In this document: positions 1 to 64,000 of the stretch, one piece after another
How positions within the stretch are numbered: position 1 is the stretch's first letter
How the letters are laid out: each line of letters opens with the position of its first letter
Origin: Deltaproteobacteria bacterium
GTDB taxonomy: Bacteria; Myxococcota_A; Polyangia; Polyangiales; Ga0077539
Assembly: GCA_030694465.1 (NCBI GenBank)
Contig: JAUXYJ010000076.1
Span: forward strand, 62,001 to 126,000
Direction: 5' to 3'
Length of the DNA stretch: 64,000 nt
The notes under the pieces: generated by a model
The model's database searches: none
The model's input: the letters and a program-made list of their open reading frames with translations, nothing else
Told to the model about the DNA's origin: nothing
Made by a program: the position numbers and the translations under genes

Positions 1-1
1 G

Positions 2-1414
2 TGTGTCAACACCAACCGCGGCGCTGCACAGACCCTCAACGCGACCAACCTCGCGCCCGGAACCTACTGGGTCTCGTTCTCGCGTGAGCCCGACATGGCA
101 GGGACCGTCCCCGCCCGCATCAACGTCACCACGACCATCACCGCGGCGCCTCCGCGCATGGCCGGCGACGTGTGCCCAGGCGTCACCGTCCCGATCAACG
201 GTGGAGACACGGCGATCAACGCGAGCATGTTTGGACGCACCGGCAACGAAATCCCCACCACGGGTTGCGCAAACATCATGCCCAACCTGGACTTTGTCTT
301 CTCGTACACGATCGCGACGACGAGCGATGTGACCATTGATGTGCTGGCTCCCGGCGGCTCGGTTGCCCGCATGAACCACACGCTGCAGACCAGCTGTGGC
401 GACACCATGAGCACCTCGGGGACCTGCAGCTCGGTCAACACCAACTCGTACCGCCGCACGGTCAACCGCCAAGCGCCCGGGACCTACTACGTGATCACCC
501 AGGCCGCGGTCTCGACCATGACCCCGCCCACGTTCTTGGCCAACGTCCGCACCGTGCCATCGGCCGCCGCGGGCCCCGCAGACATGTGCCCAGGCATCCC
601 GTTGTCTGCCGGTGTCACCGCCTCGGCGGGAGTCACGACCCTCGCGCAAGACCAGGCCTTTGGCTGCTTTCCTGAGAGCACCGCCGACGGCAACTTCTCG
701 TTTAACGCGCCCGCTGGGCAGGACGTGCTCGTCGAGGCCAACTCGACCGCGCGCACCGCCCTCGAGCTTCAGTCCCCCTGCCGCATGAACGCGATGTCCT
801 GCACCGCAACGGGCGTCGCAGGCCGCTCGTGGCGCCGCTACTCTGGCCTCACCGCGGGCCAGTCCTACAGCGTGCACGCTGGCTCCAACGCCGGCGCGGG
901 CAACCTCGACGTGGTGTTTCGCAACATCCCGCCGCTCACCCCCGTCGCGATCACTGGCAACGAAGCCTGCGCGAGCGCACGCTTGATCCCCACCGCGGGT
1001 GGCGTCTTCACCGGCAACACCGCCATGATGGCAGCAAACACCACTGCTCCCTTCAACGGCGCTGGCTCGTGCATGGGCTGCAACACCTTCACCGGTCGTG
1101 ACGCAGTCTACCGCTTGGATCTCACCGCGCGCACCCGCGTGCTCGCGACGCTCCGCAGCGGCACCACCGGCTATGACCCGGTCATGTACGTCCGTACGGG
1201 CATGACCTGCCAAGACAACCTCGGCGGCGGCGGCGGCGGCGGCAGCTCGTTGCTCTGCGCCGACGATTACTACGGCCAAGACGGCGCGTTTGATCGCACG
1301 CTCGATGCAGGCACCTACTGGATCTTCGTCGACACCTGCGTGGCAGGCGGCGGCGGTGGCGGCGCGCCCACGGGTGGCGCGTACAACCTCGAAGTGATCA
1401 CCCTCGCTCCCTGA
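2..1414 (+). CDS. Secreted hypothetical protein (partial, open at left edge) with three repeated beta-rich PPC-like modules
   Basis: Frame 2 is open from the window edge to TGA at 1412-1414; repeated module starts such as 'MAGDVCPGVTVPINGG', 'ADMCPGIPLSAG', 'TGNEACASARLIPTAGG'; ends 'GTYWIFVDTC...YNLEVITLAP'. Confidence 0.75.
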   Translation, partial: CVNTNRGAAQTLNATNLAPGTYWVSFSREPDMAGTVPARINVTTTITAAPPRMAGDVCPGVTVPINGGDTAINASMFGRTGNEIPTTGCANIMPNLDFVFSYTIATTSDVTIDVLAPGGSVARMNHTLQTSCGDTMSTSGTCSSVNTNSYRRTVNRQAPGTYYVITQAAVSTMTPPTFLANVRTVPSAAAGPADMCPGIPLSAGVTASAGVTTLAQDQAFGCFPESTADGNFSFNAPAGQDVLVEANSTARTALELQSPCRMNAMSCTATGVAGRSWRRYSGLTAGQSYSVHAGSNAGAGNLDVVFRNIPPLTPVAITGNEACASARLIPTAGGVFTGNTAMMAANTTAPFNGAGSCMGCNTFTGRDAVYRLDLTARTRVLATLRSGTTGYDPVMYVRTGMTCQDNLGGGGGGGSSLLCADDYYGQDGAFDRTLDAGTYWIFVDTCVAGGGGGGAPTGGAYNLEVITLAP

Positions 1415-1541
1415 GCGAGCGCGATGTGGGGGCACGCAGCATGGGGATGCTGAGCTAAGCGCGATGCATCACGGGTGGCTCAGCATGGGGATGCTGGCTA
1501 AGCGCGATGCATCACGGGTGGCTCACCATGGGGATGCTGGC
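1413..1541. repeat. About 3 tandem units of 43-44 bp, each with a CAGCAT-GGGG-ATGCTG hairpin
   Basis: Unit 'taagcgcgatgcatcacgggtggctcagcatggggatgctggc' at 1456 and 1499, divergent copy from about 1413; hairpins at 1437-1452, 1481-1496 and 1524-1539 (last with one arm mismatch). Confidence 0.85.
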
Positions 1542-1547
1542 TGCGGG

Positions 1548-3068
1548 CTAAAACCGTGGATCGCCGACGGTGACCCAGTAGCCCGTGGTCATGCCAGGAG
1601 CGTGCAAGGGCGTCACGTCACAGCGTGTGCGCCCCGTGGCGTCCACGCGGGTGCGCACGTCCGCGACCCTCCACATGGCGCCCACATCGCTGTTGCCCGT
1701 ACGGGTGGCGGCAAAGCTTGGCAGCTCGTCGGGGGCGGCCCCCAACGTCGCCTCGCGGCGGCCCGAGCAGTACACATTGACCACAGGGCGTGCGCGCGGA
1801 CCGCTGAAGTTTTGCACCATGATCCTGAAGGTCTCGTTGTCGCGTGGCTGATCGATGTTGATGTTCTCGGGGACGCCGGTGCCCTCGGAGAGGTTGTTGT
1901 CGATGTCTAGCCGTGGGTTTGCGCAGAAGCCCAGGGCGCGCCACTGGGAGCCTTGGGGGCCATTTTCGCACTCGCGCAGGGGGCTGTTGGCATAGCCCCA
2001 ATTGGCGCGGACATACCCCGCGCCTCGGATGGTCGCCTCGCAGTTGTGCCACCCGCACGAGTCCACCGTGGGCAAGAAGACATCGCTGGGTGGCGGGTAC
2101 CAGCTCGTCACGCTCATGGGCCTGTGAATAAACAGGTCTAAGTCACTGACCTCGCTCTCGGGGTAGCACATCTCGATGCGCAGCCCAGGGCCCTCGACGT
2201 GGACCACCCACTGGCACGTCCGGGTGAGCCCACCCGCGGTGATCACCGTGAGAGTCACCGTGTAATCTCCGCTCAATTGCGGGACAAACGTCGCATTGGC
2301 GCTCGTCGGGTTGCGCAGCTCAAAGCTCCGCAAGCGGGTCGAGAGCTGATCGCAGGGCCCGCCCTCAATGCGCCACTGCACCGAGCGCGGAGTCGCTGCG
2401 AAAAAGTCGGCCAATCGCAAGGGATACTCTGCAAATGGGCGGCCCACGGGCACGCGAGGGTCGTCGGGCTCGGGGCACAAGATCTCGCAATCGCGGTCGG
2501 CCGAGCAGCCGTTGCAGAGGTTGTCTACGCCGTTGCACTCGGCGGGGCGCGGAGAGATCCCGCCCAAGCACGCGGTCCAAGCGCGCGAGCCAAGACAGAG
2601 CTGCGTCCCGTCTTGGCAGATCCCGATGTTGCGGCGGCCAGGCGGTCCGGCAAAGCAGCGCTGCACCATCCCGGGCTCACAGTCGCAGCCCTCGTCACTG
2701 CGCCCGTTGCAGTTGTCATCAAGCCCGTTGCCACAGATCTCAACCGGATTGCAGCGGTCTTGCACGGGCACGCACACCTCGGCCGCGTCCACCACGTCCG
2801 CAACGTCGGACACATCGGCCGCGTCTGCGACATCGCTGGCGTCCATCACGTCCATCACGTCCGTGACATCGGGCTCGTCTGTCACGTCGGGCTCGTCTGT
2901 CACATCGGGCTCGTCGCGCGTGTCTTGCGCGAGGTCATCGATCGCGTCGCGTTGTGCGTCAGGGACGCGCACATCGGGGACGCGCAGCGCAGAGCGTGCA
3001 CCACAGTGGAGCGTCGCGGTCACCGAGAGCAGCAAGCAAAACGAGGGCAACAACGCACGAGGAGCCAT
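1548..3068 (-). CDS. Lipoprotein with Asp-rich linker and MopE-type putative metal-binding motif
   Basis: Start MAPRALLPSFCLLL..TATLHCGA (lipobox); DEPDVTDEPDVTDEPDVTD repeats; 'CGNGLDDNCNGRSDEGCDCEPG' motif. Confidence 0.8.
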   Translation of the reverse strand: MAPRALLPSFCLLLSVTATLHCGARSALRVPDVRVPDAQRDAIDDLAQDTRDEPDVTDEPDVTDEPDVTDVMDVMDASDVADAADVSDVADVVDAAEVCVPVQDRCNPVEICGNGLDDNCNGRSDEGCDCEPGMVQRCFAGPPGRRNIGICQDGTQLCLGSRAWTACLGGISPRPAECNGVDNLCNGCSADRDCEILCPEPDDPRVPVGRPFAEYPLRLADFFAATPRSVQWRIEGGPCDQLSTRLRSFELRNPTSANATFVPQLSGDYTVTLTVITAGGLTRTCQWVVHVEGPGLRIEMCYPESEVSDLDLFIHRPMSVTSWYPPPSDVFLPTVDSCGWHNCEATIRGAGYVRANWGYANSPLRECENGPQGSQWRALGFCANPRLDIDNNLSEGTGVPENINIDQPRDNETFRIMVQNFSGPRARPVVNVYCSGRREATLGAAPDELPSFAATRTGNSDVGAMWRVADVRTRVDATGRTRCDVTPLHAPGMTTGYWVTVGDPRF

Positions 3069-3118
3069 GTGCGCAAATCTCTCACCACGCCGCCCGCGCG
3101 TCCAACCCATGACAGGGC

Positions 3119-4315
3119 TCAGGTGCGCGATCGGTGAGGTCGACTGAGAACCGTGATCCGTAGCGGAAACTCCGGCGTCCCGCGCAACGTCCGTTGGTAC
3201 GCGCCAGTGCGATAATTGCTCGCCCCCGCGTGGGCCACATGCTCTTCGAACTGGCCTCCCTCGAAGAGCACCTCCGTCTCTAAATCGACAGACTCCACCG
3301 CGAGCGCAGACGCTTCGCCGAGCTCTTCGGGCTTGCGAAAGCTCTTGGCGATCCCGAGCTCGGCCAGCGAGACGTTCTCGTGGCGAGGCGCATCCGGGGA
3401 CCGTTCACAGAGCACTTCGCCGCAGAGCATCTCGACCTCGATGAGGTCACCATCGCTGGTTTGTGCTGAAAAATGGGCCACAAGAGCGTCTCGCACACGC
3501 GCCCCTAGCGTGCAGCCCTCGACAAGAACCAGCGGCGCTGTCGTCTGCAGAATGTGGGCGAACTCTGCGGGGACCGAGCCGCTGACCAGCGTAGCTTTGA
3601 TCGCGCGCTCAGGGGTTGTAGGGATCACCAAGGGCAACGCGACCGGGCGCAAACCCTCATGTCTCGGGCGGCTCTCCCAGCCGCGGTTGTGATCCCCGCG
3701 AAGATAAAACACCGGCGAAAACACCTGCTGAATCATCCGCAGAGTCCTTCGCTCGATGCGCCCGCGCAAGACCCGCCGTGGGTCGCCGGGCACCACGCTC
3801 GCGAAGAGATACAAGAAGCCCGCGAAGAGAATGAGCCACAGCGAGGCCATCAACGCGCAGCCCGCGGTGGCCAACAAGAGCGCGATCATGGCGAGCCCAA
3901 GCGCCAGGTAACCCAGCGCAGCGCCCAGCAAAATCCCAAGGCCCACCATCAAGGCGCTCATCGCGAGCGAGCTCTGTGGGCCCACAATGAACGGAGCAAA
4001 CACGGCCCCCAGGATGGCGCCCGCCATCGCGCACGCGTGGCCCACCATCGCGAGCTTGTTCTCGCGCTTGTGCAACCCTGCGCGCAGTTGGTTGGCCCGC
4101 GCGACGCGGCGCGCCAAGCGCACCAAGGGGCCCTGTGCATCGGGCCTCCGCAGGTCAAGGAGCAGCCGATGACAGCGCGGGCAGTGGCCCGAGACGTACG
4201 ATCGTTCGCGGCAATAAAAGCAGGCGAAATGAGCTCCAACAGCAAACCGACGCAAGCCGTGTGCGCCCTCGGGGCGCGGCGACGGGGCTGTCTGCGGAGG
4301 CTGGGTCAGGCTCAT
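3119..4315 (-). CDS. Hypothetical membrane protein with N-terminal CxxC..CxxC motif
   Basis: ATG at 4315 (MSLTQPPQTAPSPRPEG..); 'CFYCRERSYVSGHCPRCHR'; several hydrophobic segments. Confidence 0.7.
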   Translation of the reverse strand: MSLTQPPQTAPSPRPEGAHGLRRFAVGAHFACFYCRERSYVSGHCPRCHRLLLDLRRPDAQGPLVRLARRVARANQLRAGLHKRENKLAMVGHACAMAGAILGAVFAPFIVGPQSSLAMSALMVGLGILLGAALGYLALGLAMIALLLATAGCALMASLWLILFAGFLYLFASVVPGDPRRVLRGRIERRTLRMIQQVFSPVFYLRGDHNRGWESRPRHEGLRPVALPLVIPTTPERAIKATLVSGSVPAEFAHILQTTAPLVLVEGCTLGARVRDALVAHFSAQTSDGDLIEVEMLCGEVLCERSPDAPRHENVSLAELGIAKSFRKPEELGEASALAVESVDLETEVLFEGGQFEEHVAHAGASNYRTGAYQRTLRGTPEFPLRITVLSRPHRSRT

Positions 4316-4414
4316 ACAAGGCACTCGGTTCGAACGCGCTGTGGGGAGATCGTCGCGATGCCCACAGACCATAGCGCCCCGGGCGCACTACGCATCGCAA
4401 GAACACGCGGGACC

Positions 4415-5833
4415 ATGCGAACCTCAGACGATATGACGGCTCGACGCGTTGATCATCGCGCGGTGCGCGCACAGCACCCAGAGGGTGTGTTGCGTGCGGT
4501 GTACGACTATGCCGCGCTGGACTCGGCGCAGACGTGTGGCATTCGCTACGACGGGCGGGCGCTCGACGCGCGCGTGGGCGAGCCGTTGGCGCTCTCGCTC
4601 TTGGCCAACGGGATCGACACGCTCTCGCGCAGCGTGAAGTTTCACCGGCCGCGTGGGCCGATGTGTCTGCGAGGCAACTGTGAGGGCTGTCTCACACGCG
4701 TGGACGACGACCCGAACACGATGGCGTGCGTCGCGAGAGCGCACGATGGTCGGGAAATTCGCTCACAGAACGCATTTCCGAGCGCAGAGCTTGATGTGCT
4801 GCGGATCACGGACTGGTTCTTTCCGAAGAGCTTCGACCATCACCACCTGATGGTGCGGTATGGCCCCGCGATCAACCAAGTGATGCAGTCGTTTGCGCGC
4901 AAAATGGCAGGGCTCGGGACGCTCCCGACGCGCGCGTCCGAGCCCATGGCTCCGCTCGCGATGGACTGTGATGTGCTTGTGGTGGGTCTGGGTCCCGCGG
5001 GGCTCGCGCTCGCGGCGCAGTGTGCCCAAGCGGGGCTCAAGGTAGTTGCCGTGGACGAAGAGCCCGATGTCGGGGGATTTCTGCGAGATTCTCTGCAGTG
5101 GCACACCCATGAGGGCGCACGCGTGTGCGCTCCGGCGTGGTGCGATCTGCAGCTGGCGAAGCTGCGCGCGTTGGGCGTCAGCGTGCGGCTGGGCGCCGCG
5201 GCGTGCGCCACGTTTGACGACGGGACCTTGGTGATCACCGGCGAGCGAGCGCTGTGGGTGCGAGCCCGCGCGCGCGTGTTTGCCAACGGCTCACACGAGA
5301 GCGTCGGAAACTTCGAGAACAACGATCTCCCGGGGATTTATACAGAGCGCGCGGTCGCTCGTGCGTTGCGCCAGGGCGTGCGTGTAGGCGCGACCGTGTT
5401 GCTCACGGGCGGGTCCGACGAGACCGATGCGCTCGCGCTCGCCCTCTCGCACACAGACGCCACCGTGCACCGCGTACAGCCCGGCGAGACCCTGCGTGGA
5501 GCCAAAGGGATGGGTGACGTCTCGGGCGCAGTGCTTGTGGGTCCAAAGGGCGAGCGCACGGTGAGCTGTGACGCGATCGGCGCGGAGAATGTGCGGACGC
5601 CAGCGTTTGAGTTGGCAGGGCAAGCTGGCGTTGAGCCTCGGGCGAGCCTCACGCGGCGATGCTTCGTCGCGCACTCGCACGAGGCAGGGCGCACCGAGCG
5701 GCGCGATGTGTTTGTCGTGGGCAGCGTGCGAAGCGAAGGCGACACGCGCGAGCCAGACTGGGACGCGACCGTGAGCGCGTCGGTGATCGCCCTGTGCAAA
5801 GAGACCGCAGCGCAGACTGGAGCCTCGCGATGA
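4415..5833 (+). CDS. FAD-dependent oxidoreductase fused to an N-terminal [2Fe-2S] domain (HcnA+HcnB / sarcosine-oxidase-alpha-like)
   Basis: 'CLRGNCEGC...C' ferredoxin cluster; 'DCDVLVVGLGPAGLALAAQCAQAGLKVVAVDEEPDVGG' dinucleotide-binding motif; start uncertain (4358, 4415 or 4433). Confidence 0.8.
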   Translation: MRTSDDMTARRVDHRAVRAQHPEGVLRAVYDYAALDSAQTCGIRYDGRALDARVGEPLALSLLANGIDTLSRSVKFHRPRGPMCLRGNCEGCLTRVDDDPNTMACVARAHDGREIRSQNAFPSAELDVLRITDWFFPKSFDHHHLMVRYGPAINQVMQSFARKMAGLGTLPTRASEPMAPLAMDCDVLVVGLGPAGLALAAQCAQAGLKVVAVDEEPDVGGFLRDSLQWHTHEGARVCAPAWCDLQLAKLRALGVSVRLGAAACATFDDGTLVITGERALWVRARARVFANGSHESVGNFENNDLPGIYTERAVARALRQGVRVGATVLLTGGSDETDALALALSHTDATVHRVQPGETLRGAKGMGDVSGAVLVGPKGERTVSCDAIGAENVRTPAFELAGQAGVEPRASLTRRCFVAHSHEAGRTERRDVFVVGSVRSEGDTREPDWDATVSASVIALCKETAAQTGASR

Positions 5834-6177
5834 GCGGCAAGACGTTGTTGTGTCGGTGCGAAGACGTGACCCTCGATGAGGTCGAACATGCGATCGCGAA
5901 GGGACACACGGACATCGAATCGGTCAAGCGATTTACAGGGTTTGCTACGGGATGGTGCCAAGGCAAGCAGTGCCTGATCGCGTGTGCGCGCGTGATCGAG
6001 GACAAGACCGGCGCGTTTCCGTTGGCGCCCATTACGCCCAGACCCCCAGTGCACCCGATGCCGTTGGGCATGCTCGCGGGGCTCGCCAACGTGGTGAGCA
6101 CCGAGCGCGTGACGCACCATGAGCGCGGGGCCGTGCGCAAGCCCAACGTGGGCAACGGCGAGGGAGAATCCCAGTGA
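5830..6177 (+). CDS. Stand-alone BFD-like [2Fe-2S] protein
   Basis: MSGKTLLCRCEDVTLDEVEHAI..GFATGWCQGKQC; overlaps the flanking genes by 4 bp on each side. Confidence 0.8.
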   Translation: MSGKTLLCRCEDVTLDEVEHAIAKGHTDIESVKRFTGFATGWCQGKQCLIACARVIEDKTGAFPLAPITPRPPVHPMPLGMLAGLANVVSTERVTHHERGAVRKPNVGNGEGESQ

Positions 6178-7433
6178 AAAAGCACTACCGCGTGGTGATC
6201 ATTGGTGCCGGGATCATGGGGCTCTCGGCTGCCTATCACCTGGCTCGGCGAGGCATCACCGATGTGCTGGTGATCGACCGAGGGTATCTCTGCGGAGGCG
6301 CGTCGGGGCGCAACGGCGGGGGCGTGAGGGCGCAGTTTTCGAGCGAGACCAACATCCGGCTCATGCGCGAATCGATCGAGATTTGCCGCGATTTTGCCAC
6401 CGAGATGAAGATCAACGTGTGGTTTCGACAGGGCGGGTATCTCTTTTTGACGCGCAGCAAAGCGCAGGCGGCGCAGCTCGAAGCGAGCGCTGGATTGCAG
6501 AAGCGCTGTGGGCTCGCGACGCGGCTTCTCTCGGGCCGCGAGGTCCAGAGCATCGTGCCCGAAATTGACACGCAAGGGGTCGAGCTCGCGAGCTTTAACC
6601 CAGACGACGGCGTGGTGTTTCCCTGGCCATTCTTGTGGGGCTATGCGCAGGCGGCCGAGGCTCTTGGCGTAGAGCTCGCGACGTTTACCGAGGTCGAGGG
6701 CTTCGCGACCGATGGCAAGCGCATCACGTCGCTCGCCCTCGCGCGCACAGCGCACGACGCCCTCGCAGCGCACGATCGCGCAGAGCGCACGAGCGCACAC
6801 GGCCGCGGACCGCAGCTCGCTCCCGAATCGCACACCGAGCGCCCTGTGCAAGAGCGCTTCTCGGTGAGCGCCGAGACGGTGCTCTGTTGCGCGGGCGCAT
6901 GGAGCCCTAACATCGCGAAAATGTTAGATATTTCGCTTCCCAATGTGCCGCACCGCCACGAGATTTGCTCGACCGAACCCTTAAAGCCGTGGCTCGGACC
7001 GCTCGTCGCGGACCTGAGCAATGGGCTCTATTTTTCGCAGAGCGCGCGGGGCGAGATCGTGGGCGGGGTCTCGGTCGAGCCGGTGCCCCACGGGATCAAC
7101 CAGCGCTCGAGCGTTCAGTTTTTGGCGACGTATGCGCAGGCGTTGGTGCGCACGGTGCCCTCGATGGCCAGCGTCAAGGTCCTGCGCCAGTGGGCGGGCT
7201 GCTATGACCTCACGCCCGATCAGAGCCCCATCGTGGGCCGCGTCGATGGCTGCGAGAACTTTGTCCTCGCGTGTGGGTTTATGGGCCACGGCTTTATGAT
7301 GGCCCCCGTGATGGGCCGCCATTTGGCTGAGCATATCGCCACCGAAGAGACCTCAGCGCTCTTTGCCCAATGGAACCTCCGGCGCTTTGCCGAAGGCAAT
7401 CTCTTAAAGAGCGAATCGATGATCATCGGGTAG
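6174..7433 (+). CDS. DAO-family FAD-dependent amino acid/amine oxidase (HcnC / SoxB-like)
   Basis: 'YRVVIIGAGIMGLSAAYHLARRG'; C-terminal 'AGCYDLTPDQSPIVGRVDGCENFVLACGFMGHGFMMAPVMGR'. Confidence 0.85.
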   Translation: MKKHYRVVIIGAGIMGLSAAYHLARRGITDVLVIDRGYLCGGASGRNGGGVRAQFSSETNIRLMRESIEICRDFATEMKINVWFRQGGYLFLTRSKAQAAQLEASAGLQKRCGLATRLLSGREVQSIVPEIDTQGVELASFNPDDGVVFPWPFLWGYAQAAEALGVELATFTEVEGFATDGKRITSLALARTAHDALAAHDRAERTSAHGRGPQLAPESHTERPVQERFSVSAETVLCCAGAWSPNIAKMLDISLPNVPHRHEICSTEPLKPWLGPLVADLSNGLYFSQSARGEIVGGVSVEPVPHGINQRSSVQFLATYAQALVRTVPSMASVKVLRQWAGCYDLTPDQSPIVGRVDGCENFVLACGFMGHGFMMAPVMGRHLAEHIATEETSALFAQWNLRRFAEGNLLKSESMIIG

Positions 7434-7442
7434 CGCGCGCTC

Positions 7443-7462
7443 ACCCGGCGACGTCGCCGGGT
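7443..7462. repeat. Dispersed palindrome copy A: ACCCGGCGACGTCGCCGGGT
   Basis: 20-bp perfect palindrome between convergent genes, touching the stop of the M28 peptidase gene. Confidence 0.95.
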
Positions 7463-8784
7463 CACACTCCCGCAGCGTATCGCTCGGGCGCGTTCGCGAG
7501 GATCCACACGGTGATCGCGAAGGCCACCGTCGCGTGAGCCAAGTCCTCGCGCGACACGTTGTCGATCACGTCGTTGGCCGTGTGATGAAAGTCAAAGTAC
7601 CGCGTCGCGTCCTGCCGAAGATCCACGAAGGGCACGCCTAACTGGCGCAAGGGCGAGATGTCTACGCCGCCACGCGAGGGCCCGGCATCGAGCGAAATCC
7701 CTAGCGAACCAAGCGCTTCGCAGAGCGACCTGGTGAGCGCTGTCTCGCGGCCGTTTGCAGGGACGCGCAGCGCCCACGGGCGGCCGTCGCCTTGGTCTGC
7801 TTCGATCGCTGCGACGTGGCGCTTGGCTTCGTCCCCGCGCGAGCCCGCATACGCGAGCCCACCCCCAATGCCGAGCTCTTCGTTGGCAAAGAGCCCCACA
7901 CGGATCGTGCGCCGTGGGCGCACCGGGAGCGCCGAGAGCAAGCGCGCGGCCTCGATCGCGATGACACAGCCGGCGCCGTCATCGAGCGCGCCCGTGCCCA
8001 GCTCCCACGAGTCTAGGTGTGCGCCCAAGAGCACAATCTCATCGGTGGCGCCGGGGAGTTCGGCGAGTACATTGGCAGACATTCCGATGGGCAGGGGCTT
8101 GCAGCCGAGCGAGAGATCCGCGCGCACACGTCGGCCTGCACGCGCGGCGCGAAAGAGCTGGTCGGCGTCGGGAATGGCCAGCGCAGCCGCCGGGATCTTC
8201 GCTGTGGCGTCGTCGTAAAAGAGCGCCCCTGTGTGCGGCGAGCGCACCGTCTCGGTCCCGATCGAGCGCACCAAGAAGCCCACCGCGCCCTTGCGTGCTG
8301 CACGCGAGGGGCCCGCGGTGCGTGCCATGGAGCCGGCGTTGTAGCCCGTCCCGTCGCGCAGCCTGGGCATCACGTGGTGGAGGTACACAATGCGACCTTC
8401 GACCTGGTCGACCGAGGCCGCGTCGAGGGCATCGAGCGAGTCAAACGCGACCACATCCGCAGAGAGCCCACCCTCGGGCGTCGCCACGCTGCCCCCAAGG
8501 GAAGTGAGCATGAGACGCTGTGCGCGGGGCAAATACGCAGTGAGCGACTCGTGCCCGCGCTCCCACAGCTCTGCCGGGGCCTCTTCTGCGCGCGCGTTGA
8601 CGAGCCCCGCGCTCGCGAGGGCCTCACGCGCCCAGGCCACCCCCGCCACGTCGCCCGCAGTACACGGAAACCTCGGGCCCACATCGTCGCACAGCCCCCG
8701 CAAGAGCTCGTATCCGCGGGCCTCTTCGCGCCCCGCCAACCGAACCAGCGCCGCAATGTGCTCAAGCGTGTCTTCGCTCACCAT
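7462..8784 (-). CDS. M28-family metallopeptidase
   Basis: 'LLGAHLDSWELGTGALDDGAG', 'FANEELGIGGG', 'FDFHHTANDVIDNV' metal/active-site motifs. Confidence 0.85.
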   Translation of the reverse strand: MVSEDTLEHIAALVRLAGREEARGYELLRGLCDDVGPRFPCTAGDVAGVAWAREALASAGLVNARAEEAPAELWERGHESLTAYLPRAQRLMLTSLGGSVATPEGGLSADVVAFDSLDALDAASVDQVEGRIVYLHHVMPRLRDGTGYNAGSMARTAGPSRAARKGAVGFLVRSIGTETVRSPHTGALFYDDATAKIPAAALAIPDADQLFRAARAGRRVRADLSLGCKPLPIGMSANVLAELPGATDEIVLLGAHLDSWELGTGALDDGAGCVIAIEAARLLSALPVRPRRTIRVGLFANEELGIGGGLAYAGSRGDEAKRHVAAIEADQGDGRPWALRVPANGRETALTRSLCEALGSLGISLDAGPSRGGVDISPLRQLGVPFVDLRQDATRYFDFHHTANDVIDNVSREDLAHATVAFAITVWILANAPERYAAGV

Positions 8785-8870
8785 GCGCCCGAGCGTACAC
8801 GCCCCACGCACGCGGTCGATACGGCGGAGTGCACGGGACAGAGCGCGTGTGTCCTGCCACCCGTGGCGGG

Positions 8871-9827
8871 CTACTTCGCGCGACGCGCCGCGCGGTTCTG
8901 CTGCTGCTTGGCCATCTTTTGCACCTCGGGATGCTTTTGCAGCATCTCGCGCGCCATCTTTTGCAGCTCGGGGTGGACCTTGGACTGCGGGTTGGCAAAG
9001 CGCGCGAGGTAGTTGTAGTTCTCGCCCATCAGGGCCCGAAGATCTTTGCGGGCAAGCTCGCGCTGGCCATTGATAAAGTGAGCAAAAACCCTGGCCATAA
9101 GCAACGGGACGCGCACCTTCTCAAAGGCACTCTCGTCTGGATCAATCGTGCCCAAGAGATCCACGGCTTCTTTGTGCTTGCCCGTGCGCGCCCACGTCTC
9201 TGCGACCACCGCCGCGAGCATCCCGCGCGCCGCGGGGTCTTGCGCGTTGGCGATCGTGATGGCGTCCGCGAGCTCGCGTGCATCCCGTGGCCGATCGCGC
9301 ACGAGATACAGCTGCGCACGCATCGCGCGGACCTCGTCCTGGATGGGGCTCGGGGCCTTGGCGATGTCGATCTTCTCAAGGATCTCGATGGCGGCGTCGG
9401 GGTCATCCTGTGCGACCAATTGCGCCTTGGCGAGCTGCGAGACCACATCTTTGCCGCCCACATCGTGCGCGTCGAGCTTGGCGATCGCTGCAGCCCGGGA
9501 CTCTTTGCCGCCGGTCGCTTCTTGCATGATCGAGAGCACGCTCTTTTGCTTCTGGACCCAGCGCCAGACCCAAAAGAGCAGCCCCGCGACCGCGAGGGTC
9601 AAGACCGCGATGATCCCGACAAAGAGCTTGCTGCCCGAGGCAAACGCCGTGATCCAGAGCAGCACGAGCGCGCCGCCAAGGATGATCAGGTTGCGCTTTT
9701 GCAGGCCCGCAGGGGTCGCGGTGGGGTCCTGAAGCAAATCCATCGTGGGAGGTGCCTTGCTCAGCGCCCCGGTCTTGCGCGCGCCCACGGCGGCCGTGGT
9801 CTTGGCAGCGGTCTTGGTTTCAGCCAT
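8871..9827 (-). CDS. Hypothetical membrane protein with cytoplasmic repeat-like helical region
   Basis: MAETKTAAKTTAAVG..; two adjacent TM segments 'LIILGGALVLLWITAFASG' and 'LFVGIIAVLTLAVAGLLFWVW'. Confidence 0.7.
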   Translation of the reverse strand: MAETKTAAKTTAAVGARKTGALSKAPPTMDLLQDPTATPAGLQKRNLIILGGALVLLWITAFASGSKLFVGIIAVLTLAVAGLLFWVWRWVQKQKSVLSIMQEATGGKESRAAAIAKLDAHDVGGKDVVSQLAKAQLVAQDDPDAAIEILEKIDIAKAPSPIQDEVRAMRAQLYLVRDRPRDARELADAITIANAQDPAARGMLAAVVAETWARTGKHKEAVDLLGTIDPDESAFEKVRVPLLMARVFAHFINGQRELARKDLRALMGENYNYLARFANPQSKVHPELQKMAREMLQKHPEVQKMAKQQQNRAARRAK

Positions 9828-10129
9828 GAAAATCCACACAAAGCAGTCGCTTCACTGACCTCACGTTGCGCCCACGCACCGATGCGCAAGCCGCAGTCTG
9901 GGTCTGCGTCGCGAGCTCATCACAGCCCACTCGCAGCACCTTCGACAAGATCAGACACCGACCGAATCCATGGGGCGGATACCTGACACTACGCTTGCGT
10001 GCAAGCCGCCAAGGATTTCGAGGTACAACCAGCCTCGGGTCTCGCAGGCACGCCGTCGAACGCGCCGCGCGCCCAATCACTCGCGCTCGCATCATCACAA
10101 TCTCTAGCGTATTCGCAGGCGAATTGCCC

Positions 10130-11326
10130 GTGTCGGTCCACCTCTCTCGCCGCTCTGTTCTCTCTCTCGCCGCGGCCCTGCCGGTGCTCGCACACGCGCA
10201 ATCACGCCCCGCACCCCCTCGCGAATTGCTCGCCCTCGCGGGGCAGTGCGTGCTCACGGGCTGGCACGGTCGCGGAGTCCCACGCGCGGTCGAGTCCCTC
10301 GCCTCGATGGGCGCACTCGGCGCGGTCTTGCTCGCCAGCCACAACTACGCCGACCGCGCACAACTGCAGCGAATGACCACGCTGTTGCGCGGCCTCGGCC
10401 CCCGCAACGCTCGGCCCTTGGTGACCGTCGACCAAGAGGGCGGGGCCGTCTCACACCTCTCGCCACCGCTCACTCGCATGCCCTCGATGACCGCGCTGGG
10501 CAACGTCGATGACCTAGACCTCACGCACCGCGCAGGCGCTGCGATTGGTCACGAGCTGCGCGCCGTGGGCGTCGACGTAGACCTCGCGCCAGTGCTCGAC
10601 GCCCGCACAAACCCTCGCAACACCGTCGTGCTTGGCCGAGTGTTTTCGCGTGAGCCCGAGCGCGTCGCGCGGCACGGAGTCGCCTTCATCGATGGGCTCT
10701 GGTCGGCCAAGGTCCTCGCGAGCGCCAAGCATTTTCCGGGGCACGGAGACACCGCCGTGGACTCACACGCAGGCCTGCCTCGCGTGCCCCATAACCTCGC
10801 GCGCTTAGAGCAGGTCGAGCTCGTGCCCTTTCGCGCAGCGCTGCCCTCGGTCGCCAGCGTCATGGTCGGCCACATCGTCTTCGCCGGGATCGACCCCTAC
10901 AACCCCGCGACGCTCTCGCCCGCCATCGTCGACGGGATCCTCAGGCAGCGCCTCCAGTACGACGGCGTCGCGATGACCGATGACCTGCAAATGACCGCGA
11001 TTCGTCGCACCCATGGCCACGTGCGCGCGGTCGAGCTCGCCATCCGCGCAGGCTGCGACCTCGCCATGCTCGCCCACAACGCCGAGTTTGCCCGGCAGGC
11101 CATCGAGCACCTCGCGCGCCTCGCCGAGACCGACGCGGTGCTCCGTCGCAGGATCACCGAGAGCGCCGCCCGCGTGGGCCGCATGCGCGCCAAGCTCGAC
11201 TCGGTCACGCCGCCCAACCCCTACGTGGTCGACGCCGAGCGCCTACGTACCGAGATCGAGTCGCGCCGCGCTGGGCTGAATTTTCGCAGCGCGTCTGCAC
11301 ATCACGACCCCACGATCCCTCACTGA
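10130..11326 (+). CDS. nagZ: Glycoside hydrolase family 3, NagZ-like beta-N-acetylhexosaminidase
   Basis: GTG start; 'VTVDQEGGAVSHL', 'SAKHFPGHGDTAVDSH', 'GVAMTDDLQM'. Confidence 0.88.
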   Translation: MSVHLSRRSVLSLAAALPVLAHAQSRPAPPRELLALAGQCVLTGWHGRGVPRAVESLASMGALGAVLLASHNYADRAQLQRMTTLLRGLGPRNARPLVTVDQEGGAVSHLSPPLTRMPSMTALGNVDDLDLTHRAGAAIGHELRAVGVDVDLAPVLDARTNPRNTVVLGRVFSREPERVARHGVAFIDGLWSAKVLASAKHFPGHGDTAVDSHAGLPRVPHNLARLEQVELVPFRAALPSVASVMVGHIVFAGIDPYNPATLSPAIVDGILRQRLQYDGVAMTDDLQMTAIRRTHGHVRAVELAIRAGCDLAMLAHNAEFARQAIEHLARLAETDAVLRRRITESAARVGRMRAKLDSVTPPNPYVVDAERLRTEIESRRAGLNFRSASAHHDPTIPH

Positions 11327-11333
11327 GTGACAC

Positions 11334-11349
11334 CCGGCGACGTCGCCGG
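11334..11349. repeat. Dispersed palindrome copy B: CCGGCGACGTCGCCGG
   Basis: Between convergent genes; the minus-strand stop codon (11351-11353) begins 1 bp beyond the core. Confidence 0.95.
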
Positions 11350-11350
11350 A

Positions 11351-12676
11351 TCAGCCCATCGCGTCGCGCTCTGCCGGCGTACTCTCGCGCCCAAGCGCCT
11401 CGTTGCGCCCCGGAAATCGGCCAAACTTCGCGATGCTCTCGCGATGGCTCAGCGCGTACGAGAGCTGGCTCTCTTTGCCCGCGATGTCGGTCAGCGCCGT
11501 GTAGTGCGCCACGCTCTCGTGCTGCACGGAGAGCGACTCGCAGTGCATGTACGGGAGATAAAAGAACGAGCGCGGCAGCCACGCGATCGCCTTGTCAAAT
11601 CCCTGAGATACAGCGTGTCGCGCCGTCGCAAGAGCCAGCGCGTCCGTCGCGAAGGACTCGGCCTTGCCCCTAAACACATTGCGCGGGACCTGATCGAGCA
11701 AAATCACAAGCGCCACGCACGCGTCCGGCCGCTCTCGCCACGCGCTCAGCGCGCCCTCGCGCGCGCGAATGTGAAGCCCCAACAGGGTGTCACGCACAGC
11801 CTCGTCGTACGCCTCCGAGCGCACAAACCAGCGCGGATCATGGGCCGCGCGCCCCTTGCGCCACGCCGGGCCAAACCAAAAGTCCAACACCTGCTCGTGC
11901 TCGTGGTGCACCGCCGCGAGCTCTCGAATCGGCGCACTCTCGCCCACATTCGCTTGGGCAAACGCGCGCAACGCGGGCTTGGGTCGCACCATGAGCCCCT
12001 GCGCCGCGAGCAACATCATCGCGCCATCAAACGCGCTGTCGCCGAGCACAAGAGCGACCGCACGGCCCCGCGCCTGAGCGCGCAATAGCGTGGCTTTTTG
12101 CTCACCATAGGGCAATGGGCTCACCAGCTCGGTCGACATCACGCCGTCGACCCATCGCGCCTCGGCCGCACAGATCGCCTCGACCTCGATCCCCAGCCGC
12201 TTGAGAGCACACGCGATCACGACCTTGGGCGAAGCGCTCACTGCCACCAACGCGCACCCTCGCGCACGCGCGGCGTCGAGCACCTGCTTGGTCTCGTCGA
12301 GCACGCGCTCTGCGAGGCCAAATCGCGCAAACGTTCGCTCGGCGATCGCCTCACACGCCGCCAGATCGCGCCCAGCCGCAGCCCAGGCCATCATGCTGTA
12401 GAGCGCGTCTTCGGGAAACTCTCCGGCGTGCGCCGCAGCGATCAACCGAGCGCCCAATGCGCCAGCGTCGCCGTCCGTCGCGACACCATGCGCTTGCGCG
12501 AGGGCACAGACCGCGGCATGGGCTACTTCGCTCAGCCCTTCGTGCAACGTGAGCTGGTCAAACCAGTCATCGCCGACGTCCCCAGACCAGAGCGTCCCGT
12601 CACAATCAAACGCGACAATCCCGCCTGGATGTGCGTCAAGAATCGCGTGAATCTCAGCCAAATCGCAGCTCGCCAT
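11351..12676 (-). CDS. HAD-family phosphatase fused to a DUF924 domain
   Basis: N-term 'IVAFDCDGTLWSGD'..'LVLGDSAFDGAMM' (HAD motifs); C-term 'VLDFWFGPAWRKG'..'VILLDQVPRNVFRG'..'FFYLPYMHCESLSVQHESV' (DUF924). Confidence 0.85.
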   Translation of the reverse strand: MASCDLAEIHAILDAHPGGIVAFDCDGTLWSGDVGDDWFDQLTLHEGLSEVAHAAVCALAQAHGVATDGDAGALGARLIAAAHAGEFPEDALYSMMAWAAAGRDLAACEAIAERTFARFGLAERVLDETKQVLDAARARGCALVAVSASPKVVIACALKRLGIEVEAICAAEARWVDGVMSTELVSPLPYGEQKATLLRAQARGRAVALVLGDSAFDGAMMLLAAQGLMVRPKPALRAFAQANVGESAPIRELAAVHHEHEQVLDFWFGPAWRKGRAAHDPRWFVRSEAYDEAVRDTLLGLHIRAREGALSAWRERPDACVALVILLDQVPRNVFRGKAESFATDALALATARHAVSQGFDKAIAWLPRSFFYLPYMHCESLSVQHESVAHYTALTDIAGKESQLSYALSHRESIAKFGRFPGRNEALGRESTPAERDAMG

Positions 12677-12770
12677 ACAACGCACTGTATCTCACTCTTG
12701 GGCTCCGTCGCAGCGCACTTTGCCCAAAGCGCAGGTCACACCCCGCGCGCTTCGCGCTAGAACCCAGTCC

Positions 12771-13214
12771 ATGACGCACTTTGCCAAGTCCCTGCTGCTG
12801 ATCGCCGCGCTCTTGTGTCCGACGATTGCGTCTGCGCAAGCTGCACAGACCCCGCCGACCCAGCCCGAGAGCGCGGTACGCGAGGTCGAGATCGCCGTCA
12901 ACGGAGCCTACAGCCCGGCGGTGATCAACGTGACCGAGGGAGAGCGACTTCGGCTGGTATTTATCAGGCAAGATTACTCTCCGTGCTCGCGCGAGGTCGT
13001 GTTTCCGTCGCTCAATCTGCGGCGCATGTTGCCTACGAATGAGCGCGTCGTGATCGAGCTGCCCGCGCTCTCCGTCGGCGAGCACCCGTTTCAGTGCTGG
13101 ATGAACATGCTGCGTGGACGCATTGTCGTCGCCCCGCGCGTAACCACCCCACCGCCTGCAACGACACCGCCCGTCACACGCCCCCCGCGAGCGCCTCGCG
13201 CGCGCCGCCGTTAG
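12771..13214 (+). CDS. Secreted cupredoxin-domain protein
   Basis: Signal peptide MTHFAKSLLLIAALLCPTIASAQA; 'GAYSPAVINVTEGERLRLVFIRQDYSPCSREVVFPSL'..'FQCWMNM'. Confidence 0.75.
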   Translation: MTHFAKSLLLIAALLCPTIASAQAAQTPPTQPESAVREVEIAVNGAYSPAVINVTEGERLRLVFIRQDYSPCSREVVFPSLNLRRMLPTNERVVIELPALSVGEHPFQCWMNMLRGRIVVAPRVTTPPPATTPPVTRPPRAPRARRR

Positions 13215-13219
13215 CAGAC

Positions 13220-13235
13220 CCGGCGACGTCGCCGG
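13220..13235. repeat. Dispersed palindrome copy C: CCGGCGACGTCGCCGG
   Basis: Between convergent genes, 8 bp past the minus-strand stop. Confidence 0.95.
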
Positions 13236-13243
13236 ATCGATCG

Positions 13244-14419
13244 CTACGCAGGGGTCATCGCGTCGACGTAGACAAACCGATCGCGCTCGATTCGCAGCAA
13301 TTGCACAGGGCGTGTGAGCGCACGCCGTGGATCAAACACCAGCGCGCCGGTGACCCCATCGTCGAACTGTGAGCCCGCCATCGCGTCACGCAGCGAGCGC
13401 GGCTCAAGCGAGGGGACCCGCATCGCGGCCGTAAGCACCCAGCGCACCGAGTCATACCCGAGCGCCGCAAATGTGCCTGGCTCCGCGCGATATTTGTCAC
13501 GAAAAGCCCTGACAAAATCCTCGATCGCGATCCGCGGCGCTGTCGGCGCAAACGCGTCAGTGACGATCACTCCAGCCACGGCCTCGGCGCCCACCGAGAA
13601 GGCCGCGTCGCTGCGCCACCCGTCCGTGCCCAAGATCGTCGCGCTCACCCGCGCGTTGCGCAGCGCGAGGGCCACGCGCGCGCCGTCCGCAGCCGCACAT
13701 GGGACAAACACCGCGTCAGGGTTTGCAGAGCGCACTTGGTTCGCGAGCCCCACCAGGTCCACATCGATGTCCGAGAAGGTCTCTCGCGCCACGATCTCTC
13801 CGCCCGCGCGGCGAAGGGCCTCGGCGAACGCGTCGGCTTGCTGAAGCTGCAAGATCGAGCTCCGACGATAGACCACCGCGACCTTGCGCTTTTGCAGCGT
13901 CTGCCTGAGATATCGCACCAAAACCAGCGCGTGCTCTTGCTCGGTGGGCGCCACACGAAAGGCAAACTCTCCCACGCGCGACACGTCACGAGACGTCGCG
14001 CCCACGGCCACAAACGGGACGCTCTTGCTGATCGCCACGGTGGCCGCGCGCTCACTTGAGGGCGTGCTCAGCTCGCCAAAGAGCACCGCTGCGTCTTCGC
14101 GCTCACACAGCTTCGTGGTCAGCCCCGCGGCGAGCTCGTCGCGCGACTGCGTGTCCATCACCGCCAAGCGCACCTGCCGACCATGGACGCCGCCACGCGT
14201 GTTCGCGCGCTCGGCTGCGAGCTCGATCCCACGCAAGAGATCGTTGCCCCACAGCGCACGCGGGCCAGTCTTCGCGGCGAGCACGCCGAAGGTCACACGC
14301 GACCGCGAGCGACTCGAACACGCGCTGTACACCGTCGAGAGAGCCACCGCGGAGCTCCGCAGGAGCGCGCGCCGAGAGAGCTCGATGCTGGTGTCTTTTG
14401 TGGGTCTATTTGCAGTCAT
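13244..14419 (-). CDS. ABC-transporter substrate-binding protein (Leu/Ile/Val-binding, Peripla_BP_6 type)
   Basis: 'VTFGVLAAKTGPRALWGNDLLRGIELAAERANTRGGVHGRQVRL'; 'GYDSVRWVLTAAMR'. Confidence 0.8.
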   Translation of the reverse strand: MTANRPTKDTSIELSRRALLRSSAVALSTVYSACSSRSRSRVTFGVLAAKTGPRALWGNDLLRGIELAAERANTRGGVHGRQVRLAVMDTQSRDELAAGLTTKLCEREDAAVLFGELSTPSSERAATVAISKSVPFVAVGATSRDVSRVGEFAFRVAPTEQEHALVLVRYLRQTLQKRKVAVVYRRSSILQLQQADAFAEALRRAGGEIVARETFSDIDVDLVGLANQVRSANPDAVFVPCAAADGARVALALRNARVSATILGTDGWRSDAAFSVGAEAVAGVIVTDAFAPTAPRIAIEDFVRAFRDKYRAEPGTFAALGYDSVRWVLTAAMRVPSLEPRSLRDAMAGSQFDDGVTGALVFDPRRALTRPVQLLRIERDRFVYVDAMTPA

Positions 14420-14583
14420 CTGTCACTTTACGCGCGGCACGGGGTCGCCCATTCGCAGGCATTCATAGCAGGGATCGCCCTCCGGCAAGGCAACACGTTT
14501 GTCCAATCTGCCGCTAGTTCGACCGCAGCGCAGCGCTCGGTCTATGAAGTCACGCGCTCGCACTACGCGTCTCGCGATCCCCA

Positions 14584-15057
14584 ATGCTTCTTCGCACCCT
14601 CTACAACCTCGCGCTCGTTGCACAGCTCCTCGCCGCCGCGATGTGGCTAGGCTCGCTCATGGTGAGCCTGCGCGTGGGAGAGCTCATGGACGCGAGCGAC
14701 GAACCCCTCGCGCAAAAAGCCCTCGCCAAGGCCCTCGCGCGGGTCCAGCAGTGGGTCTGTGACCCTTGGCGTAGCCTCGCGCTTGGGACCTCGGCGGTGG
14801 CAGCGCTCTTGGCCGGGGCGCGCTCTGGACGCCCGCTGTGGGCCAGCGGATGGCTCTGGGTCGCGCTCTTCTCGGTGTTCGCGCTGCAGGGCCTCCACCA
14901 CGCCCTCGCGCGCCGCCTGCGGATCATCGCCCGCACCGCGAGCCTCGCGGGATCCACCGGGTACGTGTCAGCCGCACCCCAGCTGCGAAGACTCCGGCGC
15001 GCCGTGTTTGTTTCAGCGGGCGTCGCCGCGTGGTCGGCGATCCATCTTCACAGCTAA
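14584..15057 (+). CDS. Small polytopic membrane protein
   Basis: Four hydrophobic segments, MLLRTLYNLALVAQLLAAAMWLGSLMV... Confidence 0.65.
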   Translation: MLLRTLYNLALVAQLLAAAMWLGSLMVSLRVGELMDASDEPLAQKALAKALARVQQWVCDPWRSLALGTSAVAALLAGARSGRPLWASGWLWVALFSVFALQGLHHALARRLRIIARTASLAGSTGYVSAAPQLRRLRRAVFVSAGVAAWSAIHLHS

Positions 15058-16859
15058 AATCCAAACGGAACAATCGGCACGTCGATACTCAGCGTCGCCC
15101 CCGCCCGCAGCGAGGGCACCGTGTCTACTCTGCCTCCGCCATAGTCCAGCTCGCGCCCAAACGGCATCAAGCTCGCGCCCAGCGAGAACACCACCGGGCT
15201 GCGTGCAATGTTAACACGTGCAAAGATCCCTGGCGCGAGCATTTGCCCTGGGTGAGTGCGCGCCTCGGGCCGGGTCATGGTCGTCATGGACGGAGCAATG
15301 TGCTGGCTCGCCGTCGACGCATTGACCAGCGCGCCCAGGTCAATCACCGAGACAAATAAGCCATGTGCCCACCCATTGGCCCAGCCCGGTCGCGTGAGGT
15401 CTAAGCCCAGCGCCGCGGTGGGCGCGATGTAGCCTCCCTGCGCGGTCCCAGAGCTCCCGGCAAAGAGCACCTCGAGCCCGCCTCCCATGCCCACAAACCC
15501 GTTGAGCGACAGCGACGGATGCTCGTGTTTGGCCTGCCAAGATCCAGGCGGAGCCGCAAACGCCGCGATGGCCATCTCGGCCTGCCTCGGCGTGCGCGCC
15601 GCTGCAAACTCTGCCCCCATCGCGAGCACCCGCAGCGAGAGCTGCCATGGCTCACTGAGCGCCACGCCGCTCTCTTGCAAGAGCGCCACGGACGCGGTCA
15701 TCACACGCGCGAGGTCTCCCGACGCCATCGCCTGCGCAAACTGCACAACACGCTGCAATCCCGCAAGCGAACTCGCGGGCACTCTGAGCAGCGTTGCCAT
15801 GGACTGCAGCGAGCTCACCAGGCTCGCACCGAGGCTCGCGATACGCGCACGTCGCGTGCTCTCGTCCAGGCTCTCGTCGGCCAACGTGCGCGCGGCGCGC
15901 TCGGCCTCGTACAGTCCGCGCGTGAGCTCGATCACCGTAGGGAGGGCACTCTGCAGGTGATTTTGCTGGATCGATCCATCCAACGAGAGCAACAACTGCA
16001 CCGCGCGAGTGCGCGCAGACGGGCTCACCTCGGCGGTGTCTTCGCTCACAGTTTGCGCCAAAGCGAGCAGCCGCAAGAGGCGCACTGTGCGCTGCAGACC
16101 TAGCACCGTCAGGTCGTTTGAAGGCCACTGCGCCATCCGCTGATCGAGGCGATCAAAGAGCGCGAGTGGGCCTGAGACATCCAAGAGCAACACTGCGATT
16201 TCTAAAGCGAATCGCTGCGTCGCCGTGGCGCTGTCGGTCGCAGGAGCCGCGTGCGCGAGGCTCCACCGTGGGAGCGACAACACGTCACGCTCAAAGCCCG
16301 CGCGCAGCCCAGGACCAAAGCCCGGCATGGGCATCGAGAGCCCCGAGCCGCCCAAGACCGCGCACGTGTTGCGCAGAGGGCCGCCCTCACCGCACGCGTC
16401 CCGCGCCACGCGCTCGACGATCGAACGCTGCAGCTCGACACGCGCACGATCGAGCAAAAACCCGGTCATTCCCTGGGCAAACACATCGAGCACCGCGCTC
16501 GCGTTGAGCGCCGTATCGGTCGCTCCGCCGGCCTCGCGCGGCGCACCAACACGCACGGACACTCCCGCAGAGTCGCCCGAGGACTGCACCTGCAAGAACG
16601 CATCGACCTGCGCTTGATCGATGGACACGGTCGCGCTTGCATCGATTTGAGCAAGCAATTCGCAGTCACTTCCGCTGCGACGCTCGCCACATCGTGCCAC
16701 CGCAGCCATCAGCGCCGGAGAGCTCGCGAGCCTCGCGGCCACCTCGGCGCGTGGGCGAGGCACCGCAGGAGCCGTCGGAGCTGTGGGCGCGGTCTGCGCG
16801 TGCGAGACAGAGCTCAGGGCAAAGAGCACAAGCGAAGAGGTGATAGAGGTAGTCTTCAT
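15054..16859 (-). CDS. Exported protein, helical middle with beta-rich C-terminus ending in Phe (candidate outer-membrane protein)
   Basis: Signal MKTTSITSSLVLFALSSVSHAQT; C-term 'GATLSIDVPIVPFGF'; start overlaps the upstream stop by 4 bp. Confidence 0.7.
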   Translation of the reverse strand: MKTTSITSSLVLFALSSVSHAQTAPTAPTAPAVPRPRAEVAARLASSPALMAAVARCGERRSGSDCELLAQIDASATVSIDQAQVDAFLQVQSSGDSAGVSVRVGAPREAGGATDTALNASAVLDVFAQGMTGFLLDRARVELQRSIVERVARDACGEGGPLRNTCAVLGGSGLSMPMPGFGPGLRAGFERDVLSLPRWSLAHAAPATDSATATQRFALEIAVLLLDVSGPLALFDRLDQRMAQWPSNDLTVLGLQRTVRLLRLLALAQTVSEDTAEVSPSARTRAVQLLLSLDGSIQQNHLQSALPTVIELTRGLYEAERAARTLADESLDESTRRARIASLGASLVSSLQSMATLLRVPASSLAGLQRVVQFAQAMASGDLARVMTASVALLQESGVALSEPWQLSLRVLAMGAEFAAARTPRQAEMAIAAFAAPPGSWQAKHEHPSLSLNGFVGMGGGLEVLFAGSSGTAQGGYIAPTAALGLDLTRPGWANGWAHGLFVSVIDLGALVNASTASQHIAPSMTTMTRPEARTHPGQMLAPGIFARVNIARSPVVFSLGASLMPFGRELDYGGGRVDTVPSLRAGATLSIDVPIVPFGF

Positions 16860-18001
16860 GGTGTCAACGGACCTGTGATTTCGCTGGTAGAACATCGGTA
16901 ACTCGCAGGGGTTCCGAGCGCGCCGAGGAGCGCCCATGGGGACAGCCACGGCACACGCGTGGCGCGCGAGCTCTCAGCCAAGTGCCAACACGACAAAATG
17001 CGTGGGTCGAGACCCACATCCATCGAGCGATCTTCAGTGGCGACCGTGGGCTGCAAGACCGCGCCCACTTCGTCGTCACACGTCTGCAAACAGTGCAGCG
17101 CGCGCGCGGGATCGTCGTCTTGCACCGTGCACTCATGGGCGCGCTCTTCGCGCTGCAGCTGCAGATCAAGCAGCACCTCCACGCGCCTTCGCGCTGCACA
17201 ACGCACCAACGTGCACTGCGCGTCGTCGGCCAACGCGTGGCTCACCCCCATCGCGAAGACGCTGAGCTCAGGGGCCGCACGAGAGGGAACTTGTGCCTGC
17301 AAAATTCCAGCATACAAGAGCGACGCGACCCGCGCAGCTCGGCAATAGGCCAAGCGATCGTTGGCCCCTCGCTCGTCCGGGTCTCCGGGCCTAAACACCC
17401 CACGCGCTGCAGGGTGCTGCGCCAACGGAGCCAGCGCCTCGATCCCTTGACCCACGTCCGCACAGCCCTGCTGTGCCCGCGCGAGCCTCTCGAGATCCAC
17501 GCCACCCAAGACCGCGACCCGCAACGCAGCGAGCGTGCGAATCGAGCCGAGAATTTCGCCCACACACGCAAACCTCGAAGGCTCCGCCATCGCGCGGGCT
17601 CGTGGACACACCGCGCTTGCCGGAATCTCGCGGTCAAAGCCCACGCTGATCCGATCGATTCCGGGCGAAAACACAGCGCGATCTTGGCACGTGAGCCTCA
17701 GCCGACCCGTCCCTTGCTCAAGCGACCGAAACACACACCCTGGCGCGATCGCAGCGCGCACTTGATCGAGCGACGCGCTCGTGTCCACCGAGTGCACCAA
17801 CCGCGCGCGACACTGCCGATGCAACGACCGCACACGCCCAAGCGGCGCCTCGCTGGGGGCGCTCACGACCCGATGCAACCGCACACCCGGCGACGTCGCC
17901 GTCGATTCGGCCAGCACAAACACAGGCGAAGCGCTCGCACACCCGAGCATGCTCAACACGCTCGCTCCAAGCGCGGCCCACGCGGTCCCTTGCGCCCTCA
18001 T
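16856..18001 (-). CDS. Lipoprotein with weak OmpA-like C-terminal motif
   Basis: Lipobox 'LSMLGCASA'; 'GANDRLAYCRAARVASLLYAGIL'; ATGA overlaps with both neighbours. Confidence 0.7.
   Translation of the reverse strand: MRAQGTAWAALGASVLSMLGCASASPVFVLAESTATSPGVRLHRVVSAPSEAPLGRVRSLHRQCRARLVHSVDTSASLDQVRAAIAPGCVFRSLEQGTGRLRLTCQDRAVFSPGIDRISVGFDREIPASAVCPRARAMAEPSRFACVGEILGSIRTLAALRVAVLGGVDLERLARAQQGCADVGQGIEALAPLAQHPAARGVFRPGDPDERGANDRLAYCRAARVASLLYAGILQAQVPSRAAPELSVFAMGVSHALADDAQCTLVRCAARRRVEVLLDLQLQREERAHECTVQDDDPARALHCLQTCDDEVGAVLQPTVATEDRSMDVGLDPRILSCWHLAESSRATRVPWLSPWALLGALGTPASYRCSTSEITGPLTP
17887..17902. repeat. Dispersed palindrome copy D (CCGGCGACGTCGCCGT), inside CDS
   Basis: Core GGCGACGTCGCC intact; encodes part of 'TATSPGV' in the post-lipobox linker. 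Confidence 0.8.
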
Positions 18002-20304
18002 CGTCCCCTCCAGTGATCAAGCATCGCGCCAAGATCCAGCCCCGCGTACGCCGAGACGCTCACCGAAGCGTCCACCCCGCGGTCGCTGCTGATCGTAGGC
18101 CAGTGCGTAAGCACACCCACAGTGAGCCACGCGAACCGCATTTGCGCTGCCAAAACAGGCCCCATTCGGTCCAGCACGCTGCGCTCGATCACGTAGCTCG
18201 CGCTCAGCCCCAGCGAGACCTCGCCCTCGATCCATGGGCTCACTCGCGCGCGCTCATACACGAGCGGCAGCAGCAACCCCACACCCCACCCGCTGCGACT
18301 CCCCACAAGCGCCTGCGATCCCATCCCTTGCAGGCCCCCCAAGACACCGGTCAACAAGGGCCCGCGCACCGCCAACACTCTCTGGGGCCACACCCGAAAC
18401 GCCGCCCTTGCGAGGCAACGCACAGGCTCATCGGGCCTGCCTAATTGCACCAAATGTGCATAGAAGTACGCATTGGGCGCCAGCCCCTCGGGCCGCACCG
18501 CCCGTTGCCCACGCAGCGCCCCTTCGGCCTCGCTCGGGCACGCCGCGTCCTCGGTCACACGCACGCCCAACACGCTCCGCGCATGCTGCCCTCCACCCGT
18601 CGCCCCCTCGCCAAGCGCGAGGTCCTCACTGAGCACCCGCGAGACCGCCCCTTGCGCATACGCGTGGCCCCACAAGCGCGCCGCACGCTCACCGAAGAGC
18701 ACACGCGAATCCCCAGTGTTTTCTCTGCGAATGTACGCAAATGTCTCGGCGCTCTCTTGTGCAAGCTGAGCCCACACGGGCCCTCGCTCCCAACGCGCGT
18801 GGCCCTGCATCCCGATCGGCGCCCAGTCCGTCCATGGATCGATCACCACCCAGCGCGCGAGCGTCAGCGCCTGGACGCTCTGCGCCGTGGCGAGGTCTGG
18901 CGCAGCGCGCAGCTCGGTCACCCCGTGCACCCGCAAGGTCCACCCCGAGAGCCCCGCGCGACACCCTCGCTCGTCACAGACAAAGAGCTGCAAATGATCA
19001 GGTGAATTGCGTTCAACAGCGACCCGATCTCCCACCGCGAGAACGCGCTGCGCTACGCTCTGTCCGCCCGCGAGATCCAGAGACTCTGCGGCGTCCCACG
19101 CGCTCGGTTCGGCCCCACGCGGACTCACCGCCCACTGCGCTCGCACAACGCGCGCACGCACCACAAGAGCCCTCTCCCCCGTCGATCCGAGCGTACGCTC
19201 AAGCGCAACACACCGATGCGTAGCGCTCAGTACGGCCGCCGGCCTCACGCTCGCTTCGTACCGGCTCGGAAGGCACAACGACAGCCCCAAGAGCGCCTCG
19301 CGAGCCTCACGCATCGTCGGTGAGAGCCCTGCACCCACCCCACCATAGTGTCGCCGCAACAGCGCCGAAAACACGTCGTCCACCACACGCGCAGTGGGAG
19401 CCTCTCCAGCAAAACGCACAGGCCCCACGATGGCCTCTCCGCGCGCGATGACAAGCTGCCCACTCGCCGAGGCAAGACGCAATTCATCCAGCAAATTCGC
19501 TGACACTTCTCGAACGACTCGCAGCGCAATAGCTCCCCGATCGTGCGCAAGAGACCACAGCGCGCGCGGGTCGTGAGAGACCTGGGCGTCTGCAAACCAC
19601 TGCTGCAATGCGGTCTGCTGCGCCTGCGCCGAGACGCTCCCCATGCGCACGACCATCGCGCTGTCTTCGCTCCGTGAGACAAGCTCGAGGGGACGCGACG
19701 GCTCGCCCCGACAAGGCAGCGTGACCGTGACCTGTGCAGAATCCACGCGCTGATCATGGAGCAGCAAGGGCGCCGGACACTGCGCAGTCTGCGCGCGCAC
19801 CTGCAGGGCGTCTTCGCAGCGCGTCGCCCCCACGGCGGTGTGCACAACAAGCGTGCTGGGCGACAACAACGTGTCAACGCAATGCGAGAGCAAAATCACT
19901 TGCCATCCGAGCGCGTCATCCTGCCCATGGCGCTCGCTGTGGGCTCGCGCATAGAGCGTCCGTGGCAACGCGCGCAGAGGGACCGCGGTAGGCACCCCGA
20001 GGCGCTCAAGCCAGTGCAAAAAGCTGCGCGCGCGCCCTGTGTCTTCGGGCGCGCTCCCGCGCCAGGTGCTCGCATCGGGGCTGAGCGCGAGCTCACACCG
20101 CGGATCGACGCGGACACGATCTGCCAAGAAAATCACAGAGTCTGCGACGCCTGGGACGGGCTGTGCTCGCTCGATCGTAAAGCACGAGATCGCAGGCGAG
20201 ACAGCGCTCGCTTGCCCCCGACGTCGCTGGGCCTGCGCGCTGGGTGTCCATGCGAGCCAGCTGACTATTGCCGCTGCACACAGCAGCCGTACCCGTACGC
20301 CCAT
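17998..20304 (-). CDS. Large exported protein with beta-rich C-terminus, unknown function
   Basis: Signal MGVRVRLLCAAAIVSWLAWTPSAQAQ; C-term 'GWGVGLLLPLVYERARVSPWIEGEVSLGLSASYVIE..'. Confidence 0.7.
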   Translation of the reverse strand: MGVRVRLLCAAAIVSWLAWTPSAQAQRRRGQASAVSPAISCFTIERAQPVPGVADSVIFLADRVRVDPRCELALSPDASTWRGSAPEDTGRARSFLHWLERLGVPTAVPLRALPRTLYARAHSERHGQDDALGWQVILLSHCVDTLLSPSTLVVHTAVGATRCEDALQVRAQTAQCPAPLLLHDQRVDSAQVTVTLPCRGEPSRPLELVSRSEDSAMVVRMGSVSAQAQQTALQQWFADAQVSHDPRALWSLAHDRGAIALRVVREVSANLLDELRLASASGQLVIARGEAIVGPVRFAGEAPTARVVDDVFSALLRRHYGGVGAGLSPTMREAREALLGLSLCLPSRYEASVRPAAVLSATHRCVALERTLGSTGERALVVRARVVRAQWAVSPRGAEPSAWDAAESLDLAGGQSVAQRVLAVGDRVAVERNSPDHLQLFVCDERGCRAGLSGWTLRVHGVTELRAAPDLATAQSVQALTLARWVVIDPWTDWAPIGMQGHARWERGPVWAQLAQESAETFAYIRRENTGDSRVLFGERAARLWGHAYAQGAVSRVLSEDLALGEGATGGGQHARSVLGVRVTEDAACPSEAEGALRGQRAVRPEGLAPNAYFYAHLVQLGRPDEPVRCLARAAFRVWPQRVLAVRGPLLTGVLGGLQGMGSQALVGSRSGWGVGLLLPLVYERARVSPWIEGEVSLGLSASYVIERSVLDRMGPVLAAQMRFAWLTVGVLTHWPTISSDRGVDASVSVSAYAGLDLGAMLDHWRGR

Positions 20305-20373
20305 CGCTCTCGTAGTGGCGACGCTAACGAAGCACACCGAAGATGACATTCCCGAAAACGACCCAAGCGTCGT

Positions 20374-21381
20374 TTAGGGCTCGCGCGCAGCCTGATCGCC
20401 GAGCTCTAGCGCGCGTTCTTGCTGCGATAATGCACGCGAACGTACGATCTCGGGCATCGTAGCGACCGGCTCAAAATAAAAGTACGGCATCGCGTGCTCT
20501 TGTCGCTCACAGGCCACCGCGGCCAGGGCATAGCTCCCATGGACCCGCCGCCGCGCCCCACGAAAGGCCCTCAGCGCGCGGTCGCCGTGCGCGTCGTACA
20601 CGTGCGTCCGTGAGTTGGTAAACGGCGAAGACAACACCAGCACACGCTGCGAATGGGCTCTCCGAATCAGCGACACCGTCCTGCGCGCGTTGGCGCTGGT
20701 GTCGCCCGAGCGCACCTCAAAGAGCGCCCTGGACAGCACCTCGGCGTGCAGCGACTCGGGCAAGACGTTGAGCATCACCGAGCACAGCGTCTCGGCCTCG
20801 CTTACAGCGTAAGGTTGGCCTACCGCGATGGGCCCCTGGTGCCTCGTCCACCGCGGCGCATAGGGCCCTGGGACGCCCTGCGCGACGCGAGCGCTCACAC
20901 ACTGCACGTCGTGCGCGGTGAGCCTGCGGCGGATCCATCGCGACGCCCGCCCGCTAAAGATCAACCGGGGCCGGGCGCTGAGCGAGGTAAACAGCTGCGC
21001 TGCCACATAGCCTCGCTCAGCCGTGGCGCAGTTGGCCTGCCCATTGCGCCGAAGCCCTCCGCCCAAGATCACCAGCGTGTCCGGCGACCACTGCCCCACG
21101 CGGTCCACCGTGCGCTGCGGGCACGCCGCGAGCGAGAGCTCATAGCGCCCACCACGACCCGCGCGACAGGTCTGCTCACCGAGCGAAACAGACGCCGCGT
21201 GCATGGACACGTCTGCGACAGATTCTTGGATTTCTCCAGGTGGAGTGACAGTATCTTGCGTCTGCTCTGCCCCGGCGTCGTGGCGGACTTGCGCATCACC
21301 GACGCCTGAGGCGCTCGCAGGAGAGCAGCCTCCCAGCGCAAAGAACCACAGCGCTACACCGCGACGCACAGATTGCATCAT
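20374..21381 (-). CDS. Lipoprotein, possible DUF218/YdcF-like
   Basis: 'MMQSVRRGVALWFFALGGCSPA' lipobox; 'DTLVILGGGLRRNG'..'SEAETLCSVMLNVLP'..'VLVLSSPFTNSR'. Confidence 0.6.
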   Translation of the reverse strand: MMQSVRRGVALWFFALGGCSPASASGVGDAQVRHDAGAEQTQDTVTPPGEIQESVADVSMHAASVSLGEQTCRAGRGGRYELSLAACPQRTVDRVGQWSPDTLVILGGGLRRNGQANCATAERGYVAAQLFTSLSARPRLIFSGRASRWIRRRLTAHDVQCVSARVAQGVPGPYAPRWTRHQGPIAVGQPYAVSEAETLCSVMLNVLPESLHAEVLSRALFEVRSGDTSANARRTVSLIRRAHSQRVLVLSSPFTNSRTHVYDAHGDRALRAFRGARRRVHGSYALAAVACERQEHAMPYFYFEPVATMPEIVRSRALSQQERALELGDQAAREP

Positions 21382-21560
21382 CGCAGAACGCCTCTCGGTC
21401 TGCATCCGCTTCGCTCACTCCGCGCGTGACACTCGAGGGGCTCGGCAACAAAATCGCGCCGGGGTGCGCGGACGCTTTGACATCTGCGCAAGACAAGTAC
21501 ACTCACGCCCTTGCGCGCCGGAGCATTTTTCACCCGACAGTGCGCAGGAGCAACACGAGC

Positions 21561-23552
21561 GTGAGCACTGAGATCGACGCGGTAGATTTTCCGGATGCCG
21601 GCCCCTCGATCCCGCCCCCACCACCCAAAACGGCGCCGCCTCCGCGCGGACCGTGGAGCATTGACGACTCCCGCGAGTTGTACCTGCTCAACCGCTGGGG
21701 CAGCGGGTTCTTTGACATCAACGCGGGAGGCGACCTGGTTGTCCGTCCGCTGCGCAAAAAGCAGGGCGAAGTGGTCCTGCGCAACGTGGTCGAAGAGGCT
21801 TTTACCCAAGGCCTCCGCACCCCCATGCTTGTTCGCTTTCAGGACATGCTGCACTACCGCGTGCGACAGCTCAACGAGGCGTTTTCGCGCGCGATCACCG
21901 AGAACAAGTTTCGCGGGGTCTACCGTGGGGTCTACCCCATCAAGGTCAACCAGCTGCGCGAGGTCGTCGAAGAGATCCTCGACGCAGGCCGCCCGTATCA
22001 CTATGGCCTCGAGGTCGGCAGCAAGCCCGAGATGTTCGCGGGCCTGAGCGTGCACACGGACAACGACTCGCTGATCGTGTGCAACGGATACAAAGACGAC
22101 GGCTTTATCCGTATGGCCCTGATGGGTCGCAAGCTCGGCAAGAAGGCGATCCTGATCGCCGAGAAGCTCAGCGAAGTCCGCGCGATCTGTCGCATCGCCA
22201 AAGAGATGAACGTCGAGCCCTACATCGGCATGCGCGTCCGTCTTGTCTCACGTGGCGCCGGAAAATGGGCCACAAGTGCAGGCGAAGGAGCCAAATTTGG
22301 TCTCTCCGTCAGCGAGATCCTCGAGGCCGTAAAGTTCTTGGGCGAGCAGGGCATGGCGGCCTCGTTTAAGCTCTTGCACTTTCACATTGGCTCGCAGGTC
22401 CCGGACATTCTCATCGTCAAGCGCGCTGTGCGCGAGGCGGCCCGGTACTACGCAAAGCTCCGCAAAATGGGCTGCCAAATCGAGTACATCGACGTCGGCG
22501 GCGGTCTCGCCGTGGACTACGACGGCTCACGCAGCACTTTTCACGCGTCGATGAACTACTCGGTCGAAGAGTACGCGCGCGACATTGTCTACAACATCGG
22601 CGACGTGTGCGACGAAGAGCGGGTCCCGCATCCCAATATCGTCAGCGAATCAGGCCGCGCCGTGGTCGCACCGCACTCGGTACTCATCGTCGAAGCCTTT
22701 GGCTCGATCGAGAAAGCGCAGGGCGACGCGCCCGGGACCACGCCGCTCCAGCACAAGCTCATCGAGAACCTCAAGCACACCGCGGATCACCTCAATGACC
22801 GCAACCTTCTTGAGAGTCTGCATGATCTTTTGCAGGTCAAAGAAGAAGGCCAGAAGATGTTTGAGCTCGGCATGCTTGAGCTCGACGTCAAAGCCGCGAT
22901 GGACGTCTTGTACTGGCACACGGTCGAGCGCATCGACGCTCTCGCGCGATTGCGTGACCCTAGCGAGGTCCCCGACGATCTGATTGATCTTCGGAGACAG
23001 CTCGCGGACCAACACATCTGCAATTTCAGCGTGTTTCAGTCGCTTCTAGACCACTGGGCTCTTGGCGCAGTGTTTCCGATTTTGCCCATCCATCGGCTCA
23101 ACGAAGAGCCCACCGAGCACAGCACCCTCGTCGACATCACCTGCGACTCGGACGGAAAGATCTCGAAGTTCATCGCGATCGACGCGGATGTGCACGAGAC
23201 CCTGCGGCTGCACCCGCTCAATGAAGCGCCCTATTACCTTGGGATTTTTCTCACCGGTGCCTACCAAGACATCATGGGCGACCTGCACAATCTCTTCGGC
23301 AGGGTCAACGAGGTCCACGTCTTTCTCGATGAAGACGAAGACTGCGGGTACTACATCGAAGAGACCATCTCAGGTCACTCGATCTCCGATGTGCTCGCCA
23401 TGGTCCAGTACGACACGCGCGACCTCACGGCACGCATGAAAGCCCAGATCGACGCGGCGATTAAGCAGGACAAGTTCAAGCCCACCGAGGGCATGCGACT
23501 GCTGGCCGAGTACGAAAAAGGCCTCAAAGAGCAGACCTACCTCGCGCTCTAG
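21561..23552 (+). CDS. speA: Biosynthetic arginine decarboxylase
   Basis: 'LYLLNRWGSGFFDINAGGDLVVRP', 'GVYPIKVNQLREVVEEIL', 'FHIGSQ', 'YIDVGGGLAVDYDGS', 'SESGRAVVAPHSVLI'. Confidence 0.95.
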   Translation: MSTEIDAVDFPDAGPSIPPPPPKTAPPPRGPWSIDDSRELYLLNRWGSGFFDINAGGDLVVRPLRKKQGEVVLRNVVEEAFTQGLRTPMLVRFQDMLHYRVRQLNEAFSRAITENKFRGVYRGVYPIKVNQLREVVEEILDAGRPYHYGLEVGSKPEMFAGLSVHTDNDSLIVCNGYKDDGFIRMALMGRKLGKKAILIAEKLSEVRAICRIAKEMNVEPYIGMRVRLVSRGAGKWATSAGEGAKFGLSVSEILEAVKFLGEQGMAASFKLLHFHIGSQVPDILIVKRAVREAARYYAKLRKMGCQIEYIDVGGGLAVDYDGSRSTFHASMNYSVEEYARDIVYNIGDVCDEERVPHPNIVSESGRAVVAPHSVLIVEAFGSIEKAQGDAPGTTPLQHKLIENLKHTADHLNDRNLLESLHDLLQVKEEGQKMFELGMLELDVKAAMDVLYWHTVERIDALARLRDPSEVPDDLIDLRRQLADQHICNFSVFQSLLDHWALGAVFPILPIHRLNEEPTEHSTLVDITCDSDGKISKFIAIDADVHETLRLHPLNEAPYYLGIFLTGAYQDIMGDLHNLFGRVNEVHVFLDEDEDCGYYIEETISGHSISDVLAMVQYDTRDLTARMKAQIDAAIKQDKFKPTEGMRLLAEYEKGLKEQTYLAL

Positions 23553-23566
23553 CCACCCCCCAGCCG

Positions 23567-24358
23567 CTACTGCGGCATAAACGACCAGCGCAATCGCAGC
23601 ACGCCCGAGCCGTTGTCACGCATCGGCACGCGAAAGTCTCGATCGCACTGAACCTGGACCTCTGGGTCGTAGTAGCTCATGACCTGCAGCTTCACGACGC
23701 GGTCATCACGCAGACGCACGAGGTACACCTCGCCCGTCATGCGCAAACAGCCCACAAACGACCAGAAGCCCTGCATCACCGTCCCCGGAACGCCCAGCGT
23801 CCCGTCGTCCACCAGCCGGCAACTCGGGGTCGTAAAGTATCCCTCGTAGCGATAGCTTGTCCCAGGCAAAACCCTGGTCAAATCATCGTAGCGTACCCCC
23901 TCGGGCCCCTCTGTCGCCTCGACGCACGAGGGCCCCGACACGCCGCTGTTAAGCCGGATCACAAGACGCCTAAACGCGATGTCCCAATCGAGCGACCGCA
24001 GCGAGGCCTCGTCGTCGAGCATCACCTGCACGAGCCCGCGGTCGGTAAACCGCGCGTACACAAAGCTCTCGCTGGGGGTCTGTCCGCCCGCCCGCGCGTC
24101 GACCACGGTGAGCTCTCCTTCGGTCACGATGCTCCCGCTGCTGGGTTCGATCAAGAGCGGCAATTGCTCAATCGATTCGCTCTGACAGCGCGGCTCGTGA
24201 GGCTCACACCGCTGGGGCCGAGAGGCCTCGGCTGCGTCCGGTGAGACCTGATCCATCGACGACCCGGCGACGTCGCCGGATGCGTCCATCGTGGGCGTCA
24301 CCGGACCACACGCACAGAGCCAAAGCGCACAAACAGTCCACCGAGAGAGAGCATTCAC
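23567..24358 (-). CDS. Hypothetical lipoprotein with Asp-rich linker
   Basis: GTG start VNALSRWTVCALWLCACGP (lipobox), then TMDASGDVAGSSMDQVSPDAAEAS. Confidence 0.65.
   Translation of the reverse strand: MNALSRWTVCALWLCACGPVTPTMDASGDVAGSSMDQVSPDAAEASRPQRCEPHEPRCQSESIEQLPLLIEPSSGSIVTEGELTVVDARAGGQTPSESFVYARFTDRGLVQVMLDDEASLRSLDWDIAFRRLVIRLNSGVSGPSCVEATEGPEGVRYDDLTRVLPGTSYRYEGYFTTPSCRLVDDGTLGVPGTVMQGFWSFVGCLRMTGEVYLVRLRDDRVVKLQVMSYYDPEVQVQCDRDFRVPMRDNGSGVLRLRWSFMPQ
24264..24279. repeat. Dispersed palindrome copy E: CCGGCGACGTCGCCGG, inside CDS
   Basis: Encodes 'SGDVAG' in the post-lipobox linker of 23567..24358. Confidence 0.9.
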
Positions 24359-24406
24359 TGGGATGGGCCGCACACAACCGCACCCACCTCTGCGCGTCAA
24401 CCTCTC

Positions 24407-25009
24407 TCAGCTCGCGACGCGCAGCGCAAACCGCGCTTTGGCAAACCGCGCAGTGATCCCAACGAGCCCCGGCTCTTGCGCGATGCGCTCAAGCACACGA
24501 AGCCCGTCGGCGACGGTGCCCGACTCACCGAAGCTCATGGTCTTGCAGGTGCGCTCGACCACGCTGAGCGCTTGCTCTGCACCAATCGCGTGCGCCAAAA
24601 GGGTCGCGAGCTCTCGCCGCGAGATCATGTCTCCGGCCTCCGTGGACGGGCTCGCTGGGCGGTCGCTCATCGCGCGCGGAGTCGCAGACATCAACGGAAG
24701 CGGCTCATCCGCCGCGGTCTGGCGCGAAGAGCGCGTGAAGACCGCTTGGTCCTCAAGACCGTGGGTTCCGGCACGCGATTGCACGCGCAGAGTGGCCGCT
24801 GCGCGACGCGAGGCGGCTCCCGTGAGGCCTCCCTGCGTGGCGAGGTAGGCAAACACCTTCTGCACGGTCTCGGCACCCATCGAGCTTGCCTTGATGCCCA
24901 ACGCGCCCAACGCGCTCAGCACGGCAGCGCGCGCGCGCTCGTTGCCCACCGCGGGGGCGAGCAAATCCGCGAGGCTCATCACGTCATAGCGTTTTTCTTC
25001 TTCATCCAT
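24407..25009 (-). CDS. Hypothetical protein, coupled to FIST gene
   Basis: MDEEEKRYDVMSLADLLAPAVGNERARAAVLSALGALG..; overlaps the FIST gene by 8 bp. Confidence 0.7.
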   Translation of the reverse strand: MDEEEKRYDVMSLADLLAPAVGNERARAAVLSALGALGIKASSMGAETVQKVFAYLATQGGLTGAASRRAAATLRVQSRAGTHGLEDQAVFTRSSRQTAADEPLPLMSATPRAMSDRPASPSTEAGDMISRRELATLLAHAIGAEQALSVVERTCKTMSFGESGTVADGLRVLERIAQEPGLVGITARFAKARFALRVAS

Positions 25010-26192
25010 GATCTTGCTCCGGAAACGCGAGCACCACGCTGGTGGTGTTGTGAAAGCCGCTGAGCTCTCCCTCGTCCAACGCGATCTCTCCGTAGGTCTC
25101 AAAGCCCGCAAGCGGCACATCCCCCAGCACGTGCGCCATGCCCTGGACCGCGTCATTAAACCGCGCGCCCAAGATCAGGTTTCGGCAGATGCAGTCAAAG
25201 ACCACTGCGCCCGCGACCTTGGACTCGCCCAGCTGTTTGCGCGCACCCCGTGCGGCCTCCAGTGCGCTGGCGACCTGGCGGTCCGCGGTGCTCTCCGTGA
25301 TGCGCATGCGCGCTCCCTGAGGCACATCGCTCGCAAAGCGAATCGAGGTGCCATCCAGCGCAAGCGGCGCGCGGACCTTGATCGAGTCGCCCACATCCAG
25401 CGCGCCCTCAAAGCGCAGAAGCAACGCGCCCACCGTGTCACCTGTGAGCGTGTCCACGTCAAACCCGGCCTCGGCCGCGGCGGGGCGGACGTGCTCACGC
25501 CACACCTCCCATGCGGGCTTGCCATCAAGCGATTTGACCAGCGAACCCTCTGCCTCGGTCACCTCAAAGTAGCTTGAAAACGCACGATGACCGTGCCTCA
25601 CTCCGATACCCAGTGGCCTCTTCGAGAAGATCAACCCTACAGCCACGGCGTCACTCGCCACGTCCCCATTGCGGCCCACAAAGGTCTGCTTCATCGCGAG
25701 GTCGTCCCCCGCTGCGCCGCCTGCGATGCGTGCGCCCGGGTCAAGCATGGACGCGAGCAAGAGCGTGATCTCTTCGGCGTTGCCTACAAAGGGATCCAGC
25801 AGAGAAATCGCAGTACAAAATGGATACCCCGAGCGCTCGAGAGAGACCCCTTCGAGCGCCCGTGTGAGCGAGCCCTCGGGGTCCTTCGAGATGGTCGTCG
25901 CAAACGCCGAGGCGACCTCAAAGTCACCCACAAACCCTACCGCAGTGACAGCCCCCTTGTGGTCGCCACGCTCGGTAAACTCTCCCGCCGTCGATGCGCC
26001 CAGCACCAGCGTATTGCCTAGCACTTTCGCGATCGCGGGCTGCAGCTCTGCGAGCGGCTGCTTGGTCGACGCGAACAAGAACAAGAGCTTCGGGCCCTGG
26101 GCGCCAAAGCTCGATTCGCTCCACGCCAAGAGCTCAGCGATGCATTCGGCGGTGGCGTGGTTGGACGCAAAACTTGAGGCCTGGGTGGTCAT
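25002..26192 (-). CDS. FIST N/FIST C domain sensory protein
   Basis: 'LGNTLVLGASTAGEFTERG', 'GGAAGDDLAMKQTFVGRNGDVASDAVAVGLI', 'GAVVFDCICRNLILGARF..PLAGFETYGEIA'. Confidence 0.85.
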   Translation of the reverse strand: MTTQASSFASNHATAECIAELLAWSESSFGAQGPKLLFLFASTKQPLAELQPAIAKVLGNTLVLGASTAGEFTERGDHKGAVTAVGFVGDFEVASAFATTISKDPEGSLTRALEGVSLERSGYPFCTAISLLDPFVGNAEEITLLLASMLDPGARIAGGAAGDDLAMKQTFVGRNGDVASDAVAVGLIFSKRPLGIGVRHGHRAFSSYFEVTEAEGSLVKSLDGKPAWEVWREHVRPAAAEAGFDVDTLTGDTVGALLLRFEGALDVGDSIKVRAPLALDGTSIRFASDVPQGARMRITESTADRQVASALEAARGARKQLGESKVAGAVVFDCICRNLILGARFNDAVQGMAHVLGDVPLAGFETYGEIALDEGELSGFHNTTSVVLAFPEQDHG

Positions 26193-26354
26193 AGAATGTG
26201 AGCTCTCTTGGTGGGGTGAATGGGTAGGTACCCAAAGGCCGGCAGGGTGTGGGTCACTCGCGGAGACACAGACAGAGCCTCCGCTGTGGTCATTCTCTGA
26301 GTGATTTCAGAGGCAATCTAACAATGTACGCCGACGCTCTAGGTCTGTCTACAG

Positions 26355-26375
26355 AGAATCCCTACACGGGATTCT
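26355..26375. promoter_or_regulatory. Hairpin AGAATCCC-tacac-GGGATTCT in leader upstream of bfd-bfr
   Basis: 8-bp perfect stem, 5-nt loop, in the FIST/bfd divergent intergenic region; no U-tract. Confidence 0.45.
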
Positions 26376-26491
26376 GTCTCAATGCGTCTTGAAATCGAGT
26401 ATCAACATCGCTACAACCAGTGCGTGTGTTGGGAGCGGCGACTGAACCCGCGCGACACGCTCTTCGTTGCACCCTTTGCGGAGGTCACGCT

Positions 26492-26719
26492 GTGTTTGTT
26501 TGCATCTGCCGCGTCGTCACCGAGTCACGAATTCGCAGCGCGATCTCATCGGGCGCGAGCACGGTGGACGACATCGAACGCGCCTGCGGTGCTGGTGGAG
26601 ACTGTGGCTCTTGCCGGGACGAAATCCAGGCGATGATCGACGGAGAGAGCCCCGTAGCCGAGGGATGTGCGGGCTGCCCACGGGCGGGACAACCGCGGGG
26701 ATTGTCACGCTCTGCGTGA
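26492..26719 (+). CDS. bfd: Bacterioferritin-associated ferredoxin (BFD-like [2Fe-2S])
   Basis: GTG start; 'VCICRVVTESRIRSAISSGASTVDDIERACGAGGDCGSC'. Confidence 0.85.
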   Translation: MFVCICRVVTESRIRSAISSGASTVDDIERACGAGGDCGSCRDEIQAMIDGESPVAEGCAGCPRAGQPRGLSRSA

Positions 26720-26750
26720 TGCCTGAGCCAGAAGCGAGTACGCTGCGCGC

Positions 26751-27227
26751 ATGAAGGGTTCTCCGCAAGTCATCGAGGCGCTCAACGCGGTGCTCACCGT
26801 GCAGCTCACCGCGATCAATCAGACTTTTTTGGCTGCGAAAGTGCACGAGCATCGCGGCTTTACCAAGCTCGGTCGCGCTGCCTACAAGCACTCGATCCAG
26901 GTCATGAAGCACGCCGAACCCGTGATCGCGCGCGTGCTGTTTCTCGACGGCCTCCCCAACCTCCAGCGCATGGGAAAGATCGCCGCAGCCGAAGACTCTA
27001 CCTCGCAAATCGCTGCAGATTGTACGCTCCAGAGTGATCTCTGTGCGCGGCTCGAGGCCCTCGCCCACGTCGCGCTCGAGGCCAACGACCACGCCAGCGC
27101 GGAGCTGGCCGAGTCTCTGTTGGTGAGCGCACAGCAGACCCTCTTGGCGATCGAGACCCAGCTCCGCGAGCTACAGACCTTGGGCGAAAATATCTTTCTC
27201 TCGCAGCAATTGCACGACGCGGGCTGA
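26751..27227 (+). CDS. bfr: Bacterioferritin with degenerate ferroxidase centre
   Basis: 158 aa; MKGSPQVIEALN..LTAINQTF..MKHAEPVIARVLFLDGLPNLQRMGK; aligns without gaps to recalled E. coli Bfr. Confidence 0.9.
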   Translation: MKGSPQVIEALNAVLTVQLTAINQTFLAAKVHEHRGFTKLGRAAYKHSIQVMKHAEPVIARVLFLDGLPNLQRMGKIAAAEDSTSQIAADCTLQSDLCARLEALAHVALEANDHASAELAESLLVSAQQTLLAIETQLRELQTLGENIFLSQQLHDAG

Positions 27228-27273
27228 CACACCGAGACCGTTGCGGTGCGTTTGGTGGTAAGGGTGCCTCGCT

Positions 27274-27894
27274 GTGTCTTTTGAGCTCTTCGCGCGCATT
27301 TGTGTCGGCGCTCCGCTGCGTCCCGACGCTGCCATTGCCCTTCACGCTGCATTTATCCAATCGCTTCAGCTCGCACCCGATTGCGACCCCGAGACGCTCT
27401 TCGAAGCGCTGCGGTTTGAAGCCCCCAAACACAAGAAGCACGAACCCGATCGCCTGCGCTATCTCCGCGCCCTCGAAGCCTTCGTCGACCAAGAACACAA
27501 CATCGACATGGCCCTCGGCGGCGTGTCAGAGCTTGGCGTGTTTGACCCGAAGAAAAACTACATCTTCGTCGGCGTCGTGGTCTCGGAGTTTCAGTGCCCG
27601 CAGGCAGACCTGGGCCGCGGGGCAGCGCTCCCTGACAAGCCCCAGTGGCTCAAGTGGGGCGACCTGGGCTCGACCAGTGATTTGGGCAAGACGTTTCCGC
27701 TCGACCGCGAAGTCGAGAAGGGCCTCGATCATGCGCGCCGCTCGTACCAACGCGCGGTCAAAGACATCAACAAAGACGCCCACTTGCGCGTCCGCCCGAT
27801 GACCTTGTCCAAGCAACACGACCCCGACTGGGCGATGTGCCGCTGGCTGGTCTCGCAAGATCACCCGTCGGTGCAGCCTCGCGGCCGCACCTAG
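27274..27894 (+). CDS. Hypothetical protein
   Basis: Coherent 206-aa ORF MSFELFARICVGAPLRPDAAIALH.., possible GTG start. Confidence 0.65.
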   Translation: MSFELFARICVGAPLRPDAAIALHAAFIQSLQLAPDCDPETLFEALRFEAPKHKKHEPDRLRYLRALEAFVDQEHNIDMALGGVSELGVFDPKKNYIFVGVVVSEFQCPQADLGRGAALPDKPQWLKWGDLGSTSDLGKTFPLDREVEKGLDHARRSYQRAVKDINKDAHLRVRPMTLSKQHDPDWAMCRWLVSQDHPSVQPRGRT

Positions 27895-27904
27895 TGCGCA
27901 TCCG

Positions 27905-27940
27905 TCGGCATCGATGCCGATCATCCGGCGACGTCGCCGG
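27905..27940. repeat. 16-bp palindrome TCGGCATCGATGCCGA followed by dispersed palindrome copy F (27925-27940)
   Basis: Two perfect palindromes side by side between convergent genes. Confidence 0.9.
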
Positions 27941-27960
27941 GCCCCACGGATCAGTCCCCC

Positions 27961-29805
27961 CTAGAGCGCCCTCACGAACTGGGTGAGCTCGTTGATGGTC
28001 TGGTCATCCGTGTGAAAATTGCCTAGGTGAATGTCTTCGACACCCTCACGGCGCGGCACCATGTTGCGCAGCAAATCGCTGCCATAGTGCTTCATAAGAT
28101 CCTCGAGCCGCACAAAGGTCCCGCCGTGCCCCCAGGGCCCTGTGCGAGCGACTCCGCGCAGCCCCGGCGTGTGAATCATCCCTCGCTGCAGCGGCACTGC
28201 GGTGAGCCCATCCAGGTGCGCACGCGCGCCAACGGGGTCGTCACTGAACATCCCACCGGCGTTAAAGAGGCTGCCCATTACCTGCGCGATCGCGTCGTAG
28301 CGGCCGACATCGGCCATGCCATCCGCGCGCCCCGTGGGGATCGTGATGTTGTGAAAACTGTCGTCGGTCATCATGGGGCCGTGATGGCACTGGATGCACC
28401 CAGTGGAGAAAAAGTGATGCATCCCGACCTGCTGAGCCGCCGTGAGCGCGGTCCGGTCTCCCATCACAAAGCGATCGAACGCGCTGGGCGCAAACCGCAG
28501 GGTGCGCTCGTACGCTTCGAGGGATTTTCCTAGGTTTGCGTACACACGGTGGATGGCGATCTGGTCCGCAGGGGCCATGCCATCAAACGCCGCGTCGCCT
28601 GGCTTGCCTTGCAACGGAAACCGAACGTTGTCCGCGAGCGCAGGCATCGCACCAAACACCGCTTCGTACTCGGTGCGGTATCGGTCGTAGAGCACATGCG
28701 CTGCTTGCAACCGCGTGCCCTCCATCTCAATGGGGTTCTCGATGGGGCCGATCGCTTGGGACCACGCCGAGTCCGCGCGCCCGTCCCAAAAGAGCCACTG
28801 GGTGTAGCCCGCGAAGCGCACCGTGGGCGTGTTGCGCCCCCCTCGGAGCCCCCGGACACCCTGTCCCGTTGCCCTTCCGTCTGTAAAATCTCTGGCTGGA
28901 TCGTGACAGCTCGCGCACGACACGCCCCCTGACGAGAGCGCGGTGTCACGAAACAACCGCTCTCCCATCGCAGCCGCGCGAGGATCGTCCGCATAGTGAT
29001 TGCCCAGCGAGGGCGGCGGCGCAGGGATCCGCGCCATGGCCCGCACCATGTCCATCTGGTCTTCGGCCAGCTCGTGCTCGCCCAACGGCATGGACCGCGG
29101 CATCGGTTGCCCGTCCACAATCGCGATCGCTCGGGCGAGGTTCTCGTCTACCTCGTGAAGATTGGGCCCGGTCAACACGCGCACCGCGCGCATCGTGCGT
29201 GTGTCTACGACCAAAATCACAGGCAATTGCCTGATCCCGAGATAGAGCGTGCGAAACAAATACTCGGGCTCGAGCACCACACGGTGGGTCAACGGCTGCG
29301 GATAACGTGCGCGCCACGAGGCCAAATCCCGAGCGTTTGCGGGCAGATTCTCTTGCCCAAGGACAAGCAAATCGAGCACCTCGGCGCGGTCTCCAAGCGC
29401 TCGCACCGCGCGCGCCGTGTTCTCGGCGTGCCATCGCGAGGGCCCCGACCACGACGCCATCGCGCGGATGACCAGCAGCTTCGAGCGCTGCGCACAGGGA
29501 TTAAAATACTGGGCCAATTGCACGGGAACCGCGCTCCCGTCCGAGAGCGACAGGTTGGGCAAGATCGCGTCGTCAAAGACCTCGTAGGGCCCCGGCGGAT
29601 ACGCCACCGTGGGCTGCCCATTGGCACCACAGAAGGGCGAGCGACCGCTGTCCACGGTGGAGGTCTCGGTCGGGATGACAACCGCGTCACCCTGCGGCTC
29701 GCTGTCCATGCTCGCGTCTGTGGGCGTCGGCGCAGGAGGCGAACAACGCAGCGTCAGCACCAAGAGCGCGCCTCCCAATGAGCCTAGAATCCGTCGTTGT
29801 TTCAT
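27961..29805 (-). CDS. Di-haem cytochrome c peroxidase/MauG-like lipoprotein with N-terminal thioredoxin-fold domain
   Basis: Two CxxCH motifs (CASCH, CIQCH); 'GGRNTPTVRFAGYTQWLFWDGRADS'; N-terminal 'LLVIRAMASWSGPSRWHAEN' TlpA-like. Confidence 0.88.
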   Translation of the reverse strand: MKQRRILGSLGGALLVLTLRCSPPAPTPTDASMDSEPQGDAVVIPTETSTVDSGRSPFCGANGQPTVAYPPGPYEVFDDAILPNLSLSDGSAVPVQLAQYFNPCAQRSKLLVIRAMASWSGPSRWHAENTARAVRALGDRAEVLDLLVLGQENLPANARDLASWRARYPQPLTHRVVLEPEYLFRTLYLGIRQLPVILVVDTRTMRAVRVLTGPNLHEVDENLARAIAIVDGQPMPRSMPLGEHELAEDQMDMVRAMARIPAPPPSLGNHYADDPRAAAMGERLFRDTALSSGGVSCASCHDPARDFTDGRATGQGVRGLRGGRNTPTVRFAGYTQWLFWDGRADSAWSQAIGPIENPIEMEGTRLQAAHVLYDRYRTEYEAVFGAMPALADNVRFPLQGKPGDAAFDGMAPADQIAIHRVYANLGKSLEAYERTLRFAPSAFDRFVMGDRTALTAAQQVGMHHFFSTGCIQCHHGPMMTDDSFHNITIPTGRADGMADVGRYDAIAQVMGSLFNAGGMFSDDPVGARAHLDGLTAVPLQRGMIHTPGLRGVARTGPWGHGGTFVRLEDLMKHYGSDLLRNMVPRREGVEDIHLGNFHTDDQTINELTQFVRAL

Positions 29806-29861
29806 GCTGCCCGAGCCTCCGTGCTCACCAAAAACCGTGTGTGCGCGTTAGCGCGCGCGGG

Positions 29862-31034
29862 TCACGGTGTGACCATTTCGTCTGAGAATTCTGCCAAAAA
29901 CCGCGCGAGCGCCTCGGCCTTGGGCCCCAGCGTGCGCAGCTCGGCGTACTCGTTAAGCGTGTGAAAACCCTCGCCACGGACACCCAACGCGTCCAGCGAG
30001 GGCACTCCCATCGCGCTCGTCGTCGACGCGTCACTGCCGCCACCCACCAGGGGATTCTCGCCGTCACCGAGGCCCGCCAGCCGCTGACATTGAGCATATC
30101 GCGCGAGCAACGCGCGCGATCCCTCTGTGGGCACCAGGGGCGCTCTGCCGGGGCCATCGGTGAGCACTACGCGCGTGCCCTCGACGCTGTTGTCCTGCGC
30201 ACACTGCGCGAGCGCGGCACGCAAGCGAGGCAATTGTTCGGGGTGCACGTAGCGCAAATCGAGCTCGGCGCGCGCGTAGTCAGGGACGGTGTTCTTCGAG
30301 GTTCCGCCTGACAATTTGCCAGTATTAATCGTAATGCCCGAGTCGTAGTCCGTCAGTGATTGCGCACGGTCAATAAAGCGCGCCAGGGCCCAGAGCGCGT
30401 TCTTGCCCTGGGCGTGCGCGTTGCCCGCGTGCGCGGCCACACCGAACGCTTCGACCGTGAGTGACCCCGTGCCCTTGCGCGCGGTGACCACACGATCGTG
30501 GGCACGGCCGGACTCAAAGACCAGCGCCGCGCGCGCGCCCGATGCGCACGCTTGCAAGACCTCGGTGCTCTCAGGCGAGCCCACCTCTTCGTCCGCGACC
30601 ACGACCAGGGTCCACGGCAATCGCGCGAGAATTTGCTCGCGCAACGCAGCCCGTAGCGCCCACAAACACACGATGAGCCCGCCCTTCATGTCGAGCACCC
30701 CCGGCCCGCGCGCCCGCTCACCCTCTTCGCGATAGCCCGCAAACACGTCCCTCGGAAACACCGTGTCCATGTGCCCCACGAGCACCACGCCCCCCTCGGA
30801 TGCGGGGATATTTCCGTGCAAAACCAGCGTGTGCGCATAGCGCGAGCTCGGCGATCCGACGTGCTCTGCGGCCCCGAGCTCTGTCGCCATCTGCGCAAAC
30901 AACCGCTGCGCGATCGACACGCCCTCACGATCGTCGGTGAAGCTCGTCTGCTCGACCAGCTCACGCAACGCGCTGGACATTGGCTGAGATTGCTCGCGCA
31001 ACCACCCCGCACACGCATCGGCCCGCTCGCTCAT
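29862..31034 (-). CDS. M20-family metallopeptidase (ArgE/DapE/CPG2-like)
   Basis: 'VLVGHMDTVFP', 'GPGVLDMKGG', 'VVADEEVGSPES', 'PLVGGGSDAS'. Confidence 0.9.
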   Translation of the reverse strand: MSERADACAGWLREQSQPMSSALRELVEQTSFTDDREGVSIAQRLFAQMATELGAAEHVGSPSSRYAHTLVLHGNIPASEGGVVLVGHMDTVFPRDVFAGYREEGERARGPGVLDMKGGLIVCLWALRAALREQILARLPWTLVVVADEEVGSPESTEVLQACASGARAALVFESGRAHDRVVTARKGTGSLTVEAFGVAAHAGNAHAQGKNALWALARFIDRAQSLTDYDSGITINTGKLSGGTSKNTVPDYARAELDLRYVHPEQLPRLRAALAQCAQDNSVEGTRVVLTDGPGRAPLVPTEGSRALLARYAQCQRLAGLGDGENPLVGGGSDASTTSAMGVPSLDALGVRGEGFHTLNEYAELRTLGPKAEALARFLAEFSDEMVTP

Positions 31035-31057
31035 GGGTGACCGACACTGTACCGCGA

Positions 31058-31570
31058 TTACACGCTCGACGGCGGCATCATCGAGCGCTTCATCCGTTGA
31101 TCAAGCTCACGACGCAGCGTCGCCAGATCGTAGCGTGCCAAGGTCTCACCCTCGTTTTGTGCGTACAAATGCTGCACAAGCGCGTCCGCTTCGCTCTTGC
31201 CTCGCGGCGTCAACCGCAGCACGTACGCGAGCGAAATCAACGCGGCTTCTTCGCGCTCGACACGCTCACCATCGACCAGCGCGATCCATGACGCGACCGC
31301 ATAGACGTACAAGCGGTCTTCGGGCGCCAGCTTGTGCACGTCAATGTCATCGATGGCGACACCGTCGCGAATGGCCGCCTCGAGCGCCTCGACCTCTTCG
31401 AGCTCTAAGCCTTCATCAAGCGCTGCACGCGCGATCGCGTCGATCTCGTTGTCCGCGAGCACCCCGTCTGCACGCGCCACCGCAGCCAAGAGCATAAAGA
31501 CCTCACGCGGGAGCGGCTTGCCGATGGCTGTCATCTCCGACAAGTCTAGAGAAATAACTGGCAGAATCAA
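31058..31570 (-). CDS. TerB-like protein
   Basis: 'FMLLAAVARADGVLADNEIDAIARAALDEG'..'YVYAVASWIALVDGERVEREEAALISLAYVL'. Confidence 0.65.
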   Translation of the reverse strand: MILPVISLDLSEMTAIGKPLPREVFMLLAAVARADGVLADNEIDAIARAALDEGLELEEVEALEAAIRDGVAIDDIDVHKLAPEDRLYVYAVASWIALVDGERVEREEAALISLAYVLRLTPRGKSEADALVQHLYAQNEGETLARYDLATLRRELDQRMKRSMMPPSSV

Positions 31571-31631
31571 CGGCTGCTCACCCCTAGACGGTCACTTCGT
31601 CACCAAACCCTGTGACAGGCCTAGCGCCCCC

Positions 31632-32021
31632 TTAGTTCATGTCTGCGGCGTGCTTCATCAGGTACTCGAGCGGGACAACGTCGAGCGTTCGCTCGTGCGT
31701 CGCGGCCATCACGACCAAGGGTGCCTTGCCAGCTTCGTAGGCCTCGAGCCAGCGCGAAGCACACAAACACCAGCGATCCCCCACGCGAAGTCCCGGAAAC
31801 TTAAACTCTGGCACCGCCGCGCCGAGGTCATTTCCGACGGACTTGCTAAACGCCAAAAAGTCCGACGTGACGCGCACACACACCGTGTGCACACCCGTAT
31901 CGCGCGCATCGGTGTTGCAGCAGCCGTCTCGAAACCACCCCGTCAGGGGCTCACGCGAGCAGGTGATAAGTTCGGTGCCCAACACATTGCGCGCCGTGGA
32001 TTTTGCTTCAGTTTCGCTCAT
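31632..32021 (-). CDS. DUF2237-family protein
   Basis: 'NVLGTELITCSREPLTGWFRDGCCNTDARDTGVHTVCVRVTSDFLAFSKSVGNDL..GDRWCLCASRWLEA'. Confidence 0.85.
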   Translation of the reverse strand: MSETEAKSTARNVLGTELITCSREPLTGWFRDGCCNTDARDTGVHTVCVRVTSDFLAFSKSVGNDLGAAVPEFKFPGLRVGDRWCLCASRWLEAYEAGKAPLVVMAATHERTLDVVPLEYLMKHAADMN

Positions 32022-32144
32022 CGTGACCGGCAAGTACCCTAGCACACCGTCGGCCCTGTCCACAGCAAGGCAGGCGCATCACCACGCGAGAGCTCGCCCC
32101 GCGAACGTCCGCAAGCGCTGCGAATCATCAAGCCAACATGCACT

Positions 32145-34022
32145 TCAGTGCACCTCAGGCGCAGTCCCCATCGCTGGCGGGAGGCTCACGCTCTTGCGCT
32201 GCGGCGGTGCATCCGGGAGCTCCACGGTAAACGTGGTCCCTCTCCCCAGCTCGCTCTCAACCTGGACGCGGCCTCCCATCGCCTCGGCCATGTGCTTGAC
32301 AATCGCGAGCCCAAGCCCGGTGCCTCCGAGGGCGCGCGATCGCCCGGTATCGACGCGATAAAACCGCTCAAATAGCCTGGGTAAATGACGCTGTTCGATC
32401 CCCGGCCCTGTGTCCGTCACCGACACCCGCGCGCGGTCTTCGAGCGCCCCCGCGCGCACCACCACCGACGCTCGCTCGCCCGCATACTTGATCGCGTTGT
32501 CAATCAGGTTGCCCAGCACGTGCTCGAGCGCGCGACGGTCTGCAAACACGCGCCCCACACCCGGCTCGCGGGTCACTCGCAAGGTCACGCCCTTGTGCTC
32601 GGCGGCGAGCTTAAAGAGCTCGACCGCGTGCTCGCACTCAAGCGAGAGATCCAGCAGCTCGGGGCGCAGCTCAAGCTCTTTGGCTTCGATCCGCGAGAGC
32701 TCAAGGAGGTCCTCGACGAGCCTGCGCAGACGCTCGGCGTGGCGCTCGATCATTCCGACGAATTCTCTGGCAAATGTCGGCGATTCTAGCGCCCCAGTGA
32801 GCAGCGTCTCCGTCGCCGCGCGCACCGCCGCGATGGGCGTCCGCAGCTCGTGCGACACGTTGGCCACAAAGTCCCTCCGCATCGACTCAAGCCGCCGCAG
32901 CTCGGTCACATCCGAGAGCACCGCGACGATCGCACGGCCTCCAGCCCCATGCTGCGATTGCAGCGGCGCGATGCTCGCTGCCACGATGCGTGGACGCACG
33001 CCCTCGATCGCGATCTCGACGGCGGTACGTCGCTGCTCACTCGCCGCCTCGTCGATGGCCTCTTGCAGCAACCGCGAGTCCATCGCGTCGCCAGGAGAGC
33101 GCCCTTTTGCCGCGTCTTTTGTGCGCAAAAACATCTCGCGCAGGGCTCTATTTGCGACGATCACGACCCCCTGCTCGTCGGTCACCAACACGCCCTCAAG
33201 CATCGCGTCTAAGATGGTCGCCAAGCGGTCTCGCTCATCGCGCAACGTGGACATCGACAACGAGAGCTCATCGGCGAGCTCGTCCAGCGTGCGCGCCAGC
33301 TCGCCCACCTCGTCTTGCGCGGTCGATCTCGTGCGTACGGACAGATCATGGACCATCCCGCGCGCGCTGTCGGTGAGGTCTCGCACGGGCGCGGCCACCC
33401 AGTGAGACGCGATCGGCGCGAGAATTGCGCCACCCACGAGCGCTACCAGCAAGGCCAACAAGAGCATCCTTTGCAGCGTCGCTTGCTCATCGGCGAGGGC
33501 CATGGGCTCGATCGCGAGGCGCACAATCCACGCGCCATGGGGACGCTCGACTCGCCGCGCGACGTAGACAAAGGCTCGTCGCAGCGTCTCGCTCTCATGC
33601 GTCGCGATGCCCAAGCCCAGCGCCCGCGCCTGACGCACCTCGGGGCGATCATTGTGCGAGACCCTCTGCGCGATCTGGGCGCCCGTCATGGACGAATCGC
33701 AGCGCACAAAGCCATGCGGATCGATCACGGTGATACGCGCCTGGGCGCCCTCTGCGAGGGGCCTCACGAGGCGATCACAGCCCGACGCGTCAAGCGACTC
33801 AAAGCTGTCAAGAGCGCGAGAGATCTGCAGCGCGGTGGCCACGGTCTGTGTTCGCGTCGCGAGGTCTCGCTCTGCGCGGTGGGCGAGATCTTGGGTCAAC
33901 CCGCGCTTGGCGTAGAGCCCCGCGGCGACCAGCGCGAGCGATAAGAGCCCCAGCGAGACCAGCAGCAGTCGTCTGTGCAACCCAGGACGAACGAGCGCAT
34001 AGAACCCTGAAAACCGAATCAC
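32145..34022 (-). CDS. Sensor histidine kinase, PhoR-like
   Basis: HAMP/PAS, 'FVANVSHELRTPIAAVRAATE' H-box, 'NLIDNAIKYAG', 'DTGPGIEQRHLPRLFERFYRVD', 'GGTGLGLAIVKH'. Confidence 0.92.
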   Translation of the reverse strand: MIRFSGFYALVRPGLHRRLLLVSLGLLSLALVAAGLYAKRGLTQDLAHRAERDLATRTQTVATALQISRALDSFESLDASGCDRLVRPLAEGAQARITVIDPHGFVRCDSSMTGAQIAQRVSHNDRPEVRQARALGLGIATHESETLRRAFVYVARRVERPHGAWIVRLAIEPMALADEQATLQRMLLLALLVALVGGAILAPIASHWVAAPVRDLTDSARGMVHDLSVRTRSTAQDEVGELARTLDELADELSLSMSTLRDERDRLATILDAMLEGVLVTDEQGVVIVANRALREMFLRTKDAAKGRSPGDAMDSRLLQEAIDEAASEQRRTAVEIAIEGVRPRIVAASIAPLQSQHGAGGRAIVAVLSDVTELRRLESMRRDFVANVSHELRTPIAAVRAATETLLTGALESPTFAREFVGMIERHAERLRRLVEDLLELSRIEAKELELRPELLDLSLECEHAVELFKLAAEHKGVTLRVTREPGVGRVFADRRALEHVLGNLIDNAIKYAGERASVVVRAGALEDRARVSVTDTGPGIEQRHLPRLFERFYRVDTGRSRALGGTGLGLAIVKHMAEAMGGRVQVESELGRGTTFTVELPDAPPQRKSVSLPPAMGTAPEVH

Positions 34023-34750
34023 ACCTCGAGGTCCTCAGGGCTCTCTGCGAAGCGATATCCGACGCCGCGGACGGTGTGCACATACGCACCCGCGGGGCCA
34101 AGCTTCTCGCGCAATCGTTTGATGTGCGTGTCCACAGTGCGCGTCTCGACGGAGGAGCGAATGCCCCACACGTCTTCGAGCAAGGTCTCACGCGATTGAA
34201 CGCGGTTTTTGCGCTCAAGCAAGGTGTCGAGCAAGCGAAACTCTAGCGCGGTCAAGACGACCTCACGAGACTCGACAAATACGCGATAAGCCCTGCGATC
34301 TAAACGCAAAATACCAAACGTGACCGAAGCGTCGCTGCTGTCTGTGTCGTCTCGTTCGGGGCTCGCGCGGCGCAAGATGGCGCGCACGCGCAGCACGAGC
34401 TCGCGCACGCTAAAGGGCTTGACGACATAGTCATCGGCGCCGAGCTCGAAGCCCACGATGCGATCGACCTCTTCGCCTCGCGCCGTCACCATCATGACCG
34501 GAACCGAGCGTGTGCGCGGGTCGTTTTTGAGCGCACGACACACGTCGACGCCCGACCCATCGGGGAGCATAAGGTCCAGCAAAACAAGCGACGGAGGCCG
34601 CTCCATCGCTGCGCTCAGGGCGTCACTACAGCGGCCATGGACCTCTGTCGCGAAGCCCGCTTGCTGGAGATTAAACTCGACCAAGCGGGCGAGGTCAGGC
34701 TCGTCTTCGACGATCATGATGCGCGGACGATCGAGGGGTAGGGCGCTCAC
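34019..34750 (-). CDS. OmpR/PhoB-family response regulator
   Basis: 'IMIVEDEPDLARLVEFNL', 'LVLLDLMLPDGSG', C-terminal winged helix 'VETRTVDTHIKRLREKLG'; 4-bp overlap with kinase gene. Confidence 0.93.
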   Translation of the reverse strand: MSALPLDRPRIMIVEDEPDLARLVEFNLQQAGFATEVHGRCSDALSAAMERPPSLVLLDLMLPDGSGVDVCRALKNDPRTRSVPVMMVTARGEEVDRIVGFELGADDYVVKPFSVRELVLRVRAILRRASPERDDTDSSDASVTFGILRLDRRAYRVFVESREVVLTALEFRLLDTLLERKNRVQSRETLLEDVWGIRSSVETRTVDTHIKRLREKLGPAGAYVHTVRGVGYRFAESPEDLEV

Positions 34751-34825
34751 AAGGATGCAACTGGTAGCACGCGCATGTGACACGCCGGTGTCACGCACGA
34801 AACTTGCCCACAACAGGGCCCTCTT

Positions 34826-35170
34826 CTACGCACCCTCTGCGGACACCAACGCCAGCGCAAACGCGAGCGGAAGCTGTGCATGCATCGCTGTGATTTCGTG
34901 GTCTTCGGCCCAAAACTCACCGAGGACAAACCGCGCGACCGCCACCGCGACCGCGCGCGGAGTGGTGGGGAGCACCACACGCACAGTGCGCCACGCGGTG
35001 CTGCCGAAAAATCCGAAGCCATCGGGGCCCGAGACGCTGAGCGCAATGGGCTGGTTTTCTTCACGCAATTCGACGCGATCGGCGAGCGACGCGACGGTCA
35101 CGAGCTGCCACGCGAGGGCGCGCGCTTGTGCGATCTCGGCGATGGGCTGCGTAGGAGAAAAGTCAGTCAT
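34826..35170 (-). CDS. Hypothetical protein
   Basis: 114-aa ORF following 35177..36418 with 6-bp gap. Confidence 0.55.
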   Translation of the reverse strand: MTDFSPTQPIAEIAQARALAWQLVTVASLADRVELREENQPIALSVSGPDGFGFFGSTAWRTVRVVLPTTPRAVAVAVARFVLGEFWAEDHEITAMHAQLPLAFALALVSAEGA

Positions 35171-35176
35171 GAGGCC

Positions 35177-36418
35177 TCACATAAAGGGCGCGAGCTGCTC
35201 GCGTGTGGGCAGCGGCATGGCCAACTGCGCGCGCGCGCCGTGCACACCGAGCAGCGTAAACCCGTGGCTCGACAGGCTGATCAGCGGCGCAAACGCGCAC
35301 GGAATGCTTGCGATTCGCTCGTTGTGCCAGGCCTCGGGCACAGGCTCTGCGTCCGGAAATCTCGTGTCGAGCTCCACCAGCACACGCCAGAGCTCGGTGA
35401 GCGAGATCGCCTCACGCAGCCCCGTGGGCACATACGAGTCGGTCCACTCGACCGCGGACGCGCACGCGGCGCGCCCCTCGGCCCACGCGCGCTCGACGTT
35501 GGACAAGCGTGTCTTTCGCAGGGCGGTCTCAAGCGCCGCGGGCCACGAGCCTTTGTACTGGTCCAGCATCGCGCGACCGTCGAGCACGGCCCACTCAAAG
35601 TGCGTGGGCTGTTGCATGCCCCATGCGCGCAAAGCGAGTGCAAATTCGCGGGTCAATTGCTCGGCTGCGAGCACCCCTTGGGGCGACGATCCGAGCGCAA
35701 TGGCCGAGAGAACATCCGGGGGTTCGGCGAGCGAAATCCGCTGCACGCGGCCAAAACGATCGCGTCGCCCGCCCCGAAACGACCGCGCGGATTCGCCATA
35801 CCACTCCACCGGAATGAGCCCACGTGCCGCGAGCACCTCCCACGCCTCGTCGCCGTCGTTGACCCCTGCGAGCGCGCGCGTGACCTCGCCAAGCGCGGGT
35901 CTGAGCGCGTCGAGTCCACCCTCTGCGACCGAGTCATACTCGGGCCAACCTGCGATGGATGCGGGCAAAAATGCAGCCAAAATGCACGCAACATGATCGG
36001 CCGCGCTGCGTGGCCACGTGCGCTGGGTCTCCATCGCGGTCACCGCTGCGTCGAGCGCACGCTGGGCCAAGGGCCGGTTGCCCGACTGACCTTGCGAGAG
36101 CGCGAACGCGACGCCCAGAGTCTCAAGGACACAGCGTGCCGCGGCGACCGCAGGCTCAGAGCCCGAGCGCCGCGAGTCATCCAAGATCTCACGGGTTTGG
36201 GCCTGGGCATCACGCAGCGAGTCGTGCGCTTGCTGGGGTGATTCGTGCTGTAAAAACACTGACCGAAGTGCAGCCCGAAGTCTCACGCCGTGGCGCTCGA
36301 CAGCGCTACGGGTCGCGCTGCGGGCTACGCGACCGAGCGCTCTCACGATCCCCCGCGCAGGGCTCGCTTTGGCCAGCGCGTCGTCCAATACGTTCAGTGG
36401 TGACGGAATCGCCTGCAT
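35177..36418 (-). CDS. Hypothetical protein
   Basis: 413-aa ORF MQAIPSPLNVLDDALAKASP... Confidence 0.65.
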   Translation of the reverse strand: MQAIPSPLNVLDDALAKASPARGIVRALGRVARSATRSAVERHGVRLRAALRSVFLQHESPQQAHDSLRDAQAQTREILDDSRRSGSEPAVAAARCVLETLGVAFALSQGQSGNRPLAQRALDAAVTAMETQRTWPRSAADHVACILAAFLPASIAGWPEYDSVAEGGLDALRPALGEVTRALAGVNDGDEAWEVLAARGLIPVEWYGESARSFRGGRRDRFGRVQRISLAEPPDVLSAIALGSSPQGVLAAEQLTREFALALRAWGMQQPTHFEWAVLDGRAMLDQYKGSWPAALETALRKTRLSNVERAWAEGRAACASAVEWTDSYVPTGLREAISLTELWRVLVELDTRFPDAEPVPEAWHNERIASIPCAFAPLISLSSHGFTLLGVHGARAQLAMPLPTREQLAPFM

Positions 36419-36603
36419 CCGAGCAGCTCTCGCATCTCACGAAGTCCTGAGATGTACGCCTAAAACCCTACGTTGACTCACGTTAGAAAAAGTCACTGTG
36501 GCAACATAGAAGTCTACCTCACCACGGCAATCCGACGTAGTCTCACCGATAGCACGCACTGAGAAAGTCACCATCGACCCGCAGAGTGACTTAGAGCCCA
36601 CGC

Positions 36604-38202
<1,599 letters not shown>

Positions 38203-38239
38203 CAGCACGAATCCATCGCGTGCGCCCTGCAGTCTTGAT

Positions 38240-38255
38240 CCGGCGATGTCGCTGG
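38240..38255. repeat. Dispersed palindrome copy G (degenerate: CCGGCGATGTCGCTGG)
   Basis: Intergenic, 37 bp after the kinase stop. Confidence 0.6.
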
Positions 38256-38299
38256 ACACGGCCCATGCGATCAATGCAATGCTGTTGGGCAACATCCGC

Positions 38300-39019
38300 A
38301 TGTGCCGCATGGTCGCAGCTCTGTCCGTCTCGCCTCGCACGATGGGCTCTGCCCTGGTCGAGGCTCCTCGTTCACTCTTCGCGTTGTCTAGCGAACATCC
38401 TCACGGGTGGGGCGTGGGCCAGCACGATGGGCAGCAGTGGCGCTGCCAGCTGGGCCTTCACACAGCCCACGCAGACTCAGCCTATCGCCACGCGTGCGAA
38501 GGCGAGACCCACGCGTGGATCGCGCACGTACGGCTCGCTACAGTGGGCGTGATCAACCTCGAGAATACGCACCCGTTTGTGCGAGGCCGCTGGTGCTTCG
38601 CGCACAATGGGACGATCAAAGACCAAGATTTTCTGCTCGCTAACACCTCTGCCGCGCGCCTCACCCAGCGCAGCGGAACCACGGACAGCGAGCTTTTTCT
38701 CTCGTATTTGCTCTCGCACTTGGACCACGAGGGCATGGCCAACCAAGCGCCTGACGCTGCGATTGAGCGCGTGCTCTTGCGCGCCCTCGACGCTGCGATC
38801 TCACGTCCCGAGTTTGGCGCGATCAACTTTATGCTGAGCGATGGCGAGACGCTGTTTGTCCACCGATTTGGCCGGTCGTTGTCGTTTCGCGCGGACGAAT
38901 CGCAGTTTGTCGCGGCCTCGGAGCCATGGTCAGACACGGACCCATGGCACACTCTCGACGATGGCGCTCTGCTCCGCGTCGATCGGCACGATGGACGCAT
39001 CACGCACCGAGTTTTGTGA
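38300..39019 (+). CDS. Class II glutamine amidotransferase
   Basis: MCRMVAALSVSPR (Cys2 nucleophile), 'ESPHGWGVG'-like 'EHPHGWGVGQ', 'VGVINLENTHPFVRGRWCFAHNGTI'. Confidence 0.9.
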   Translation: MCRMVAALSVSPRTMGSALVEAPRSLFALSSEHPHGWGVGQHDGQQWRCQLGLHTAHADSAYRHACEGETHAWIAHVRLATVGVINLENTHPFVRGRWCFAHNGTIKDQDFLLANTSAARLTQRSGTTDSELFLSYLLSHLDHEGMANQAPDAAIERVLLRALDAAISRPEFGAINFMLSDGETLFVHRFGRSLSFRADESQFVAASEPWSDTDPWHTLDDGALLRVDRHDGRITHRVL

Positions 39020-39053
39020 GCAAATTCTCTAACAAGAGTGAGGGACCTCGATC

Positions 39054-39584
39054 ATGAATTATCCGCCCTACGGCCAACCACCCCAAGGATACGCGCAGCC
39101 TCCCATGATGGGCGCGCCGGTGCCCTTCTCTGCGACGCTGCTGTGGCTCATCGGGATTCTCAAGCTCTTGGGCGGCGTCTTGCTCGGTCTATTGGGTGGG
39201 GCGTTTATGGTGTTCGCCTCGGAGGTGCTACCGAACGGCCGCAACCATACGGGCTGGGATGGTCTGTTCGCGTTGCTGGTGGGCATGGGCGCGGTGGCGC
39301 TCGTGTGTGTCGGCGTGCCGGTGCTGCTCTCGGGCGTGTTTGACACCATCGCTGGGAACCTCGCGCGCAAAGGACGCTCACTGGGGCGCACGCTGAGCAT
39401 TGTCTCGTGCGTGCTCTCACTCTTGAGCTCGCTCGCGATTGTGATGTCCATGTTTGGCAGCTACGCCGAGCGCTCAGACGGTGGACCCGTCCTCACGGGG
39501 ACCGGACTGTTTATCCCCGCGGTGGCCATTCGGCTCTACATCTTTATCTCGATGTTGCAGAATTCTCAGTCTTTTCCCAACTGA
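39054..39584 (+). CDS. Small membrane protein with Pro/Tyr-rich N-terminus
   Basis: MNYPPYGQPPQGYAQPPMMG then four hydrophobic segments. Confidence 0.7.
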   Translation: MNYPPYGQPPQGYAQPPMMGAPVPFSATLLWLIGILKLLGGVLLGLLGGAFMVFASEVLPNGRNHTGWDGLFALLVGMGAVALVCVGVPVLLSGVFDTIAGNLARKGRSLGRTLSIVSCVLSLLSSLAIVMSMFGSYAERSDGGPVLTGTGLFIPAVAIRLYIFISMLQNSQSFPN

Positions 39585-39661
39585 ATTCGCGGCAGAACGG
39601 GGCCAAGGGAGGACGAGAGAGGGCGACACCGAGGGCCCGCGCGGTGTATCACCACGGCATC

Positions 39662-41041
39662 GTGAAGCGCCCTTCTCTTCGTACACTCGGCCGCAGCGCC
39701 GCGCTGGTCACAGCCCTCGGGACCGCCTTCGCGCTTGGCACGGTGACCCCGCGCAACGCACACAGCGATGGCCCGCGCGCGAGCCCGTATCGCAGACTCG
39801 GTGTCGTCGCGATGGTGCTCGCTCACATCGAGAACAGCTACGTCGACCCGGTCGATCAAGATCGATTGATCGACGGCGCAGTGCGCGGGATGGTCGGCAC
39901 CCTCGATCCGCACTCGAGCTATCTCTCACCAGACGAGTACGCGTTGCTCGAAGCGGACACCTCGGGGCAGTTCGGTGGCGTCGGTGTCGAGATCGATGCG
40001 CGTGGAGATTACCTTACCGTTCTTGTTCCGTTTCCGGGCTCACCGGCGGCGCGGGCGGGCGTGAGAGCGGGCGATGAGCTGCTTGAGATCGATGGGCGTG
40101 ACGCGCGTGGACTTGACGTCGACGAGGCCGTACGACGGATGCGCGGGCGGCCTGGGACGCGCGTCCGCATGACCCTGCGACGACGCAGCGCGCCCGAACC
40201 TCTGCGGCTTGAGCTCGTGCGCGAAGTGATCCATGTGGCCAGCGTCGAGGCCCGCGCGATGCCCGAGGGCGTGGGCTACATCGCCCTGCGTGCTTTTCAA
40301 GATCGCTCGAGCGACGAGGTGTCTCAGGCGCTCGATCGGTTGACGCGAGAGAGCCAAGGGAGGCTGCGCGGGCTCGTGCTAGATCTCCGCAATAATCCAG
40401 GCGGATTGCTCGATGAAGCGGTGTTTACGGCCAACCAGTTCTTGCGCGAAGGCGTGATCGTGAGCACCCGCGGACGCAACGGTCTCGCGCAAGACCAAGC
40501 GCGCGCACGTGCCGCGGGAACACGGCCTGATTTTCCGATCGTAGTGCTCGTCAACGGGTACACCGCGAGCGCCGCAGAGATCCTCGCAGGCGCGCTTCAA
40601 GACCATCGCCGCGCGCTCATTGTGGGCACCCGCACGTTTGGCAAAGGCAGCGTCCAGAGCGTGATTGATCTTCCCGACGGTGGCGCCCTCAAGCTCACAA
40701 TCGCTAGGTATTTTACGCCCAGCGGACGCAGCATCCAGGCCCAAGGCATCGCCCCCGATGTGCTCATCGAGGACGGTGAAGTGCCCGCGCGCGAGGGCCG
40801 CGATCCCGAGCGCGAGCGTGACCTCGAGCAACACCTCCCGTCGAGCGAGCAGGGGGACCCCGAGCCCTCTGCGGTCCCCGGCAGCGACATTCGTGATCTC
40901 CCCCTTCGCACCGGGTATCAGCTCTTGCGCGGGCTCATCCGAGTGCGCGAAACAGGCACGCCATCGAGCGCCCCGACAGGCACTCCAGCGCCCCGTGCGG
41001 CGGTGACAGCAGACGCCGGCGTGGGCAGCTCTGCGAGATAA
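39662..41041 (+). CDS. S41-family C-terminal processing peptidase (CtpA-like)
   Basis: GTG start; 'YVDPVDQDRLIDGAVRGMVGTLDPHSSYL'; PDZ; 'NGYTASAAEILAGALQDH' and 'GTRTFGKGSVQSVI' Ser/Lys motifs. Confidence 0.93.
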   Translation: MKRPSLRTLGRSAALVTALGTAFALGTVTPRNAHSDGPRASPYRRLGVVAMVLAHIENSYVDPVDQDRLIDGAVRGMVGTLDPHSSYLSPDEYALLEADTSGQFGGVGVEIDARGDYLTVLVPFPGSPAARAGVRAGDELLEIDGRDARGLDVDEAVRRMRGRPGTRVRMTLRRRSAPEPLRLELVREVIHVASVEARAMPEGVGYIALRAFQDRSSDEVSQALDRLTRESQGRLRGLVLDLRNNPGGLLDEAVFTANQFLREGVIVSTRGRNGLAQDQARARAAGTRPDFPIVVLVNGYTASAAEILAGALQDHRRALIVGTRTFGKGSVQSVIDLPDGGALKLTIARYFTPSGRSIQAQGIAPDVLIEDGEVPAREGRDPERERDLEQHLPSSEQGDPEPSAVPGSDIRDLPLRTGYQLLRGLIRVRETGTPSSAPTGTPAPRAAVTADAGVGSSAR

Positions 41042-41082
41042 TTTTCAGCACAATGTGCGACTGCTCAGGGAAGCGCTAGGCG

Positions 41083-43098
41083 ATGACAGATCGAGACAGC
41101 CCAGAGGGCACGCCAGACACCCTGGCCGAGGTGCCTCACGTTGCAGACTCCCCCACGCACGATGTCTTGTCCTCGATGGACACGATGATGCAGGTGCAGC
41201 CCTCGATCGCAGGCATCCACGCTGCGATTGTAGACGACGAAGGGATTGGGCAAGCTCCGACGCGACACACGTCCGAGCCCAGCGGGTTTGTCGAGGGCAC
41301 GCACGATCCGCTTAAAACCCAGGGATTTTCGCAGCGATATCTGCTTCGCAAGACGCTCGGGGTCGGCGGCATGGGCGAGGTCAAGCTCTTTCACGACGCG
41401 CACATTGGCCGAGACATCGCGGTCAAGCTCATGCTCGCAGACCCGCATGAGAACCCCGATGCGCTACAGCGTTTCGTGCGCGAGGCCCGCGTGCAAGGGC
41501 AGCTCGAGCACCCCAGCGTTGTGCCCGTGTACGACATGGCGGTCTCGCCCGAGGGGCACCCGTACTTCACCATGAAGCGCGTGCGAGGGCTCACCCTCGA
41601 AGAGGCACTCTATCAGCGAAAAACCAGCACGTTAGAGAACGCAAAGCACTCACGCCGGCGCTTGCTCTCGGCGCTCTCACAGCTCGCGTTGGCCCTGGAC
41701 TTTGCGCACACGCGCGGTGTCGTTCATCGGGACCTCAAGCCGGCCAACGTGATGCTGGGTGAGTTTGGTGAGGTGCACGTGCTCGATTGGGGCATCGCCA
41801 AGGTGCGCGCTCAGGGCGATCCCTCGGGGCAGACAGAGAGACTCTCGATCACTCACGATGTCACCGAGAACGCAGGGCAGACCCTCGCTGGATCGCTCAT
41901 GGGGACCCCTGGATACATGTCCCCCGAGCAGGCCCGCGGTGAGGTCGATACGCTCGATGCGCGCAGCGATGTCTACAACCTCGGGCTCTTGCTCTTTGAG
42001 ATCCTCGCAGAACAAAAGCTCCACACAGCGCCCTCCATGCTCGAGATGATCGCGTGCAACGCCGCGGCCGTAGATGGGCGCCCAAGCCAACGCAACCCAC
42101 GCGAAGAGATCTCGCCCGAGCTGGATTTACTCTGCCAACGCACCCTCGCCCTGGACCCCCGCGAGCGCACTCCCTCCGCGCGCGCCCTGTCCGAAGCGAT
42201 CGAGCGCTACCTCGATGGCGACCGAGACCTCGCCCTGCGCCGTGAGCTCGCCGGTCAGAGTGCCCAGCATGCCGCCCAGCAGGCCCAGCAGTCGAAGCAA
42301 GCGCCCGATGTGGTCATTGCCACGCAGTCGCACATCGCGGCCCTCCGCGCGGTCTTTAGGGCGCTCGCGCTCGACCCGGCCAACGTGCAGGCGCAGCAAG
42401 TGCTCGCGTCGTTGCTCACCGAGGTCCCTGAGGGGCTTGTGCCCGAGGCGCGCGAGGGTCTCGCTGCGCAAACGCAGGCCGCGCGGGTCGACGGGGCGCG
42501 GGTGGGAGCGCGCCGTTATGCCACGTGGTTTTTGCTCGCGCCGTTGTTGTTCGCGATGGGGGTGCGCTCGGTGGGGGCGTCGTTGGTCGCGGTGGTGCTG
42601 ATCTGCGCTTCGAGTCTGCTCGCGTTTTTTATGAGCAAGACCGAGCGCGTGGATCTTCGCTGGGGAGGGCTGTTGTTAGTCACTTCGACAGTGGCCGCAG
42701 CGAGCCTGAGCGTGTTTGTGAGCCCATTTATGGTCGTCCCTGCCCTGGTCTCGACCAATGGGATGTTCTTTGCCCTCTACGCCGAGCGACGGTGGCGCGT
42801 AATGGTCGCGCTCGCCGGAGTGTTTGGGGTGCTCATGCCTGTGGTGCTTGAGTGGCTCGGGGTGCTCGCGCCCAGCTTTGTATTTCGAGACCATACGCTG
42901 GTGCTCTTGCCCAGAGCGCTTGAGCTCCCTGCGGGCGCGACGCTAGGATTTTTGCTGGCATCGAGCGTAGCCCTCGTGATCACACCCACGGTGATGGTGG
43001 GCCGTATTCGTGATGCGCTGGCGCGCGCCGAGCAGCGACAATTTGTGCAAGCTTGGCTGCTCAAACAAGCCGCGCCGACTACGACAACAGCACCCTAA
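41083..43098 (+). CDS. Ser/Thr protein kinase with C-terminal multi-TM domain
   Basis: 'GVGGMGEVKLFHDAHIGRDIAVKLM', 'VHRDLKPANVML', 'VLDWGIAKV', 'GTPGYMSPEQARGEVDTLDARSDVYNLG'; about six TM segments. Confidence 0.92.
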   Translation: MTDRDSPEGTPDTLAEVPHVADSPTHDVLSSMDTMMQVQPSIAGIHAAIVDDEGIGQAPTRHTSEPSGFVEGTHDPLKTQGFSQRYLLRKTLGVGGMGEVKLFHDAHIGRDIAVKLMLADPHENPDALQRFVREARVQGQLEHPSVVPVYDMAVSPEGHPYFTMKRVRGLTLEEALYQRKTSTLENAKHSRRRLLSALSQLALALDFAHTRGVVHRDLKPANVMLGEFGEVHVLDWGIAKVRAQGDPSGQTERLSITHDVTENAGQTLAGSLMGTPGYMSPEQARGEVDTLDARSDVYNLGLLLFEILAEQKLHTAPSMLEMIACNAAAVDGRPSQRNPREEISPELDLLCQRTLALDPRERTPSARALSEAIERYLDGDRDLALRRELAGQSAQHAAQQAQQSKQAPDVVIATQSHIAALRAVFRALALDPANVQAQQVLASLLTEVPEGLVPEAREGLAAQTQAARVDGARVGARRYATWFLLAPLLFAMGVRSVGASLVAVVLICASSLLAFFMSKTERVDLRWGGLLLVTSTVAAASLSVFVSPFMVVPALVSTNGMFFALYAERRWRVMVALAGVFGVLMPVVLEWLGVLAPSFVFRDHTLVLLPRALELPAGATLGFLLASSVALVITPTVMVGRIRDALARAEQRQFVQAWLLKQAAPTTTTAP

Positions 43099-43154
43099 GC
43101 GCACGGGGTGAATTGCGCGAGGTACGCAACGAGAGTACCAAGCGCGGTCACATC

Positions 43155-45053
43155 ATGAGCCAGACGTTTCTCGAGGCGCTGCGTGACGCGCCACTCGTTG
43201 CCGACGGAGCGATGGGCACACAGCTCTACAACGCCGGCGTGCTGTTCACGACCAACTACGATGAACTCTGTTTGTCTCGACCTGATTTAATCGAGCGAAT
43301 TCACAGCGATTATCTCAAGGCAGGTGCACAGCTCATCGAGAGCAACACCTTCGGAGCCAACCGATTTCGGCTTAGCAAATCGGGCTTCGGCGACAAGGTC
43401 CTTGAGATCAACCGCAAGGGCATCGAGCTGGCTCACAGCGCGATTAAGAAGTCGGCGCACCGGGCCTTTGTCGCGGGTGCGATTGGTCCAACAGGGCTCA
43501 ACCTCAAGCAGCTCCCACAAGAAGAGCGCGACGCGATCCGTGCGGCCTTTGTCGAGCAGGTCGAGGGCATGCTCAGCGCGGATCTGCCGCCTGATTGCCT
43601 GCTCATTGAGACGATGCGGCACCCCGAAGAAGTGCAGATCGCGCTCAGCGCGGTGCGCTCGGTGACTGACCTCCCGGTAGTGGTCTTGGTCTCGTACGAC
43701 ACGTTTGGGACCATGGCCGACGGGACGCTGCCTGACCGCATGGCTGACCTCTTGCGTACCTGGGGCGCCGACGCGATCGGAGTCAACTGCGGGGACGGCC
43801 CTGCGGGCGTGTACGACAACCTTGAGAAAATGCGTGGCGCAGGGCTCCCGCTCGTCGCGATGCCCAACGCGGGCATCCCGCGACGGCTCGATGGGCGCTT
43901 TGTGTACATGGCCACGCCCGAGTACTTTGGCGTGTATGCCAAGCGCTTGCTCAAGCTGGGCGTGCGCGTGGTGGGAGGCTGCTGCGGCACAACCCCCGCA
44001 CACATCCGCGAGATGGTGGGCAGCGTCAAAATGCGCGCAGCGGCAAGCAGCGCGGCGGACACAGACGACTCGCACCTGCGCGCAGAGGGCGGCGAGCTCG
44101 TGCCCGCGCCGGGCGTCTTGGTCACGCCCATCGCGAGCAAATCTCGCCTCGCGAACAAGCTCGGAAGACGCTTTGTCGCGAGCGTCGAGGTCAACCCTCC
44201 GCCCCATCTTTCGCTAGAGAAAACCCTCGCTGCGGTCAAGATGCTCCAGGCCTCGGGCGTCGACGCGATTAACATCGCCGACGGTCCTCGCGCCAGCGCA
44301 CGGATGAGCAACCTCGCGATGGCCGTGCGCGTTGAACAGCAGCTTGGCATCGAGACCATCCTTCATGTGTGCTGTCGCGACCGCAACACGCTGGGCTTGG
44401 TCTCGCATGTGCTGGGTGCGCACGAGCTGGGTCTGCGCAACCTCGTGATTATCACTGGAGATCCGCCCAAAATGGGCGATTACCCCTCGTGCACGCCCGT
44501 GTACGACATGGACTCGGTGGGGCTCTTGCGCATGGTGCGCGGGCTTAATCTCGGGAGGGATCCAGGCGGAAAACCCGTCGGTGGCGCGACGAGCTTTTTG
44601 CTCGCGACCGGCGCCGAGCCCGCAGCGATGGACTATGAGGGCGAGCTCTCGAAGCTGCGCCGTAAGATCCAAGCCGGAGCCGAGTTGGTGATGACTCAGC
44701 CGGTGTACGAGCCCGCGGTGCTCGAGAGATTCTTGAAAGATACCGAGGGGTTGGGCGTCCCAGTACTCGTGGGTCTGTGCCCATTGATTAGCTTTCGCAA
44801 CGCCGAGTTCTTGCACAACGAGGTCCCTGGGATGCGCATCCCCGACGCGACCCGTGAGCGCATGCGCAAGGTCGGGACCGGCGAGGTCGCGCGTCGCGAG
44901 GGCGTACGAATCGCGCGCGAATTGCTTGAGCAGGTACACCATCGTGTCGCGGGCGCGTACGTCATGCCTCAGCGCGAGTACTACGAGTCTGCCATCGAAG
45001 TGCTCGACGGCTTCTTGGACACTCGCGCAGAGACCTCGGCGATCAACCACTGA
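43155..45053 (+). CDS. Bifunctional homocysteine S-methyltransferase / methylenetetrahydrofolate reductase
   Basis: 'DGAMGTQLYNAG', 'VGGCCGTTPAHIR' Zn ligands; C-terminal MTHFR 'CRDRN..GLRNLVIITGDPPKMGDYP'. Confidence 0.93.
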   Translation: MSQTFLEALRDAPLVADGAMGTQLYNAGVLFTTNYDELCLSRPDLIERIHSDYLKAGAQLIESNTFGANRFRLSKSGFGDKVLEINRKGIELAHSAIKKSAHRAFVAGAIGPTGLNLKQLPQEERDAIRAAFVEQVEGMLSADLPPDCLLIETMRHPEEVQIALSAVRSVTDLPVVVLVSYDTFGTMADGTLPDRMADLLRTWGADAIGVNCGDGPAGVYDNLEKMRGAGLPLVAMPNAGIPRRLDGRFVYMATPEYFGVYAKRLLKLGVRVVGGCCGTTPAHIREMVGSVKMRAAASSAADTDDSHLRAEGGELVPAPGVLVTPIASKSRLANKLGRRFVASVEVNPPPHLSLEKTLAAVKMLQASGVDAINIADGPRASARMSNLAMAVRVEQQLGIETILHVCCRDRNTLGLVSHVLGAHELGLRNLVIITGDPPKMGDYPSCTPVYDMDSVGLLRMVRGLNLGRDPGGKPVGGATSFLLATGAEPAAMDYEGELSKLRRKIQAGAELVMTQPVYEPAVLERFLKDTEGLGVPVLVGLCPLISFRNAEFLHNEVPGMRIPDATRERMRKVGTGEVARREGVRIARELLEQVHHRVAGAYVMPQREYYESAIEVLDGFLDTRAETSAINH

Positions 45054-45108
45054 TTGCCTAGTCATTTGCGGTGCAACAGGCGCTTCTGTTACCACCGCGG
45101 ACAGAGCG

Positions 45109-45675
45109 ATGAAGACCCCTAGCGTCCTGCGTGTTGTGACCTTGTTGGCTAGCGCCTTGAGTCTCTTTGGCACCGGCTGCGGAGGCGGAGGCCGCTATGG
45201 CTACTCGCGCGAGTACGTCTTTTTGCCCGACGAGCGCGCCATCGCCGAGCGCGCCGACGAGACCGCCGTCTACGACGAAGTGCGGCGATTGCCTGATCGA
45301 TTTACCGACCGCACGCTCTCGTGGTGGGGCGTCGTGACCGAGGTCGAGAGCGCGAGCAACGGCAGCGCGCGGGTCACCATGCAGCTTCGGACGCACCAGC
45401 CACGGCACCTGTGCGCCGACGAGACCGACGCCTCGTGTCGGGTCACGATCAATGAGCGAGATGGCGGGTCATTTACCGCGCTGGTACAGCTCACACCCGA
45501 CGATCAAGCGGGCGAAAACCGCGTGCAGACGCTCTCGATGATGCATGTGTACGGCGCTGTTGTGCAGGGTGAGTACAACCGCGAGGGCGGACCCATCTTG
45601 CGCACGCAGTTCTACCGACATTGGCCACGAGGTCAGTACGTCACGACCGGAGCCTCTGCAGGCATGCGTCGCTAA
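45109..45675 (+). CDS. Hypothetical lipoprotein
   Basis: 'VTLLASALSLFGTGCGGGG' lipobox. Confidence 0.7.
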   Translation: MKTPSVLRVVTLLASALSLFGTGCGGGGRYGYSREYVFLPDERAIAERADETAVYDEVRRLPDRFTDRTLSWWGVVTEVESASNGSARVTMQLRTHQPRHLCADETDASCRVTINERDGGSFTALVQLTPDDQAGENRVQTLSMMHVYGAVVQGEYNREGGPILRTQFYRHWPRGQYVTTGASAGMRR

Positions 45676-45732
45676 CGGTCTGGGATTTTAGAGGCGATTC
45701 GCTGTCACGTATGTCGAGAGCGGCGCTACGCT

Positions 45733-46350
45733 GTGACGATGAATTTTAACGCGATGAGCGCTTTCGGTTGTGTGTTGACCTTGGCGTGTGTGCAGTGCGG
45801 TGGTGGGGTGTCCAACGCAGACAGCGCGAGGCGCGCGTATGTGGGCTTTGACAAGGGCGTCTCGCGGGCGATTTCGCTAGGATTCGACGGTCTCACTGCC
45901 GCCTCGAGCGCGAACATCCCCGAGCAGACCGCCGCGGGCGACGTGATGGGGACGATGCTTGTCGCCGGACAGGTCTCGCAGGGATCGAGCACCAACCGCG
46001 AGATGCGCCTGACCGTTCAGGTCACCGACTACCAAGACATGGTCGTCGACATGCCCGACGACGCGGGCGCGGGCACCACGCTGCGCCACCGTTACAGCAC
46101 AGTGATGGGCCAGACGCCGCTGCCTCTCACGATCTCGCTGCGGCCGCCGATGTTTACCGGGACCCTCACGGGCACCGTGCGAATGGCGGGCGAATTGGCA
46201 GGGGATGTCACTTTTAACCTTGTCCTCGCCGGACAGGTCGAGTCCCCCATGGGGATGCCCACGCGCTTTCAGCGAGTGCCGAACGGCACACGCATCACGG
46301 GCACCGTCACGAGCCCCTATGGGACCTACACCGTGGATGTCACGCGGTGA
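45733..46350 (+). CDS. Hypothetical exported protein
   Basis: Signal-like 'FNAMSAFGCVLTLACVQCGGG'; beta-rich remainder. Confidence 0.65.
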   Translation: MTMNFNAMSAFGCVLTLACVQCGGGVSNADSARRAYVGFDKGVSRAISLGFDGLTAASSANIPEQTAAGDVMGTMLVAGQVSQGSSTNREMRLTVQVTDYQDMVVDMPDDAGAGTTLRHRYSTVMGQTPLPLTISLRPPMFTGTLTGTVRMAGELAGDVTFNLVLAGQVESPMGMPTRFQRVPNGTRITGTVTSPYGTYTVDVTR

Positions 46351-47053
46351 GCTGAGGCGCTGCGCCGCTGAGCATCCACTGCAGCGCGTGCCTGAGCGTT
46401 TCTTTGGCGTTGTGGTGCAAGACGTCTCCGTGGGCGAAGACGATGTGCTGGATTTCTTCACGCAAAATGGCTTGGCCACTCGCAGCGAACGCTGCGCGGT
46501 CTTTCACCACAAGCCACCGCCACGAGCGGCTCTGCGCCGTCCCCTGCCACGCGCCCATCATGCGCAAGACCCACGGGGTGAGCGCGCCTTGGGTCTCGTG
46601 AATATTGAAGAGCAGGTCCGTCACGAGCAGGGTCTTGGATGGACGATGCACGAAAACAAACTCGTCGACCATGGGCCCGCCCTGGATCGCAATGCAGCGA
46701 ATTTGCTCACCAAGTGCGTCTTCTGTGAGCACGCCATCGATCACGAGGTCTTTGCGCTTGGCCGCGAGCGTGCTGGGTGCGAGCACGCGCGCCTTGGGCC
46801 ATCGGGCCTTGGCGTCGGCGACAAACAGGTGGTGGTAGAGGCTCGGGGCGACGATCACTTCGACAGGGCCCAGGGCGTTGATCTCTTGGACCACGGCGTC
46901 GTCGAAGCGGATGGGCGAGTGGATCACCAAGCCACCTTCGGGCTTGCGCAACACGGTCGCGCGGATCGGGAGCCAAAACCCTGGGCTCAACCGCAGCTGA
47001 GTGCCTACGGCCCAGACGTCGTCGCATACGGTCTCTAGCTTCATGGACTGCAC
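46340..47053 (-). CDS. DUF4336-family protein
   Basis: 'VWAVGTQLRLSPGFWLPIRATVLRKPEGGLVIHSPIRFDD'..'PSLYHHLFVADAKARWPKA'. Confidence 0.8.
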   Translation of the reverse strand: MQSMKLETVCDDVWAVGTQLRLSPGFWLPIRATVLRKPEGGLVIHSPIRFDDAVVQEINALGPVEVIVAPSLYHHLFVADAKARWPKARVLAPSTLAAKRKDLVIDGVLTEDALGEQIRCIAIQGGPMVDEFVFVHRPSKTLLVTDLLFNIHETQGALTPWVLRMMGAWQGTAQSRSWRWLVVKDRAAFAASGQAILREEIQHIVFAHGDVLHHNAKETLRHALQWMLSGAAPQLTA

Positions 47054-47078
47054 CGCCTTCGTTGAATGAAGTGTGATT

Positions 47079-48620
47079 TTACAGGGATCGCGGCACGCGG
47101 CCCATGGCCTCGGCGCCCTCGACGATCACGGGGCGCTCGGCGATCTCTTCGAACAGGTCTGCCTTGCGTAGGGCCGTCCAGCGCTCGAGGGCAAGGTCGC
47201 CTTCGCCGTGAGACAAAAATCGCACGGCTGTGGGGCTGATGAGCGCGTCGACGCGGTGGACTTTTCCGAGGTGTTCGCGGTCGAAGCTGTCAGCGATTCG
47301 CAGGAGGGCGGCGAGCTTTCGGACGACGGTGCGGCCGCGTCGATCGAGCTTGCGAAAGCCCAAGTGCGAGAGGTCTGGGAGGGCCTTGCGATGATACCGC
47401 GCGACGTTGGCGACGATCTCTTTGGACTCGGGCGAGAGCCCCATGAGCTCGCAGTTGCTCACGAGATAGTACGTGTGTTTGTGGTGCGCTTCGTAGCCGA
47501 CGAAATCACCGACATCGTGCAAAATCGCAGCGAGACGCAGCTGTGAGCGCTCTGCAGGGCCCAGCCCATGGATCGGTTGCAGCTGATCAAAGAGCGAGGC
47601 CGAGAGGTCTGCGACCAACCGCGCGTGGCCTTCGTCAAAACGGTAGCGCTGCCCAAGAGCGATCGCTTCGGCTTCGACCGCGGCGGCCTCGCCCTGCTCG
47701 TCCCACACGCGAAACGCGCGCTCGATGAGCTCGACCAAGATGCCGTCTTTAAGACCCACTGGGGGCGTCACGATCTGCCGCACGCCCACAGCGTCCGCGA
47801 CGGCCGTGAGCACATACGCCGCAGGAATAATCACGTCCGCGCGGTCCCCGCGGAGATCGTAGCGCTCACGGCGTTCTTTGACCGAGATCGCCGAGAGCAT
47901 CGTGCGCAGGGCGCGCATCACATCGACGTTGATCCCAGGGCCAAGGGGCGTCTGCGCGGGCGCTAGAGTCGCGATGGCCTCGGCGTTGCCCCCAGTCGCG
48001 ATGGCGATCTCGACCTTGGCCTTCTTCAGCCAGCGCGCCTCGGTAAGCAAGCGCTCGATGTTCTCGGTGAGCAGCGTTGCGCGCTCGGCGCTCACGGCCA
48101 CATCGCGCTCTAAGAAAGCCTCGGAGAGGCGCACGGTACCGAGGGGCAGAGAGACACTCTGGCGTGCAATTTCGCCCGCCATCATCGTGAGTTCGACGGA
48201 CCCTCCGCCGATGTCAATCAGCAGCGCTCTGCGTTGTCCGAGGTCTAGCGCGTGCCGGACCGCGACCCGCGCGAGGCGCGCTTCTTCGACCCCCTCGATC
48301 ACCTCAAGCTTGATGCTCGCTTCACGCTCGGCGCGCTCGACGAGGACGTCTCCGTTGCTCGCGTCACGCACGGCGCTCGTCGCGACCGCGCGGTAGACCT
48401 CGACGTTGTGCAAGCGCATGCTCTCGCGAAATCGCTTGAGCGCGTCGACGGCGTCCGCGAGCGCACCTGCGGCCAATTTTCCTGAGAGAAACACCTCGCG
48501 ACCCAAGCGCACCGCCGCGCGCTCTGAGTGAATCTCTTGTCGCTGGGTGGGCTCGTTGGCCTCGACGATCCGAAGGCGCATGGCGTTCGAACCCACATCG
48601 ATTGCTGCAAACCTTGGCAT
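47079..48620 (-). CDS. Ppx/GppA family exopolyphosphatase/pppGpp phosphatase
   Basis: 'AAIDVGSNAMRLRIVE', 'LLIDIGGGSVELT', HD region 'LAAILHDVGDFVGYEAHHKHTYYLVSN'. Confidence 0.92.
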   Translation of the reverse strand: MPRFAAIDVGSNAMRLRIVEANEPTQRQEIHSERAAVRLGREVFLSGKLAAGALADAVDALKRFRESMRLHNVEVYRAVATSAVRDASNGDVLVERAEREASIKLEVIEGVEEARLARVAVRHALDLGQRRALLIDIGGGSVELTMMAGEIARQSVSLPLGTVRLSEAFLERDVAVSAERATLLTENIERLLTEARWLKKAKVEIAIATGGNAEAIATLAPAQTPLGPGINVDVMRALRTMLSAISVKERRERYDLRGDRADVIIPAAYVLTAVADAVGVRQIVTPPVGLKDGILVELIERAFRVWDEQGEAAAVEAEAIALGQRYRFDEGHARLVADLSASLFDQLQPIHGLGPAERSQLRLAAILHDVGDFVGYEAHHKHTYYLVSNCELMGLSPESKEIVANVARYHRKALPDLSHLGFRKLDRRGRTVVRKLAALLRIADSFDREHLGKVHRVDALISPTAVRFLSHGEGDLALERWTALRKADLFEEIAERPVIVEGAEAMGRVPRSL

Positions 48621-48677
48621 ACGGTGAGGTCACTCATACCGCACCTTGGATCTCTGTTGTGAGCAGCACGCGACACT

Positions 48678-50150
48678 TCAGCGTCGCGCAAACGCCAGCG
48701 TCAGCAACACCGTCGCGACGATCACCACCGAGAGCACCAAGATCACCACCCAGAGCGACGGCTGAGTTGTCCGGACAGAGACACTCTGATCTGCAATTTT
48801 ACTATCCAAATCATGATCTCTGCCCGCCGCTACCATCGTCCGCGTCGCGTCTTGTGGCGAGACTCCGGCCAGAGGTTGCGCCACTGTGCGCGCGGGCACC
48901 GCGGCGGTCTGTGTCTGCAAAGGGTGCGTCTCGATGACGTGGCTCACCACCGTGCCATCGCCCGCGGCGCGATCGGTCGGTGTAAGCTCTTTGCCGGCCA
49001 CGGGCGAGACCTCGAGCGTGCGGTCCAGCGCGATGTCTGCGCTCGGGGCATCGAGGCTCAGCTGCGGTGCAGAGAGCTGCGTGGGGGCCTGTGGCGCGTG
49101 GGACGGTGCCCCTGCGGGCCGCGAAGAGAGCCGCGCCGGAGGCACCGAGATGCTCGCCGGAGGCGCAGCGCTGCGCGGCCGTGGAGACGGAACGAGCTTG
49201 ACTGCGACATCCGAGAGCCTGGGCGAGGACGGAGATTGATCTGCAAAATACCTAGACACAATCGTCGAGAGAGCCCTCGCTGACGAGGTCGTCACGAGCG
49301 GATCGAGCAGCGAGAGGGCCTCGGCGGCGCTCTGAATGCGCGCGCTCAGCGTGGGCTCGAGCAGCCCCTCGATCACCGCGGCGAGAGCCTCTGGGATGTC
49401 TTCGCGACGCGAGCGGATCGGTGCGCGTTCGCCACGGAGCAACCGCTGCACAAGCTCGCTCTCGTTGTTGCCTCGAAAGGGTCGCTCATTGGCCAGCCAC
49501 TCGTACGCACTCACGCCCGCAGCGAAGAGATCTGCGCGGCCATCGAGCGCGAGACCGCGTGCTTGCTCAGGGGCCATGTATGCGAGCTTTCCCTTGACGA
49601 CTTGCTGGGTCGTCTGGTGTTTGCGGGTGCTCGCTCGCGCGATGCCAAAGTCCGTGAGCTTGACCTCGCCCGCGTACGAGACCAGCACGTTGTGGGGCGA
49701 GACATCGCGGTGCACCACGGCGAGGGCGTCTCCGTCGGGGGCCTTTTTACGGTGCGCGTAGTCCAGGGCGGCGAGCACCGCGCGCAAGATGTACGCAGCG
49801 ATTTCCCAGGGCAACGCGTGACCATCCGCGACGAGCGCGGCGATCAACCGCGAGACGTCTACGCCCTGCACAAGCTCCATCGCGAGGTAGTACTGCCCCG
49901 AGACCTCGCCAAAATCTTCGATGGCGACGATGTTGCTGTGCCGGAGCTGCGCGCCAATGCTGGCCTCGTCGACGAACATCTCGACGAACGCAGGGTCATC
50001 GCACAAATGCCGCAGGATTCTCTTGATGCACACCGGCCGCGAGAACCCCGCGACACCGAGCCTCCGCGCACGAAAGACCTCGGCCATGCCCCCGACAGCG
50101 AGCCGCTCTTCGAGCACATAATTTCCGAAGGTCGCGCCCTCGTCACCCAC
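48678..50150 (-). CDS. Ser/Thr protein kinase with C-terminal TM helix
   Basis: 'LAVGGMAEVFRARR', 'VCIKRIL', 'VVHRDVSPHNVLVSY', 'LTDFGIAR', C-term 'LWVVILVLSVVIVATVLLTLAF'. Confidence 0.92.
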   Translation of the reverse strand: MGDEGATFGNYVLEERLAVGGMAEVFRARRLGVAGFSRPVCIKRILRHLCDDPAFVEMFVDEASIGAQLRHSNIVAIEDFGEVSGQYYLAMELVQGVDVSRLIAALVADGHALPWEIAAYILRAVLAALDYAHRKKAPDGDALAVVHRDVSPHNVLVSYAGEVKLTDFGIARASTRKHQTTQQVVKGKLAYMAPEQARGLALDGRADLFAAGVSAYEWLANERPFRGNNESELVQRLLRGERAPIRSRREDIPEALAAVIEGLLEPTLSARIQSAAEALSLLDPLVTTSSARALSTIVSRYFADQSPSSPRLSDVAVKLVPSPRPRSAAPPASISVPPARLSSRPAGAPSHAPQAPTQLSAPQLSLDAPSADIALDRTLEVSPVAGKELTPTDRAAGDGTVVSHVIETHPLQTQTAAVPARTVAQPLAGVSPQDATRTMVAAGRDHDLDSKIADQSVSVRTTQPSLWVVILVLSVVIVATVLLTLAFARR

Positions 50151-50308
50151 AATCAGCCACCGGCTCTGCGCGCGCCCTGAGAGATCCCAACCGTTGAGCC
50201 ACACAGCGCCCGCGCGTGGACCATACTGCGGATTTCATCTGGGCCCCAAACACAGTCATCTTGGTTGCCCTCGTGCGCTCGCAAGGCTAGTGAGACACCC
50301 CACTCCCT

Positions 50309-52183
50309 GTGTCTCGCATTGCTTCCCGGTTCACTTCGCTCAACGCACTCTCCCCCCTCGCGCTCGCGCTGCTGTCGCTCACGCAATGCGCCCGCGCCGC
50401 ACGCCCGATGTCCGGACAGGGCGCGCACCGCGAGGCACCGCCAGTGACACAGTCACGGAGCACCGCAAACGCCGCGAGGTTTCCCTCGACGGGATGCGAC
50501 CTTGAGCGCCCCGCGATCGAGGGGTTCGCTGCGCGCACGACCGAGCTCGATGCTCTGGAGCGCGCCGCGTCCGAGGCCCTGCCGCCACAAGAGCCCCTGC
50601 GTGAGTTTCGCGATGGGCCCCTCGCGATGTCACTTCCGGCTGCGTTTTGGCCCGCGCGCGTCGACGGGCCAGACTACACCGCGTATCGCGTTCGCACTGG
50701 GCGCGACGCGGACCTGGTGTCTCTCTACGTGGGCGACCAGCCAAGATTTCACGCGCGTGAGCGCGGCGAGTTTAGGCTCGTTCAGGGCTCAACGCTCATC
50801 CGAGGTTATCTCTCTCACGAGCAAAATCGCTGGCGAATTGACGCACTCGCGCTCTTGCCCTGCGCGAGACCCAGGCACCTCTTGCTCAGCGCCGAGAGCG
50901 CAGACGTGCTCACCATCGCGCGCATCGCGCGGTCTCTCCGCACGCTCCATGTGCTCAGCGATGGGCACCCCCGGCAGGCCCCCATTGCGATGGATCCGCA
51001 GCGAGATCGCGAGCAAATTCGCACACGTTTGTCAGCTTACCCAGAGGCCCTCGCCCTCGCGATCGCGGCGCTCGAGAGCAACACGCTCACCGCGCGCTAT
51101 CCCCTGACGACCGACCACCCGCTCGCCGATCAGCTGCTCACGGGGCGCTCACGGGTGACCCACGACGGGGTCGGCGTCCACCGGTGGATCGCGATTGATC
51201 TGCGAAATAACGGACAAATTGAGCTCTCGCCGACGCTGCGCACGTGGTCGACCGACGAGCCCGCGGTGCTCGCAGAGCTGCGCCAAGCGCAGTGCGCGCG
51301 CGCCGAGATCACGCTGGCACAAGACGGCGTGGCCATTCGCTGTGACCAAGAGCGAGAGGTGCGTGCCTCGCTCGCGACGGGCCCGGTCACCCCGTCGGTT
51401 GCACGCGAGGCGCTCACGCGGGCGCTCGCCACACGCGCCCTGGTGGCTCGCTGGCGGAGCGACCCCGCCGCGATGTTCTCGGTGCCCTTAGAGGCCTGCA
51501 GCTCGGCCGCGCTCCCGATCGTGAGCACGCGGATCCCTACGGGGACCACCGTGCGTGTGGGGCAGTGTCTGTTGCACACAGACCCGACGCTCACCCAGAG
51601 CAAAGCCCTCGCCCTCGAGGCGCGCTGCGCGGTCACACGGGACGCTCCCTGGGCCACGGTCTTGCGCACGTCTGGGCGCATGGACGCGCTCGAGAGCCCC
51701 ACGAATGTGCAGACCTCAGACGCGGGAACACCTCCTCAAGACAGCTGCCGTTTTGTGCTCGGGTTGCACGGCCCACAGACCGGCTGGGTCGTGAGCGCCA
51801 ACAGCGAAGAGAGCGTGTCTGCGGCGGTGAGCGCGCGCGTGGGCCTCGGGGTCGATCGACGGGCGATTGAGCGGGCTGTCGGGGTCTTGGTAGAGCTCAA
51901 CGCGCTCGCGGCAGGGCGACGTGAGGGAGTGCCCGAGGGGCTCGCGCCGCAGGTGGTCACCACGCTCGGCCTGGATCACTTGGGGAGCGAGGCCGCGCGG
52001 GCGACCACGCGGTGGCTCTACGCGTTTGGGGGCCCTGAGAGCGGGACCTCGCTCACGTTGGTGTCGGCGAGGGTCGCGAGTGACACGCAGATTGAGCTGG
52101 ATTTTATGCCATGGATCGTCACGGTCGAGCGACAGAGTGATCGCTCATGGACCGTCCGCGACGTGCGCCCCACCGCGCGCTGA
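50309..52183 (+). CDS. Large hypothetical lipoprotein
   Basis: 'LSPLALALLSLTQCARA' lipobox; coherent 624-aa ORF. Confidence 0.7.
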   Translation: MSRIASRFTSLNALSPLALALLSLTQCARAARPMSGQGAHREAPPVTQSRSTANAARFPSTGCDLERPAIEGFAARTTELDALERAASEALPPQEPLREFRDGPLAMSLPAAFWPARVDGPDYTAYRVRTGRDADLVSLYVGDQPRFHARERGEFRLVQGSTLIRGYLSHEQNRWRIDALALLPCARPRHLLLSAESADVLTIARIARSLRTLHVLSDGHPRQAPIAMDPQRDREQIRTRLSAYPEALALAIAALESNTLTARYPLTTDHPLADQLLTGRSRVTHDGVGVHRWIAIDLRNNGQIELSPTLRTWSTDEPAVLAELRQAQCARAEITLAQDGVAIRCDQEREVRASLATGPVTPSVAREALTRALATRALVARWRSDPAAMFSVPLEACSSAALPIVSTRIPTGTTVRVGQCLLHTDPTLTQSKALALEARCAVTRDAPWATVLRTSGRMDALESPTNVQTSDAGTPPQDSCRFVLGLHGPQTGWVVSANSEESVSAAVSARVGLGVDRRAIERAVGVLVELNALAAGRREGVPEGLAPQVVTTLGLDHLGSEAARATTRWLYAFGGPESGTSLTLVSARVASDTQIELDFMPWIVTVERQSDRSWTVRDVRPTAR

Positions 52184-52191
52184 ACGGTGAT

Positions 52192-52914
52192 TCAGTCGCT
52201 GAGCTTGCGTTTGCTAGGCTTCTTCGCAGGAGCGAGAGCTTTGGTGAGCGTGGTGCTCTTGCTCGCGCGTTTGCTTCGCGGCGGAGCCTGCGAGGGGCGC
52301 TTGGCGTCGGTCTCTTGGCGAGCGCGCTGGGTGAGCGTTCGTGGGGCCAAGAGCTCATCGTCGGCGCCGATTTTTTTGGCCAAGAAGATCGCAGCGTCCA
52401 AGCGCTGAAAGTGTCTTGCTCGGTAAAATTGCAGTGCGTTCTTGTTGTTCTCAGCGACCTCAAGCACGAGGTGAGTGCAGCCTCGTAGGCGCGCGAGGTG
52501 CTCGAGCTGCTCGATGATAAAGCTGCCGATGCCGCGGCCCTGGTAGTCGGGCGAGACCGCGAGCTCTTCGACGTAGAGCGGGCGCATCTCGCGGCGCGCG
52601 AAGTAGCGCTCGTTCATCCAGTTGTCGGTCCCCGAGATTTGAAACGTAGACTCGGCGTAGCCCACGATGTCCATCTTGGGCGGCTGCCCTTCGCCCTGCG
52701 GAATCTCTAGCTCAAAGAGCAGCTGCTCGATCCCGTCTTCTTCGTACACGTCGGCAAAGCGCTGTTTAGTCCGCGGCCGCTGGTACTCTACGGTCTCGCG
52801 GTTGACCTCACGAAACACGCGCTTCAAAAACTCCCACACGCGGTTGAGATCACGCCGGTGGAGTCTCCGCACGCGCACCGTCAATGGCTGATCTTGTAGT
52901 TCATCCTCGATCAT
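52192..52914 (-). CDS. GNAT-family N-acetyltransferase with basic Lys-rich tail
   Basis: 'LYVEELAVSPDYQGRGIGSFIIEQLEHLARLRGCTHLVLEVAENNKNALQFYRARHF'. Confidence 0.9.
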   Translation of the reverse strand: MIEDELQDQPLTVRVRRLHRRDLNRVWEFLKRVFREVNRETVEYQRPRTKQRFADVYEEDGIEQLLFELEIPQGEGQPPKMDIVGYAESTFQISGTDNWMNERYFARREMRPLYVEELAVSPDYQGRGIGSFIIEQLEHLARLRGCTHLVLEVAENNKNALQFYRARHFQRLDAAIFLAKKIGADDELLAPRTLTQRARQETDAKRPSQAPPRSKRASKSTTLTKALAPAKKPSKRKLSD

Positions 52915-53000
52915 CGTTGGCTCTCGTGGCGCGCGAGCGTACACCTCGGCCGCGCGTCCGCACGTGCCTTCATGCGCATGCTCGCCTACAAGCCAACCTC

Positions 53001-53798
53001 ATGCTGGTCTCGCCTGCTCAACTCGCGCTCTTGATGCTCTCTTCGTTTGCCGCGGGGGCCGTCAATTCGGTGGCCGGAGGCGGGAGCCTGCTGACCTTTC
53101 CTGCGCTCTTGGGCGCGGGGCTGAGCGCCCTCGGGGCCAACGCCACGAGCACCGTAGCGCTCATGCCGGGCTCATTTGCGGCCCTGTGGGGCTACAGGGC
53201 GCGCCTGCGTGGACAGGGTCCGGTGATCGCCGCGATGACGGTCCCCTCGCTCGTGGGCGGGGTCCTAGGGGCCGTCTTGGCCCTGCGCGTGGGCGAGCGG
53301 TGGTTCGCGCTGATCGTCCCGTGGCTGCTCTTGGGCGCCACGTTGCTCTTCGCGCTGCAGCAGCCGCTGCGCGCCATGGCCGATCGAATGAGCAGCCAAT
53401 CACCAGACCGATCGGATGTGCTGTCCGCACGAAGCCTCGTCGTGATCGGGCTGTTTCAGTTGCTGGTCGCGACGTACGGGGGCTTCTTTGGCGCGGGCAT
53501 CGGCATCATGATGTTGGCCTCGCTCGCCATCGTAGGCTTCTCAGACATTCACCAAATGAACGGCCTGAAGAACCTCGCCGCCGCGGTGATTAACGCGGTC
53601 GCGATCGTGATTTTTGTTAGCAAAGGCACAGCGAATCTCCCCCTCGCGGCCGTCATGGCCCTCGCCGCGATCGCGGGCGGGCGCCTCGGAGCGGGCATCG
53701 CGCAGCGCCTCGGGGCCAAGACCGTGCGGGGCTTTGTGACCTTCGTAGGCCTGAGCATCACGACGCTGCTGTTTGTCCGTCGGATGCGTGGTGGGTAG
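53001..53798 (+). CDS. TauE/SafE-family sulfite exporter-like permease
   Basis: 'FAAGAVNSVAGGGSLLTFPALLGAGLSALGANATSTVAL'; 'GGFFGAGIGIMMLASLAIVGFSDIHQMNGLKNLAAAVIN'. Confidence 0.92.
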   Translation: MLVSPAQLALLMLSSFAAGAVNSVAGGGSLLTFPALLGAGLSALGANATSTVALMPGSFAALWGYRARLRGQGPVIAAMTVPSLVGGVLGAVLALRVGERWFALIVPWLLLGATLLFALQQPLRAMADRMSSQSPDRSDVLSARSLVVIGLFQLLVATYGGFFGAGIGIMMLASLAIVGFSDIHQMNGLKNLAAAVINAVAIVIFVSKGTANLPLAAVMALAAIAGGRLGAGIAQRLGAKTVRGFVTFVGLSITTLLFVRRMRGG

Positions 53799-53885
53799 CT
53801 CACGACGTGCGTATCGGTGCGGCGATCGCCCCATAAACACGGTATAGCTATCTCGCAGATCGGTTGTGTCGGTAGAGGGTGTCTG

Positions 53886-54752
53886 GTGAGCTTTCGACTC
53901 GTGTTGCCCAAGCGTAGAGCAGCCCCTGTGGTGGTCGAGGTGCCCCACGCGGGAGTGCAAATCCCTGCGTCCATTGCGGCAGAGCTTGATTGCACGCCAC
54001 GCGATGTCTTGCGCGACAGTGACACGTACGTCGATGAGCTCGTCGCACAGACTCCTGACACGGGCGCGACGTTGTTGGTCTCTGATGTGTCTCGCTACGT
54101 GGTCGATCTCAACCGTACCGAGCGCGACATTGACGCGCTGAGTGTCCCGTCGCTTGTGGGCGCGCGCTGTCCACACGGCGCCGCGGGGGTGTGTGATCAC
54201 GCGCCGCGCGGAGTGATCTGGCGAGAGAGCACCGAGGGGTACAACCTGTTGCGACAACCGCTGAGCGAAATCGCTTACCGATCGCGCATCGATCAATACT
54301 ATGCCCCCTACCATCGGGCCCTCGCTGCGCGCTTGAGCGAGCTGCACGCGATGCATGGGTTTGTGATGCTCGTGAGCGTGCACTCGATGCCTGGCTACGG
54401 CCGAGGCCCCGATGGATCTCGCGTGCGGCGCGCCGACATCGTCCCCGGAACGCGTGGGCAGACCACCGCGCATCGCGACGTGATCCACGTGGTGGACTCA
54501 CACTTTCGCGCCGCGGGGCTCAGCGTACGCCACGACGATCCCTACCGTGGCGGCGCGACGACGGCACGCTGGGGGCGGGTCTCGGATGGGTTTCATGCGG
54601 TCCAAATCGAGCTTAACCGCGCGCTGTACTTGGACGAATCGAGCCTGCACCGGCGCCGCGATGGCCAGCGATGGCTGCAGCAATTGTGCTTTGAGCTCAT
54701 CGAGCGGCTCACCCACGTCGACACTCGCAGCGTGCTCTCTGCGCGCTCGTAG
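53886..54752 (+). CDS. N-formylglutamate amidohydrolase family protein
   Basis: 'VVVEVPHAGVQIP', 'DVSRYVVDLNR', 'YYAPYHRAL', 'VSVHSMPGYG'. Confidence 0.88.
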   Translation: MSFRLVLPKRRAAPVVVEVPHAGVQIPASIAAELDCTPRDVLRDSDTYVDELVAQTPDTGATLLVSDVSRYVVDLNRTERDIDALSVPSLVGARCPHGAAGVCDHAPRGVIWRESTEGYNLLRQPLSEIAYRSRIDQYYAPYHRALAARLSELHAMHGFVMLVSVHSMPGYGRGPDGSRVRRADIVPGTRGQTTAHRDVIHVVDSHFRAAGLSVRHDDPYRGGATTARWGRVSDGFHAVQIELNRALYLDESSLHRRRDGQRWLQQLCFELIERLTHVDTRSVLSARS

Positions 54753-54785
54753 CGCGGCACGCAGAGCGAGTCACCGTGGGGGGTC

Positions 54786-55280
54786 TTAGTGTCCCGTGGG
54801 TGCGCGCAGCCACGCGGCCCACTGCGCGGCGGTGAGCGTCCCGTCCGAGCCCGTGACCGGCTCGCGGGTGCTCTTGGCGACCACCGCCTGCGTGTGCGGA
54901 TCGAGCACGACGTACGTCGCGATCGCGCGCACTTGGTAGCGCTCACTGAGCACACGGTGCGCGTCCCAGCGGCGCACGTTGATCCGCACGCGCTCGTATT
55001 GTGTGTCGAGCACCGAGGCGACCTCGGGCTGCTCTTCGAGAGCGCTCATCGCGCGACAGTCGGCACACCAGGGCGCGGTGAACTCAAGCAACACACGGGT
55101 GCCACGCGCGCGACCGCACGACAGCGCGCGGGTCACGCGCTGCTGCACCTCGGCGTCGCTGCGCTCAGCCCATCGCTCACCCACGGGCTCGTTGGCGTTG
55201 CCGCAAGGGCCCGCCCGTCGGCACTGAGATTGCGACAGAAAACCTAATAGAATCAAGCAGTTCGCGGGCAGATGCTTCAC
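54786..55280 (-). CDS. Thioredoxin-fold lipoprotein (DsbD C-terminal-like)
   Basis: 'RVLLEFTAPWCADCRAMSALEEQPEVASVL'; lipobox 'LSQSQCRR'. Confidence 0.8.
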   Translation of the reverse strand: MKHLPANCLILLGFLSQSQCRRAGPCGNANEPVGERWAERSDAEVQQRVTRALSCGRARGTRVLLEFTAPWCADCRAMSALEEQPEVASVLDTQYERVRINVRRWDAHRVLSERYQVRAIATYVVLDPHTQAVVAKSTREPVTGSDGTLTAAQWAAWLRAPTGH

Positions 55281-55295
55281 AAGGATTGCGCTCGC

Positions 55296-55694
55296 TCAGC
55301 GATCAAACGCGACCACCAAGAAGGCCACCGCACACAAGGCCAACGTGAGCGTGAGATACCGCGCGAGGCTCTGAAACAGCTGCGTCACCGCGGGCAAAAC
55401 CAACGCCCCAGCGTCGCTCGCTTGGGCCTTGCTCTCGAGCGACGTCGCGGTTTGCATGAGCAACACGGCCATCAAGAGCGCGAGGGCCCCCGGAGCGATC
55501 ATGCTGACCACCACCCCGCTCAGCCCACGCGAGAGCGCGACCGCAGCGATGCCCAGCTCGATGGCGCCCACGGCGAGGCCGCCATAGCCCGCGTAGCGCA
55601 TCGCGTGCGCGACCTCGAGGACGTTCTTGTCCCCTGCCGCGGCGGGCGTCTTATCACTCGTGGCAGACGCTGTCTGTTCGGTGTCCTTGCTCAT
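55296..55694 (-). CDS. Small membrane protein
   Basis: MSKDTEQTASATSDK.. with several hydrophobic segments. Confidence 0.65.
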   Translation of the reverse strand: MSKDTEQTASATSDKTPAAAGDKNVLEVAHAMRYAGYGGLAVGAIELGIAAVALSRGLSGVVVSMIAPGALALLMAVLLMQTATSLESKAQASDAGALVLPAVTQLFQSLARYLTLTLALCAVAFLVVAFDR

Positions 55695-55763
55695 CGCTGC
55701 TCCCTCTGTCGGTTGGATTGCTGTTGCGCGTCGGGTTTGGCCTACGTGCGCGGCGTAAGGCTA

Positions 55764-55884
55764 ACACCATTCGCTGGCTAAAATGGCCTACGCCACGCAA
55801 TCGCGAGCCCCTCGGGTGTGGCACGCCGGAGCAAGCACTCGGGGTCTTCGGGTTCGTCGCACAGCGCCGCGAAACCCTGCGTGT
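55764..55884 (-). pseudogene. 121-bp duplicated 3' end of the 56403..57524 gene
   Basis: Matches 56389..56509 at 118/121; encodes the identical C-terminal peptide TQGFAALCDEPEDPECLLRRATPEGLAIAWRRPF*. Confidence 0.9.
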
Positions 55885-55977
55885 TTGAGAGCCGATGTTC
55901 TGCTGACTGTGGATCCCACTCAGCGCCCACGGATGCGAGCCTCGCGTTGCAAACAAACCGCAGCGCGTGCAGTGGCC

Positions 55978-56310
55978 TCAGATCACGCGTCCCTGCATCG
56001 CGCGGCCGATTTGACCCACGATCGCACCGAGTATCGCGCCGCCAAAACCCAACGCGACCACAACCGCGATGAGCGTGCTGTTTCGTGTGAGAGCACCCAC
56101 TCCGCAGGCCCCGGCGGTCGCGAGCAGCAAGCCTCCCCACCCAAGGAGCGACGAGTATCGCACGAGCTTTGCCGCCTGTTGGGCGCTGGGATCCACCGGC
56201 TGAATCCCGTTGGGCGGCGCACCGTAGGGCGCTCCCATGGCCGGCTGTTGTGGATGTGTTGGATGGCCTGAGGGCGCATCAGGCGTCGGCCCTTGGGGCT
56301 GCGGATTCAT
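55978..56310 (-). CDS. Small Pro-rich membrane protein
   Basis: MNPQPQGPTPDAPSGHPTHPQQPAMGAPYGAPP.. plus two TM segments. Confidence 0.7.
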   Translation of the reverse strand: MNPQPQGPTPDAPSGHPTHPQQPAMGAPYGAPPNGIQPVDPSAQQAAKLVRYSSLLGWGGLLLATAGACGVGALTRNSTLIAVVVALGFGGAILGAIVGQIGRAMQGRVI

Positions 56311-56402
56311 TAGAAAACACAGCGTACAAAAGCGAGGGTCATCGCGGCAAGTTTGTTGCTTCTGAAAGCGCGCACGCGGGGATCGAGCACACCATTCGCT
56401 GG

Positions 56403-57524
56403 CTAAAATGGCCTACGCCACGCAATCGCGAGCCCCTCGGGTGTGGCACGCCGGAGCAAACATTCAGGGTCTTCGGGTTCGTCGCACAGCGCCGCGAAAC
56501 CCTGCGTGTCCATGAGCGCCTCAGAGAGCCTGGGCATGTACGTCGACAGCGCGATGGCCGGCGTGTTGGTGGCTACCATCGTGGGCGCGGCGTCGACCGC
56601 GTGGCACGCCATGCCCAACACCGGCGCGAGCCCGTGACGTGCAAACCGATGGACCAAGAGCCAGTGCGCGAGGCTCTTGTCGGGCCCTGTCCACTCGCCG
56701 GGCATAAACCGGTAGCCGTCTGCGAAGCCTGCGTTTTTGCTGCGCCAATCGATTTTGCCCGCGCTGTCCAAGGGGTTGGCAAAGCGCGCGGCGAGGTCGT
56801 TGGGCGCGAGTGTTTGTCGGCTGTCGGGACCCAGGTCTGGGTCGTGATCGAGCGTGTCGTGCGATGCATACAAGGGCAGATAGACCAAGAGTTCGCCTTG
56901 CAGTGTGGCGAGCGGGGCGAGGCCGCGTTCCCACATCGCGAGCAGCGGAGCCCAAGGAGATTGGCCTTGGATTTTGCAGGCGACGCGAAGGATCTCGCAC
57001 CACCAGAGCTCGCCACCGGGCATCAGCCGCGCCGAGGGATCACGCGAAATCCATCGCCGGAGCTTATCGACCAACGAGCGCTCGATCCCCGCGTGCGCCG
57101 TACCCTGTTGCAGCAAGACCGACTGCATCCGCGCGAGCAAGACCGCGCACGTTGTGTCACCGAGCTGCGCGCGCGCCGCGTGAAACACCTGCCTTCTGGC
57201 GCGATCGAGGAGCTCGGCCCAGCGCGTTACGCGAGGTGAAAATGCAGGGATATCTCTCGCGAACCGTCCGCCCTCGTCGCCGACGTAGCCCGCCGCAAAG
57301 CGCGCGTCGTACATCGACCGCGTGAGCTGCAGCGGAGGCTCGCAGCGAGGCTCGTCCTCGCGCAGTTGGGCATCGAGCGCGGCGCGGTGCTCGTCCACGC
57401 GGTCTTCGATCCATTGGACCGCGGCGGGCGAAGGCAGGGCCATCTCGGCGTCGGGTGCGAGCCAGCGCAGGGCACTCGCGCGCGCAAGGAGGGCATCGAC
57501 GGCGTCGTGATCGAGTGCGCTCAT
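56403..57524 (-). CDS. Hypothetical protein (parent of the 121-bp duplicate)
   Basis: 373-aa coherent ORF, MSALDHDAVDALLARASALRWLAPD... Confidence 0.7.
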   Translation of the reverse strand: MSALDHDAVDALLARASALRWLAPDAEMALPSPAAVQWIEDRVDEHRAALDAQLREDEPRCEPPLQLTRSMYDARFAAGYVGDEGGRFARDIPAFSPRVTRWAELLDRARRQVFHAARAQLGDTTCAVLLARMQSVLLQQGTAHAGIERSLVDKLRRWISRDPSARLMPGGELWWCEILRVACKIQGQSPWAPLLAMWERGLAPLATLQGELLVYLPLYASHDTLDHDPDLGPDSRQTLAPNDLAARFANPLDSAGKIDWRSKNAGFADGYRFMPGEWTGPDKSLAHWLLVHRFARHGLAPVLGMACHAVDAAPTMVATNTPAIALSTYMPRLSEALMDTQGFAALCDEPEDPECLLRRATPEGLAIAWRRPF

Positions 57525-57576
57525 GGCGAGCGAGCGTAGAGCAGATCAAGCGCAGCGAGAACCACCGGCGAGCGAG

Positions 57577-57608
57577 GGCCCGCACCCGGCGACGTCGCTG
57601 GGTTACAC
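57577..57608. repeat. Dispersed palindrome copy H in 32-bp extended form (core 57586-57601)
   Basis: ggcccgcacccggcgacgtcgctgggttacac, identical to 60848-60879. Confidence 0.92.
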
Positions 57609-57609
57609 T

Positions 57610-58518
57610 TTAGGGTGCAAACTGATAGGTATTTTGCGCAGCAATCCGGTCAATTCGCAACGAAACCGTGTGGCCAGGCAACGAGACAAACCGGTGGGTC
57701 CCGCTGCTCACGAGGATCGGGAGTTCGCCTCCGTCACGAAAGGCGGCGATCACCGCAGGGGGGACCACAAGAGGTCCCACACGCGCGGGAAACGTGCAGA
57801 ACGCGCGACGGCCCACTGCGAACGTGCGGTCTGTGAATCCCGAGATCACGATCTGCACCGTGTCGGCGGTGCTGACGTCGGTGATCATGATGACGAACTC
57901 GTTCGAGGTGAGCATCACGCGACGGTCTGGGATCGTCGCCATGATGCGCGGCCCCAAGGGCAACGACTCGCGAAGCCCCAGGCTCGGCACGCGAAACTCG
58001 ACGCCTTCGCCAGTGTTCCAATGGGGTGGATCGTTCTGGGTGGCGAAGTACACGCCCCCCATCGGTCGTTCTAAATAGGGCAACGTCATCGTCCGCGTCG
58101 AATCGCGCAGGCTGACCTCTCCTACCTGGGCAGAGCGCGGAATTTCGGGCGATTCGTACCACTCGCAACCATCACGCTCGAAGCGACGCGTTCGTGGATC
58201 ACGCGCCCCCGACTCGGCAAACAACGCGATGCCAGTACGAAACTGGATCGTACCAGCCGCGTCGCTGGTCCCCTGAATTGCTCGAAAAAGACTCAGTAAA
58301 ATCGGAGCAGTTGGGGATGTGTCGCTCGCGACGTCAGTCGATGCGTCGTGAGGGGCAACGACATCGCGCTCAGGGACTAGGTCTTGAGTCGAATGGACAT
58401 CATGCAGGGCGGCCTCTGCACCCGTATCAGCGCCGTCCGCGGTGCCGTTCACCCGCTGTCCACATCCAGAAAGAAGCAGTAAAACGGCCACGAGTTGACC
58501 ATTGATGTCCTCTTTCAT
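57610..58518 (-). CDS. Hypothetical lipoprotein with Asp-rich linker
   Basis: MKEDINGQLVAVLLLLSGCGQ lipobox; 4-bp overlap with upstream Cys-rich gene. Confidence 0.7.
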   Translation of the reverse strand: MKEDINGQLVAVLLLLSGCGQRVNGTADGADTGAEAALHDVHSTQDLVPERDVVAPHDASTDVASDTSPTAPILLSLFRAIQGTSDAAGTIQFRTGIALFAESGARDPRTRRFERDGCEWYESPEIPRSAQVGEVSLRDSTRTMTLPYLERPMGGVYFATQNDPPHWNTGEGVEFRVPSLGLRESLPLGPRIMATIPDRRVMLTSNEFVIMITDVSTADTVQIVISGFTDRTFAVGRRAFCTFPARVGPLVVPPAVIAAFRDGGELPILVSSGTHRFVSLPGHTVSLRIDRIAAQNTYQFAP

Positions 58519-60815
58519 CCGCCACAACTCCCTTGGCGACACTCGATTCCGTCCATACACGGAGCAACGTCCCCGGTGCAGCACGCTTGCTGCGGCAGCC
58601 CACAGGATCGGCACACGTTGACTGCGCGATCACAGTCGCCCTGCAGTCGGTCGCAGCGGCTGCCTGCACAACACTGTTGCCCTGGTGCGCCACAGCGTCT
58701 GCAGGTGAAGTCGCTGTCGCAAGTGCTCCCGTCATTGCAGGTGGTAAGACCGCAACATCGCTGTCCCTCCCTCCCGCAAGCGAAGCACGTCATGCTTGTG
58801 CGAAGACACTCTAGATTCGCTGCACAAACACCCCCAGGACAGCAGGTCTGTCCAGGAGCGTTGCCGCAGGGTTCGCAGGTGTTTGCCGGGCCGCAGACGA
58901 GCTGCGAACCACATCGTCGCCCAGGACAACACGGCCCGCCTTGCGTGCCACAGGGTCGCTGACAGGTGCCCGCGATGCAGTCAAACCCAACCTGACATGT
59001 GTCGTTTGCGCAACATGCCTGATTTGCACCGCCGCATGGCCTGCAGCGCCCGTTGACGCAAGCCCCACCTGCGCTGCAGACGTTGCCTTCACAGCACGCT
59101 TCGCCACGCGCGGGGTCGCCACAGCTCGTGCAGGTCCCTCGGCCGGGTCCGGTACAGGTCGAGAAGCCAGTGCAGCTTCGCTGGGCACAACAAGTTGCAC
59201 CCAAAACACCGCACAAAAAGCAGCGATTTCCGTCTGGAGCCGGTGCGCAAAACCCGTTGGTCTGGCACGTGCTGTTTGCGCAACAACGCTCTCCTGCGGT
59301 GCGAGGACTGCTTGCAGGGGCGCCACATGGCTCGCACACCCCCACACCACCACCCGCGCAGACGTTGCCCGCGACACATGCTCGCCCGTCACAACACGGC
59401 GCTCCGGCGACGCCACAAGGCCCACATCGATTCGAAGCGCCGCAAAGAAGCCCTGGAATGCATCGAACCGCCAACGGACCAGCACAGCAAGGGTCGCCCG
59501 CTTGTCGGCCACAGGGATGACAATAGCTTGCTTGCGACAACACCTCTTGGCGACACTCACTCAACGGTGGACACAGCCCAAGAGTGCAGGGGCGATGATC
59601 GATGCACCGTCTGCCGCTGCTGCCATTGCCGGTTGGAATCAAAGCACACACTGCCGTTTGCCCTAGGGCATTCGCTTGATATCCACGATTGACGGGTGGT
59701 TGGCAGCAGTCGTCGCTGATCGCACACGGCACGTTAAAGTCCCGGCAACATCGCGGAACCAGCGCAGGGTTTCGGCCCACACAGGTGTCCATGGGATCGA
59801 TGCAAGGAGAGGTTCCATCGGTGTTGCGGACGGTGCTCTCAAGCACGCCTGGGCCCACCGGAATCACCACGCCGGGCCCTGGTCCCAAACCCACACGCGT
59901 AGCAGTCGGCAAGGTCTCAAAGGACGCCTGCGTGGGGCAGACCTCACCATGCCCCGCCAATCGCACACACTCGCGACTCAGGACATCGGGCGCGGACGCA
60001 TCAGACGCCTGGAGTCCGACACCACGACACTGGTAGGCATAACGTTCGCCCGATGTGGGATCCGGCTGACAGGCTCCAAGACCACCATCCAAGAGCTGCA
60101 ATTGTGGACCGCAAGAGCGTCGACAGAGCCCCTCGCGGCAAGTCAGTCCAGGCCCACAAGGGCTGCAGATTTTCACTCTAGGCGTTGGCGAGAGAGCATC
60201 GATCCAGTTGCCATCACAGCCTGAGCCTTCCTGACTCGGCGCCGCGCAGATCCCGGGCGCGTTGGCGACCACGTTGCTTGGCCTAGCACCACACGCCGAG
60301 GGTGGAAGCGTTCCCCCGATGGGCGTGCCCACTGCACGGCAAAAGCTCAAGGTCGGACACGCGTTGGCGCCGGTCCCAAGCCGAGCCGTTGGGTCGCATC
60401 CGTTGATGGCTGCCACTGCAGAGCGACAACGTCCCACCCCCCGAAATGCCGGATTGTTGGGATCTACCTGCGAAGGATCACAACGCAGTCCCTCGCTGCA
60501 CACACCGATCGCAGCCATACCCGCCTGAGCAAGGCCATCGCATTCGTCAATGCGACAAGGCTGATTGAGCGTCGCGGTTCGAACGCATGGACCGTTGCAG
60601 ACGCGCTGTGTGCCCGCACCACACGCAGCTACCCAATTCCGTCCTGGAGTCTGACGATCGTACGCACACCCTCCAAACAACGGAATGACGACCCACATCA
60701 CAAAAATCGAGAAAAATTGCAGCGCGAATGCTTCACGCTTGAACGCTTGAACGCTTGAACGCTTGAACCCTGCCCATTGCCCACCGCCTTTCGAAAGAGA
60801 AAACGATGCGATCAC
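58515..60815 (-). CDS. Giant Cys-rich repeat lipoprotein (about 10 C..CG..G..CC....C modules)
   Basis: Repeats such as 'CGGANQACCANDTCQVGFDCIAGTCQRPCGTQGGPCCPGRRC'; N-terminal 'FVMWVVIPLFGGCAYD' lipobox. Start uncertain. Confidence 0.8.
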   Translation of the reverse strand: MIASFSLSKGGGQWAGFKRSSVQAFKREAFALQFFSIFVMWVVIPLFGGCAYDRQTPGRNWVAACGAGTQRVCNGPCVRTATLNQPCRIDECDGLAQAGMAAIGVCSEGLRCDPSQVDPNNPAFRGVGRCRSAVAAINGCDPTARLGTGANACPTLSFCRAVGTPIGGTLPPSACGARPSNVVANAPGICAAPSQEGSGCDGNWIDALSPTPRVKICSPCGPGLTCREGLCRRSCGPQLQLLDGGLGACQPDPTSGERYAYQCRGVGLQASDASAPDVLSRECVRLAGHGEVCPTQASFETLPTATRVGLGPGPGVVIPVGPGVLESTVRNTDGTSPCIDPMDTCVGRNPALVPRCCRDFNVPCAISDDCCQPPVNRGYQANALGQTAVCALIPTGNGSSGRRCIDHRPCTLGLCPPLSECRQEVLSQASYCHPCGRQAGDPCCAGPLAVRCIPGLLCGASNRCGPCGVAGAPCCDGRACVAGNVCAGGGVGVCEPCGAPASSPRTAGERCCANSTCQTNGFCAPAPDGNRCFLCGVLGATCCAQRSCTGFSTCTGPGRGTCTSCGDPARGEACCEGNVCSAGGACVNGRCRPCGGANQACCANDTCQVGFDCIAGTCQRPCGTQGGPCCPGRRCGSQLVCGPANTCEPCGNAPGQTCCPGGVCAANLECLRTSMTCFACGREGQRCCGLTTCNDGSTCDSDFTCRRCGAPGQQCCAGSRCDRLQGDCDRAVNVCRSCGLPQQACCTGDVAPCMDGIECRQGSCGG
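60736..60767. repeat. 8-bp tandem repeat (cgcttgaa) x4
   Basis: cgcttgaacgcttgaacgcttgaacgcttgaa inside the predicted 5' coding end of 58515..60815. Confidence 0.95.
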
Positions 60816-60847
60816 AGCATCACGAAACTGTCAATCGTCCCCCGTTT

Positions 60848-60879
60848 GGCCCGCACCCGGCGACGTCGCTGGGTTACAC
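60848..60879. repeat. Dispersed palindrome copy I in 32-bp extended form (core 60857-60872)
   Basis: Identical to 57577-57608; touches the stop of the HisF-like fragment. Confidence 0.92.
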
Positions 60880-61164
60880 CTCGGGCGTGCTCAGCCCCGG
60901 GGGCAATCGCACAGGGATGCCCGCCTCGGCCATGCGGCGCTTGCAGTCATCGGGCGTGTGATTGGTGAAGTGAAAGATGCTCGCAGCGGCCACCGCAGAG
61001 GCCCCCGCGCGCACGACCGCGACGCAATCCTCGGGGCTCGCCACGCCGCCACACGCGATCAACGGGACATCCGATGCGCCCGCGTACAACGTGATGCTCT
61101 CGAGATCACAGCCCGCCATTTTGCCGTCTCGGTCCACGCGACCCATTTTCATGACGGCGGACAC
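60874..61164 (-). pseudogene. Truncated glycan-type HisF-like fragment (C-terminal third of barrel)
   Basis: 'VDRDGKMAGCD..VPLIACGGVASPEDCVAVVRAGASAVAAASIFHFTNHTPDDCKRRMAEAGIPVR' parallels 'VDRDGRALGYD..IPVIALGGVATLDDFATCITEGGADAAAAANIFHFIELSDRRAKRAMARAGIDVR' of the intact gene; N-terminal two thirds absent. Confidence 0.85.
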
Positions 61165-61410
61165 TCACTCAAGGCGCAGAAGGTGACGCGCGGAGTGTGG
61201 GGGTGAGGTGCTCTCGACGGGACGCAATCCCTACGTTGCGTGCGTTGTTGAACGATAGTATCAGAGCGATCGAATTGTCGTTTGTGGCAGCCCCGATGCG
61301 CCCAAATCAGTAGACGTGAGTGTCTTCGTGTCCCTGCAAAGCGTGTGAAGAGAGCAACTTCGGCAAGCTATGAATATCCGAACCTTGAGTGCAACGAAGT
61401 GGGGCCGAGC

Positions 61411-62025
61411 ATGAAAATCGGGCTGGTCGACTATGGGATGGGAAACCAGCGGAGTGTCCGAAATGCCCTCGAAGCGTTGGGCGCTGAGGTCATCGCGCTG
61501 CGGACCGAGAGTGACGCCGCGAGCGTCGGAGCGATGGTGTTGCCGGGCGTGGGCGCGTTTGGCGCGGGAATGGCGCGGATTCGAGAGCGCGGGCTGGACG
61601 GCATCTTGCACAAGTGGGTGATCGAGAAGGGGGTGCCCTTTTTGGGGATCTGCCTTGGAATGCAGATGATCGCGTCCGTGGGGCTTGAACTAGGGGAGCA
61701 TCAAGGGCTCTCATGGATCGATGGCACCGTGCGGCACTTAGCGCAGCGCGAAGGCCTACGGATTCCGCACATTGGCTGGAACGATGTGGACGGCAGGGGG
61801 GCGCTCTACAAGGGCATCCCACCAAGGTCCGCGTTCTACTTTGTGCACAGTTATTGTGTTGAGCCTTTAGACCCTTCGGTAATCTCAGGTTCGACCGAGC
61901 ACGGAGAGACGTTCTGCTCATCCATCGAATACAAGAATGTGTTTGGTGTGCAATTTCACCCAGAGAAAAGCCACCGTCATGGACTCGCTCTGCTTCGTAA
62001 TTTTCTAAGCCTCGCCCATGCTTAA
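61411..62025 (+). CDS. HisH-like glutamine amidotransferase subunit, glycan-pathway type
   Basis: 'MKIGLVDYGMGNQRSVRNALEALGAEV', 'PFLGICLGMQMI', 'FGVQFHPEKSHRHG'. Confidence 0.92.
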   Translation: MKIGLVDYGMGNQRSVRNALEALGAEVIALRTESDAASVGAMVLPGVGAFGAGMARIRERGLDGILHKWVIEKGVPFLGICLGMQMIASVGLELGEHQGLSWIDGTVRHLAQREGLRIPHIGWNDVDGRGALYKGIPPRSAFYFVHSYCVEPLDPSVISGSTEHGETFCSSIEYKNVFGVQFHPEKSHRHGLALLRNFLSLAHA

Positions 62026-62818
62026 GAAACGACTCATCCCTGTCTTGCTCTTGCAGAATGGCCAGCTCATTCGTAGCGAGGGTTTTGCGCTTCACCAAGT
62101 GATTGGCAACCCCGTTCATGAAGTCGAGCGTTTCAATCAGTGGTCTGTCGACGAGCTGATTTACCTTGATATCAGCGACGACGACGAGATCGACGGTCGA
62201 TCGGACATGAAGATCCAGCGCGAGCAGACCGCACTAGGAATTCTTGAGTCGGTTGCCGCCCACTGTTTTATGCCGCTGACCTTTGGTGGGCGTATTCGCA
62301 CGATCGACGATGTGCGAGCGCGGATCGAGCGCGGTGCGGACAAAGTCACCCTCGCGACGGCTGCGATCACAACTCCCGAGCTCGTCACCCGCGCGGCCAC
62401 GGAGTTTGGTCGGCAGGCGATTGTGATTGTGATCGATGCGAAACTCACGAGCGATGGACGCTACGAAGTAGTGTTTGACCATGCGAGCAAATCCACCGGA
62501 AAAACCCCAGCACAGTTTGCCCAAGAGGTCGAAGCTCTGGGCGCAGGTGAGATCGTTCTACAGTCAGTAGACCGTGACGGACGCGCGCTGGGATACGACA
62601 ATCAGTTGATTCGTTCGGTGACCGAAGTCACAAAGATTCCGGTGATCGCATTAGGGGGAGTTGCGACTTTGGATGACTTTGCAACGTGCATCACCGAGGG
62701 CGGCGCAGACGCCGCGGCCGCAGCAAACATTTTTCACTTTATCGAGCTCAGCGATCGTCGTGCGAAGCGTGCCATGGCGCGCGCGGGCATCGATGTTCGT
62801 CCACCCACTAGCAAATAG
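62018..62818 (+). CDS. HisF-like synthase subunit, glycan-pathway type
   Basis: 'MLKKRLIPVLLLQNGQLIRSEGF', 'LIYLDISDDDEIDGRSD', 'PLTFGGRIRTIDD', 'IPVIALGGVATLDDF'; 8-bp overlap with hisH-like gene. Confidence 0.92.
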   Translation: MLKKRLIPVLLLQNGQLIRSEGFALHQVIGNPVHEVERFNQWSVDELIYLDISDDDEIDGRSDMKIQREQTALGILESVAAHCFMPLTFGGRIRTIDDVRARIERGADKVTLATAAITTPELVTRAATEFGRQAIVIVIDAKLTSDGRYEVVFDHASKSTGKTPAQFAQEVEALGAGEIVLQSVDRDGRALGYDNQLIRSVTEVTKIPVIALGGVATLDDFATCITEGGADAAAAANIFHFIELSDRRAKRAMARAGIDVRPPTSK

Positions 62819-62832
62819 ACTGGATCTTTTCA

Positions 62833-63948
62833 ATGCGATACTGCACTCGTTGCGTGTACCCCGCGGCCGCTGCGACCCCACTCACGTTTGATGCCAATGG
62901 CGTTTGTTCGGGATGCCGTGCTAGCGAACAGCGCAAGTCGATCGACTGGAAGCCACGACGTGAAAAGCTCGCCAAGCTTCTCGATTCGTACCGCAGCAAA
63001 GACAACGACTACGATTGCATCATCCCGGTGAGTGGCGGCAAAGACAGCTACTATCAGGCTCATGTGATCGTAAAAGAGTTTGGCCTCAAGGCGCTGTTTG
63101 TTACCTACCATGGCAACAACTATCTGCCCGTAGGAGAGCGCAATCTTCGCAGGATGCGCGAGGTGTTTGACTGCGATCACCACATCTTCGAACCGTCCGT
63201 TGAAGTTCTCAAGAAGCTCAACCGGGAAGCGTTCTACAAGATGGGGGACATGAACTGGCACGCACACTGCGGGATCTTTACGTATCCGGTACAAGCCGCT
63301 TACCGATTTAAGGTCCCTTTGCTCATCTGGGGTGAGCACGGTTACACAGACCTTGCCGGCATGTTCTCAATGAATGACTACGTCGAGATGACTGCCAAAT
63401 ACCGTCTCGAGCACGCACAGCGTGGCTATGATTGGCACGATTTTGTGGGCAAACAGGGGCTCCGCGAGAAAGACCTGTTGTGGGCGAAGTATCCAACGGA
63501 TGACCAGCTGGACGAAGTTGGAGTCCGGGGAATTTATATCTTCAACTACGTGCCGTGGGAGGCCAATGAGCACACGGCGCTTGTTGAGAAAGAGTATGGG
63601 TGGGAGCAGAGCCCTGAGCCATTTGAGCGTACGTATCGACGCATGTCCAACCTGGACGACATGCACGAAAACGGGATGCATGACTATCTAAAGTACATCA
63701 AATTTGGATATGGCCGTGCCACAGATCATGCGTGCAAGGACATCCGCGCCGGTAGAATGACTCGCGAAGTGGGCATTGAGATGGTCCGCAAGTATGACCA
63801 CGTGAAGTCTTCGGACTTGGCGCGATGGCTACACTATGTGGACATGACTGAAGCTGAGTTTGATCGTGTCGCGGACACGTTTCGCGATTCGCGTGTGTGG
63901 AGCAAGAACGCAAGCGGCGAGTGGGTTAAGGACAACCTCTGGGACTGA
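62833..63948 (+). CDS. N-acetyl sugar amidotransferase (WbpG/PseA-like)
   Basis: 'MRYCTRCVYPAAAATPLTFDANGVCSGCRASE', 'CIIPVSGGKDSYYQAHVIVKEFGLKALFVTYHGN' PP-loop, 'LIWGEHG'. Confidence 0.92.
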   Translation: MRYCTRCVYPAAAATPLTFDANGVCSGCRASEQRKSIDWKPRREKLAKLLDSYRSKDNDYDCIIPVSGGKDSYYQAHVIVKEFGLKALFVTYHGNNYLPVGERNLRRMREVFDCDHHIFEPSVEVLKKLNREAFYKMGDMNWHAHCGIFTYPVQAAYRFKVPLLIWGEHGYTDLAGMFSMNDYVEMTAKYRLEHAQRGYDWHDFVGKQGLREKDLLWAKYPTDDQLDEVGVRGIYIFNYVPWEANEHTALVEKEYGWEQSPEPFERTYRRMSNLDDMHENGMHDYLKYIKFGYGRATDHACKDIRAGRMTREVGIEMVRKYDHVKSSDLARWLHYVDMTEAEFDRVADTFRDSRVWSKNASGEWVKDNLWD

Positions 63949-63954
63949 ATCACT

Positions 63955-64000
63955 ATGAAACCATTAAAAGAACGCGATATTCGTCCCTCGGACCACGGCG
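63955..64000 (+). CDS. Start of next gene in glycan cluster (partial; possibly methyltransferase)
   Basis: ATG at 63955: MKPLKERDIRPSDHG..., 6 bp after the preceding stop; only 15 codons visible. Confidence 0.45.
   Translation, partial: MKPLKERDIRPSDHG

Follow-up and report, generated by a model that had tools for sequence, protein, structure and literature searches.

A degraded haem-type bacterioferritin and a haem-free ferroxidase-type partner as a candidate two-subunit bacterioferritin in the Polyangiales

Introduction

In M. gryphiswaldense two bacterioferritin (Bfr) subunits, Bfr1 (no Met52, intact ferroxidase centre) and Bfr2 (Met52, degraded centre), assemble into one 24-mer, and the single subunits are nearly inactive (PMC6529640). 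Shewanella oneidensis SoBfr12 (PDB 9IIG) likewise stores iron only when both of its subunits are present: the haem-free subunit oxidises iron and the haem-bearing one releases it; dispersed gene pairs of such hetero-bacterioferritins, with bfd near one of the two genes, have also been described (PMC12120770). Acinetobacter baumannii forms a Bfr/Ftn hetero-oligomer whose haem subunit retains only three of the six ligands and is regarded as inactive (PMC13136788). In the mixed shell of P. aeruginosa, binding of Bfd is confined to the dimers that bear haem. Vertebrate ferritin, too, combines catalytic and non-catalytic subunits (i.e., H and L chains) in a mixed shell.

Here we describe a bacterioferritin gene in a 64,000-nucleotide stretch of DNA from a member of the Polyangiales (henceforth the window) together with a second gene on the same contig, and refer to their products as subunits A and B.

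Results

Translation of the open reading frame at window positions 26751-27227 (plus strand) gives the 158-aa subunit A, which MAFFT aligned without gaps to E. coli K-12 Bfr (reference sequence taken from NC_000913). Compared with this reference, five of the six di-iron ligands are gone: on the plus strand, Glu is replaced by Gln at codon 18 (26802-26804), Val at codon 51 (26901-26903), Gln at codon 94 (27030-27032) and Ala at codon 127 (27129-27131), and His by Thr at codon 130 (27138-27140). The ligand His54 (26910-26912, plus strand; the sister genus described below has Glu, Arg or Ser here) and the axial haem ligand Met52 (26904-26906, plus strand) are retained, and the inner iron site carries H46K and D50Q. 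In a homo-bacterioferritin, one and the same subunit carries Met52 and the full set of six ligands; A has Met52 and a single ligand. Its score against the homo-bacterioferritin equivalog model TIGR00754 (125.3 bits) lies just under the curated cut-off of 125.55, with 127.9 bits for subunit B and 215.8 for the canonical Bfr of a sister genus.

An earlier note on this DNA had reported the same gap-free alignment and the same residues (Q18, V51, Q94, A127, T130, H54 and M52), and our alignment reproduces every one of them. It had also named functional ligands at shifted positions as a finding that would refute it. In a phmmer search of the PDB, residues 1-154 or more of A match many Bfr structures end to end (one matched entry, 9BTS, is labelled Bfr + Ftn), so with a gap-free alignment shifted functional ligands are ruled out. 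An AlphaFold2 model of A, built on a 4-row alignment, had a mean pLDDT of 62.9, too poor for structural comparison.

A Pfam Ferritin search of the whole 7.2-Mb assembly returned exactly two genes, A and B. With the genome at 94% completeness, a third Bfr may have escaped the assembly; three further genomes also show no third Bfr. Subunit B (154 aa; contig C95, positions 60409-60873, minus strand) is encoded just outside the window, 27.9 kb from A and on the opposite strand, and is the second ferritin-like protein that the note had suggested looking for, albeit with five of the six ligands rather than a full set: E18, E51, H54, E94 and H130 are retained, and position 127 is Thr (E127T). Position 52 is Phe (M52F) and the haem pocket is absent. 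At the residues associated with assembly, A retains some that are typical of homo-bacterioferritins (K30, Y45, E56 and R61), and B has no dimer salt-bridge residues (A30, R56). Directly downstream of B, on the minus strand, lies an open frame for a fusion of acetate kinase with a PduL-type phosphotransacylase (L082:13564-15372; PF00871 + PF06130), which adjoins B in all four species carrying the pair. We also considered encapsulin-based iron storage and rejected it, as no encapsulin was found in ten genomes of the family (this genome and nine relatives).

Orthologues of both subunits occur in three species of a second genus of the same family (G004, G006 and G009), and both loci are syntenic between the two genera. 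A and B co-occur in every genome with an A (4/4); the other nine family genomes have one Bfr. Searching 184 genomes of the order with an A-type profile gave about 300 bits for the four A genes and at most 162 for everything else, a gap that is partly by construction since the profile was built from those four genes. Scanning 85,462 GTDB species with A-type peptides matched only the three sister-genus genomes, which are metagenome-assembled genomes titled Myxococcales or Deltaproteobacteria. The A reading frames are intact in all four species at 61-63% identity between the genera, and all A genes share E18Q, E94Q and the loss of E51 and H130, so that the conserved inactive clade anticipated in the note does exist. 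The single ligand kept by A differs, however, being H54 in the window copy and E127 in the sister genus. Pairwise dN/dS values (0.15-0.44 for A, 0.08-0.45 for B and 0.03-0.34 for canonical Bfr) indicate purifying selection on the A genes. Given that all nine sampled single-Bfr members of the family keep all six ferroxidase ligands and all four A genes lose five, chance ligand loss in A appears unlikely.

The losses in A and B are reciprocal. Specifically, when the six ferroxidase positions are scored over four species, A keeps 4 of 24 cells versus 20 of 24 in B; at nine positions that we take, in line with Bfr structures in general, to form the haem pocket, A keeps 32 of 36 versus 10 of 36 in B. 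Each of the four A genes has 8 of 9 pocket residues while lacking 5 of 6 ligands. The Bfd-docking site on Bfr (L68 and P69-Q72; PMC13136788) is preserved in A, where it reads LPNLQ, and changed in B, which has PDGR. Judged from these residues, A has retained Met52, a haem pocket and the greater part of the face on which Bfd docks, and B is its mirror image.

The stop codon of bfd, encoding the bacterioferritin-associated [2Fe-2S] ferredoxin (26492-26719, plus strand), lies 31 bp before the ATG of A. That a bfd-like gene precedes bfr at this distance had already been noted; the identification is now borne out by a Pfam Fer2_BFD match of 50.4 bits and by the cysteine spacing, the CxC-X31-CxxC motif being intact. 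Translation of bfd probably starts at the GTG at 26492 (MFVCIC..., with GGAGG just upstream) and not at 26420. The other A-type loci of the family and its canonical bfr loci show the same bfd-bfr gene order, the gap being 11-68 bp for A and 77-175 bp for the single bfr of the canonical genera. No bfd was found near B. We weighed the genome's other Fer2_BFD match (window 5659-6177) as a possible bfd for B and dismissed it, since the protein carries a sarcosine-oxidase A3 domain (54.9 bits) and is encoded within a flavin oxidoreductase operon. That operon (window 3554-7433) encodes a Fer2_4/flavin oxidoreductase, the BFD/sarcosine-oxidase A3 protein and a DAO-type oxidase, and resembles a multi-subunit amino-acid or opine dehydrogenase, in which the BFD domain is distinct from Bfd.

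The neighbourhood of A is syntenic in both genera and includes bfd, a 206-aa protein, a MauG-like peroxidase, a FIST protein and HmuY-like proteins. The 206-aa protein (window 27274-27894), encoded just 3' of A, has no Pfam or NCBIfam match and is 61-63% conserved in all four species. The MauG-like di-haem peroxidase (window 27961-29805) and an HmuY-like protein of a haem-binding family (window 23567-24400) flank the bfd-bfr cassette with conserved synteny, giving the surroundings of the haem subunit gene a haem theme.

In a maximum-likelihood tree, A and B fall among the homo-bacterioferritins of the order, and the classical haem-free subunits (SoBfr1, 9h1u chain M and PaFtnA) form a clade of their own (98.6/99). 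Approximately unbiased (AU) tests were run in IQ-TREE on a set reduced to 45 rows. Holding B with the canonical Bfr of the family was rejected (p=0.014), and A and B as one clade was not rejected (p=0.29). Holding B with the classical haem-free clade was disfavoured at a borderline p=0.031; a looser run gave p=0.54 and was uninformative, as its free search missed better trees. The one-residue TExDH insertion that precedes ligand 127 in the classical haem-free clade is absent from B in all four species. Because the tree has long branches, its groups were named after seeing the data and the looser run did not reject the alternative, an origin of the A/B pair independent of the classical haem-free clade is favoured by these sequences but unproven.

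Other bacterioferritins of the order vary in different ways. Many keep M52 and most ligands and have Gly, Ala or Ser in place of ligand His130 (EEEGIDW and similar); several of these also have Asp for His54, and most belong to one clade (loci L012, L013, L014, L016, L017, L018, L022, L024, L028, L029, L031-L034, L042-L044, L046, L071 and L073-L076). Three other genomes of the order (G021, G057 and G080) have pairs that include a classical haem-free subunit with R52 (L050:343-843, minus strand, with 1087-1554, plus strand; L069 with L070; L071 with L072). The haem-type partner is degraded in G021 and G057 (e.g., N51, A54, H127 and T130), and inactive haem subunits therefore seem to have arisen several times.

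Discussion

We consider it probable, at roughly 85%, that A is the haem (iron-release) subunit of a two-subunit, 24-mer bacterioferritin and B its haem-free ferroxidase partner; the co-assembly of A and B, and their activities, are what we infer from the comparisons above. Since haem needs Met52 from both sides, A would form A-A dimers that hold the haem between two Met52 residues and sit beside B-B dimers in one shell. Fe2+ would be oxidised at the B-B dimers, and Bfd would dock on A-A and pass electrons via the haem, reducing and releasing the stored iron. The pair shows the features of hetero-bacterioferritins, i.e., a Met52-bearing subunit whose ferroxidase centre is degraded (A), a second without Met52 and with a ferroxidase centre (B, with Thr for E127), and a bfd gene near one member of the pair. 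The mixed-shell, electron-exit role that the earlier note proposed for A thus gains a reciprocal partner, a conserved pair and published precedents, but the partner site is imperfect, as E127T is fixed in all four species and the ferroxidase activity of B must be assumed. In SoBfr1, mutating Glu128 (the equivalent of E127) did not lower iron staining (PMC12120770), so that E127T need not kill B. Two further points weigh against a mixed shell: the A and B genes are unlinked, and no operon implies matched expression; and B, which has no salt-bridge residues at 30 and 56, is only predicted to assemble.

The unlinked genes would also fit an alternative in which A and B build two separate homomeric cages, A serving as a haem/electron or haem-storage shell and B as an ordinary haem-free ferritin with Bfd-independent release. 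A retains the assembly residues K30, Y45, E56 and R61, and the haem subunit of M. gryphiswaldense assembled alone (PMC6529640). However, the missing salt bridge of B has a parallel in the poorly self-assembling M. gryphiswaldense Bfr1, which is also altered at assembly residues including 45, 56 and 60 (PMC6529640), and Shewanella requires both subunits (PMC12120770). A shell without a ferroxidase site would, moreover, store little iron, yet A keeps its Bfd cassette. We regard separate cages as unlikely.

It is more improbable still that A is a second ferroxidase with a slow or altered metal site made of H54 and other residues. A precedent is SoBfr2, a haem subunit whose site is partly degraded and in which E18A still lowered iron storage (PMC12120770), and H54 is kept in the window copy; but in the three sister species position 54 holds Glu, Arg or Ser, and the window copy has no carboxylate ligand left. 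Least probable of all is that A is a decaying copy en route to loss, with B alone at work: most of its ferroxidase ligands are gone and the one kept differs by genus (H54 or E127), but pseudogene decay is rejected by reading frames that are unbroken in all four species (61-63% identity across the two genera) and by pairwise dN/dS of 0.15-0.44, and a haem pocket and Bfd face that are invariant or nearly so and a conserved synteny with bfd also speak against it.

The two loci bear on how the split arose. Since the single bfr genes and A both follow bfd and B has none, we infer that A sits at the ancestral locus and that B probably arose as the dispersed copy. The fuller scenario, in which a homo-bacterioferritin of this one family of Myxococcota-related bacteria was split by dispersed duplication, independently of the classical hetero-bacterioferritins, and yielded a five-ligand catalytic subunit with Glu127 fixed as Thr, is tentative, and we would put it at a little less than an even chance. 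The pair would extend hetero-bacterioferritins to another lineage, apparently by a convergent split of Bfr into oxidising and releasing subunits. The point of this split can be located among the genera of a single family, its halves show reciprocal loss, and the fixed E127T in the catalytic half provides a natural test of which di-iron ligands the site can do without.

The division of labour itself is already known in other bacteria; the apparently separate origin and the five-ligand catalytic subunit are mildly new. Vertebrate H/L ferritin is alike in mixing catalytic and non-catalytic subunits but has no haem and no Bfd, and divides the release function in an unrelated way. The A. baumannii hetero-oligomer shares an inactive haem subunit beside ferritin homodimers that oxidise iron; here, however, degradation of the haem subunit has gone further, and B resembles Bfr rather than FtnA. 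SoBfr12 likewise divides the work between a haem-free oxidising and a haem-binding releasing subunit, but SoBfr2 keeps E18, H54 and E127, and SoBfr1 is a TExDH-bearing member of the classical haem-free clade, whereas B has no such insertion and stands apart from that clade in the maximum-likelihood tree. M. gryphiswaldense Bfr1/Bfr2 is alike in that the ferroxidase subunit is without Met52 and the Met52 subunit has a degraded centre, with E18Q as one of several changes. Only 11 nt separate the two adjacent genes in that species, whereas here they are 27.9 kb apart on opposite strands, five ligands are gone from the haem subunit and E127T is present in the catalytic one.
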